Positions 1-41,698 of a stretch of DNA of 41,698 bases are shown in pieces; position 1 is the stretch's first letter; each line of letters starts with the position of its first letter. The DNA comes from Phycisphaerales bacterium (GTDB taxonomy: Bacteria; Planctomycetota; Phycisphaerae; UBA1845; G020352895), in the NCBI GenBank assembly GCA_020352895.1, contig CP070685.1, positions 2,545,276 to 2,586,973 of the forward strand. Direction: 5' to 3'. Position numbers and translations under genes: made by a program. The notes beneath the pieces were generated by a model, which saw nothing but the letters and a program-made list of their open reading frames with translations, ran no database searches and was not told where the DNA came from.

Positions 1-370
1 GCATCAGGTCGCAGCCGAAGTCCCCGAACGCCGCGGCGATGGTGGCCGCGCCGCCGCCGATGATGAAGATCGTGTAGGCCCACCCGAAAAAGAACGCCGC
101 GAAGTCTCCGTAGGCCTCGCGAAGATAGACGTACTCGCCGCCGGCCCGCGGAAAGCGCGTGGCCAGTTCGGCCGATACCATGCCCGCCATCAGGGTGAAC
201 AGGCCGCCGAAGACCCAACCCAGCGTGATCATCCCAGGGGACTGGAGGTGCTCGGCCACTTCGCCGGGCGTCCGGAAGATGCCCGATCCGATGGCCACTC
301 CCATTCCGATCAGCAGAGCCGTCGGCGTGCCGAGAATACGCTTGAGTGGCAAGACCGGTTCCGGACTCAT
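1..370 (-). CDS. APC-family amino acid permease, N-terminal part (runs off the window)
   Basis: Reading the minus strand from the ATG at 368-370 gives an open frame of about 123 codons to the window edge. The protein begins MSPEPVLPLKRILGTP and then shows GMGVAIGSGIFRTPGEVA, the glycine-rich TM1 segment of the amino acid-polyamine-organocation (APC) transporters that breaks the helix at the substrate site. ELATRFPRAGGEYVYLREAYG, typical of the TM2-TM3 region, and a further hydrophobic segment follow. It should be an inner-membrane amino acid or polyamine permease; the substrate cannot be told from this fragment. No Shine-Dalgarno sequence is obvious. The gene points away from the small membrane protein that starts at 498, so the two are divergent. 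Confidence 0.85.
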   Translation of the reverse strand, partial: MSPEPVLPLKRILGTPTALLIGMGVAIGSGIFRTPGEVAEHLQSPGMITLGWVFGGLFTLMAGMVSAELATRFPRAGGEYVYLREAYGDFAAFFFGWAYTIFIIGGGAATIAAAFGDFGCDLM

Positions 371-497
371 GGTCGAGCGCCACAGGCAAGGGGCATGTGG
401 TGAGTTTCATGGGCCGGTGGTCGAAACGCAAGAGTTCGGTACAGTGTCCTTAAGGCAGTGGCATCGGTCCGCGCGTTCTTGCATGGGAGCCTTAGGC

Positions 498-1055
498 ATG
501 GGGCACATCCTGCTGGAATCACCGTTGAAGCTCGTCATATTCGAGCTGGCGGGGGCCCTGGTTCTGATTTGGTGGGTGCGGCGGTCGGCGCGGCCGGCAG
601 GCCGATTGCTCGGCGGCTACCTGGGCCTCTGCGTCGCCCTGCTTGCGGTCCAGGCTCTGGTGGTGACCGATGCTGAGAAGATTCGTCGGATCACGCGCGA
701 GCTGGCTGACGCCGTTGACTTCGGCCGCATCGAGGTCATTCGGGCCCACTTGGCCGACGACTTTACGGCATGGGGGCACGACCGCGACGGCTTCATGGAA
801 ATGGTCTATCGCGAGCTCGAGACCTATCGCGTCGACGATGTGTGGATCGGAGGCGCCGAGTTGCAGATCGGCCGAGACCAGGGGCAAATCGAGTTCACGG
901 CCAGGGCGCGTGTCGGCACGGAAGAGACCGGGCTGCATCCGTACATGGAGCGCTGGCGGCTCGTTCTTCGGCGCGAAGGCAAGACGTGGCTGGTCAAGCA
1001 GGTGGAGAACCTGGGTTGGCCGGGAGCACCCACTGGTGCTCGCCCAGGCTTCTGA
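498..1055 (+). CDS. Small membrane protein with NTF2/SnoaL-like domain
   Basis: The 185-residue product starts at ATG 498, chosen because GGGAG at 485-489 stands eight bases upstream; an ATG at 483 is also in frame. Two hydrophobic segments (about residues 9-28 and 35-55) are followed by a soluble domain of about 120 residues that reads like an NTF2/SnoaL-type cone. It has a helical start (EKIRRITRELADAVDFGRIE), then DDFTAWGHDRDGF, then beta strands ending in WRLVLRREGKTWLVKQVEN. This fold binds small ligands or acts as a scaffold; no catalytic residues can be assigned. Its last 62 bases overlap the 3' end of surE on the other strand. Family call is by pattern only; function unknown. Confidence 0.7.
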   Translation: MGHILLESPLKLVIFELAGALVLIWWVRRSARPAGRLLGGYLGLCVALLAVQALVVTDAEKIRRITRELADAVDFGRIEVIRAHLADDFTAWGHDRDGFMEMVYRELETYRVDDVWIGGAELQIGRDQGQIEFTARARVGTEETGLHPYMERWRLVLRREGKTWLVKQVENLGWPGAPTGARPGF

Positions 1056-1779
1056 GTGCCTCATGGTGCGTGAGGTCGAATTGTAGCGGGGTAATCGTGA
1101 CGTAGCCGTTCATGACGGCGTGAAAATCAGTATCCGCCTCGGGTTTAAGGGCCAGGTAGTCGCCCTTGAGCCAGTAAGCCTGCCGATCTGCCGGACCGGG
1201 CACCCGCTCAAAGTAATCCTCCCACGGGATCATGGATTGGGGTACGACCCGCACACCTTTGGGCGGGCCCTGCTCCAGCGCAGGGATGTTGATGTTGACG
1301 AGGCTGTGGCCGGCCAGGCCCGTGTCGAGCAACTGCCGGATGAGGTCGCGGGCAAGCACCGCGGCGCCGGCGAAGTCCATTCGCTCGGTGTGCAACAAGG
1401 AGACGGCCACCGCGGGGAAGTTGTAGAAGGCACCCTCGGCGGCCGCGGCCACGGTGCCCGAGTACAGCACATTGATCCCGGTGTTGGCTCCGTCGTTGAT
1501 CCCGGAGATGACCAAATCGGGCGGCTTCTTCATGAGCTCTCGGATGGCCAGCTTGACGCAATCGGCCGGGCGCCCGTCGACGGCGTACGCGGGGAAGTCC
1601 CCGTCCAAGTGGACGCGGTCCACGGACAGCGGCGCCGTCAGAGTAATTCCGTGCGCCGCCGCCGATTGAGACGTCTCCGGCGCGACCACAACCACGTCCC
1701 CGCAAGCACTCATGGCCTGGGCCATGGCCAGGATGCCGGGTGCACGTACGCCGTCGTCATTGGACAACAGGATGCGCAT
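994..1779 (-). CDS. surE: 5'/3'-nucleotidase SurE
   Basis: A 261-residue SurE-family phosphatase, which removes phosphate from nucleoside monophosphates (and short polyphosphate in some species) using a divalent metal. The N-terminus MRILLSNDDGVRAPGI carries the metal-binding Asp8-Asp9 pair. ETSQSAAAHGITL (residues 35-47) supplies the metal-binding Ser39, and SGINDGANTG (92-101) supplies Asn95 and the glycine-rich loop. Length is normal for the family. The gene is divergent from nnrE; a TACAAT box lies exactly seven bases before its ATG and there is no Shine-Dalgarno sequence, so the transcript may be leaderless. Its 3' end overlaps the convergent NTF2-like gene by 62 bases. Confidence 0.95.
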   Translation of the reverse strand: MRILLSNDDGVRAPGILAMAQAMSACGDVVVVAPETSQSAAAHGITLTAPLSVDRVHLDGDFPAYAVDGRPADCVKLAIRELMKKPPDLVISGINDGANTGINVLYSGTVAAAAEGAFYNFPAVAVSLLHTERMDFAGAAVLARDLIRQLLDTGLAGHSLVNINIPALEQGPPKGVRVVPQSMIPWEDYFERVPGPADRQAYWLKGDYLALKPEADTDFHAVMNGYVTITPLQFDLTHHEALRSLGEHQWVLPANPGSPPA

Positions 1780-1786
1780 GGCGAGG

Positions 1787-1792
1787 ATTGTA
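1787..1792 (-). promoter_or_regulatory. Putative -10 box of surE
   Basis: On the minus strand the hexamer TACAAT is separated from the surE ATG by exactly seven bases (CCTCGCC), so a transcript starting the usual distance downstream would begin at or next to the start codon. A weak -35 candidate, TTGCGT, lies 16 bases upstream. There is no ribosome-binding sequence between box and ATG. Confidence 0.45.
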
Positions 1793-1873
1793 GAGGCCGC
1801 ACGGGCGGACGCAAAGCCTTTGGCCGAGGCGCAGGCGCGTCGCAGGGATGGTGCCGTGCCAGGATTGGGTAGC

Positions 1874-1879
1874 TACAAT
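1874..1879 (+). promoter_or_regulatory. Putative -10 box of nnrE
   Basis: TACAAT followed by GGCCGGG and the ATG at 1887: the same hexamer and the same seven-base gap as at the divergent surE. No clear -35 element is visible. If this is the promoter, the start codon is ATG 1887 and not the in-frame ATG at 1878, which lies inside the box. Confidence 0.4.
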
Positions 1880-1886
1880 GGCCGGG

Positions 1887-2555
<669 letters not shown>

Positions 2556-2573
2556 CGTGCCCGTGAGACTCAG

Positions 2574-2589
2574 CGGTGGCAAGCCGCCG
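2574..2589 (+). terminator. Hairpin downstream of nnrE
   Basis: CGGTGG and CCGCCG can form a six-pair stem (one G-U) around the tetraloop CAAG, 18 bases after the nnrE stop. No T-run follows, so this is at best a weak or factor-assisted terminator. Confidence 0.25.
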
Positions 2590-2680
2590 AAACGCTCGGG
2601 CGTCCCGGGCCTTAGTCGCGAAATCTTCGATGGACTACGCGGCGTCCTGCCGTCGTTTCGAACCGCGAGGAGAAGGGTGA

Positions 2681-3097
2681 ATGGAGCAGGTCCCTCACAG
2701 GCTTTATCTGGCCGGCCCGATGTCGGGCTACCCGAAGCACAACTTCCCCCTGTTCAACCGCGTGGCCACGCGCCTCCGAGACATGGGATACCACGTCTTC
2801 AACCCCGCCGAGAACAAGGACGGCGGGAAGCTCCGGCCGCGCTCCTTCTACATGTGGCTGGACATCCCGGCGCTGCTGGAGTCCGAGGCCGTGGTCGTTC
2901 TGCCCGGCTGGGAGCATTCCCGCGGTGCCAGCTTGGAGGTCTGGCTCGCCGTTGATCTCGACATTCCCGTCTATCAATGTTCGGAGTTGGATGGCCGCGT
3001 CCAGTTGCAGCGCGCTGAACGCCTGGAGCTGAATTCGTTGCCATTCCGCCCCGACGTGAGCTCTCCGTCCTTTCAAGATCAGATCGGCATGACCTGA
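2681..3097 (+). CDS. DUF4406 protein (nucleoside 2-deoxyribosyltransferase-like fold)
   Basis: The 138-residue protein starts after an excellent GAGGAG ribosome-binding sequence. RLYLAGPMSGYPKHNFPLFN at residues 7-26 is the signature of DUF4406, a small family related to nucleoside 2-deoxyribosyltransferases and often seen in phages and bacteria. GYHVFNPAE and GWEHSRGASLEVWLA follow; the S-x-G-A-S-x-E segment sits where the related transferases carry their catalytic Glu. An enzyme acting on a nucleotide or base is a reasonable inference, but no substrate is known to me. It lies alone between nnrE and the convergent antiporter gene. Confidence 0.8.
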   Translation: MEQVPHRLYLAGPMSGYPKHNFPLFNRVATRLRDMGYHVFNPAENKDGGKLRPRSFYMWLDIPALLESEAVVVLPGWEHSRGASLEVWLAVDLDIPVYQCSELDGRVQLQRAERLELNSLPFRPDVSSPSFQDQIGMT

Positions 3098-3131
3098 CCG
3101 GCATTCACTCTGCTCACCAACATGTGTGCGG

Positions 3132-3157
3132 TCCTTCCGCGTGGGCCGCCGGAAGGA
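3132..3157. terminator. Hairpin between convergent genes
   Basis: TCCTTCCG (3132-3139) and CGGAAGGA (3150-3157) are perfect inverted repeats with a ten-base loop, extendable by two G-U pairs. The hairpin fills the 64-base gap between the convergent DUF4406 and antiporter genes, which is where a bidirectional terminator would be expected. Neither side has a proper T-run. Confidence 0.45.
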
Positions 3158-3161
3158 TTCC

Positions 3162-4451
3162 TCAGCATGTAGGCTCCGCCTGCGGGGCCGTTTCCGGCAG
3201 CCAGCGGCGGAGCAGCGGCCGGAGAGTCAATCCCTGAACGACGATCGAGAAAACCACCACGACGTACGTGAGCACCAGAATCACGTCCGTTGTGGGACGA
3301 GCGTTGGGCCCCAGCGAATCACGGAGCGACAGGGCCAGTGCCACGGAGATGCCGCCGCGCAGCCCGCCCCAGGTCATCAGCTTGACCGCGTGCGGGATGA
3401 CGTTCCTCAAGCGGCGGATGAGCGCGATCGGCAGCCCGACCGACACGCCCCGGGCCATCAAGACCACCGGGATCACGAACAGCCCGGCTAGTAGATAGGC
3501 ACCACGCAAGCTGAGAACCAGGACCTCCAGTCCGATCAGCACGAACAAAACGGCGTTGAGAATCTCGTCCACCAGCTCCCAGAACATGTCCAGGTGTTCC
3601 CGAGTCGTCGCGGACATGGCCAGGGCCCGACCGTGATTGCCGATCAGCAAGCCGGCAACGACCATGGCGATGGGACCTGACAAATGCAGGCGATCGGCCA
3701 GGGCGTATCCGCCCGTCACCAGGGCCAGGGAGAGGAGGATCTCGACTTGGTAGTTGTTGACGCTCTTGAGCATAAGATAGGTGACAAAGCCGGCCGCAAG
3801 ACCGAAGACCGCGCCGCCGACGGCCTCCTGAAGGAAGAGAATGGCGACCTGTCCCATGCCGGGTTCGTGCCCGCCGTGGCTGGCCCCTGCAATCCTTAAG
3901 ATCACGAGAAACACGACCACGCCCACGCCGTCGTTGAACAACGATTCGCCGGCGATCTGCACTTCCAGGTCCTCGGGCGCGGCCAATGATTTGAGAATCG
4001 CCAGAACGGAGATGGGGTCCGTCGGGGAGATCAGAGCGCCGAACAGGAGGCAGTGGATCATCGACAGATCCAGAGCCAGCAACCGAAGCAGACCATACGT
4101 CAGCAATCCGACAATGATCGTCGAGGTCACCACGCCGACGGTCGCGAGAGTGGCGATTACCAGCCTGTGCCGACGGAGGTCGTCCAGATCCACATGCAGA
4201 GCGCCCGCGAAAAGCAAAAAGCCCAGCATTCCGTGCAGCAACGTCTCGTCGAAATCCACCGTTTCCAGCATCGTCGCGGCCGCGCTTCGGACCGCTGGCC
4301 GCAGATGTCCCAAAGCGATAAGCAGCAGCGACGTGGCCAGGGCCATCAACATCAGGCCGATGGTCGTAGGCAACCGCAGCCAGCGATAGTTGACGTAGCT
4401 GAACAGCGCCGCCAGTACGAGCAGGATGGCGATGATCTCAAAGACAGTCAT
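3162..4451 (-). CDS. CPA1-type Na+(K+)/H+ antiporter
   Basis: The 429-residue membrane protein starts at ATG 4451 ([21 protein letters not shown]). An upstream in-frame extension to 4562 is hydrophilic and would overlap the neighbouring gene, so it was not used. About twelve hydrophobic segments are visible. Family motifs include [37 protein letters not shown] (transport-core Thr-Asp), [14 protein letters not shown] (ion-binding Asn-Asp) and [17 protein letters not shown]. These fit NhaP/NHE-like antiporters that exchange cytoplasmic Na+ or K+ for protons. A possible promoter, TTGCCA-N15-TATACA, lies at 4536-4562 on the same strand, across the end of the DUF2199-like gene. Ion specificity is not readable from sequence. 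Confidence 0.92.
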
Positions 4452-4542
4452 GTTGAGCTTCTGATATTCGGGTGTCCACCGCGGCGCGATGCGGCCTGGC
4501 CTGTGCCGGCGGGCAACATCCCGGGTATGCGGGTGTGTATAC

Positions 4543-5091
4543 TCAGCGTGACAGGTTGGCAAATGCCCCTTGGTGGGCGTTCAGCACGTCGATCGCCAGG
4601 GCCTGGAATTCGGAGGGCGTCAGGCCTTCGCGTTGGATGTTGGCCAATCGGTTGGCACCGCTGACCACGATTCGCGGACGATGGCCGAGCGGCTGAAGGA
4701 CCAGGAGAGTGTCCAGCCCCATCGTGTCGTAGAAGGGCGGCAGACAGTTGGCCAGTTGGGCGGGAAGCGGGGCGAGGGACTCGCGGTCATTCTCCTCGGC
4801 CGTCGAGATGAGAACAAGGTGGCTGCCTTCGCCGACTTCGACCCAGCAGTCGTAACAGAACGGCTCCGTTTCTCCCTGAACCGGGATAAACAACTCACCG
4901 CGGGCGAAGAAGCGACAACTGTCCAGCACGGCGTCATCGGCGGTCCATCGCGCCCGTCGACGGCGCTGCCCCTCCGATAACTCCAGCAGGGCCTGGGGCA
5001 AATCGATGCGGTATCGCCGCGGCAGATCGTTGCCTTGTGCCGCCTTCCGCCCTGAGGACGGATTCGGTGCCGGTTCGGCGGGTACGCTCAC
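4543..5091 (-). CDS. DUF2199-like protein
   Basis: A 182-residue soluble protein with a GTG start; GGAGGAG lies ten bases upstream at 5102-5108. The central stretch [20 protein letters not shown], followed by [15 protein letters not shown], matches the DUF2199 pattern: an acidic cysteine region, an F-x-R-G turn, then 'IPV-G-EPF...W-V' strands. The C-terminal third ([20 protein letters not shown] and after) looks like an alpha/beta unit. The family has no known function. The gene is upstream of the antiporter on the same strand with an 91-base gap, so they could be co-transcribed. Assignment is by motif only. Confidence 0.65.
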
Positions 5092-5322
5092 TCTTGAAAT
5101 GCTCCTCCGGTGTGCGGCGACAAGGCGCGATAAGGTGGAGCGTCGTGCTTCCTCTCAGGGCTCATCGGTTGCGGGATCGAGCGCCTTGAATCACGAGATC
5201 ATCAAGTGGCCGAGCGGCGACCCTTGCCAGCGTGGGTGGAAGGCTCCACGAGACGGCCCCCAGTCATCCCGCCATACGGTTGACCGAGGGCCGGCGTATC
5301 GCCTGATTATGGGGCGGTACCG

Positions 5323-7065
5323 TTACTTACGCGGTGCGGGCCAGTACAGGATATCGGCGCTGCCGTCCTCTGCCGGCTCGGTGGAGCCCCCGTCGTCCCG
5401 GAGGTTGCGCCCGAGACTGTAGAGCATCATGTCTCCCCGATCAGTGACGAAGTACCGCGGCGGCGCGCCGCTATAGACGTCTCGGACCGCCAGCGGAGCG
5501 TACGTCGGAACCAGCTCGCCCAGCGACGCCGGGAATCGACCGTGGTCCGACCTGTAGGCCAGCAGTTGCACAACCGTCTGCGCGCCGACGATGTTCATGG
5601 CACCTTCGCGCAGCAATTGGTCTGCCCGCCCGAGGTCCGGCAGGGTCAGGAACAGCATGCCGTAGCGCTGCTTCTGGATCGGGTCGGATCTGAGCTCCTC
5701 GAGCGGTTCAAGATAGAGTGCGCGCCGAGGATCATGGAGCGGCAGGCACAGGTATTCGTACATGCGCTCCCACACTTCTTCATACGTAGCGACCGTCTCC
5801 CGGCGATCGGCGTGCACCGCGACGGCGGCGAGCAGGCCGGCGTCCGGCCCGAAGAAGTCGGGCAGCAGGTCGGAGGAATCCTCCATGAACCCGAGGATCT
5901 TGGCATATTGCTCGGGGATCAGGCGGCCGTTGCCCTGACCGTCGTCGGTAAAGAGGTATTGCACCGTGTCCATGAACATCAGGATCTCGCCGTCGACGTT
6001 CCAGTGTAGTTCCTGGGGGCGGCTGGACATCAGCGAGCTGTCCAGCACGATGGCGAACTCGTCGGGTGTGAGCCTGTCGCGGTGATCGTATAGCAGGGCC
6101 CTCATCTCCTGGGTGGCCAGGTTGGTGATGGCTGCGGCGACGAGCTGCTCGATAAGCGTCTGGGTGTCGTAGAGGAGGTAGCCGAGCCGGTAGGCCGTTT
6201 CCAGAGAGCCCCAGGCAGCCGCGAAGTCTCCGCGAGCGGCGTGGTCCCGGGCATCCATCGCGAGGAACCGGGCGGCGCCGCGTACGTCCCTCAGGCTGGG
6301 CAGCATCATCGTGAGCAGCGCCGGGTCCATCGGGTCGCGGGGCTGAGTCAGATGTGCGATGTCTTCATTCCCAAGGCGGCGTTCCCGCTCGATCATGTAT
6401 TCGATCGATTCGGGCGTGCCGTAGACAAATCCCCACGTTCGCTTGTTGGCGCCTTTATCGATGAGCGGGATCAACGGCCTGTTGGCCTGGAGCCATTCTT
6501 CGATGAGCGGCCACTTCTCGTGACCCGGCTGCCACTGACCGGACTCGGTCTTCCAGCTCTCCTTGAGGGCCTCCGGCATAAGCTGGAAGTCCAGAAATAC
6601 GTCTTTGAGGACCGGCCAGGCGCGGTCCTCGATGGGGACGGCCTCGACGGGCGCGTTGATGATCTCGACATAATCGACGGTGGGATTGGGCTTGCTGCCG
6701 TAGAGCCAGCCGATGTAGCCGCCGGCGCCGCCGGCGCCGATGGCCGTGACCACCAGGGTATGAACGAACACTTTCCAGATCATGGGTCTTCCTCGTTTCT
6801 TGCCTCGGCGGATGAGACGCGCGGCCAGGTCGGGGTCGCCGAACTCCTCGCCGAGAATCTTGACGGCCTGTTCGAATTCCAATCCTTGATCGATGAGCTC
6901 GATCAGCCCTTCCCGGAAGTGGCTTTCCAGCTCCGCGCGCACGTCGCGCTTTTCCGACGGCCAGAGTCGCGTTCCGCGGACCACGCGATCGACCAGGCCG
7001 GAGAGCGGAGCAGGCAGCGTCTCGACCGCCGTGTCGCCGTTTCCAGGAACCGCTGCGCTTACCAT
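5323..7065 (-). CDS. HAAS-domain membrane protein, PadR partner
   Basis: The 580-residue protein starts at ATG 7065, whose codon overlaps the last codon and stop of padR (seven-base overlap), so the two are translationally coupled. Residues 22-85 (LVDRVVRGTRLWPSEKRDVR... FGDPDLAARLI) look like a HAAS/permease-prefix helical domain, the usual partner of PadR-type regulators. One transmembrane segment follows (about 98-120). The remaining 450 residues should lie outside the cytoplasm; they are acidic and helical and I do not recognise them. The C-terminus (DHGRFPASLGELVPTY ... MMLYSLGRNLRDDGG) is a motif found at the end of many planctomycete membrane-anchored proteins. Probable role: envelope protein under PadR control; mechanism unknown. 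Confidence 0.7.
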   Translation of the reverse strand: MVSAAVPGNGDTAVETLPAPLSGLVDRVVRGTRLWPSEKRDVRAELESHFREGLIELIDQGLEFEQAVKILGEEFGDPDLAARLIRRGKKRGRPMIWKVFVHTLVVTAIGAGGAGGYIGWLYGSKPNPTVDYVEIINAPVEAVPIEDRAWPVLKDVFLDFQLMPEALKESWKTESGQWQPGHEKWPLIEEWLQANRPLIPLIDKGANKRTWGFVYGTPESIEYMIERERRLGNEDIAHLTQPRDPMDPALLTMMLPSLRDVRGAARFLAMDARDHAARGDFAAAWGSLETAYRLGYLLYDTQTLIEQLVAAAITNLATQEMRALLYDHRDRLTPDEFAIVLDSSLMSSRPQELHWNVDGEILMFMDTVQYLFTDDGQGNGRLIPEQYAKILGFMEDSSDLLPDFFGPDAGLLAAVAVHADRRETVATYEEVWERMYEYLCLPLHDPRRALYLEPLEELRSDPIQKQRYGMLFLTLPDLGRADQLLREGAMNIVGAQTVVQLLAYRSDHGRFPASLGELVPTYAPLAVRDVYSGAPPRYFVTDRGDMMLYSLGRNLRDDGGSTEPAEDGSADILYWPAPRK

Positions 7066-7421
7066 GCCGGGTTCGCCACCAGTCGCGCCTGGGGCGCGTC
7101 GGATACGAGCTGGCCCATGCCTCGGACCAGCGCTTCCCATTGGGTCAGGTCCCGCTCCAGGCGCTTGAGGCCCTTGTCGGTCAGTTTGTAGTACTTGCGC
7201 TTGCGGGCCGAGTCGGTCTGGTTCCATTCGCCCTCGATCAGGCCCTGGGCCTCGAGGTTGTACAGCAGCGGGTAGAGCGTGCTCTGGCCCAGGTTGAGCA
7301 CGCCGTCGGTCCGTTTGCTGACTTCCTCGACCAGCTCGTACCCGTACATGGCCCGCTGCCGCAGCAGCCTGAGTACGGCCAGCGGCAGGACCCCTTTAAG
7401 TAACTCCCGTTCGATCTTCAT
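7059..7421 (-). CDS. PadR-family transcriptional regulator
   Basis: A 120-residue winged-helix repressor. MKIERELLKGVLPLAVLRLL, then AMYGYELVEEVSKR, GQSTLYPLLYNLEAQGLIEG (recognition helix) and RKRKYYKLTDKGLKRLERD (wing) are textbook PadR subfamily 2 features. A short C-terminal helix would mediate dimerisation. GAGGAG at 7428-7433 lies six bases before the ATG. The 3' end overlaps the HAAS-domain gene by seven bases. The promoter contains three operator-like palindromes, so autoregulation is likely. The inducing signal cannot be inferred. Confidence 0.93.
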   Translation of the reverse strand: MKIERELLKGVLPLAVLRLLRQRAMYGYELVEEVSKRTDGVLNLGQSTLYPLLYNLEAQGLIEGEWNQTDSARKRKYYKLTDKGLKRLERDLTQWEALVRGMGQLVSDAPQARLVANPAW

Positions 7422-7443
7422 ATCCGGCTCCTCGCCACCAGGA

Positions 7444-7488
7444 CTATGTCCGACACACTATGTTACACATAGTATGCCACACATATTC
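7444..7488. promoter_or_regulatory. Triple PadR-type operator array
   Basis: Three 17-bp sites begin at 7444, 7458 and 7472, a strict 14-bp period with three-base overlaps. The middle one is a perfect palindrome, ACTATGT-TAC-ACATAGT. The first reads ACTATGT-CCG-ACACACT and the third AGTATGC-CAC-ACATATT, both degenerate copies. ATGT/ACAT half-sites are the known PadR recognition style. The array covers the -10 element and the predicted transcription start of padR, so binding would block polymerase. Confidence 0.7.
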
Positions 7489-7500
7489 CCTGGTGTCAAC
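7472..7500 (-). promoter_or_regulatory. padR promoter
   Basis: On the minus strand TTGACA (7500-7495) is separated by exactly 17 bases from CATACT (7477-7472). The -35 is a perfect sigma-70-type consensus and the -10 matches four of six bases. Transcription would start near 7465, leaving a leader of about 45 bases before the padR ribosome-binding site. Confidence 0.75.
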
Positions 7501-7616
7501 CGTCCATCGCTGTCCCCTACCCGCTATAGAGCTCTAATTCCTCTTTAAAAAAGCATTTATAGAATTCTGCCTAGGCGTCAATTAGGGCGGATATGGAACC
7601 GCACCGACCGCTTGCC

Positions 7617-9356
7617 CTACGCCTTTCGGAAGAGGGCTTCCATGTCGGACCTGACCAACGTCGCCACGCGTTCGGCGGCGTCGTCAGGGGAGAGCTTCTC
7701 GATGTCCTTGGAGCCGCGGGGCTTGATCTCGACGACGCCGTCGGCCAGGCTCTTCTTGCCCACGACCACCCGCAGGGGGATGCCGATCAGGTCGGCGTCT
7801 TTGAACTTGGGGCCGGGACGCATAGCCCGGTCGTCAAGCAGGACCTCGAGGCCTTTGGCGGTGAGCTCAGTGTAGAGCAACTCGGCCGCGCGTCTGACCT
7901 CCTCGTCCTCATAGTCCAGGGCCAGGATCAGCACCTGATACGGGGCGATGCTCATGGGCCAGATGATGCCGGCCTCGTCGTGGTGCGACTCGATGGCCGC
8001 CGCGACAATCCGGTTCAACCCGATGCCATAACAGCCCATGATCATGGGCTGGCTCTTGCCGTGCTCGTCGAGGAAGTGGGCCTTCATCGAATCCGAGTAT
8101 TTCGTGCCCAGCTTGAAGACGTGGCCCACCTCGATGCACTTCTCATAGTGCAGCTTCCCGCCGCACTTCTCGCAACCGTCGCCCTCGACCGCGTTGCGAA
8201 TGTCGGCCACCAGGTCGGGATTGAAATCGCGGCCGGGATTGATACCCGTCACGTGATAGTCTTCCTTGTTCGCGCCGCTGGCCGCGTTGACCATCATCGC
8301 GACGGCCTGGTCCGCGATCATACGGGCCTTGCCGTTAAGCCCTTGCGGTCCGGCAAAGCCGACCGGCGCCCCGGTCAGGTTCTCGATGGTGTCGCCATCA
8401 GCCAGTTCGACACCGGCCGTGCCGGCCGCGCGGGCCAGCTTCATCTCGTTGATCTCATGGTCGCCGCGGACCAGCGCGATGATGGCCTCCCCGGCGTCGG
8501 TCTTGTAGATCAACGTCTTGATCATGCGCTCCGGCCCGAGCTTCAGGAAAGCCGTGACCTCCTCGATCGTGCGCTGGTCCGGCGTGTGAACCTCCTGCGG
8601 CTCGGCCGGCGGCTCGGTGCTCTGCTTGCCGACCGGCGCCGGCATTGCCCGCTCCAGGTTGGCCGCATAACCGCACTGCCTGCAGCGGGCCATGATGTCT
8701 TCGCCCGCGTCGGTTACGACCATGAACTCGTGGGAGGCGTCGCCGCCGATCGGCCCGGACTCCGCTTCGACCACGGTGTAGGGCAGGCCGCACCGCTGGT
8801 AGATCCGGCAGTAGGCCTTGTACATCTGCTCGTAGCTGTAATCGAGGTCGGCCTTGTCCGCGTCGAAGGAGTATGCGTCCTTCATGAGGAACTCGCGGGT
8901 CCGCAGCACGCCGCTCTTGGGCCGCTGCTCGTCGCGGAACTTGGTCTGAATCTGGTACAGCGTGACCGGCAACTGCTTGTAGCTGTTCAGGAAGGTCCGG
9001 GCGATGTCGGTGACGACCTCCTCGTGGGTCGGGCCCAGCACCGTGCCCTTGCGCCATGGCTGGTCGCGCAGCCGGACCAGCGTGGGCCCCATGGCGATGG
9101 TTCGCCCGGTCTCCTCCCAGAGCTCGACCGGCTGCATGGCGGGCATGTGCAGCTCGATGGCCCCGGCCCGGTTCATTTCCTCGCGTACGATGTTCTCCAC
9201 CTTGCGTAGCGTGCGGTAGCCTAGGGGCAGATAGGCGTACGAGCCGGCCGCCACCTGCCGGATGAGCCCGGCCCGGATCATCAGCCGGTGCGACGGGGCC
9301 ACCGCGTCCGCCGGCGTTTCGCGTACCGTCGGGATGAAGAACTTCGTCCAGCGCAT
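7617..9356 (-). CDS. proS: Prolyl-tRNA synthetase (bacterial type with editing insertion)
   Basis: The 579-residue enzyme charges tRNA-Pro with proline in the cytoplasm. Class II features are clear: an N-terminal motif 1 region (GLIRQVAAGSYAYLPLGYRTLRKV), motif 2 (TKFRDEQRPKSGVLRTREFL) and motif 3 (MGCYGIGLNRIVAAAIE). Between motifs 2 and 3 there is the YbaK-like insertion (about residues 240-390, from the ERMIKTLIYK segment on) that hydrolyses mischarged Ala-tRNA-Pro. The anticodon-binding domain occupies the last ~110 residues. CRQCG and CEKCGGKLHYEKC flank the insertion. An AGAAGAG sequence lies just before the ATG. The gene stands alone. Confidence 0.97.
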   Translation of the reverse strand: MRWTKFFIPTVRETPADAVAPSHRLMIRAGLIRQVAAGSYAYLPLGYRTLRKVENIVREEMNRAGAIELHMPAMQPVELWEETGRTIAMGPTLVRLRDQPWRKGTVLGPTHEEVVTDIARTFLNSYKQLPVTLYQIQTKFRDEQRPKSGVLRTREFLMKDAYSFDADKADLDYSYEQMYKAYCRIYQRCGLPYTVVEAESGPIGGDASHEFMVVTDAGEDIMARCRQCGYAANLERAMPAPVGKQSTEPPAEPQEVHTPDQRTIEEVTAFLKLGPERMIKTLIYKTDAGEAIIALVRGDHEINEMKLARAAGTAGVELADGDTIENLTGAPVGFAGPQGLNGKARMIADQAVAMMVNAASGANKEDYHVTGINPGRDFNPDLVADIRNAVEGDGCEKCGGKLHYEKCIEVGHVFKLGTKYSDSMKAHFLDEHGKSQPMIMGCYGIGLNRIVAAAIESHHDEAGIIWPMSIAPYQVLILALDYEDEEVRRAAELLYTELTAKGLEVLLDDRAMRPGPKFKDADLIGIPLRVVVGKKSLADGVVEIKPRGSKDIEKLSPDDAAERVATLVRSDMEALFRKA

Positions 9357-9594
9357 GATCTCTTCTTTCGGTCGGTCGGCCCGTGGGTCTTAGCAATCGC
9401 GAAGCGGGCAGCCTAATCTTGCGCTCGCGTCCCTTCAAGCCCGGCGGGTGGCCAAGACCGGCCGGTGCGCGTAGGATACGCCCAGACTGACGGGGGTACA
9501 GAATGTCCGCCGTGGTGGTCCGAAGTGCCGGAGTCGCGACCGACCGCGGGTGGCATTACGTCCGTAGCGGTGACACCGCCAGAGAAAGCGGCTT

Positions 9595-10581
9595 ATGGCC
9601 AGGATCTTTATTGCAGACCTTCGGGCCGGCGACCGACTCGACGACCAGGTCTTCCTGATTCGCACCAAGGACTTGAGGACCACCACCCAGGGGGCGCTGT
9701 ATATCCACACCATTCTGGTGGACGCGACCGGCCAGATTCCCGCCCGCATGTGGCAGGCCACCGAGGGACAGTTCGAATCCATGCCCGACGGTGGGTTCAT
9801 GCGATTCAAGGGACGGGTCGAGAGCTACAAGGGCAATCTCCAGTTCATCATCGACGGCATGCAGATCGTGGAGCCCGGCTCGGTGGACCTGAGTGAGTTC
9901 CTTCCCGCCACTGACAATGACGTCGAGATGATGTGGACACGCGTCAAGGAGATCCTGCGCCAGGTCAAGGACCCGCACGTGCTCGCCCTGCTGGCCGAGT
10001 TCGTCAATGACGAAGAGATCACCCGAGCCTTCCTGCGCTCACCGGCGGCAGCCCAGCTACATCATGCTTACATCGGCGGTCTGGTAGAGCACACGCTCAA
10101 CGTGTTGGAGTTGGCCTTGCTGGTCATGCCGCGATACCCGTTTGTGAGCATGGATTTGGTGTTGGCGGGAGTCTTCCTGCACGATCTGGCCAAGACCGCC
10201 GAACTGACCAGCGACACGACGTTTTCGTACACCAACCGCGGCCAACTGGTCGGCCACGTGGTCATGGCCGCCATCTGGATTGAGGAGAAATGCAGGGCGG
10301 TAGCCGACAAACAGGGCGAACCGTTCCCGGACGAGATTCGCGACGCCCTTCAGCACATCGTGCTGGCCCACCACGGCCAGTACGAGTTCGGCAGCCCGCG
10401 GCTGCCGGCCATGCCCGAGGCGATCGCCGTGCATTATTTGGACAACATCGACGCCAAGCTGCAGCAGTTCCAGCAGGCCATCGTGGATGATCCGGACCCG
10501 GACAGCCAGTGGACCCAGTTCGTGCGGGCCCTGAATACCCGGGTCTACAAGGGTGACGTCTTGGGGATCCGCAGAGAATAG
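9595..10581 (+). CDS. YhaM-like 3'-5' exoribonuclease (OB + HD domains)
   Basis: A 328-residue protein with an N-terminal OB-fold (about 15-92, LYIHTILVDATGQIPARMW ... FKGRVESYKGNLQFIIDGMQ) and an HD metal-dependent hydrolase domain (about 150-300). HD-domain ligands appear as His156/157, GGLVEHTLNV (His166), FLHDLAK (His196-Asp197) and VLAHHGQYEFGSP. This arrangement matches YhaM/CBF1, Mn-dependent 3'-5' exonucleases acting on RNA and single-stranded DNA. It ends 29 bases before gcvPA, so the two may share a transcript, but no functional link is evident. The start was chosen as the first Met that gives the family N-terminus. Confidence 0.9.
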   Translation: MARIFIADLRAGDRLDDQVFLIRTKDLRTTTQGALYIHTILVDATGQIPARMWQATEGQFESMPDGGFMRFKGRVESYKGNLQFIIDGMQIVEPGSVDLSEFLPATDNDVEMMWTRVKEILRQVKDPHVLALLAEFVNDEEITRAFLRSPAAAQLHHAYIGGLVEHTLNVLELALLVMPRYPFVSMDLVLAGVFLHDLAKTAELTSDTTFSYTNRGQLVGHVVMAAIWIEEKCRAVADKQGEPFPDEIRDALQHIVLAHHGQYEFGSPRLPAMPEAIAVHYLDNIDAKLQQFQQAIVDDPDPDSQWTQFVRALNTRVYKGDVLGIRRE

Positions 10582-10610
10582 ACTTCCACATCCGGCCGAG
10601 TGGGGGCCCT

Positions 10611-11954
10611 ATGCGCTACACGCAGCTTACGGACAATGACCTGAAGACCATTCTCAACACGATCGGCGTCAGGTCGATCGACGACCTGTTTGCGGTCATC
10701 CCGGCCGATCAGCGGCTCAAGGGGAAACTGGGCCTACCCGCCGGACTGAGCGAGATGGAACTCTTGGCGGAGCTCGACCGCCTGGCGGCCGCCAACCAGG
10801 CCTGTGATCGGCAGGTCTGTTTTCTGGGGGCTGGCGCGTACGATCACTACATTCCCACTGCTGTGGATGCCCTGGCGGGACAAAGCTCCTTCGTCACGGC
10901 CTACACGCCGTACCAGGCCGAGGCGTCGCAGGGTTCCCTTCAGGCGTTCTATGAGTTCCAGACGTTCATCTGCCAGTTGACCGGCATGGATGTCGCCAAT
11001 GCGTCACTGTACGAAGGAGCGACGGCCACGGCCGAAGCGGTCATTATGGCGCGGAACATCAACCGCCGGGACAAGGTCGTCGTTTCGGCGGGGATCAATC
11101 CGGATTATCTGCGGGTCCTGCGGACCTACTTCTCGTGTCTGTCCCTGGAACTGGTGACCTGCCCACTGAGAGGCGGCCTGACGGACATGGAGGCCCTGTC
11201 CGGCCTGGCGGATGACCGGACTTCTTCGGTGGTCGTGCAGTCGCCGAACTTCTTCGGCTGCGTCGAGGAGCTACAGAAGGCCGCCGACCTGGCACACCGG
11301 GCCGGCGGGCTGTCGATCGGCGTTTTCGATCCGATCGCCTGTGCGATTCTCAAGCCGCCCGGCGCTCTGGGCGCCGACATCGCCGTGGGCGAAGGCCAGC
11401 CGCTGGGTATTCCCATGAGCCTGGGCGGGCCCTACCTGGGTCTTCTGGCCGCGCGTCAGCAGCACTTACGCAAGATGCCGGGGCGGATGATCGGCATGAC
11501 CTCCGACGCGGCCGGCAAGCCGGCCTACACCCTGACCCTGCAGACTCGCGAGCAGCACATCCGCCGCGAGAAGGCTACCTCCAACGTCTGCACCAATCAG
11601 GGACTCGTGGCCCTCCGGGCGACGGTGTACATGGCTCTGATGGGCAGGTCGGGCCTCACTAAGGTGGCCTCTCTGTGCCTGGAGAAGGCTCACTACGCAG
11701 CCCGGCAGATCGCGTCGCTGGACGGCTACAGCCTGCGGTTTGGCGCGCCGTTCTTCAGGGAATTCGTCGTCCGCACCGATCGCGACGTGGACTCGGTGCT
11801 GGAACACTGCCGCACCAGAAGCATCCTGGCGGGCGTGCCGCTGGGACAATGGTTCGATGACATGAAAGACTGCTTCCTGGTGGCCGTGACCGAGAAGCGC
11901 AGCAAAGAGCAGATCGATGCACTGGCCGACGCCCTGAGCCGGGCGGCCCGCTGA
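10611..11954 (+). CDS. gcvPA: Glycine dehydrogenase (decarboxylating) subunit 1
   Basis: A 447-residue N-terminal half of the P-protein of the glycine cleavage system, split in this lineage as in many bacteria and archaea. MRYTQLTDNDLKTILNTIGV is the usual start. FLGAGAYDHYIPTAVDAL, TAYTPYQAEASQGSLQAFYE and MDVANASLYEGATATAEA are strongly conserved in GcvPA. Together with GcvPB it decarboxylates glycine using PLP and passes the aminomethyl group to lipoylated GcvH. GGGGG lies just before the ATG. gcvPB follows after 13 bases and a lipoate/octanoate transferase after that; gcvT and gcvH are not in the window. Confidence 0.96.
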   Translation: MRYTQLTDNDLKTILNTIGVRSIDDLFAVIPADQRLKGKLGLPAGLSEMELLAELDRLAAANQACDRQVCFLGAGAYDHYIPTAVDALAGQSSFVTAYTPYQAEASQGSLQAFYEFQTFICQLTGMDVANASLYEGATATAEAVIMARNINRRDKVVVSAGINPDYLRVLRTYFSCLSLELVTCPLRGGLTDMEALSGLADDRTSSVVVQSPNFFGCVEELQKAADLAHRAGGLSIGVFDPIACAILKPPGALGADIAVGEGQPLGIPMSLGGPYLGLLAARQQHLRKMPGRMIGMTSDAAGKPAYTLTLQTREQHIRREKATSNVCTNQGLVALRATVYMALMGRSGLTKVASLCLEKAHYAARQIASLDGYSLRFGAPFFREFVVRTDRDVDSVLEHCRTRSILAGVPLGQWFDDMKDCFLVAVTEKRSKEQIDALADALSRAAR

Positions 11955-11967
11955 GAGGCAACGCGAC

Positions 11968-13476
11968 ATGACGGACGCGCTGAAGGATATGGATGAGTTT
12001 CGCATCGGCTCCTACGCGCCGGAGCCGCTGATCTTCGAACAAAGCGGCGAGGGCAAGGCGGGCGTGTACGTGCCCGATTCGGACGTGCCGCCCGTAGCTC
12101 CGACCGAGGCGATTCCTGCGGCGCTGCTGCGGCGCAAAGAAGACGCGCTGCCGTTTCCCGAGGTGGGGGAGTTCGAGGTCGTACGCCATTTCACGCGGCT
12201 GGGCTCGCGCCTGTTCGGCGTGGACGCTAACTTCTACCCGCTCGGCTCGTGCACCATGAAGTACAACCCCAAGATCAACGAGTTGGCCGCGGCCATGCCG
12301 GGCTTCGCCGGGCTGCACCCGTACCAGCCGGTCGAACAGACACAGGGCATTCTCGAACTGTTGTATCACCTTCGGGTCTTTCTTGCGGAGATCGCCGGTC
12401 TCGCGGAGGTCACGTTGCAGCCCGCCGCCGGCGCCCACGGTGAGATGACCGGGCTGATGCTGATCGACGCCTACCATCGCAGCCGCGGCGAGGACCGCCC
12501 CGATGTTCTGGCCCCTTCTACGGCGCACGGCACGAACCCGGCGTCATGCGCCATGTGCGGTCGCGGGCTGGTCACGATCAGCGTGCGCGACGACGGCCTG
12601 CTGGACTTGGACCATCTGCGAGCCAACGTCAACGAGAGAACCTCGGCGCTGATGCTCACCAATCCGAACACGGCCGGGCTGTTCGATCCGCAGATGAAGC
12701 AGATCGCCGACGTCCTGCATTCCAAGGGAGCCCAGCTCTACATGGACGGGGCCAATATGAACGCCATGCTGGGCATCGCCCGGCCGGGCCAATTCGGCGT
12801 GGACGTCATGCACTACAACACGCACAAGACCTTCAGCACGCCGCACGGCGGCGGCGGTCCGGGCAGTGGCCCCGTGGCTGTGGCCGAGCATCTGCGTCCG
12901 TTCCTGCCGGTGCCCCAAGTTGTGTGTCTCGAGGATGGCACTTATGCGTGGTCCGACGAGCGGCCCAAGACCATCGGCAAGGTGAGGTCGTTCTACGGGC
13001 AGATCGGCGTTCTGGTGCGGGCTTACACGTACATCCGCGGCCTCGGCCCCGACGGGCTACGCGACCTGAGCGAGAAGGCCGTGCTGGCCGCGAATTATCT
13101 GGCCGCCCGCCTCGCCAAGCACTACCACCTGCCGTACAAAGGGCCGTTCGCCCACGAGTTTATCCTCGTGCCGCAGTTCAGCGAGCAGGGCGTGACCGAA
13201 CTCGACGTGGCCAAGCGGTTGCTGGACTACGGGTTCCACCCGCCGACCATGAGCTGGCCGATCATGCATTGCCTGATGATCGAGCCGACCGAGTCGGAGT
13301 CGCTGGCCACGCTGGACTTCTTCGCCGAGGCGATGATCAGGATTGCCGGTGAAGCGGCCGAGACGCCCCATCTGCTGCACCAGGCGCCCCACACGACGCC
13401 GGTCCGCCGCGTGGACGTGGTCAACGCAGACCGCAAGCCCAACCACCGCTGGCGGCCGGAAGGCGAGTCGGCGTAG
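11968..13476 (+). CDS. gcvPB: Glycine dehydrogenase (decarboxylating) subunit 2
   Basis: The 502-residue PLP-carrying half of the glycine decarboxylase. The cofactor lysine is visible in NTHKTFSTPHGGGGPGSG (Lys287), with upstream PLP-contact segments QPAAGAHGEMTGLMLI and STAHGTNPASCAMCGR. FYPLGSCTMKYNPKINE is another signature. GAGAGG precedes the ATG. The stop codon TAG at 13474-13476 abuts the ATG of the next gene with no gap, so translation of the transferase is coupled to this gene. Confidence 0.96.
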   Translation: MTDALKDMDEFRIGSYAPEPLIFEQSGEGKAGVYVPDSDVPPVAPTEAIPAALLRRKEDALPFPEVGEFEVVRHFTRLGSRLFGVDANFYPLGSCTMKYNPKINELAAAMPGFAGLHPYQPVEQTQGILELLYHLRVFLAEIAGLAEVTLQPAAGAHGEMTGLMLIDAYHRSRGEDRPDVLAPSTAHGTNPASCAMCGRGLVTISVRDDGLLDLDHLRANVNERTSALMLTNPNTAGLFDPQMKQIADVLHSKGAQLYMDGANMNAMLGIARPGQFGVDVMHYNTHKTFSTPHGGGGPGSGPVAVAEHLRPFLPVPQVVCLEDGTYAWSDERPKTIGKVRSFYGQIGVLVRAYTYIRGLGPDGLRDLSEKAVLAANYLAARLAKHYHLPYKGPFAHEFILVPQFSEQGVTELDVAKRLLDYGFHPPTMSWPIMHCLMIEPTESESLATLDFFAEAMIRIAGEAAETPHLLHQAPHTTPVRRVDVVNADRKPNHRWRPEGESA

Positions 13477-14244
13477 ATGCCTCAAGCCAACAACTCTCAT
13501 GCCGCCCTGCGACTTCTGACCGACCCGCCGCAGGCCGGTGCCATGAACATGGCTCTGGATGAGGCCCTGCTGGAACACATCGGGCAGGGAAGCTCGCCGC
13601 CCACGCTGCGGCTCTACCGCTGGTCCCCGCCGACCATCTCGCTGGGCTACTTCCAGGCGTACGAGGAGTACGAGTCCCTGCCGCCGCCGGCCGGTGAGCT
13701 TGCCGTCGTGCGCCGCCTGACCGGTGGGGGGGCGATCCTGCACGACTTGGAGCTGACCTACAGCCTGACGCTGCCGAACGAGCATCTCCTGCTTTCGGAT
13801 GGTCCTACCGCTCTGTATGGCAAGGCCCACGCGGTGTTCGTCCGGGCGCTGGCCGCTCTTGGCGTCGAGGCGGTGCCGCGCGGCGAGTGCGACGAGGACT
13901 CGGTCCGCCGCGGGCCGTTCTTCTGTTTCTCGCGGCAGCACCGCGACGACCTCGTTCTGGGCTCGGGCAAGCTGGCCGGCAGCGCCCAGCGGCGCACGCG
14001 GACCGCCGTGCTGCAACACGGCTCGGTCATCCTGGGCTCCCGCTTCGAGCAGCAGGAGTGTGCGCCCGCGGGGCTGGAAGTCAGTGATGAGCGGATCCGT
14101 CAGTTGACCGCCGCCATATGTACCGAGTTTGTCAAATCAACCGAACTGACGCTTCAGCCGGGTCAGTGGTCGGACGCGGAGATCGCCCGCGCAGCGGAGC
14201 TACGCGCCAAATACGAATCCGATGAGTGGAACCGGCTTAGGTGA
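13477..14244 (+). CDS. Lipoate-protein ligase / LipM-type octanoyltransferase family protein
   Basis: A 255-residue member of the biotin/lipoate protein ligase fold family. RRLTGGGAILHDLELTYSL (79-97) is the RRxxGGG substrate loop and LGSGKLAGSAQRR (161-173) holds the invariant lysine (Lys165). FFCFSRQHRDDL contains Cys150, in the position of the catalytic cysteine of LipM octanoyltransferases. No ATP-binding extension or C-terminal LplA domain is present, so LipM-type transfer of octanoyl groups from ACP is favoured over ATP-dependent ligation. It directly follows gcvPB, and its natural target would be the H-protein of the same glycine cleavage system. Confidence 0.88.
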   Translation: MPQANNSHAALRLLTDPPQAGAMNMALDEALLEHIGQGSSPPTLRLYRWSPPTISLGYFQAYEEYESLPPPAGELAVVRRLTGGGAILHDLELTYSLTLPNEHLLLSDGPTALYGKAHAVFVRALAALGVEAVPRGECDEDSVRRGPFFCFSRQHRDDLVLGSGKLAGSAQRRTRTAVLQHGSVILGSRFEQQECAPAGLEVSDERIRQLTAAICTEFVKSTELTLQPGQWSDAEIARAAELRAKYESDEWNRLR

Positions 14245-14270
14245 AGACTGCCCCCTGTCCGGCCGCACAC

Positions 14271-15089
14271 TCATTTCCGTGAGCCGAAAAGCACGTCCTG
14301 CATGGAGTAACGTCCGGCGGGCTTTTCCTTGATCCAGGCGGCGGCGCGAAGGGCGCCGCGCACGAACGTGTCGCGCGACGTCGCCCGGTGGCGAAGAGTC
14401 ATCATCTCGCCGAGTCCGCAGAACAGTACCTTGTGCTCGCCGACATTGTCGCCGCCGCGCAGCGAATGCATACCGATTTGTGATTGCGGACGGTCGAGTT
14501 GCCCACCGTGCCGGCCGAAGACGACCTCGGCCTCCTGCGTTTCGCGGCCGTCGCATACGGCCTGTAGGAGTGCGGCGGCCGTTCCCGACGGGGCGTCCCT
14601 CTTGAAGCGGTGGTGGGCCTCGACGATTTCGACGTCATAGTCCCCCAACACACGCGCGGCTTCATGGGCCAGCCGAAGTAGCAGGTTGATGCCCGTGCTC
14701 ATGTTGGGAGCTTGCAGCACCGGGATCTCGACGGCCGCTTCCTCCAACGCAGTCATGTGCTCGTCCGCGAGGCCCGTGACTCCCGTGACGAACGCGCGGC
14801 GCTTGTGCAGGCAGAAGTCGAGCCAGTGCATGGTCCCGGCCGGTAGCGAGAAGTCGATCAGCACATCAAAGTCGGAATCCGTGTGATCGCGCATGACAAT
14901 GCCGTTCGAGCCTACGCCGGCGACGTCGCCCGAGTCCCGACCCAGCAGCGGGTGTCCGCCGTGCTCCAGCGCTGCGGACAACTGGAACGCCGGGTCCTCT
15001 CCTGCAAGGGCCACCACCCTTTTCCCCATGCGCCCGGCCGCGCCAACGATCGTCACGCGCGTCGTGGTCTTGCTCAGCGCACCACTCAT
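14271..15089 (-). CDS. dapB: 4-hydroxy-tetrahydrodipicolinate reductase
   Basis: The 272-residue NAD(P)H-dependent enzyme makes tetrahydrodipicolinate for the lysine and diaminopimelate pathway. VTIVGAAGRMGKRV (residues 12-25) is the dinucleotide-binding loop. The family signature is EAHHRFKRDAPSGTA (157-171), with catalytic His159/His160 and Lys163. VTGVTGLADEHM and APNMSTGINLLLRL are also typical. AGGAG lies seven bases before the ATG. Its 3' end faces the lipoate-transferase gene with only 26 bases between the stops and no clear terminator. A rhomboid/Nudix pair lies upstream on the same strand. Confidence 0.96.
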   Translation of the reverse strand: MSGALSKTTTRVTIVGAAGRMGKRVVALAGEDPAFQLSAALEHGGHPLLGRDSGDVAGVGSNGIVMRDHTDSDFDVLIDFSLPAGTMHWLDFCLHKRRAFVTGVTGLADEHMTALEEAAVEIPVLQAPNMSTGINLLLRLAHEAARVLGDYDVEIVEAHHRFKRDAPSGTAAALLQAVCDGRETQEAEVVFGRHGGQLDRPQSQIGMHSLRGGDNVGEHKVLFCGLGEMMTLRHRATSRDTFVRGALRAAAWIKEKPAGRYSMQDVLFGSRK

Positions 15090-15187
15090 GGCAGGCTCCT
15101 CTTCCTGAATGTTCCGCGCTCATCTGGGCTGTCGGTGGACAGGGTATCGTGGGGTGCGGGTCGCGTACAAGCCGGCCGACCCGACGT

Positions 15188-16063
15188 CTACAAGGGATTG
15201 TCGATCCCGGCGCGTCGGTCGCGATCGCGCTGGCGCTTGGTGGCCTCTGACAGGAACTTCTTCTCACGCCCGCTGAGCGAGTCGACGCCCATCTCGTGCA
15301 CCTTGCGCAGAATGCGGTCCATCTCCTCCTGCTCGCTGCGCCGGGCCTGCTGCTTCTTCTCAAACGTGGTGTGCTGCCGTAGGAGCCGGTAATTCTGCCA
15401 GAATCGCTGGCCGTACAGCGGCCAGAGCACACCGAAGGCCAGCCCGGCCAGATGAGCCGCGTCCCCGCCGGCGTTCGCACCACGCGTCAGAATGTTCAGC
15501 ACGTAGATCGCCGTGAACAGGACGGCCGCGAAGCGGATCGGTACCGGGAATATGAACAGGATGAGCTGAAAATGCGGGAACAACACGGCGCACGCGCCGA
15601 GGACGGCCAGGACGCAGCCGCTCGCCCCGACCATGACCCCGTCCGGCAGAAAGCTGACGCCGACCAGCACAACATAGAACAGCGATCCCAATGTGCCCCC
15701 GGCCGTGTAGAACCAGAAGAATCGCTTTCCGCCCCAGTGTCGCTCCAGCGGCGGTCCCAGAAAGTAGATCCCCAACATATTCAGCAGGATATGCCAGATG
15801 TATCCGACGTCATGCAGGTATTGGTAGGTGACAAGTCGCCAGATCTGGCCATGGAGAATGAGTTCGACGTTCATGAAGCCCCAATAGAGAAGGGGACTCT
15901 TGTCTCTCCCGGTTATGATGACCAGCACGAAGACGGCGAAGTTGGCGATCAGCAGCCCCTTGACGACGGGGGTGGGCCTCGGCAGGCCGATGGTCATTCC
16001 GCCGCTGCGGTAGGGCCCCTCCGGACCGGACGAATATGGACGGTCCCCCCAACCCATCAGCAC
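15188..16063 (-). CDS. Rhomboid-family intramembrane serine protease
   Basis: A 291-residue membrane protease with about six transmembrane segments. WRLVTYQYLHDVGYIWHILLNMLGIYFLGP (about 75-104; H-x3-N oxyanion pair) is the rhomboid TM2 region. GASG at 147-150 gives the catalytic Ser149, and GGDAAHLAGLAFG gives His204. After the last membrane helix a charged helical tail (about 225-291, EEMDRILRKVHEMGVDSL ... REKKFLSEATKR) matches the small domain often found behind planctomycete rhomboids (DUF6576-like). Substrate unknown. It overlaps the upstream Nudix gene by seven bases, so the two are coupled. Confidence 0.93.
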   Translation of the reverse strand: MLMGWGDRPYSSGPEGPYRSGGMTIGLPRPTPVVKGLLIANFAVFVLVIITGRDKSPLLYWGFMNVELILHGQIWRLVTYQYLHDVGYIWHILLNMLGIYFLGPPLERHWGGKRFFWFYTAGGTLGSLFYVVLVGVSFLPDGVMVGASGCVLAVLGACAVLFPHFQLILFIFPVPIRFAAVLFTAIYVLNILTRGANAGGDAAHLAGLAFGVLWPLYGQRFWQNYRLLRQHTTFEKKQQARRSEQEEMDRILRKVHEMGVDSLSGREKKFLSEATKRQRDRDRRAGIDNPL

Positions 16064-16572
16064 CGCCTCCCCAACAGATCGAACATCATCAACGTGATCA
16101 GCGTCTTGCCGTCCTCGATGCGACGTTCACGAATCATATCCATGGCCTCGTCCAGGGTCGTGAAGACCGGGGCGATCCGCTCGCCGGCTTCCAGCTTCTG
16201 CCCCACTTCGGTGAGGTCCTCGGCCACAAAAGCATAGAGCTTCTCCGTCAGGATTCCGGGGGAGGGAAAGAACTCGCACAACCTGCTGATGCGGCCGCAG
16301 CGATACCCGGTCTCTTCCTCCAGCTCGCGACGGGCACAAGTCTCGGCGTCCTCGTTCGCGTCAAGCTTGCCCGCGGGCAGCTCCAGCAACTCCCGATCCA
16401 CAGCTTCTCGTACGTTGCGAATGAGAATAATCCTCTCGGAGTCGAGCCGAGGCAGCACCACGGCCGCGCCGGGGTGTACCACGATCTGGCGCTTGCGCTC
16501 GCCCCCGTGACGATCGGAAACCGTGATCTCGTCCACCCGGAAGAAGCTCGCGGTCAGCAGAGTATGCCTCAT
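16057..16572 (-). CDS. Nudix hydrolase, ADP-ribose pyrophosphatase type
   Basis: A 171-residue protein with a complete Nudix box at residues 68-90 (G68-x5-E-x7-R-E-L-E-E-E-T-G-Y), which coordinates Mg for cleaving nucleoside diphosphate derivatives. The 'LLELPAGK' lead-in and the downstream 'FFPSPGILTEKLYAFVAEDL' are typical of ADP-ribose pyrophosphatases. An in-frame GTG at 16590 is an alternative start. ATG 16572 was chosen because a ten-codon upstream ORF ends one base before it. The gene overlaps the rhomboid gene by seven bases and is divergent from dxr. Confidence 0.9.
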   Translation of the reverse strand: MRHTLLTASFFRVDEITVSDRHGGERKRQIVVHPGAAVVLPRLDSERIILIRNVREAVDRELLELPAGKLDANEDAETCARRELEEETGYRCGRISRLCEFFPSPGILTEKLYAFVAEDLTEVGQKLEAGERIAPVFTTLDEAMDMIRERRIEDGKTLITLMMFDLLGRRC

Positions 16573-16573
16573 G

Positions 16574-16606
16574 TTAAGAACGTCCGCCACATGGCCGCTG
16601 AGTCAT
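16574..16606 (-). CDS. Possible ten-residue leader peptide of the Nudix gene
   Basis: ATG at 16606 opens a frame encoding MTQRPCGGRS and a TAA stop. The stop is followed by a single base and then the Nudix ATG (TAA-C-ATG). A perfect TATAAT lies exactly seven bases before this ATG, so a leaderless transcript would begin with the mini-ORF, and a terminating ribosome would be positioned to start the Nudix gene, which has no Shine-Dalgarno sequence of its own. The geometry is visible; translation of the peptide is inference. Confidence 0.4.
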   Translation of the reverse strand: MTQRPCGGRS

Positions 16607-16613
16607 CGGCGCG

Positions 16614-16642
16614 ATTATAAAACGGCTCTGGCAGACCAACAA
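16614..16642 (-). promoter_or_regulatory. Promoter of the Nudix-rhomboid pair
   Basis: On the minus strand TTGTTG (16642-16637), a 17-base spacer and a perfect TATAAT (16619-16614). The box ends seven bases before the ATG of the putative leader peptide. Confidence 0.6.
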
Positions 16643-16707
16643 CGACGGCGCCGGCGTCGCCGGCACGGACGTCGCGGCTGCATGGCAAGGCGGCTAGCGC
16701 CTCAACC

Positions 16708-16736
16708 TTGCAGATGGGCCAATAGCGGTCTATAGT
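16708..16736 (+). promoter_or_regulatory. dxr promoter
   Basis: TTGCAG (16708-16713), a 17-base spacer and TATAGT (16731-16736), the latter five of six to consensus. The predicted start near 16743 leaves a leader of about 65 bases before dxr. It lies back to back with the Nudix promoter. Confidence 0.55.
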
Positions 16737-16807
16737 TGGGCTTTTCCGGTCTCACCATCGCTTGGCCGGTTCACCCTCGGCGAACAGGCAGCAGGATCGT
16801 CATACGT

Positions 16808-17968
16808 ATGGCCAGAGGCGTAGCCATTCTGGGGTCAACCGGGTCGATCGGTCGATCCGCCTTGGACGTGATCGATGGGCTGGCGGGAGCGTATCGCGTC
16901 GTGGCTCTCGTGGCCGGGTCCGGGTGGGAATTGCTGGCCCAACAGGCCGAGCGTTATCGTCCGGCCGTCGTCGGTTTGGCCGACACCGAGCATGTGGGCG
17001 ATCTTCGTGCTGCTCTGGGATCGGCCGCAGAGGTCCTGGCCGGCCCCCGCGCTCTCGAGAATGTCGCAGCCCATCCGGACGCCGATGTGGTCATCAACGC
17101 CGTCGTGGGCGCCGCCGGGCTGCCTGCAACGGTGGCCGCCGCCGAAGCAGGCAAGACCATCGCCCTGGCTAACAAGGAGTCGATGGTGGCCGCGGGGGCC
17201 ATCATCATGCCGATCGTCCGGCGCAGCGGCTCGTCCCTGTTGCCTATCGATAGCGAGCATTCGGCCGTATTCCAGGCCCTGCGTTCCGGCCACCGCGCGG
17301 AGGTGCGTAAAATCTATTTGACCGCCTCGGGAGGTCCGTTCCGTTCCTGGTCGGCGGAGCGAATGGCCGCCGCGACGCTGGAGGACGCCCTGAATCATCC
17401 CACCTGGGACATGGGGCGCAAGATCACGGTGGATTCGGCCACGATGATGAACAAGGCCCTGGAGATCGTTGAGGCGCACTGGCTGTTCGACATCAGCCCG
17501 GACGACATCGAGGTGGTGGTGCATCCCGAGTCCATCGTGCACGGCATGGTGGAATTCTGTGACGGTTCGCTGATCGCCCAGTTGGGCGCTCCGGACATGC
17601 GAACGCCGATCCAGTACGCCCTGACCTACCCATATCGCAAGCCCTGTTGCAGCCGATGGCTGGACCTTGCCGGCATGGGACAACTGACCCTTGAGCGACC
17701 CGATCCGCAGCGGTTCCCCGCTCTGGACCTGGGCTATCAGGCGGCCCGTCGCGGCGGGACGGCCGGGGCGGTGCTTAACGCGGCCAACGAGGCCGCCGTG
17801 GAAGAATTCTGCGAGGGGCGACTCGCCTTCACTGACATCACCAGGATCAGCGCCGAAGTCCTGAACAAGCACGAGACGATCGAGGCTCCTACGCTTCAGG
17901 ATGTCATGGCGGCCGACCGCTGGGCGCGCAACGAGGTTTCTGCATGCTTGCGGACTATCCAGTCCTGA
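16808..17968 (+). CDS. dxr: 1-deoxy-D-xylulose 5-phosphate reductoisomerase
   Basis: A 386-residue enzyme of the MEP isoprenoid pathway that converts DXP to 2-C-methylerythritol 4-phosphate with NADPH. MARGVAILGSTGSIGRSALDV carries the NADPH loop (residues 9-15). Also visible are ANKESMVAAGAII, the metal/substrate segment LPIDSEHSAVFQAL, TASGGPFRSWSAE and DMGRKITVDSATMMNKALEI. ATG 16808 is chosen because it gives the normal N-terminus and length; upstream in-frame starts lie in the leader. It overlaps the RseP-like gene by 25 bases, the common dxr-rseP pairing of isoprenoid and envelope-maintenance genes. Confidence 0.97.
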   Translation: MARGVAILGSTGSIGRSALDVIDGLAGAYRVVALVAGSGWELLAQQAERYRPAVVGLADTEHVGDLRAALGSAAEVLAGPRALENVAAHPDADVVINAVVGAAGLPATVAAAEAGKTIALANKESMVAAGAIIMPIVRRSGSSLLPIDSEHSAVFQALRSGHRAEVRKIYLTASGGPFRSWSAERMAAATLEDALNHPTWDMGRKITVDSATMMNKALEIVEAHWLFDISPDDIEVVVHPESIVHGMVEFCDGSLIAQLGAPDMRTPIQYALTYPYRKPCCSRWLDLAGMGQLTLERPDPQRFPALDLGYQAARRGGTAGAVLNAANEAAVEEFCEGRLAFTDITRISAEVLNKHETIEAPTLQDVMAADRWARNEVSACLRTIQS

Positions 17969-20256
17969 CGACAGCCACAGTGCTCATGGAAGTCCCTGCC
18001 GTGCTGGGCAAGCTGGGCGGCATCGCCCTGATGCTGCTGGGCTTCAGCCTGGTTGTCTTCGTTCACGAGTTGGGGCACTTTCTGGCGGCCAAGTGGGCCG
18101 GCGTCCGCGTGGACAAGTTCTGCGTGGGTTTTGGCAAAGAGTTGTTCGGGTTCACGAGGAAGAGCACGCGCTATTCGTTTAACGCTCTTCCGGTCGGGGG
18201 CTACGTCAAGATGTTGGGCCAGGAGGATTTCGCCGTCGACAAGGACGGCGACTGGTCCTTCAAGGGCGATCCTGATTCTTTCACCAACAAACCTGTGGGC
18301 ATCCGCATGATCATCGTCTCGGCCGGCGTGGTCATGAACCTGGTCTTCGCCGCCGTCGTCTTCATGTTCGTCTACATGGTGGGCATGCCCAGCCTGGCGC
18401 CGATCGTGGGTTTCGTCGCCCCGGGCAGCCCGGCGGACCTGGCCGGCATACAGGTCGGAGACCGCGTCGTCGAGATCGACGGCTCGCGCGTCCAGGGCTT
18501 CCAGGACATCAAGATGGCCACCGTTCTGGCCGAGCCCCACGAACCGCTGACCGTTGCGCTGGAACGTCACGGGCAGCGGTATGAATGTCCGTTGGTTCCG
18601 TCCGTCAGTCCGGCCGACGGGCTGTTGTGGCTGGGAATCGGCCCGGGCTTCACCAACCGCATATCCTACGTGACCGATTACGTCGCAGCCCCCGGCAAAC
18701 CGCGCCTCGAAGCGGGTGACATGGTCGCGTCAGTGAACGGGCAGGAGGCCGATTCCTTCATGGCCATTTGGAAGGCCATGATGGATGCCCGCGGGGCGCC
18801 GGTCCGCTTGATGGTCGAGCGCCCCGAAAAGCTGGTTTCCGGTTCGCCCAGGCATGAGGCCGAAGCTTACGTCCGCGCCCCGTTCGACCTTCAGCCCTCG
18901 CTCTGGGACGCGGATGGCATCCGCGTGGGTTCCAAGAACTTCATGGGTCTGGTGCCACGCCGCACCGTCCTGCAGGTCTCGCCCGAGCTTCGCGCCGAGT
19001 TGGCCGGTTTCAGGGACGGAGATGTGGTGGTCCGATGGGACGGCATCGACAACCCCACCTACGACGAGATCATCGATTCCATCCAGGCCAGTCCGGAAGT
19101 GGACCTGCGCGTCTCGATGCTTCGCGACAACCAGGTGCAGCATCTGGTTGTCCGCCCCAAGCAGACCGGCGGGCTGTTCCGCAAGGGACGGATCATGGTG
19201 GGCGCCAGCTTCGACGCCCTTGAGGAACGGGCGGTCTCCACGCCCGACGGCACGGGCCTGGTGGTGGCCGACATTTGGCCGGAAGTCGGCGGCGTGCCCA
19301 CGCCGGCGGCTGCCCTGCTTGCCCACGAAGGCGGCGCCGGGGAGCCCATCCGTCGCGGCGCCCTCATCGAGGCGATCGATGGGCAGCCCATATCGTCCTG
19401 GTTCGAGTTGGTGGACCGCTTCCGGACCAAGGCCGGGGCCGTAGCTCGGGCCGGCTCCGATGTCGGAGAGATACGCGTGACCTACCGAAATCCGGACGGA
19501 GCCAGCCACACCAGGACCATGCCGCTGCCCACTTCCCTGTGCAGCGCTACGGGGCTGCCCGGCTCGGCCTTGATCCTCTCCATCGACGGTGAGAAGTGGG
19601 TGAGCGTCAAGGACCCCAGCGGCCGGCCCCGCGAGGTGAGCGTGGCTCATTGGCGCGGCGCTCAGGAGGCGCTCGAGCAGCGCGCCGGGCGGACCGTCGA
19701 GGTGGCCTACTTCTGTCTGGGCGAATGGGAGGAGAAACGGGTCAGCTTCACCGTGACGAAGAACAACACCGATCCCTGGCTGATGCGCCTCAACAGCCGC
19801 AACGCGCTGTTGTCCATCATGCTCGAGCCGGTCATGGAGCCGATCAAGGTGTCCAATCCGCTGGCCGCCGTCTGGGTGGGCGTGCGCCAGACCGGCTACA
19901 TCATCATGAACGTCTACATGACCATGCAGCGCATGATCTTCACGCGCACGGTGGGCCTGGAGAACATGTCCGGACCGGTAGGCATCGTCAAGATGGGGAC
20001 GGAGTTTGCCGAAGCCGGACTGAACCGCCTGTTCTGGTTCCTGGCGGTCATCTCCGCTAACCTGGCCGTGATCAACTTCCTGCCCCTTCCCATCGTGGAC
20101 GGCGGGCTGATGATCTTCCTGCTCATCGAGCTGATCAAAGGCCAGCCGGTCAGCCTCAAGACGCAGGTGGTCACGCAGGTCATCGGCTTGGCCCTGATCA
20201 TCGCCGCGTTCGTTTTCGTCACCGCCATGGACATCAGCAAGATCGCCGCCCCGTAG
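17944..20256 (+). CDS. rseP: RseP-like site-2 metalloprotease with multiple PDZ-like domains
   Basis: A 770-residue M50 protease, far longer than the ~450 residues of E. coli RseP. HELGH at residues 41-45 binds zinc, and LPIVDGG near 715-721 supplies the third ligand. VGGYVKMLGQED is conserved too. Between the two membrane halves lie several PDZ-like units: about 151-215 (APGSPADLAGIQVGDRVVEI), 250-292, 341-402 (AELAGFRDGDVVVRW), 435-520 and possibly a decayed one at 540-600. It would cut transmembrane proteins such as anti-sigma factors, with PDZ units gating access. GAGG lies seven bases before ATG 17944, inside the end of dxr. Confidence 0.93.
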   Translation: MLADYPVLTTATVLMEVPAVLGKLGGIALMLLGFSLVVFVHELGHFLAAKWAGVRVDKFCVGFGKELFGFTRKSTRYSFNALPVGGYVKMLGQEDFAVDKDGDWSFKGDPDSFTNKPVGIRMIIVSAGVVMNLVFAAVVFMFVYMVGMPSLAPIVGFVAPGSPADLAGIQVGDRVVEIDGSRVQGFQDIKMATVLAEPHEPLTVALERHGQRYECPLVPSVSPADGLLWLGIGPGFTNRISYVTDYVAAPGKPRLEAGDMVASVNGQEADSFMAIWKAMMDARGAPVRLMVERPEKLVSGSPRHEAEAYVRAPFDLQPSLWDADGIRVGSKNFMGLVPRRTVLQVSPELRAELAGFRDGDVVVRWDGIDNPTYDEIIDSIQASPEVDLRVSMLRDNQVQHLVVRPKQTGGLFRKGRIMVGASFDALEERAVSTPDGTGLVVADIWPEVGGVPTPAAALLAHEGGAGEPIRRGALIEAIDGQPISSWFELVDRFRTKAGAVARAGSDVGEIRVTYRNPDGASHTRTMPLPTSLCSATGLPGSALILSIDGEKWVSVKDPSGRPREVSVAHWRGAQEALEQRAGRTVEVAYFCLGEWEEKRVSFTVTKNNTDPWLMRLNSRNALLSIMLEPVMEPIKVSNPLAAVWVGVRQTGYIIMNVYMTMQRMIFTRTVGLENMSGPVGIVKMGTEFAEAGLNRLFWFLAVISANLAVINFLPLPIVDGGLMIFLLIELIKGQPVSLKTQVVTQVIGLALIIAAFVFVTAMDISKIAAP

Positions 20257-20430
20257 CTACGGCGCTTCCCTCGGCACTCTTCTGTTCGGGGGTTTTCTCG
20301 TCTCATAACGTTTCTGTTTGGTGTAGCCGAACGCGCCTTCTTCCGAACTAGTTCGTAGGCATCTGGGTGACATGTGCGCGCCCAGCGAGTGCCCGATAAT
20401 GACCGAAACGACGTGCGGGAGCTATGGATC

Positions 20431-21831
20431 ATGCGGCTGCAAGTCCTGGACAACGAGATTCGCTACGAGTGTCATTCCTGTGCGGCCTGTTGCCGACAGC
20501 CCTGGCTGGAACACGTGGAGGACGACAAGCTCGGCCCCGTCCGGGGATTCAACTGGGGGGCCAAGTATCCCCAACTGGCCGGGCACGATCCGATTCTCAT
20601 GGCGGAAGTGAACGGCCAACAGCTCCCCATGCTGGCCAAGAAGGACAACGGCGAATGCCTCTTTTTGGATTCGGACAATCTCTGCGTCATCCACAAGGAG
20701 TTGGGCTACGAGGCCAAGCCAGAGGCCTGCCGCCGCTTCCCCTTCTTCTCCGCGCCGATGCCCGATGCCGACCACATCTCCGCCCACTTCGCCTGTCCGT
20801 CCGTGCAGGAGGGCAGCGGCCCCTCCATCCAGGAGCAGCGTGACGACATCCTCCGCACCGTGCCGATGTCCAGCCCCACGCGGGACACGTTTACGGAAGT
20901 CGCTCTGCTGGTGGGCCATCTCATACCGCTGGAGGCCGCCCACGCCCTGGTCGACCGCTGGGCGGGTTTGTTCGATCCCGACCAGCCGGGCGACCTTTGG
21001 GCCCGCTTCGCGCGCGCCATCCATGTGGCCTTGCAGGCCGTGCAAACCGAGCCGGCGTCTCTGCGTGCCGCTCTCGCTGAGGACGGCTTCGGAACCGTGC
21101 AGAACGTGCCGCCGTTTGCGCGCATCGATTCGCTGGTGGATGCTCCCTTGCCGTGCCGACTGCTCCTGGCCCTGAATCTATGGAACGACTATTACCCGCC
21201 GCAGCATTCCGGAGCCCGTCGTCCCTCCTGGACCACGCGCATGGGTCTGATCGGCAAAGTCATGCACGTCTTGCGTATGAGTGGTACTTACGCATCACGG
21301 TACCTGCCGGGCAACGTCGTCCTGCACCGTCTAAGCGCGCCTGGATTCCGAGAGGCCACACCGCCCGAAGACGTCACGCGCCTGCTGTGTCGTTGGGTGC
21401 GGGCCGCTTTCAGACAGCGCACCTTCAGGCGCGATCGAATCTCCATGGTCGCCGGCTTGCACCAGCAGATCGTGGACGCCAACTGTGTTCATTTCTATGC
21501 CCGCGCCGTGGCAGATCAGGCCGGTCGTGAGCATCCCCAGCCGGGTGACTACCACCGGGCACTGAGCATCGTCGGGTTCGGGATCACCTCGCAAGTGCGC
21601 GCCTACCAGAACGTCTTCCGCAGGCGGGCCATGTCCCTGCTGGAATCCATGGACATCGGCTGGAGCAGCCTAAGCATGTTCTGCCCCGTGCCCCTGGCCG
21701 ATGCGAGCAACAGAGCGGGCGGCGCGTGGCCGGCCGAGGCTTGCCCCGGTGCATCTGGCTCAAGCCGCACCGTCGGCGCGCGCGTGCCGCACTCCGATTG
21801 GCCCGGCCCGGACGGCCCGGATTTGGCTTAA
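20431..21831 (+). CDS. YkgJ-type Cys-cluster (CxxCxxCC) protein
   Basis: A 466-residue protein starting at ATG 20431, where GGGAG lies nine bases upstream. ECHSCAACCRQPW places Cys14, 17, 20 and 21 in the CxxCxxCC pattern, followed by CLFLDSDNLCVIH (Cys76, Cys85) and PEACRRFPFF (Cys100). This is the YkgJ-family zinc- or iron-sulfur-binding module. The long C-terminal part (about 150-420) is helical and unfamiliar, and the last ~40 residues are low-complexity. The family function is poorly defined. GATAAT at 20395-20400 is a possible -10. A 12-bp palindrome (CGAACTAGTTCG) lies at 20344-20355. Confidence 0.8.
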   Translation: MRLQVLDNEIRYECHSCAACCRQPWLEHVEDDKLGPVRGFNWGAKYPQLAGHDPILMAEVNGQQLPMLAKKDNGECLFLDSDNLCVIHKELGYEAKPEACRRFPFFSAPMPDADHISAHFACPSVQEGSGPSIQEQRDDILRTVPMSSPTRDTFTEVALLVGHLIPLEAAHALVDRWAGLFDPDQPGDLWARFARAIHVALQAVQTEPASLRAALAEDGFGTVQNVPPFARIDSLVDAPLPCRLLLALNLWNDYYPPQHSGARRPSWTTRMGLIGKVMHVLRMSGTYASRYLPGNVVLHRLSAPGFREATPPEDVTRLLCRWVRAAFRQRTFRRDRISMVAGLHQQIVDANCVHFYARAVADQAGREHPQPGDYHRALSIVGFGITSQVRAYQNVFRRRAMSLLESMDIGWSSLSMFCPVPLADASNRAGGAWPAEACPGASGSSRTVGARVPHSDWPGPDGPDLA

Positions 21832-21839
21832 AATTAGAC

Positions 21840-21868
21840 TTCACCACCCCGGAAAACTCACCTAGAAT
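21840..21868 (+). promoter_or_regulatory. Possible promoter of the secreted repeat protein
   Basis: TTCACC (21840-21845; four of six to consensus), a 17-base spacer and TAGAAT (21863-21868; five of six), about 80 bases before the ATG. Confidence 0.35.
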
Positions 21869-21949
21869 ACAGAAAGTCATGCCGCCGGCGGGGGTGATCC
21901 CGCGTCACGGGTGGCAGCGGGCCTGGTGCGGGGAAGGAAGGTTTCGTTC

Positions 21950-23308
21950 ATGAACCTTGGAAAATGGCGAAGTGCCGGCCCCCAGACCGGCTTTGGAGCC
22001 TCTGTGCTGGTGCTGACCTGCCTGCTGGCCGGGCCGTCGGCCCTGGGCGCGCCGGTGCTCGTTCAGAACGACAACTTTGTCGAAGGCGACAACATCGTCA
22101 TCGGCGACTTCTCGCCCGGCGAGGAGGCCGCCGCCTGGCTGACCTCACCCTGCGACGGCTCCATAGTGGAAGTGCACGTCGGCTGGTACGAGGGCACGCT
22201 AGGGAATCCGCCAAGCCTAGAAGAAGCGATTCACATCAGGGCTGCAGCAGGCTTCCCCAATCCAGGCACGGAGTTGGAGACGCTGGTGGGACCGCTTATG
22301 ACCCCGGGCGGTATCAACATCTTCACGCACCTCGACCAGGAACAGACCATTCCCGTCGACGTGCCGGTCAGCGCGGGACAGACCTTTGTCGTTGCCCTGG
22401 AGTTCGCCAACCAGACAGACGTGGGCAACGGAGGACCCAGTATTGTCCGCGATCGCGACGGCTGCCAGGCGAGCAGGAACGCCCTTTTTGTGTTGCCAGG
22501 AGTGTGGCTCGATTGGTGCTCATTCCCGACGGAGTATCCTCCCAAGGGAGACCTGGTCATCCGAGTTATGGTCGACTGCCAGGATCCGACCGGGGCCTGC
22601 TGCGATGCCAACGGGTTCTGCAGCGACGGCGTGGAAGCAGACCAGTGCCAGGCTACCGGCGAGACGTTCTATGAGGAGCAACTCTGCACTGAAGTCACCT
22701 GCCCGCAGCCCAAGGGGGCCTGCTGCGACGGGCTGGGCGGCTGTCTCTATGTGGATCAGAGTTTCTGCGAGGGAACGCTCGATTGGGTCTACGGCGGCAA
22801 CGGCACTAACTGTGACGATCCCGTGTGCGACCTCGGGGCCTGCTGCCTGTCCGACGGGACCTGCCAGGACGTCATCGAACTGGGTTGCGGCGACCTGGGT
22901 GGTACCTATCAGGGTGCGGGAACCGATTGTGACACGGCGGACTGTCCACAGCCGCTGGGTGCCTGCTGTGTGGGTGACACCTGCGCGCCGGACCAGACCG
23001 AATCGGACTGCGACAGCGTGAGCGGGACGTGGTTGGGGGCGCTCACCGATTGCGGGCCGCCCGATCCCTGCGCCGGGCCGGACTGCACCTGCGGCGACGT
23101 GGACAACAACGGCGCCCCCGTGGGCCTGAGCGACTTCGCCACTTTCGCCGTGTGCTACGGCCTTTCCGCACCGGCCCCGGACTGCGGTGCCGAGGAGTTG
23201 TACTGCTCCGACCTGGACGGTGACGGTTCGGTCACGCTTGGGGACTTTGCCACGTTCGCCGTGCTGTTCGGCATCACCACCAGCAACACCCCGCCGAACT
23301 GCAATTGA
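21950..23308 (+). CDS. Secreted cysteine-rich repeat protein with dockerin-like C-terminus
   Basis: A 452-residue exported protein. The start at 21950 follows GGAAGG and gives a classical signal peptide (MNLGKWR..., hydrophobic 16-32, cleavage likely after ALGA). Residues 35-210 form a beta-rich domain. Four tandem repeats of about 40 residues follow at 214-252, 255-293, 295-332 and 336-374; each opens with GACC and holds six or so cysteines. The C-terminus has two Ca-binding loops of the dockerin/EF-hand type, DVDNNGAPVGLSDF (383-396) and DLDGDGSVTLGDF (421-433), each followed by ATFAV. Such proteins are characteristic of planctomycetes; role unknown, probably surface or extracellular. Confidence 0.85.
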   Translation: MNLGKWRSAGPQTGFGASVLVLTCLLAGPSALGAPVLVQNDNFVEGDNIVIGDFSPGEEAAAWLTSPCDGSIVEVHVGWYEGTLGNPPSLEEAIHIRAAAGFPNPGTELETLVGPLMTPGGINIFTHLDQEQTIPVDVPVSAGQTFVVALEFANQTDVGNGGPSIVRDRDGCQASRNALFVLPGVWLDWCSFPTEYPPKGDLVIRVMVDCQDPTGACCDANGFCSDGVEADQCQATGETFYEEQLCTEVTCPQPKGACCDGLGGCLYVDQSFCEGTLDWVYGGNGTNCDDPVCDLGACCLSDGTCQDVIELGCGDLGGTYQGAGTDCDTADCPQPLGACCVGDTCAPDQTESDCDSVSGTWLGALTDCGPPDPCAGPDCTCGDVDNNGAPVGLSDFATFAVCYGLSAPAPDCGAEELYCSDLDGDGSVTLGDFATFAVLFGITTSNTPPNCN

Positions 23309-23311
23309 TCC

Positions 23312-23328
23312 GGCCGGGCGATCCGGCC
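23312..23328 (+). terminator. Hairpin after the secreted repeat protein
   Basis: GGCCGG (23312-23317) and CCGGCC (23323-23328) form a six-pair GC stem with a five-base loop, starting four bases after the stop codon. There is no T-run downstream. Confidence 0.3.
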
Positions 23329-23439
23329 CGAGCCCGAACACCGCTTCGCGCCTACGAGTTGCCAGGACCCCGATCATCTCGATCGAGGTTCTTTCTTGAC
23401 CCGGTTTCAAGCCGGCTCCGTCCCCGGACACGTAGTGGC

Positions 23440-23467
23440 TTGTCAGGGGTCTGCCATCGGCTAGGAT
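23440..23467 (+). promoter_or_regulatory. Promoter of the FHA-PP2C / GspE pair
   Basis: TTGTCA (23440-23445; five of six to consensus), 16 bases, then TAGGAT (23462-23467). The start would lie near 23474, about 75 bases before the ATG. Confidence 0.45.
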
Positions 23468-23547
23468 AGGAATCCGGGCACGACGCCGGTTGCCGGGGGC
23501 GGAGTCGAGCAGGACAACCTGCTACAGCAAGTCGAGGGCCTCCTCTT

Positions 23548-25161
23548 ATGGGTCAACTGCGTTATCTGGACGATGACGGACAACTTCAGACGTTGGAACT
23601 GACCGAGGACAAGCTTTCGATCGGTCGAGGCGAGGAGTGCCGTTTGCGTATCGAGAGTGATCTCGTTTCGCGGCAACACGCCCAACTCTTGCGCGAACCG
23701 GATGGCAAGTGGCGCCTCAAGGACATGGGCGCTCGCAACAAGACCGTCGTCAACGGCCAGCCCGTCAAGGAGCTCTTGCTGGCCACGGGAGACATCATTC
23801 GAATCGGCGAGCGGATTCTGGAATACATCGAGGGCACCACACGCCCCATGGCCAAGCTGCGCGAGTATCTTATTACGGACCGCCAGGATCCACCCGGTTG
23901 CGAGTGGGTTAAGACCCGCGATCCTTTTGTCATCACCACCCAGCAGGCCGAGCAATTGGGCGCCCTGGTGGAGCAGGCCGGAGTGGCCCCTCGGGTGGAG
24001 GACCTGGCCGATCGGGCTTTGTCCCGGTTGTTGATCGACATGGGAGCCGAGAGGGGCCTCGTGGCCCTCAAGGGAGACGAGGCCAAGGGTCTGGAAATCC
24101 TGAGCGTTCGCGGCATGGGCCACAAACCCTCCGGCGCTCCCTTCGTCGGCATCAGCCAGAGCTTCATCTACAGCGGACTGTTGCAGCATGTGGCCGGGCG
24201 ATACCCCGCGGACGGCCAGTCGCCGTCCACCGAATCCGATTATCCCGCGACCGCCCTGGTCGCTCCGCTGATCAGCGGCGGACGCGAGCTTGGAGTGATC
24301 TACCTGGATCGGCCTTTGGGGCGTAAGGCCTTCCCGGGCGGCAGCCTGCGCCATCTGCTGGCCGCCGGGGCCGTGCTCGGCGCGGCCATGCTTCGTGCCC
24401 AGCGCCGATTGGGCGCGTTGCTCGACCAGCACGCGCCGGCGTATCTGGCGGTCAACCGCCGGCTCCAATCGGAGCTTCTCGTCCTGCCCAGCGGCGGGGA
24501 GGCCTTCCAAGCCGCCACTCGCTTGGTGCCGGGCGCCGAGAAATGCGGCGATCTTCAGGAAACCATCCTGCTGAGCGATCATCGCATCGTGATGGTCATG
24601 ACCGACGCCGGCGGGATGGGCGTCTCGGGCCTGATGCAGTCCATGGGTATCTATGCCGGGTTGCGGGCGGCCTTGGAGATTCAGGAGGAGGCGCTCGACC
24701 TTGGAGCGGCCATGGCCGCGGTCAACCGCACCCTCTGCGGAAGGGCCGCCAGGCAACTGGTGGGTTGCGGCGTCGTCCTGATCGATCTGACCGCCGGCCG
24801 ACTGGCTTATATCAACGCGGGTCTCAAGCCGCCCTTGCTCCTGGTGGGTCCGCAGCGACTGGTGACGCTGGAGAAGACCGCGCCGATGCTGGGCGCCGAT
24901 CCAGAGGCCCAGTTCGAATCCGCTTACGCCGATCTCAGCGCCAAGTTCCGCGTGATCATGCACACCGACGGCCTGACCGATGCGTCGAGTCCGGCGGGTG
25001 AATCGTACGGAGAGGAAAGGCTGCACGAAGTGCTCCTGCAGCCGGAAAGTTTCTCATCCCCTGAGCGCACCGTCGACGCCGTTGTCGAGGACCTGGAAAG
25101 ACATACGGGCCATACGCCCCCCGCCGACGACGTCCTGGTGCTTGTGGTTTCGCACGAGTAG
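23548..25161 (+). CDS. FHA-GAF-PP2C (SpoIIE-type) signalling phosphatase
   Basis: A 537-residue cytoplasmic protein with three parts. Residues 20-95 are an FHA phosphothreonine-binding domain (SIGRGEECRLRI, SRQHAQLLRE, VVNGQPV). Residues 145-290 resemble a GAF sensor (RALSRLLIDMGAERGLVAL ... LGVIYLDRPLG). Residues 325-537 are a SpoIIE/RsbU-type PP2C phosphatase, with acidic metal-binding motifs MVMTDAGGMGVSG and IMHTDGLTDASSP. It probably binds a Thr-phosphorylated partner and dephosphorylates another protein, as in partner-switching systems. The GspE-like ATPase gene starts six bases after its stop, so the pair is an operon. Confidence 0.9.
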   Translation: MGQLRYLDDDGQLQTLELTEDKLSIGRGEECRLRIESDLVSRQHAQLLREPDGKWRLKDMGARNKTVVNGQPVKELLLATGDIIRIGERILEYIEGTTRPMAKLREYLITDRQDPPGCEWVKTRDPFVITTQQAEQLGALVEQAGVAPRVEDLADRALSRLLIDMGAERGLVALKGDEAKGLEILSVRGMGHKPSGAPFVGISQSFIYSGLLQHVAGRYPADGQSPSTESDYPATALVAPLISGGRELGVIYLDRPLGRKAFPGGSLRHLLAAGAVLGAAMLRAQRRLGALLDQHAPAYLAVNRRLQSELLVLPSGGEAFQAATRLVPGAEKCGDLQETILLSDHRIVMVMTDAGGMGVSGLMQSMGIYAGLRAALEIQEEALDLGAAMAAVNRTLCGRAARQLVGCGVVLIDLTAGRLAYINAGLKPPLLLVGPQRLVTLEKTAPMLGADPEAQFESAYADLSAKFRVIMHTDGLTDASSPAGESYGEERLHEVLLQPESFSSPERTVDAVVEDLERHTGHTPPADDVLVLVVSHE

Positions 25162-25167
25162 ACGCCC

Positions 25168-26847
25168 ATGCTTGCCACCCTCGCCGCCGAGTCCCGCATC
25201 GTAGCCAAACTGCTGGAAACAGGACGCCTGAGTCCGTCCGAGGCGGAAGCGGCTCACCTGGAGTCGGAACTGAGCGGTCTGCCGGTTCTGGAGGTGCTCA
25301 CGGCTCAGGGCAAGCTGGTAGACGAGGAACTGGCCCAAGTGCTGGCCGAGTTGTTCAAGCTGCGCTACCTGGATCTGTCTCGCCGCAGCGTGTCCGAGCC
25401 CTGGGTTCTCGCCATTCCCGAGAACCTCTGCCGGAGCAAGCGGTTCCTGCCCGTGGGCGAGGTCGAGGGGCAGTTGGTGGTGGCGGTGGCCGATCCCGCC
25501 GACCGCACCATCGTCACCGAGCTGAACGCACGCATCAAGAAGCCCGTCCAACTGGTCGTCAGTCGCCCAGACTCGATCGACTCGGCCCTGGGACGAATCT
25601 TCTCCCGGGCTCGGGCCAAAGGTGCCCAGACGCTCGGCGCCAGCGCGCTGACCACCGGCCCGCAAGTGACCAACATCGCCGGCATGAACATGGTGGAGGT
25701 GGTGGACTCCGTGATCGATGAGGCCGTGGACCGGCGGGCCAGCGACATCCACGTCGAGACCGAGGAGGATCGCGTTCGGGTTCGCATCCGCATCGATGGC
25801 CGGATGATCGAGGCCCGGGCTTACCCGCGCGAGGTGGCCCCCGCTCTGGTCAGCCGCGTCAAGATCATGGCCAAGCTGGACATCACGGAGCGGCGCCGCG
25901 CCCAGGACGGCCGGTTCTCGCACAAGAGTTTCGATCAGAATGTGGACGTGCGCGTAGCCACCATCCCCACGGTCAACGGGGAGCGGGTTACCATGCGCCT
26001 GCTCGGCCTGGACCGCGGGAGGCTGGAGTTCGCCCAACTGGGCATGGACATCGAGCTGGAGCAGGCGGTCAAGCGAACCATCCGTCGGCCTTATGGGATC
26101 ATCCTGATCACCGGTCCTACGGGCAGTGGCAAGACCACCACGCTCTACACGGCCTTGCAGGAAATCCATACCGTCGACAAGCACATCATCACCATCGAGG
26201 ACCCCGTCGAGTACCACATTCCCGGCATCAATCAGGTGCAGGTCGATCACGAGAACGGCGTGACGTTCTCCGGGGCCCTGAGGAGCATCGTCCGACATGA
26301 CCCGGATGTGATTATGGTCGGGGAGATTCGGGATCGGGAGACCGCGGCCCTGGCTATCGATGCGGCCCTGACCGGGCACCTGGTGTTTGCCACCTTGCAC
26401 ACCAACAGCGCCGCGGGCGCGATCACGCGTCTGCTGGACATGGGCTGTGAGCCCTACTTGGCCAGCAGCGCCATCATCGCCCTGATGGCCCAACGTCTGG
26501 TGCGCCGCATCTGCGAGCGTTGCAAGCAGCCTTATCTCGCCTCCGAACCCGAGCGGGCTCTGCTGGACGTGCCTCCCGAGCGGAAAGAGGTGGAGATTTT
26601 CCGGGGACGTGGCTGCTCGCGATGTCTCCGGAGCGGCTATTACGACCGCGTGGGAATCTATGAGTACGTCCCGTTCGACAAGGGGCTGGCGGAACTCGTC
26701 CTCCAGCGGGCCCCCACGAGCAGGTTGCACGAGTTTGCCCTGGCTCACGGAGCGCGTAGCTTGCGCATGGACGCCATGAGCAAGGTGCTCAACGGCCTGA
26801 CCACGCTGGAGGAGGCGCTTCGCGTGACCGCCTCCGATATCGAGTAG
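25168..26847 (+). CDS. GspE/PilB-type secretion ATPase
   Basis: A 559-residue AAA+ type ATPase that powers type II secretion or type IV pilus assembly. An N-terminal GspE-N/MshEN-like domain occupies about 10-145. The core has the Walker A GPTGSGKTTTLY (316-327), Asp box ITIEDPVEYHIPGINQVQV, Walker B-like DPDVIMVGEIRD (378-389) and His box LVFATLHTNSA. A zinc site of the GspE kind is given by CERC (449-452) and CSRC (483-486). It follows the FHA-PP2C gene by six bases. No other secretion or pilus gene is in the window, so GspE and PilB cannot be told apart. Confidence 0.95.
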   Translation: MLATLAAESRIVAKLLETGRLSPSEAEAAHLESELSGLPVLEVLTAQGKLVDEELAQVLAELFKLRYLDLSRRSVSEPWVLAIPENLCRSKRFLPVGEVEGQLVVAVADPADRTIVTELNARIKKPVQLVVSRPDSIDSALGRIFSRARAKGAQTLGASALTTGPQVTNIAGMNMVEVVDSVIDEAVDRRASDIHVETEEDRVRVRIRIDGRMIEARAYPREVAPALVSRVKIMAKLDITERRRAQDGRFSHKSFDQNVDVRVATIPTVNGERVTMRLLGLDRGRLEFAQLGMDIELEQAVKRTIRRPYGIILITGPTGSGKTTTLYTALQEIHTVDKHIITIEDPVEYHIPGINQVQVDHENGVTFSGALRSIVRHDPDVIMVGEIRDRETAALAIDAALTGHLVFATLHTNSAAGAITRLLDMGCEPYLASSAIIALMAQRLVRRICERCKQPYLASEPERALLDVPPERKEVEIFRGRGCSRCLRSGYYDRVGIYEYVPFDKGLAELVLQRAPTSRLHEFALAHGARSLRMDAMSKVLNGLTTLEEALRVTASDIE

Positions 26848-26928
26848 GCTCCCGGCCGGGCCGCCTTCGAGAGTCGGCTTACCCCCTGAAGCGCAGAACC
26901 CGGCAGCCTGTCGAAACGTCCGGCGGGT

Positions 26929-26957
26929 TTGAACCACCGAAAGCCCATGGGTAGAAT
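26929..26957 (+). promoter_or_regulatory. Promoter of the GT2-methyltransferase-GT-C operon
   Basis: TTGAAC (26929-26934), a 17-base spacer and TAGAAT (26952-26957; five of six). The -10 ends only nine bases before the ATG at 26967, so the predicted transcript has almost no leader, and no Shine-Dalgarno sequence is present. Confidence 0.6.
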
Positions 26958-26966
26958 CCCCACGGC

Positions 26967-27995
26967 ATGGCCGCGCCCATCGACATTTCTGTCGTCGTGC
27001 CTTTCTATAACGAACAGCAGGTCGCACGGGAGTTCCATCGACGCTTGTCGGCCGTGATGGAGAAACTGGACGGCGCCATAACCTGGGAGGCTGTTTACGT
27101 CGACGACGGCAGCGTGGACGGCACGCTGGAAGTGCTCAAGGAAGCCCAGCGAACGGATGACCGCGTGATCGTCGTGGAGCTCTCCCGGAATTGGGGCCAT
27201 CAGCCCGCCGTCATGGCCGGCCTGTGCACGTCCCGCGGACGGGCCGTCGTCCTGATGGATGGTGATTTGCAGGATCCGCCGGAAGTTATACCGGATTTGC
27301 TCGCCGCCTGGCGCGAGGGCGGACAGGTGATCATCGGCCGGCGCCGAAGTCGGGCCGAGCGCGGCGTTCGCCGCTGGATGTTCGGGGCCTTCTACGCCGT
27401 GCTGGGATTCCTGACCGACTATCCCATCCCGCTGAACGCGGGGATCTTCGGCCTGCTCGATCGTCGTGTCGTCGATGCCATCGCGCGCATGACCGAAACC
27501 AACCGCTACCTTCCGGGTTTGCGAAGCTACGCAGGCTTCGCCCAGCGCGTGGTGAGCTATGACCGGGCCGAGAGGGCCGGCGGTGAGCCCAAACAGACAT
27601 TCGGTCGCCTGCTCAAGTACGGGCTCGACGCCATCTTCAGCTTCAGCTACAAGCCCCTGCGCTTGGCCACGCTGCTGGGCGTGCTGGTGGCAGCGCTGGC
27701 GGTCGTATATGGGGTCGCCCTGGTCGTATTCCGCCTGCTCGACACGGGTATGTTCGGGATTCCCGTGGTCGATGGTTACACCTCGACGATTGTATCCGTC
27801 TTGATATTGGGGGCCCTCCAACTGATCACCATTGGAATTCTCGGTGAGTACCTCGGACGCGTCTATGACGAGGTCAAACGTCGCCCCCTGTTCCTGATCA
27901 GCGAGATCCATGCGTCCGACCCCACGCTGCGTGACGCTGTTATGGCACGGGCGCAGGCCGGTACGCGCGGCGCATCCCAGGGCAGCTCCTCGTGA
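26967..27995 (+). CDS. GT2 polyprenyl-phosphate glycosyltransferase (GtrB/DPM1-like)
   Basis: A 342-residue family 2 glycosyltransferase with a GT-A domain followed by two transmembrane helices (about 230-255 and 268-295), the architecture of GtrB, ArnC and dolichol-phosphate mannose synthases. VVVPFYNEQQ, VYVDDGSVDGT and LMDGDLQDPPEVI (DxD metal site) are clear, as is SRNWGHQPAVMAG. It should move a sugar from a nucleotide donor to undecaprenyl phosphate at the inner membrane, which fits the downstream GT-C-like proteins as users of the lipid-linked sugar. The stop overlaps the methyltransferase start by four bases (GTGA). Confidence 0.93.
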   Translation: MAAPIDISVVVPFYNEQQVAREFHRRLSAVMEKLDGAITWEAVYVDDGSVDGTLEVLKEAQRTDDRVIVVELSRNWGHQPAVMAGLCTSRGRAVVLMDGDLQDPPEVIPDLLAAWREGGQVIIGRRRSRAERGVRRWMFGAFYAVLGFLTDYPIPLNAGIFGLLDRRVVDAIARMTETNRYLPGLRSYAGFAQRVVSYDRAERAGGEPKQTFGRLLKYGLDAIFSFSYKPLRLATLLGVLVAALAVVYGVALVVFRLLDTGMFGIPVVDGYTSTIVSVLILGALQLITIGILGEYLGRVYDEVKRRPLFLISEIHASDPTLRDAVMARAQAGTRGASQGSSS

Positions 27996-28765
27996 ATCCA
28001 GAGGAATATCAGAAGCTGGAGGCCCTGGACCGCGAACATTGGTTCTATGCCGGCAAGCGGGCCATCGTCCGACACTGGATCGACCGGTTCGCGGCGTTGA
28101 CGCCCGACAGCCTTCTGGTGGACGGCGGCGTGGGCACGGGTACCTGGCTCGCCGAGATGCGGCACACCTGCCGCGTTCTCGGAATCGATGATCACGATGA
28201 GAGTCTGAGCATCTCGGGCCCGAAGCTGGACGGTGCCGTCTTGAAGGCCTCGTTGCATCAGGTCGACCTTCCGGACAATCACGCCTCGGTGGTAACTCTT
28301 CTGGATGTGCTGGAACATGTTGTTGATGACGCGGCCGCGCTGCGGGAAATGATCCGGATCACCAGGCCCGGCGGTCTGCTGATCATTACCGTACCGGCGC
28401 TGCCTTGGTTGTGGAGCGACTGGGACGAGATCCTCCACCATCAGCGCCGCTATTACCGTCGCGACCTGCTCCGCTTGATCAGACGGCCGGGCGTCGAAGT
28501 GCTGCGCTGCGCCTATACCAACTCGTGGGCGCTGCCCGCCATGGTGGTGATGCGGTTTCTGCGCAGACTGATCGGCGGCCCGCCATCCGGAAAACCTCGC
28601 GCCGAAGAGCGCCTGCCGCCAGCATGGCTGAACCGATTGTTCCAGGCGCTGTATGTGAAGCCTGCATGCTGGTTCTGGTTCCGCCCTCCCCTCGGGGCGT
28701 CTTTGCTGGCCATTCTGCGCAAACGACCGGATCGCGATTCTCCCTCCGGAGGCGATCTAACTTGA
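27992..28765 (+). CDS. Class I SAM-dependent methyltransferase
   Basis: A 257-residue protein beginning at GTG 27992 and overlapping the upstream gene by four bases. LLVDGGVGTGTWLAEM (about 41-56) is the SAM-binding motif I, VVTLLDVLEHVVDDAAALRE is the motif II/III region and RPGGLLIITVPAL follows. The C-terminal half (LHHQRRYYRRDLLRLI and a hydrophobic helix) resembles the Methyltransf_11/23 enzymes found in cell-surface glycan gene clusters. Target unknown; operon position suggests a sugar or lipid-linked glycan. Its stop overlaps the TTG start of the next gene (TTGA). Confidence 0.88.
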   Translation: MNPEEYQKLEALDREHWFYAGKRAIVRHWIDRFAALTPDSLLVDGGVGTGTWLAEMRHTCRVLGIDDHDESLSISGPKLDGAVLKASLHQVDLPDNHASVVTLLDVLEHVVDDAAALREMIRITRPGGLLIITVPALPWLWSDWDEILHHQRRYYRRDLLRLIRRPGVEVLRCAYTNSWALPAMVVMRFLRRLIGGPPSGKPRAEERLPPAWLNRLFQALYVKPACWFWFRPPLGASLLAILRKRPDRDSPSGGDLT

Positions 28766-30399
28766 GTGACCCGAAGGCACGGACAAGGGTTTCAACAAGC
28801 GTTGGCAGCGAACCCAGAGCGGCCACGCCCTTCGGCCCGTTGGCCGAGACCGTATTGGGCAAGCCGGCTCTGGGAACGCTGGTTCTCCTGGTCTTCGCCG
28901 TAGTGTTGGCCGCGCTGCAGGTCTGGCCTCCGGAAGACATCAACTGGGACTCGGCCTGGTACTGCTACGCAGCGCGGCGAGTGCTGGACGGGGCGAAGCC
29001 CTATATCGACGTGGTCGATGTGAATCCGCCGCTGATCATCTACTTACATATTCCCCCTGCAGGCCTTGCCCGGGCCCTCGGGTGGTCCGAGCTTCTGGTC
29101 TTCAAGGGCTATGTCTGTCTCCTGGCCCTGGTTTCGTTGTTGCTTTCTCACGGGATCATGAAGCGCTCTGCGTTGGGGAAGCCGCCGGCCCAGCGGCGCC
29201 TCTTGCTACTTGTGCTGACCTATATCTTACTGGCCGGTCCTGGGGCGGCCTTCGGCCAGCGCGAGCACTTTCTGTTGATCGTCTTGGTGCCCTATGTTCT
29301 GGGCGCCGCCGCTCGGGCCGGGCGGGCCGGGCTCCGGGGGCCGACTATGTTCCTGGTCGGGCTGCTGGCCGGACTCGGGGCATGCCTCAAGCCCTATTTC
29401 CTGCCGGCCCTGGTGGTGGTCCAGGTTTACCTCCTGTTCGGACCCGTGGGCCGGCGCGTCTGGAGGAGCCCGGAGAACATTGGCGCGGCGGTGGCGATCG
29501 GCCTCTATGCGGTCCACTTCCTGTTCCTGCCGCCGGAGGTGCGCGAGGCATTCGTCGACCTCGTGCGGATGACGGCTTTGACGTACGGAGCCTATGAGAG
29601 GGAGCTGCGTGTGCTCCTGGAGCAGGGACATACCCAACGTTGCCTCTTGCTGGGGCTTTCATGCCTTCTGCTGCGCCCGGTGGAGAACCACAAACATCTT
29701 TACCGCGTGCTGCTGTTGACCTTGGCCGTCTTGTTCCTGGCCGCGATCTGGCAGCTCAAGGGGTGGAGGTATCACTTCTTGCCCGCGCTGGGCGCCGGCT
29801 GGATCCTGGCCGTCGTGCTGTTCGTGGGCGTGCTCCAGCGTCGGCGCCTTTTCGGCGAACTGTTCCGTCTTGCGCCGGGCGCGGCCGTGCTGTTGCTGGC
29901 CGCGGGTCTGTTCGTTGCGGGCCTGGTGAAGAGCGTCGACCATTTTGGCACTCCGCGATATGGTGAACTCGGCCCCGTCGTCGAGGCCACTCAACGCGAG
30001 GCCGGTGAGGGCCCCATCGCCGCTCTAAGCATCCTGGTGAATCCGGCCTTCCCGCTCGTGAATTACACCGGGCTGGACTGGACGCTGCGGTTCAACTGCC
30101 TTTGGCTGTTGCCGGGCATATACGCTCACGTAGGCCCCGAGGCCGATCCGTTTCCGTACTCGCCGCCGGCCGAGATGACCCCGGTGGAGCGCTACTTGAT
30201 CAGCGCCGTGGTCGCGGATTTCCAGGCCCGCCCGCCCACGTTGGTGTTCGTGCAAACTTCGCCGCCCAAGGCCATCAACAACCCCCGTTTCGATTTCGTG
30301 ACCTTTCTTACTCGGGATCCGGAGTTCGCCCGCATATGGAGCCGATATGAGTTCTTGGGAAGGATTCGCGGCCACGTGGTCTTCAAGCGGCGTGGTTAA
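28762..30399 (+). CDS. GT-C-like membrane glycosyltransferase, copy 1
   Basis: A 545-residue polytopic membrane protein with roughly ten hydrophobic segments. The start is TTG 28762: GGAGG at 28748-28752 stands nine bases upstream, the codon overlaps the previous stop by four bases, and no ATG lies before the first membrane helix. The loop after TM1 reads INWDSAWYCYAARRVLDG, then DVVDVNPPLIIYLH. This placing of acidic and N-P-P residues resembles the catalytic first loop of ArnT/PMT-type GT-C enzymes that use polyprenyl-phosphate sugars. The final ~130 residues look extracytoplasmic. It is closely similar along its length to the next gene. Confidence 0.78.
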   Translation: MSDPKARTRVSTSVGSEPRAATPFGPLAETVLGKPALGTLVLLVFAVVLAALQVWPPEDINWDSAWYCYAARRVLDGAKPYIDVVDVNPPLIIYLHIPPAGLARALGWSELLVFKGYVCLLALVSLLLSHGIMKRSALGKPPAQRRLLLLVLTYILLAGPGAAFGQREHFLLIVLVPYVLGAAARAGRAGLRGPTMFLVGLLAGLGACLKPYFLPALVVVQVYLLFGPVGRRVWRSPENIGAAVAIGLYAVHFLFLPPEVREAFVDLVRMTALTYGAYERELRVLLEQGHTQRCLLLGLSCLLLRPVENHKHLYRVLLLTLAVLFLAAIWQLKGWRYHFLPALGAGWILAVVLFVGVLQRRRLFGELFRLAPGAAVLLLAAGLFVAGLVKSVDHFGTPRYGELGPVVEATQREAGEGPIAALSILVNPAFPLVNYTGLDWTLRFNCLWLLPGIYAHVGPEADPFPYSPPAEMTPVERYLISAVVADFQARPPTLVFVQTSPPKAINNPRFDFVTFLTRDPEFARIWSRYEFLGRIRGHVVFKRRG

Positions 30400-30411
30400 C
30401 CGGGAGCATCG

Positions 30412-32052
30412 TTGTTGGCCGATTCGTCAGAAGTGATTCCGGACGAGGAGCCCAGGGCAGTTCCAGCCGACGCTTACGCTGCGCTTCCCCGCCCCGACGG
30501 GCCGGCGCCGAGCGGGCGGGTCGCGGACCTGTCGGTTCTCCTGGCGTTTGCAGTGCTCGTTTTCCTCCCACGCCTGAGCCCTCCCTGGAACATTGACCAC
30601 GACGTGGCCTGGTACAATTACGCCGCGGCGCGTGTGCTGGACGGCGGCACCCTGTATGTAGATGTGATCGACCTCAACCCGCCTTTGATCGTCTATTTGC
30701 ACATGCCGCCCGTGCTGTTGGCCCGCGCCCTGGGATGTGCCGAGATTCCCACCCTGATGGCCTATATCAGCTTCGTGGTTCTGATCTCGCTCGGTTTGTC
30801 ATACTGGGTTCTGCGGCGCTGGGATTGCTTTGACTCACAGATCTTTCGGCGACTGTTCTTCCTTGGCTTGATGATCGCGCTGGTGGCGGTCCCGGGGCTC
30901 GCTTTCGGCCAGAGAGAACACCTGATGCTGGTGATGCTGGTGCCCTATGTTCTGGCTGCGGGCGGCCGGGCCGCAGGCGTACAGTTCCCGCGCCTCCTCA
31001 TGCTCGTGATCGGCCTGTGGGCCGGCGTCGGGCTCGCTCTCAAGCCCTACTTCCTGCTGGCGCCTGTTGCCGTGCAGGCCTATTTGGTATTCGGCCCGGT
31101 GGGCAGGCGCGTGCTGAGAAGCCCCGAGAACCTGGGCCTGGCCGCCGTGGTCGGTTTATACGCATTGCATTTCCTGTTTCTGCCCTCCGATATGCGAATC
31201 GGCTTCTGGAACACCGTGCGCATGGCCAGAGAAACCTACGGCGCCTACACGGAACCGTGGACGGTCATCGCTGCCCAGGGCCACGTGCTGATGTGTCTGC
31301 TGCTCCTGGTCGCCTATGCCTTGGTGGGATCGAGTGTGACCCTCAGGCATCTGGCTCGCGTGCTTGTCCTTGCCTCCGCTGCGCTCCTGTTGGCGGCCCT
31401 CTGGCAGCAGAAAGGCTGGCCCTATCATTTCCTGCCCGCGCTGGTTTTCGGTTGGCTCACCGCCGCGGTGTTGGCCATTGGCATCGTACAGCGCGAAGAA
31501 CTTCTGCGGCTGATGTTCCGCCCGGGCCCAAAGTCTTTGGCTCTGATTCTGACCGGAGGCCTCTTCCTGGCCGCCGGCGTAATCGACGTGCGACACTTCC
31601 GCTCGCCCCCTATGGGTGGAATCGCCCCGATTGTGAAGAAAACAAGCCGCGAGGCCGACGGCGAGCCCATCATGGCTTTCAGTACGTCGGTCTATCCGAT
31701 GTTCCCGCTGGTTAATTTCACCGGCTTGCCCTGGTCTTCCCGGTTCAATTGCCTCTGGCTGCTGCCTGGGGTGTATGCGGACGTGGACGGGGTCACGTCA
31801 CCATTCCCATACCATCCCTCCGATCAGATGCACCCCATCGAACGCTACGTCATCGACTGTGTGGTACAGGACATGACCTCCCGACCGCCGCGCCTGGTGT
31901 TCGTCCAGTACCCGCCGCGGCACGCCATGCCTAACGACAGCTTCGATTTTATTACATGCCTCTCGCGCGATCCTGAGTTCGCCCGGCTGTGGCGCCAATA
32001 TCGCTCCGCGGCCCAGTTCTTGGGTCATCGCGTCTTCAAACGCTTTGACTGA
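30412..32052 (+). CDS. GT-C-like membrane glycosyltransferase, copy 2 (tandem paralogue)
   Basis: A 546-residue paralogue of the preceding protein, roughly half identical by eye. Shared segments include WYNYAAARVLDGGTLYVDVI, DLNPPLIVYLHMPP, FGQREHLML, LKPYFL, FGPVGRRVLRSPENLG and the C-terminal 'SRDPEFARLWRQY'. Two adjacent TTG codons (30412 and 30415) are possible starts; GGGAG at 30402-30406 is better spaced for the second. It ends the operon, facing the MMPL transporter gene. Two copies may handle different sugars or act as a heteromer; the sequence does not decide. Confidence 0.78.
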   Translation: MLADSSEVIPDEEPRAVPADAYAALPRPDGPAPSGRVADLSVLLAFAVLVFLPRLSPPWNIDHDVAWYNYAAARVLDGGTLYVDVIDLNPPLIVYLHMPPVLLARALGCAEIPTLMAYISFVVLISLGLSYWVLRRWDCFDSQIFRRLFFLGLMIALVAVPGLAFGQREHLMLVMLVPYVLAAGGRAAGVQFPRLLMLVIGLWAGVGLALKPYFLLAPVAVQAYLVFGPVGRRVLRSPENLGLAAVVGLYALHFLFLPSDMRIGFWNTVRMARETYGAYTEPWTVIAAQGHVLMCLLLLVAYALVGSSVTLRHLARVLVLASAALLLAALWQQKGWPYHFLPALVFGWLTAAVLAIGIVQREELLRLMFRPGPKSLALILTGGLFLAAGVIDVRHFRSPPMGGIAPIVKKTSREADGEPIMAFSTSVYPMFPLVNFTGLPWSSRFNCLWLLPGVYADVDGVTSPFPYHPSDQMHPIERYVIDCVVQDMTSRPPRLVFVQYPPRHAMPNDSFDFITCLSRDPEFARLWRQYRSAAQFLGHRVFKRFD

Positions 32053-32171
32053 TCCTGCGATACGCCGCCGACCGGAAGCTTGTCCGCAGGGAAGTGTATC
32101 CTCGGCATCGGGGCTCTGTCTTGCCTCGAGCGCCGCAGCTTCCCCGGTGGGAACGCGCGACTCAGGACGAG

Positions 32172-34913
32172 TCAATCCGCAGGCACTGTTTGACTTGCCT
32201 CTCGGCGTTGTCTCTGAAGGAAGCGGGGCTGAAGCAGGCTCAGCAGTGCGGGCAACAACAGCAGCGTCGCGGCAAGACACGTCGTGATACTGATCGCCAG
32301 GAGAATCCCCAGGCGGCTGTTCGCCGGCACGCGCGAGAGGATCAGCACACCGAAACCCACGGCGATGGCCACCGCGTCAATGATGATCGCCGGTCCGGCA
32401 AACGACACCGCATCGCGGACCGCTTCCTGGATGTCGCTGTACCGCTCAAACGAAAACCGGCAGCGCTCCATCAGGTGGATGGCGTAGTCCACACCGATCC
32501 CCAAAGTCATGCCGCAGAACATCGAGGTGGCCACTCCCAGCGGGATGTCCGCCAGCCCCATGACGGCATAGTTGAGCAGCACGGCCAGGCCCGGCGGCAG
32601 GACGCAGTACACTCCTGCGCTGAGCGAACCGAACAGAAGCAGGGCCACCGTCAGAATGCCGACCAGGGAGAGAAGCAGCGAGGTCACCTGAGTCCGGACG
32701 ATGGCAGGAATCATGGCCTGGCTGACGGCCACGTCACCGCCGAAACGAATGCGAAGTCCGATGGGGGACAGGTGTTCGGCCTCGAACTCCCTGATGAGGT
32801 CCATCAGGTGGGCCGTGTCTTTGAAGTTGGCATTCTTCAGGAACACCGGGGTGAGTGTTTTGTTGTGGTCGGGGGTCATCAGTTCGTTCATCCGCTGCCG
32901 CCCGCGGGCCATCTGGTAGTAGCGGATCAACGCACCGAGCGTACTGGGCTCGTCGGGGACCCTGCGCGAGCCGACTTCTCGGGTTCGAAGGATGAAGTTC
33001 ATAAGGGCCAGTTGGTCGTGCGTCCCCAGGACGCCGCCCACGGCCGGATCGGCCTCCAGCAAGTCCTCCAGACGCCCGATGGCCTCGATGAACAACGGGT
33101 TGTACAGCCTTTTCTCGTTCGTGGAGATCGAATACAGGATCGGTTCGGTCTCTGCCTCGGTCTCGGCAGTGGCGACCATCCCGTCCCGACGGTCGGTCTT
33201 GATGCGAACGCCACCGGCTACGCGCACGGCCTCGGCCACGCGGTACTCGTGCATCTCGGCGAGGTCGAAGCGAAACGTTCCCTCGACCAGGCTGAGGACC
33301 CGCATCTCATCCAACTCCACCGGCAGCAACGCCCCGTCGCGATCCAGGTTCTTGGCCGGGACCTCACCCTCAACGTAGTGCGGCTGGGCCTCAATGCACA
33401 GCCACAGAAGATGTGTCCCCCCGTAGCCCTGGTTGACGCGCTGCGTGGCCTGATAGAACTCGCTGTCCGCGGCGAAACCGTTGATCCAGCTATCCTGCAC
33501 ATAGATTCTGCGGACGCCCCAGGGCGAGGCCGCCACCAGCCCGGCGGTTACCACCAGCACCGCCCATCGCCACCGCACAACTGCCCCGGCGAACCGCCAG
33601 AGAACGCCCCCTCCTTGCCGTTCAGTCGAAGATCCCGCCAACGAGCGGCGCGGACGGAACCGTTTTGGGTCGAGCAGTACCAGCGCGGCGGGGATGACCG
33701 TCAGCGACCAAAGCATGCAGAAGAAGATGCCCGCAGCCGTGAAGATGCCGAACATCTTGACCGGTTCCAGCGGCGACAGGGCAAAGGAAAGAAAACCGAT
33801 GCAGCTTGTGATCGAGGTCTTTACGATCGGTCGCCACATCTCTTCCATGGTGACTACCAGCGGCCGGGGATGGGGCTCGCCGGGCGCCTCCGCGAGTGCC
33901 TGCCGGTACCTCGCGAATATGTGGATCTCGTCCGCCACACCAATGGCCGTCAGGATCACGGGCAGTACCGCCATCGTCAGATAGAAGGGAACGTCCGTCA
34001 GACCCATCAGGCCGAAGGTGGCCAGCAGGCACGCGCCGACTTCGGCCAGCGGCAGCAGCATGCCCCAGAAGCTGCGACACGTGAGCAAAAGGATTGCGGC
34101 CACGGCCGCGATGGCCACCGGCAGCGGGCGACCGAACGCCCGCAACATCTGCCCTGTCGGGCTCGCCGAGCCGTCGGCGAGGTCCAGTTCGTGGATTTGC
34201 GGGAGAATCCGCCAGCCAAAACGATCCTCCAGAAACGCCCGTAGGCCTGCCAGCAGGTCCAGGACGCCGAGATCCTCCAAGATGTGCACGCCGAGCAGAG
34301 ACTCGGCCACAGGGGCGCCGACCACGGAAATGCGATCGTGTACCGGGCCCAGTTCGGCGATCTTGGCCCGGAGGTCACGCACCAGGCGGGAACGGTTGGC
34401 CTCGGGTGAGACCGCTACCAGGATGGCACTGCTGCTGAAGTCGTGCGAAACCAGAGTGCCTATGAACAGGTCGATGGCCTCCAGGTCACCGCGAATCTCG
34501 TCCAGCCCTCTCTGATCGGTTGGGAACGGGTCGAGGAAGGGGCGGAAGCGCAGCGTATTGGTGTAGACTCGGTCGCGCTTCTCGGTAGCGAGGCTGGTGA
34601 TGTCTTCCGGTTCGATCCCGTCGATCTCGGGGAGTCGGGCGCTCAAGTCACGGATGATTCCCAAGGTCTCGTAATTAAAGATCCCTTCGGGGTGGTCCGT
34701 CTCCACGGCCACGACCATCGGGTCCTGCACACCGAAGAGCTCACGGACCTCTCGGTCGACCAGGATCGCGGGGTCATCTTTCGGCACCAGGGCGTGTCCG
34801 TCGGTGCGGAGTCGCAGCCGCAGCACCCCCGGGGCGCAGGCCAACGTCAGCCCCACTCCCAACAGAATGGTTGTGCGCGGGAACCGGATAGCCGGTCTGT
34901 AGACCCAGGTCAT
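32172..34913 (-). CDS. MMPL/RND-superfamily transporter
   Basis: A 913-residue membrane protein with the duplicated RND layout: one N-terminal helix, a large extracytoplasmic domain (about 35-260), five or six helices, and the same again (second domain about 460-720). The membrane segments with functional acidic residues are GVADEIHIFARYRQAL in the first half and TLGIGVDYAIHLMERCR in the second. Proteins of this type export lipids, hopanoids or hydrophobic compounds. No membrane-fusion or outer-membrane partner is adjacent, which fits the MMPL/HpnN side of the superfamily better than tripartite efflux pumps. Substrate unknown. Confidence 0.9.
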   Translation of the reverse strand: MTWVYRPAIRFPRTTILLGVGLTLACAPGVLRLRLRTDGHALVPKDDPAILVDREVRELFGVQDPMVVAVETDHPEGIFNYETLGIIRDLSARLPEIDGIEPEDITSLATEKRDRVYTNTLRFRPFLDPFPTDQRGLDEIRGDLEAIDLFIGTLVSHDFSSSAILVAVSPEANRSRLVRDLRAKIAELGPVHDRISVVGAPVAESLLGVHILEDLGVLDLLAGLRAFLEDRFGWRILPQIHELDLADGSASPTGQMLRAFGRPLPVAIAAVAAILLLTCRSFWGMLLPLAEVGACLLATFGLMGLTDVPFYLTMAVLPVILTAIGVADEIHIFARYRQALAEAPGEPHPRPLVVTMEEMWRPIVKTSITSCIGFLSFALSPLEPVKMFGIFTAAGIFFCMLWSLTVIPAALVLLDPKRFRPRRSLAGSSTERQGGGVLWRFAGAVVRWRWAVLVVTAGLVAASPWGVRRIYVQDSWINGFAADSEFYQATQRVNQGYGGTHLLWLCIEAQPHYVEGEVPAKNLDRDGALLPVELDEMRVLSLVEGTFRFDLAEMHEYRVAEAVRVAGGVRIKTDRRDGMVATAETEAETEPILYSISTNEKRLYNPLFIEAIGRLEDLLEADPAVGGVLGTHDQLALMNFILRTREVGSRRVPDEPSTLGALIRYYQMARGRQRMNELMTPDHNKTLTPVFLKNANFKDTAHLMDLIREFEAEHLSPIGLRIRFGGDVAVSQAMIPAIVRTQVTSLLLSLVGILTVALLLFGSLSAGVYCVLPPGLAVLLNYAVMGLADIPLGVATSMFCGMTLGIGVDYAIHLMERCRFSFERYSDIQEAVRDAVSFAGPAIIIDAVAIAVGFGVLILSRVPANSRLGILLAISITTCLAATLLLLPALLSLLQPRFLQRQRREASQTVPAD

Positions 34914-35056
34914 ACCGCCGTCATGCCCCCAGGATCGCCAAAGTAGACGTGGTCATCATGATCAGGGCCTCACCGCCCCTGAGCAAGGGCCGCCTCCGGC
35001 CCACGGCGACGCCGGCACATCCCGCCCACTTTGTCAGATGAGCCGCGGGCGAGTGC

Positions 35057-35776
35057 TCACCCGTCCAGAGCCAGCAACTGTGCCGCGAGAACCACGCAGG
35101 CGCTCTCGATGCGGAGCACGGACGGCCCCAGAGAAATCGGCATGAAACCGGCGTCGGTGAGTTCAGTGCATTCCTCATCACATAATCCGCCTTCCGGGCC
35201 GATTACCGCGAAGACATCCGCATCGTGAGGGAGTGATGACTTCATTCGGCTGATCGTCGGCGCGCCCCGGCCCGTTGTCGCCCAGAATCGCTGGCTTCCG
35301 TCCGGTACTCGGGCGATGAGCTGGTCCGTCGAGCCGCAGGCCTCAACCACGGGCAGCCACGCCTGCTTGGATTGTTTGATGGCTTCTCGGCAGGCGTAAG
35401 ACCAGCGGTCCAGCTTGGAGGCTGTCGTTCCCGTTACGCTACGACGAAAGGTCGTGGCCACGACCTTTCCCACGCCGAGTTCCGCGCATTTCTCGAACAG
35501 AAAACCCTGGCGTCGACCCTTGGGCATGGCGGTAGCCAGGGTCAATCTTGCCAGCGGCGGACGCGGACGCTGCTCGATGTGATCGACGCACACCTCCAGC
35601 CGGTCGTCCTGCCGCCAAACAACGCGGGCCTCGGCGGCTCCTCCTCGGCCGTCTACCAGGACCAGCGCCTGGCCGGGACGCAGGCGGCGCGAGCCGCCGG
35701 CATGCTTCGATTCCTCGGCGCTCAGCCTGAGGCTGCCCATCGCCAGCGGCGAGTGGAAGAAGTACGGAATGCCCAT
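35057..35776 (-). CDS. rsmE: 16S rRNA m3U1498 methyltransferase
   Basis: A 239-residue SPOUT-class enzyme that N3-methylates U1498 of 16S rRNA. Start ATG 35776 (MGIPYFFHSPLAMGSLRL) fits the family. A PUA-like N-terminal domain (HAGGSRRLRPGQALVLVDGRGG) is followed by TLATAMPKGRRQGFLFEKCAELGV and the knotted SAM site VIGPEGGLCDEECTELTDAGF, then SLGPSVLRIESACVVLAAQ. The usual 'LGxRILRxETA' appears as LGPSVLRIESA, so the common Arg is Ser here. A TACAAT box lies exactly seven bases before the ATG. Confidence 0.94.
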   Translation of the reverse strand: MGIPYFFHSPLAMGSLRLSAEESKHAGGSRRLRPGQALVLVDGRGGAAEARVVWRQDDRLEVCVDHIEQRPRPPLARLTLATAMPKGRRQGFLFEKCAELGVGKVVATTFRRSVTGTTASKLDRWSYACREAIKQSKQAWLPVVEACGSTDQLIARVPDGSQRFWATTGRGAPTISRMKSSLPHDADVFAVIGPEGGLCDEECTELTDAGFMPISLGPSVLRIESACVVLAAQLLALDG

Positions 35777-35783
35777 CCGGTGA

Positions 35784-35789
35784 ATTGTA
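35784..35789 (-). promoter_or_regulatory. Putative -10 box of rsmE
   Basis: On the minus strand TACAAT is followed by TCACCGG and the rsmE ATG, a seven-base gap identical to that at surE and nnrE. No convincing -35 and no Shine-Dalgarno sequence are present. Confidence 0.45.
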
Positions 35790-35902
35790 ACGGGCCCCGG
35801 GGCACCTACCACCCGCATCCCGGCGCAGCTCTGAAGTGCTCGCTCCGGCCTGCCGATAAGGCCGATAAGACACTAGACCGCTATCTGGCCCGAACACACG
35901 CC

Positions 35903-36688
35903 ATGGCTGGACCGAGAGATTCCGATTCCGATCCCGACTCCATCGATCCTCGAGCGAAACTTCCGCAAGACGTGTCGGTGGATCAACTGATGGACCAGGC
36001 AGACGCCTTGGCTCGGCAACTTTGCGCCGAAGTGGGGCTCCCCGAGAAGCCCAACGACGCCAAGAAGCCGCAGCCTGCTGGCCCCGAGGAGTCGTCAGAA
36101 GGCATCATGGCTCAAATGGGCCGCACTGAGCACGCCGCGTCGCAGGTGGCCGGAGAACTGGGCTCTGAGCAGGGTCGGACGGGCAACCCGGTCACTATGC
36201 CCTCCGGCGCTCACGAGACTGCGGCATCGATACCCGACTTGTCCCCTTCAGAACGTAACGTCCGGGAAACCAGCGTTCCTGCCTTGGCCGACGGGGCGGT
36301 GGCCGATGCCCGTGGTCGGATCGCCCTGGCTCACGGGGGCGGCGCCTCCCCCGAGACTTCCGGTAGCCCGCAAGGAGTCGGTGTCTCAGGGAATGCGACA
36401 CCGTCGGCACCGGTTCCCATGCCCATTGGAGGCCTCGCTCTCAAGTGCCTGGAGGCCACACACAAGCTACTGACGCCCGCGGCCCGCCTGTTGCAGCGGG
36501 TGATCGATGCCGGCCACCCGTGGCTCGACCGTTTGCAGTCTTTGATTCGCCCCCTGTGTGCCTTCCTCGGCCTGCTGGACTGGCCTTTCTCCTGGGTGCC
36601 GAGGTCGGCACGAACGACGATCGGCTACGTGGCCCTCGCCACGCTGGTCATGGCTTTGCTCACCTTCGTCGTGAGTTGGATGCGGTAA
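35903..36688 (+). CDS. Uncharacterised tail-anchored protein
   Basis: I do not recognise this 261-residue protein. The frame is also open upstream, but that part is antisense to rsmE, so ATG 35903 (MAGPRDSDSDPDSIDP) is taken as the start although it lacks a ribosome-binding sequence. Residues 1-170 are hydrophilic, acidic and rich in Pro, Ser, Ala and Gly, probably disordered apart from a short helix (SVDQLMDQADALARQLCAEVG). A more ordered amphipathic region follows (ALKCLEATHKLLTPAARLLQRVIDA) and one C-terminal membrane helix (about 238-258). This suggests a cytoplasmic-facing tail-anchored protein. A similar CLE-x-THK-type tail may be shared by relatives, which would need searching. Confidence 0.6.
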   Translation: MAGPRDSDSDPDSIDPRAKLPQDVSVDQLMDQADALARQLCAEVGLPEKPNDAKKPQPAGPEESSEGIMAQMGRTEHAASQVAGELGSEQGRTGNPVTMPSGAHETAASIPDLSPSERNVRETSVPALADGAVADARGRIALAHGGGASPETSGSPQGVGVSGNATPSAPVPMPIGGLALKCLEATHKLLTPAARLLQRVIDAGHPWLDRLQSLIRPLCAFLGLLDWPFSWVPRSARTTIGYVALATLVMALLTFVVSWMR

Positions 36689-36709
36689 CAGAGGCGACGG
36701 TGCGGGGGA

Positions 36710-38002
36710 TCAGGAGGCGGGTGCCCGTTGCTGACTGCGCCGGGCCTCGGCTTCGAATTCCCTGGGAAAGCGGATCGGCATCCCCGAATCCTTCGAGTAA
36801 CGGGCCAGCCGATAGGCGTTCACGTACTGCTTGGCCACAATGTCCCAACTGACTTTGGACCTCAGGTAGTTCTTCAGCTTCTCCCCCAATCGCCACCGCA
36901 GGTCTTCCTGCGTGGCCAGCCGCAGAATGCAACGACGCAAGGTCTCTCGGTTGGTGAACAGCAGCCCGCCCTCGCTTTCCACCGTCATGGCAGTCAACCC
37001 CTCCAGTGGGGCGGTGGTCACATAGGGCTTGTTCAGGGCAATGATCCGGCTGAGCGTGCTGGATTGAGTACTGTCCAGAGTAGGCAGGATCAGAAAGTCA
37101 CACAGAGCCAGCACCTTGTAGTACCGCTCGCCCTCGGGGGCGAACTGGTAGAAACGCGCTTGGCCGATACGCTCCAGATTGCGAATCTCTGCTACGTAGT
37201 GGTCAAAATCCTGCTGATGGAGCGGGTCGTTGATATCCCCGGCGGCGAAGAGCAGCCACTCTTCGCCGGTCTGCAGACAAATGCTGTCGTGGATCTCAGG
37301 CCAGAGGTTCGTGACGATGTCCCACCGCTTGTTGCCTTGGATCCATCCCACCAGCCCCGCCAGCCGTTTGCCCTTCAGGTCCCACAGCCCCAACTCGTCC
37401 TTGATGGCGTCGATCTCGCGCGGGGCATAATGGCGGTCGGGTCGAGCGCCTTGCGGTATGACGGCCACGTTATGCGGCATGTCCTTGGCGGCGCGTGAGA
37501 AGGACCACTCCAGGCGCCACTTCTGATAGTCGCACTTCAGGATCATGATCGTGCATAGTTCGGCCGCATGCGTGAGGAAAGCCTCTTCACTCTCCAGCAG
37601 CCGGCCTCGCACCGAATGAGCCTCTACGATGGTCGGGAACTCCGCCAGCCCTTCCAGCAATGTCAGGAAACGTTTCCGCGCCGTGCTTTCCGGAACGTCG
37701 CCTCCGCTGTACAAGCCTTCCTCGTGGTGGATGTGGACGGAGTAGGGATTCAGCTCCGCGATGGTGCGCACGGCACGCGACGGCCAGTCCGGTGCCGCCA
37801 GATCGATGACTGCCATCACCTCGGCGTCCGGATGCCTGGCTTCCGAGCAGTTGGTCGGTGCGACCGCCACCTGTTTTCGCTGGGGAACGTGGCGGTGGAT
37901 GAACTCGAACGCATCTTCCGCGATGCCGCTGGCGCTCGCCGGGTTGGGCGGTAGAGACGTTACAGTCACAAAAGGCCGATCCGGGTATTGCGAGAGAGGC
38001 AT
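36710..38002 (-). CDS. GT-B glycosyltransferase (GT4-like)
   Basis: A 430-residue protein with a two-domain GT-B outline. The N-terminal half has a glycine/serine-rich start (SLPPNPASASGIAEDAFEFI) and NPYSVHIHHEEGLYSGGD. The C-terminal half shows LAGLVGWIQGNKRWDIV, EWLLFAAGDIND, CDFLILPTLDSTQSSTLSRI (the phosphate/ribose-contacting loop) and a late helix KVSWDIVAKQYVNAYRLA typical of GT4 enzymes. It probably transfers a sugar from a nucleotide donor to a cell-surface acceptor. The acceptor is unknown. It is convergent with the tail-anchored protein (21 bases apart) and divergent from parA. Confidence 0.85.
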   Translation of the reverse strand: MPLSQYPDRPFVTVTSLPPNPASASGIAEDAFEFIHRHVPQRKQVAVAPTNCSEARHPDAEVMAVIDLAAPDWPSRAVRTIAELNPYSVHIHHEEGLYSGGDVPESTARKRFLTLLEGLAEFPTIVEAHSVRGRLLESEEAFLTHAAELCTIMILKCDYQKWRLEWSFSRAAKDMPHNVAVIPQGARPDRHYAPREIDAIKDELGLWDLKGKRLAGLVGWIQGNKRWDIVTNLWPEIHDSICLQTGEEWLLFAAGDINDPLHQQDFDHYVAEIRNLERIGQARFYQFAPEGERYYKVLALCDFLILPTLDSTQSSTLSRIIALNKPYVTTAPLEGLTAMTVESEGGLLFTNRETLRRCILRLATQEDLRWRLGEKLKNYLRSKVSWDIVAKQYVNAYRLARYSKDSGMPIRFPREFEAEARRSQQRAPAS

Positions 38003-38356
38003 CCGGCAGCGTACTCCGATCGCCGTGGCGGTACTGTCCTGGGCGAGTCAGCGGAGGCGACAGCTTCCGCGTTCAACCCACTGCACACCATATCGACGTT
38101 TTACCGGCCCCCGGCTTGAATGCTGCTGCGCCGCAACGCCGTGCGCCGGCCTGGCAGTGGACCATGAGAGGATTCTGTCTCCCCGAGCTCCGTCACTACC
38201 CGCATGAATCTGGCCGTGCCAAACGGCCCAGACCTGCATGTTTCCCTTTTACTGCGACGGCAGCAGCATATAATGATACCGGCGCGGTACTCTCGACTCA
38301 ATCAGGCTTCTTATTATGGCCCCGGTGGCCAATCCTCAGGTGGGCAAGGAGATCGC
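38003..38356. other. 354-base intergenic region between divergent GT4-like gene and parA
   Basis: No convincing coding frame. It holds a hairpin at 38210-38231 (GGCCGT-GCCAA-ACGGCC, extended by two pairs past a bulged C) and a perfect -10 hexamer at 38269-38274. A TGTTTC half-site at 38239-38244 is not a full parS. Confidence 0.6.
38269..38274 (+). promoter_or_regulatory. Putative -10 box of parA
   Basis: Perfect TATAAT, 83 bases before the parA ATG. The -35 is poor; TTTACT 15 bases upstream or TTTTAC 16 bases upstream are the only candidates. Confidence 0.45.
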
Positions 38357-39334
38357 ATGCGTTCCGTCGCGGTCCTCAACCAGAAAGGCGGAGTCGGCAA
38401 GACGACCACGGTTGCAAACCTGGGAGCCGCTTTGGGAAGGCTGGGGAACCGCGTGCTGGTGGTTGATCTGGACCCCCAATCTCATCTGACCCTGCATCTG
38501 GGGCTTGATACGAGCTCGGACGGGCCCTCTGTCCATAAGGTGCTGCTCGACGGGATGTCGGCGGCGGACGCGATCGTTGATGCCGGCGAGAATCTGTCCG
38601 CGATCAGCTCAAACATTGACCTTGCGGCGGCAGAGTTGGAACTGGTCAGTGTGGTTGGCCGCGAGGTAGTCCTTCGCGACGCGCTGGAGAAAATAAATAC
38701 ACACTTCGACATTTGCCTGATTGATTGCCCGCCTTCCCTGGGGATCCTGACGCTGAACGCCTTGGCGGCGGCTCGCGAAGTCATCATCCCGCTGCTGCCG
38801 CATTTCCTTGCCCTGCAAGGGCTTGGGAAGCTTCTGGAAACCATTGCCCTGGTGTCGCGAAGGCTCAATCCGGACCTGACGGTCAGGGGAGTGCTCCTGT
38901 GCATGTACGAAGGCGGCACCCGCCTGTGCGGCGAGGTCGTATCGGATCTCGAGTCCTTTCTGGACGCGGCCCGCGGAGCGAACCTCCCGTGGAGCCGGGC
39001 CGAGCTCTTCAAGACGGTGATTCGGCGAAACGTCCGCTTGGCCGAGAGTCCCAGCTATGGCCAGACGATCTTCTGTTACGAACCTAAGTGCCACGGGGCG
39101 GAAGACTACGAGGCGCTGGCGCGGGAGGTGCTGGCGGTGGACGACGGGAACCAGGCCGATGGGCAACCGGCCGCCGGGTCTCAGACAGCGCCAACTCCGG
39201 TGACCGTCGGCGAGCAACCTGCTGCGCAGGCTGCCTCTCCGCAGCAACCCGAAGCGCGTCCGCCGCGACCGGAAGCGGCCGCGCCCTCGCAGGATGGGGC
39301 GGACGCCTTAGTCTCCACCCGGCAGACCCTCTGA
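38357..39334 (+). CDS. ParA/Soj-type ATPase with Pro/Ala-rich tail
   Basis: A 325-residue deviant Walker ATPase. The start follows AAGGAG at 38346-38351. MRSVAVLNQKGGVGKTTTVA has the deviant Walker A (Lys10 and Lys15), VLVVDLDPQSHLTLHL the A' motif and ICLIDCPPSLGILTLNAL the Walker B. These proteins form ATP-dependent dimers that bind DNA or membrane and position chromosomes or complexes. There is no N-terminal helix-turn-helix, as in chromosomal Soj. After residue ~262 a 60-residue tail rich in Pro, Ala and Gln is added. No parB or parS is visible nearby, so it may be an orphan ParA or serve another cargo. Confidence 0.9.
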   Translation: MRSVAVLNQKGGVGKTTTVANLGAALGRLGNRVLVVDLDPQSHLTLHLGLDTSSDGPSVHKVLLDGMSAADAIVDAGENLSAISSNIDLAAAELELVSVVGREVVLRDALEKINTHFDICLIDCPPSLGILTLNALAAAREVIIPLLPHFLALQGLGKLLETIALVSRRLNPDLTVRGVLLCMYEGGTRLCGEVVSDLESFLDAARGANLPWSRAELFKTVIRRNVRLAESPSYGQTIFCYEPKCHGAEDYEALAREVLAVDDGNQADGQPAAGSQTAPTPVTVGEQPAAQAASPQQPEARPPRPEAAAPSQDGADALVSTRQTL

Positions 39335-39360
39335 AGATATGATTGATGTGATTGTGCCGG

Positions 39361-39376
39361 GGCACCTGCGGGTGCC
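39361..39376 (+). terminator. Hairpin after parA
   Basis: GGCACC (39361-39366) and GGTGCC (39371-39376) pair around TGCG, 26 bases after the parA stop and 25 before the VanZ-like ATG. It lacks a T-run and might equally shape the leader of the next gene. Confidence 0.3.
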
Positions 39377-39400
39377 GGGACTGGCGCTGGCGGGGGTCCG

Positions 39401-39862
39401 ATGCCCAGATTCGACGTTCCACCATCCGAATCCGGGGAAAAGGCCGGCCCAGCCCGTCGCCGAGCGTCCCTGGGCTGGAGGGGGTGGCTCCTGATTTCGC
39501 ACTGGGCGCTCATGTTTGTGGGCACGCACTGGCCCGACGTGGATCGTTTCAGGCCCGACGAGGGTTGGCCAATCCCCTACTTGGATCAGGCAGCCCACCT
39601 GGTGCTATACACGGTTTGGGGTGCCCTGTGGTGGGTTGTCCTCCGTAATCGTCCCGGGGGAGTCTGTGTCCGAACGCTGTGGTGGGTCGTCATCGGTGGG
39701 TTCTGTTACGCGTGCTTTGACGAACTGACCCAGCTCATCGTCGGCCGTACCGCCGCCTTCGATGACCTCCTCATCGATATCATCGGCGTGAACCTCGGCG
39801 TATGGGTGCCGGAGACAGTCCGACGGTTCCGTGTCATGGAAACGAAGCGCGAGGCAGCTTGA
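39401..39862 (+). CDS. VanZ-like membrane protein
   Basis: A 153-residue protein with four hydrophobic segments. WLLISHWALMFVGTHWPD, then DQAAHLVLYTVWGALWW and CFDELTQLIVGRTAAFDDLLIDIIGVNLGVW are the VanZ-family signature: a His in TM2, then D-E-x-x-Q ... D-x-x-x-D/N-x-x-G. VanZ gives low-level teicoplanin resistance in enterococci, but most family members have no known role beyond being in the envelope. GGGGG precedes the ATG. The next gene starts four bases after its stop. Confidence 0.85.
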   Translation: MPRFDVPPSESGEKAGPARRRASLGWRGWLLISHWALMFVGTHWPDVDRFRPDEGWPIPYLDQAAHLVLYTVWGALWWVVLRNRPGGVCVRTLWWVVIGGFCYACFDELTQLIVGRTAAFDDLLIDIIGVNLGVWVPETVRRFRVMETKREAA

Positions 39863-39866
39863 GTCC

Positions 39867-40268
39867 ATGCTTCGAGAGCGACCAGACAGTGAGGTGGAGG
39901 CAGTCGATGACGTTCGGGTATCCGCTGCCCTTTCCCTGGCAGAGGAGAGTCGCGAGTTCTACGTGGAGATCCTGGGGCTACAGGAGGATGAGAATCGCAA
40001 AGGGCGAGCCGCGCCGGAGGGGGGCGAGCTGGTGTTCTGCGGGCAGCACAACCGGCTGATCCTACAGCTCATGGAGGCTCCCAGTGTCCAGCCCCTCAAG
40101 CGGAAGGCCCTGATCTGCGTCAAGTCGCTTCAGGGCGTGCGCGACGTCTTGGATGATCGTCGCATCGAGTATGTCCGTTGCCGCAGCCTGGGCTGGGCAG
40201 GAGAACGCCTCCAGGTGTGGGACCCGAGCGGAAACCTGGTGGAACTGCGGCAGGAGAGGCTTTTGTAA
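39867..40268 (+). CDS. VOC/glyoxalase-fold protein
   Basis: A 133-residue single-domain protein of the vicinal oxygen chelate type. SREFYVEILGLQEDENR is the family's first helix-strand unit, LVFCGQHNRLILQLME the next strands, and LQVWDPSGNLVELRQE the usual C-terminal 'DPdGN-iEL' ending with the metal-ligand Glu. Substrates in this family range from methylglyoxal to aromatic diols and antibiotics, and none can be assigned. Start ATG 39867 is preferred over the upstream in-frame GTG at 39831, which lies inside the VanZ-like gene. Confidence 0.82.
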   Translation: MLRERPDSEVEAVDDVRVSAALSLAEESREFYVEILGLQEDENRKGRAAPEGGELVFCGQHNRLILQLMEAPSVQPLKRKALICVKSLQGVRDVLDDRRIEYVRCRSLGWAGERLQVWDPSGNLVELRQERLL

Positions 40269-40302
40269 AGGGACATTGAGCGACCCGGTGCCGATGTTGA
40301 TT

Positions 40303-40327
40303 TGCCACGGCCGAAGGCAGTTTTTTT
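40303..40327 (+). terminator. Weak intrinsic terminator after the VOC gene
   Basis: TGCC (40303-40306) and GGCA (40316-40319) form a short four-pair stem followed by seven T residues (40321-40327). The T-run is convincing, the stem is weak. Confidence 0.35.
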
Positions 40328-40338
40328 CGAATCCGGGG

Positions 40339-40367
40339 GTGACAAGAAGGGTGGAAGCCCCTACACT
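40339..40367 (+). promoter_or_regulatory. Promoter upstream of the coaE leader region
   Basis: GTGACA (40339-40344; five of six), a 17-base spacer and TACACT (40362-40367; four of six). Transcription would start near 40374, more than 330 bases before coaE. Confidence 0.55.
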
Positions 40368-40373
40368 GTAGGC

Positions 40374-40707
40374 GACTTCAGAGGATAAAGGGTGGCGCTG
40401 GATAGCGCTTCCTTCTTTCCCCCCGGTCATATTGGCTGCATCTCCTTAACCGCCTACGGCACGGTAGCCGGGCATTCGACTGCAGACGTGCGGTCCTGCA
40501 TGACCCATAGATCGGTGGAGATAAGCAGCCAAGATGCTCCAACGCGGGCAGCGAATCCCCGGTGCGAACGCGACTGCGCCCGGCGCTGCATGCAGCCGAG
40601 TTGGGTCCCTCGCCCGGATCACGAGCCCGCCTGGAACCGGTCGAGCGCTCCGGCCCGAGGGTCGGCGTGGCCACGTCCACCCAAGACGGGCTTTGGAGTA
40701 GGGCCAG
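40374..40707 (+). ncRNA. Candidate structured RNA or long leader upstream of coaE
   Basis: There is no convincing gene between 40269 and 40707. Within it, 40425-40452 can pair with 40513-40540 in about 23 base pairs: GG, CAT, TTGGCTGC, ATCTCC and ACCG on the 5' side against CGGT, GGAGAT, GCAGCCAA, ATG and CC on the 3' side, broken only by small bulges or mismatches. The enclosed 60 bases can form one or two small hairpins (TGCAG/CTGCA at 481-485 and 496-500 past 40000; CTAC/GTAG). A second helix joins GGGCAG (40546-40551) with CTGC-G-CC (40574-40580). A GTG-initiated frame (40392-40715) spans the region, but its codon choice (TTA, ATA, AGA, GTA) looks unlike real genes here. I cannot match it to a known RNA family. 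Confidence 0.35.
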
Positions 40708-41322
40708 ATGCGTAAGCCGGTCATCGGTCTCGCGGGCGGCATCGGGTCGGGCAAGACCGCTGTGGGCCGCATCCTTCAGGAATTCGGCGCCGGCCTGATC
40801 GAGTCGGATCGTTTGGGCCACGACGAGTTGGATGCCCCCGAGGTCGTCCAGACGCTCAAGAAATGGTGGGGGGATCAGATTGTAGCTCTCGACGGAGGCG
40901 TGGATCGCGGCCGCGTGGCCGCCATTGCCTTCGCTGATTCGAAGGAACGGAAGCGACTGGAGGCATTGCTGCATCCGCGGATCGCAGCGCGGAGAGCCGA
41001 CCTGGTTCGGCGCTTCGAAGCGGACGATTCGGTACGCATAATCGTGATTGACGCGCCGCTCCTGTACGAGGCCGGCGTGGATGCCGAGTGTGACCTCGTC
41101 GTCTTCGTCGAGGCCGATCCGGCCGTCCGGGCCGGGCGCGTTCGCGCCCAGCGGAACTGGACCGAGCAGGAGTGGAAGCGCCGGGAAAAAATGCAGAAAC
41201 CCCTGGACATGAAGAGGCGAAAGGCCGATCATATATTGACCAATAACTCAAGCCTCGGCGCGCTTCGTGGGCAGGTGGCGCATCTAGTTACCCGAATTTT
41301 GAGATTGGACCCGAAGCGGTAG
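40708..41322 (+). CDS. coaE: Dephospho-CoA kinase
   Basis: A 204-residue P-loop kinase that phosphorylates the ribose 3'-hydroxyl of dephospho-CoA, the last step of coenzyme A synthesis. VIGLAGGIGSGKTAVGRIL holds the Walker A motif (residues 10-17). Then come LIESDRLGHDEL with the substrate-binding Asp, HPRIAARRADLVRRF, and IVIDAPLLYEAGVDAECDLVVFVEAD, all standard for CoaE. RAQRNWTEQEWKRREKMQKPL is the lid/CoA-binding helix. GGAG and GGG precede the ATG. The next gene, probably rho, starts 164 bases downstream on the same strand. Confidence 0.96.
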   Translation: MRKPVIGLAGGIGSGKTAVGRILQEFGAGLIESDRLGHDELDAPEVVQTLKKWWGDQIVALDGGVDRGRVAAIAFADSKERKRLEALLHPRIAARRADLVRRFEADDSVRIIVIDAPLLYEAGVDAECDLVVFVEADPAVRAGRVRAQRNWTEQEWKRREKMQKPLDMKRRKADHILTNNSSLGALRGQVAHLVTRILRLDPKR

Positions 41323-41449
41323 TGGCGTTCACCTGGCCTGGGGATTCACAGCCCGCAGAACGGAGAGGTTGGAAGTTTCCCGGCATGGGCAGGCCGGTTG
41401 ATCGAATCACTGACAGGACACACCTATCTGCATAAGAACACTTGCGCGA

Positions 41450-41468
41450 TACCCGCTTACCGCGGGTA
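41450..41468 (+). promoter_or_regulatory. Leader hairpin before the last gene
   Basis: TACCCGC (41450-41456) and GCGGGTA (41462-41468) are perfect seven-base inverted repeats around TTACC. The hairpin ends six bases before the GGAGG ribosome-binding sequence (41475-41479) and could hinder or expose it. A possible promoter (CTGACA near 41410, CATAAG near 41431) lies upstream. Confidence 0.4.
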
Positions 41469-41486
41469 CTCATTGGAGGACAACTC

Positions 41487-41698
41487 ATGGCTAAGGCAAG
41501 CACCAGTCGGTCAAGGACTCCGCGAGGCAAATCAACCTCGTCGTCCAAGTCCTCGACGGCCCGGTCGGCGCGGGCCTCAGAGACCGAGGTGGCCGTCGCC
41601 AGCGAAGATCAGGAGGCGCCCGTTATGGACACGCAACTGACGGAGGAGACCTCGGGGCTGGACGCGGAAACGCACGCCAAGTACGAGAAGATCAAGCG
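41487..41698 (+). CDS. N-terminal part of a protein, possibly transcription termination factor Rho
   Basis: ATG 41487 follows an excellent GGAGG seven bases upstream. The 70 codons available encode a basic, Ser/Thr/Lys-rich start (MAKASTSRSRTPRGKSTSS), an acidic Glu/Thr stretch, and then DAETHAKYEKIK before the window ends. Low-complexity N-terminal extensions of this kind are found on Rho in several phyla, and I recall Rho genes next to coaE in planctomycetes, so Rho is my first guess. Nothing diagnostic (RNA-binding OB fold, P-loop) is inside the window, so another protein with a disordered start remains possible. Confidence 0.45.
   Translation, partial: MAKASTSRSRTPRGKSTSSSKSSTARSARASETEVAVASEDQEAPVMDTQLTEETSGLDAETHAKYEKIK

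Follow-up and report, generated by a model that had tools for sequence, protein, structure and literature searches.

A ten-codon reading frame at the predicted transcription start of a planctomycete Nudix hydrolase gene is probably a lineage-specific by-product of its promoter

The DNA analysed here is a stretch of 41,698 nucleotides (the whole of it is called the window in the following) from a Phycisphaerales bacterium, whose 3.60-Mb genome is available as a single contig with a completeness score of 67%. Besides a gene for a Nudix hydrolase it contains, in 3' direction, a gene of the rhomboid family and then dapB. The Nudix domain passes its profile cut-off (PF00293, 58.6 bits against 21.1) and the Nudix box is visible in the protein sequence as GKLDANEDAETCARRELEEETGY, while the protein stays under the cut-off for specific subfamilies (e.g., TIGR00052 with 70.4 against 79.55). 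Direct reading shows that the Nudix stop and the rhomboid start overlap in a TGATG (16055-16059, minus strand) preceded by GGGGAGG, which makes this overlap a standard candidate for translational coupling. Judged by the sequence adjoining the Nudix gene, the Nudix-rhomboid pair seems to be retained in relatives. Coordinates are collected in Table 1.

Table 1. Features at and around the start of the Nudix gene (window coordinates).
Feature	Position	Strand	Basis and remarks
-35-like element TTGTTG	16637..16642	-	Read directly from the sequence
-10 element TATAAT	16614..16619	-	Read directly from the sequence
Predicted transcription start (G or A, 6-7 bases past the -10 element)	16606..16607	-	Inferred from the usual -10 to +1 spacing
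Mini-ORF MTQRPCGGRS-stop	16574..16606	-	Read directly; absent from 65 other orthologous promoters
Alternative in-frame GTG start of the Nudix gene, within the mini-ORF	16588..16590	-	ORF list
Nudix hydrolase gene, 171 aa	16057..16572	-	PF00293, E 8.8e-16; start aligned with relatives
Rhomboid-family gene	15188..16057	-	PF01694, E 7.9e-25; ATG overlaps the Nudix stop

The promoter of the Nudix gene, on the minus strand, consists of TTGTTG and TATAAT with a spacer of 17 bases, as the original prediction had claimed. Its -35-like element matches the consensus TTGACA at three of six positions only and therefore a strict promoter scan has no entry here. Relatives help to judge this weak element. 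Of 70 genomes in the order, 66 (among them the window's own) show a TATAAT-like box a short way 5' of the Nudix start (five or more of the six positions matching, at a distance of up to about 115 bases). This conservation is partly built in because the boxes were picked for their similarity to TATAAT. The -35 signal was not selected in this way, and alignment of the 66 promoters on their boxes reveals TTG at -23 to -21 with frequencies of 0.56, 0.58 and 0.58, i.e. with the same 17-base spacer and layout as in the window. Also the gap between box and Nudix start is similar (41 bases here, median 45 in relatives). By these comparisons the promoter is well supported as more than a chance resemblance, and its weak -35 element is backed by the related promoters. 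Just upstream of it a GC-rich hairpin (16648-16666, minus strand) is listed as terminator-like, its tail having no clean T run.

Seven bases (CGCGCCG) separate TATAAT from an ATG that opens a mini-ORF with the codons ATG-ACT-CAG-CGG-CCA-TGT-GGC-GGA-CGT-TCT-TAA, and a single C at 16573 separates its stop from the Nudix ATG at 16572 (TAA-C-ATG). Both the ten-codon ORF and its stop one base before the Nudix gene were thus read as previously described. The -10 element is placed so that the predicted +1 falls on the ATG, which is the arrangement of a leaderless uORF, and the Nudix leader would be about 34 nt long. Relatives' start codons, set by alignment, correspond to the ATG at 16572, the in-frame GTG at 16590 being a possible alternative with a computed anti-SD pairing of only -1.7 kcal/mol. 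The 16S tail of the host is canonical (GGATCACCTCCTTTCT). A weak GGCGGA ten bases 5' of the Nudix ATG pairs with -4.8 kcal/mol (computed) and ranks 44th of the 70 orthologues, so that this weak ribosome site is ordinary for the gene and no special feature of the locus. The original prediction, according to which the Nudix gene lacks its own ribosome-binding site, was thus partly right: a site is present, but it is weak.

The mini-ORF itself is found only here. None of the 65 other orthologous promoters, which belong to six other families of the order (best Nudix protein identity about 54%), shows an ATG 5-8 bases past the box that opens a short ORF ending at the Nudix start. Nor is the linkage between a short ORF and the Nudix start kept at these loci. 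At the level of the order, the relatives thus keep the promoter and lack the mini-ORF, and the suggestion that it serves as a device delivering ribosomes to the Nudix gene finds no support in them. This is an outcome that the original prediction had itself named as refuting it. Conservation via other start codons was considered and rejected; the GTG-initiated short ORFs that some relatives have close to the -10 box (L007, L010, L019, L022 and L115) differ in length, frame and end, the closest analogue being L010 with a GTG, 19 codons and a stop overlapping a TTG start. Several relatives carry an in-frame Nudix start near the box in place of a short ORF; an ATG or GTG 5-8 bases past the box lies in the Nudix frame in six of them (L016, L112, L122, L130, L131 and L211), and in the others with such a codon it is out of frame and opens ORFs of variable length and end. 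The likely Nudix start (ATG or GTG) of L112, L130, L131 and L211 stands in frame 6 bases after the -10 box. Judged from this position, the Nudix gene may be leaderless in these four relatives.

How often such an arrangement would arise by chance can be estimated. By composition about 4.4% of promoters are expected to have an ATG at offsets 5-8 after the -10 box. When ATGs were planted at these offsets in relatives, 20 of 232 yielded an ORF ending at most 4 bases from the Nudix start. Together this gives about 0.4% of promoters, so that a genome possessing a thousand or more promoters should contain several arrangements of this kind. The positions of start and stop of the mini-ORF therefore fit chance. 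Within its own genome, 7 of 20 short ORFs at leaderless positions with a downstream gene end within 4 bases of its start, which is more than in other reading frames (2/30, p = 0.02) and no significant excess over planted starts (42/167, p = 0.22). Since an excess is suggested under one null model and not under the other, we do not claim that coupled leaderless ORFs form a class across this genome. At L162, L179, L194, L231, L242 and L276 of this genome, further short ORFs (11-46 codons) open at a distance of 5-8 bases from a -10-like box and end at most 4 bases from the downstream start, several of them with a 4-base overlap.

Leaderless initiation, in turn, seems to be common in this organism. 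Pattern searches in its genome gave 28 occurrences of TATAAT-N5-9-ATG, compared with 2 of the reversed control, and 14 of TATAAT-N15-19-ATG, compared with 2; TACAAT-N5-8-ATG (28 against 7) and TAGAAT-N5-8-ATG (19 against 7) behave similarly, whereas versions with TATACT or with GTG are hardly or not at all in excess, except for TAGAAT-GTG (17 against 8). Long frames (at least 60 codons) are opened at 18 of 27 distinct TATAAT sites, including those for cytidylate kinase, a phosphoribosyltransferase, a methylguanine methyltransferase, a GNAT acetyltransferase and a class II tRNA synthetase. Besides the pattern searches a 400-kb spread sample of the genome was used, on which a home-made gene caller that under-calls genes gives rough counts. 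Long recognisable genes begin 6-9 bases past TATAAT at L158, L161, L165, L169, L170, L177, L180, L181 and L182. These patterns suggest that leaderless mRNAs are widespread in this Phycisphaerales-like organism and make the leaderless initiation assumed by the original prediction plausible here, with two thirds of the sites opening long frames. With so many leaderless-type genes a 5'-terminal AUG is plausibly read in this organism. An earlier study flagged Planctomycetes, on the basis of one species, for a small number of SD genes and for signals that may be leaderless or of S1 type (PMC5397173).

The leader does not fold better than its shuffled versions (z = 1.2), and a search of window positions 15500-17500 against Rfam found no match, so a known RNA element at this locus was rejected as a candidate. 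Inside the leader neither a listed terminator-like site nor an attenuator-type alternative terminator or start-masking structure was found. With an unremarkable fold and a negative Rfam search there is no sign of a hidden Nudix start that a ribosome would have to open. These results bear on the proposal that the mini-ORF is a leader peptide that senses arginine, cysteine or glycine and attenuates the operon. Codons for arginine (two), cysteine (one) and glycine (two) are indeed present, but the peptide MTQRPCGGRS has no amino-acid bias and no codon is repeated in a run, and the genes that follow (Nudix, rhomboid and dapB) fit no such pathway. As also the mini-ORF is not conserved and no attenuator-like structure accompanies it, sensing can hardly be credited and this part of the original prediction was abandoned.

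In our opinion the locus probably represents an ordinary promoter of the Nudix-rhomboid pair, and the mini-ORF a lineage-specific by-product of it that is neither a conserved coupler nor a sensor. This reading is preferred because the promoter occurs almost throughout the order and the mini-ORF only here, because about 0.4% of promoters are expected to carry such an arrangement by chance, because ribosome site, box-to-start gap and fold are ordinary, and because leaderless-type genes are common in this genome. Transcription would begin with the first A of the mini-ORF or with the base preceding it, and the AUG of the mini-ORF would then lie at the 5' end of the mRNA, open to leaderless initiation. 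According to this scenario the coincidence with the 5' end arose by chance and the mini-ORF may be translated to some degree. Ribosomes finishing the ten codons would halt one base before the Nudix AUG, where some may reinitiate, while others would initiate there directly, as they would in relatives whose ribosome sites are just as weak. Reinitiation of this passive kind may occur at the Nudix AUG, while a selected role for initiation or reinitiation of the mini-ORF is not supported. Two facts count against the by-product reading, namely that all compared relatives come from other families and share at most about 54% protein identity, which leaves room for selection within the lineage, and that coupled-type short ORFs are more frequent in this genome than the other frames would predict (7/20 against 2/30, p = 0.02), though not more than planted starts would (p = 0.22).

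It is unlikely that the mini-ORF is a functional leaderless coupler whose 5' AUG loads the ribosomes, which after termination at the TAA and reinitiation would account for most Nudix translation. The geometry of promoter, start and stop next to a weak ribosome site would fit, leaderless-type genes are frequent in the genome, which contains a weak hint of a coupled short-ORF class, and coupled leaderless small ORFs are known from mycobacteria (PMC4633059). Nevertheless, the orthologous promoters do without it, weak ribosome sites are usual for this Nudix gene where no mini-ORF exists, and chance accounts for the arrangement. A generalised version, in which Phycisphaerales-like planctomycetes use leaderless short ORFs as ribosome loaders for genes with weak sites and the Nudix mini-ORF counts among several such ORFs of this genome (together with the six short ORFs mentioned above), appears quite improbable.

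The opposite extreme, that the mini-ORF is not translated since transcription starts a few bases off or its AUG is unused, with the Nudix gene initiated directly at ATG 16572 or GTG 16590, would agree with a transcription start that is itself inferred and with similar leaders in many orthologues that have no mini-ORF. We regard it as distinctly improbable, because organisms with active leaderless translation usually read an AUG that lies no more than one or two bases from +1, and signs of such translation are present in this genome. Still more doubtful is a past or present role of ATG 16606 as leaderless start of an N-terminally extended Nudix protein, whose frame was shifted by an indel during evolution or sequencing. 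Six relatives carry a start at this distance in the Nudix frame, the two frames lie here one base apart, and a sequencing indel stays conceivable because the assembly is incomplete by its score of 67%. However, runs of identical bases between the two ATGs never exceed two, the adjacent genes are intact and the extensions of the relatives vary in length.

As a single locus the mini-ORF has little importance. Of wider interest is that a GC-rich planctomycete genome seems to begin many genes at or beside the transcription start, so that start positions assigned by standard gene callers could be wrong and short leaderless ORFs could be overlooked. Mycobacteria possess hundreds of leaderless short ORFs, some of which end at the start of the next gene above expectation, with the linkage retained while the sequence drifts (PMC4633059). 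With those described by Shell et al. 2015 (PMC4633059) the Nudix mini-ORF shares a predicted 5'-terminal ATG, a length of 5-50 codons, a position directly 5' of a gene with a stop adjoining the start, and an unconserved peptide sequence. The mycobacterial ORFs are backed by transcript 5' ends and ribosome profiling, whereas the Nudix mini-ORF is known from its sequence alone; in some cases their linkage is kept between two species, while that of the mini-ORF is absent in relatives. In their terms it would be a uORF, because 'coupled' denotes an RTGA overlap of stop and start, which is absent at the TAA-C-ATG with its stop one base upstream. Termination-reinitiation at closely spaced genes (PMC6728339) is comparable in the nearly adjacent stop and start, but there the overlapping codons belong to two full genes, and an SD motif located within the first of them is often important; at the present locus this motif is weak. 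Cysteine-responsive attenuator ORFs of mycobacteria (PMC4633059, PMC9094748) are likewise leaderless short ORFs before an operon, yet their Cys codons are clustered and conserved and their genes are related to sulphur, in contrast with the one unconserved Cys codon found here. A later study of Mycobacterium tuberculosis concludes that a good part of leaderless short-ORF translation is spurious, as chance suffices to supply the sequence features it requires (PMC9094748). The Nudix mini-ORF is similar in that it probably has these features by chance at a promoter and shows no sign of selection, although translation was measured there by ribosome profiling and is predicted here. The Nudix mini-ORF is best described as a predicted member of the mycobacterial type of leaderless short ORFs, and if coupling by such ORFs proved true in this genome, a mycobacterial phenomenon would be extended to another phylum.
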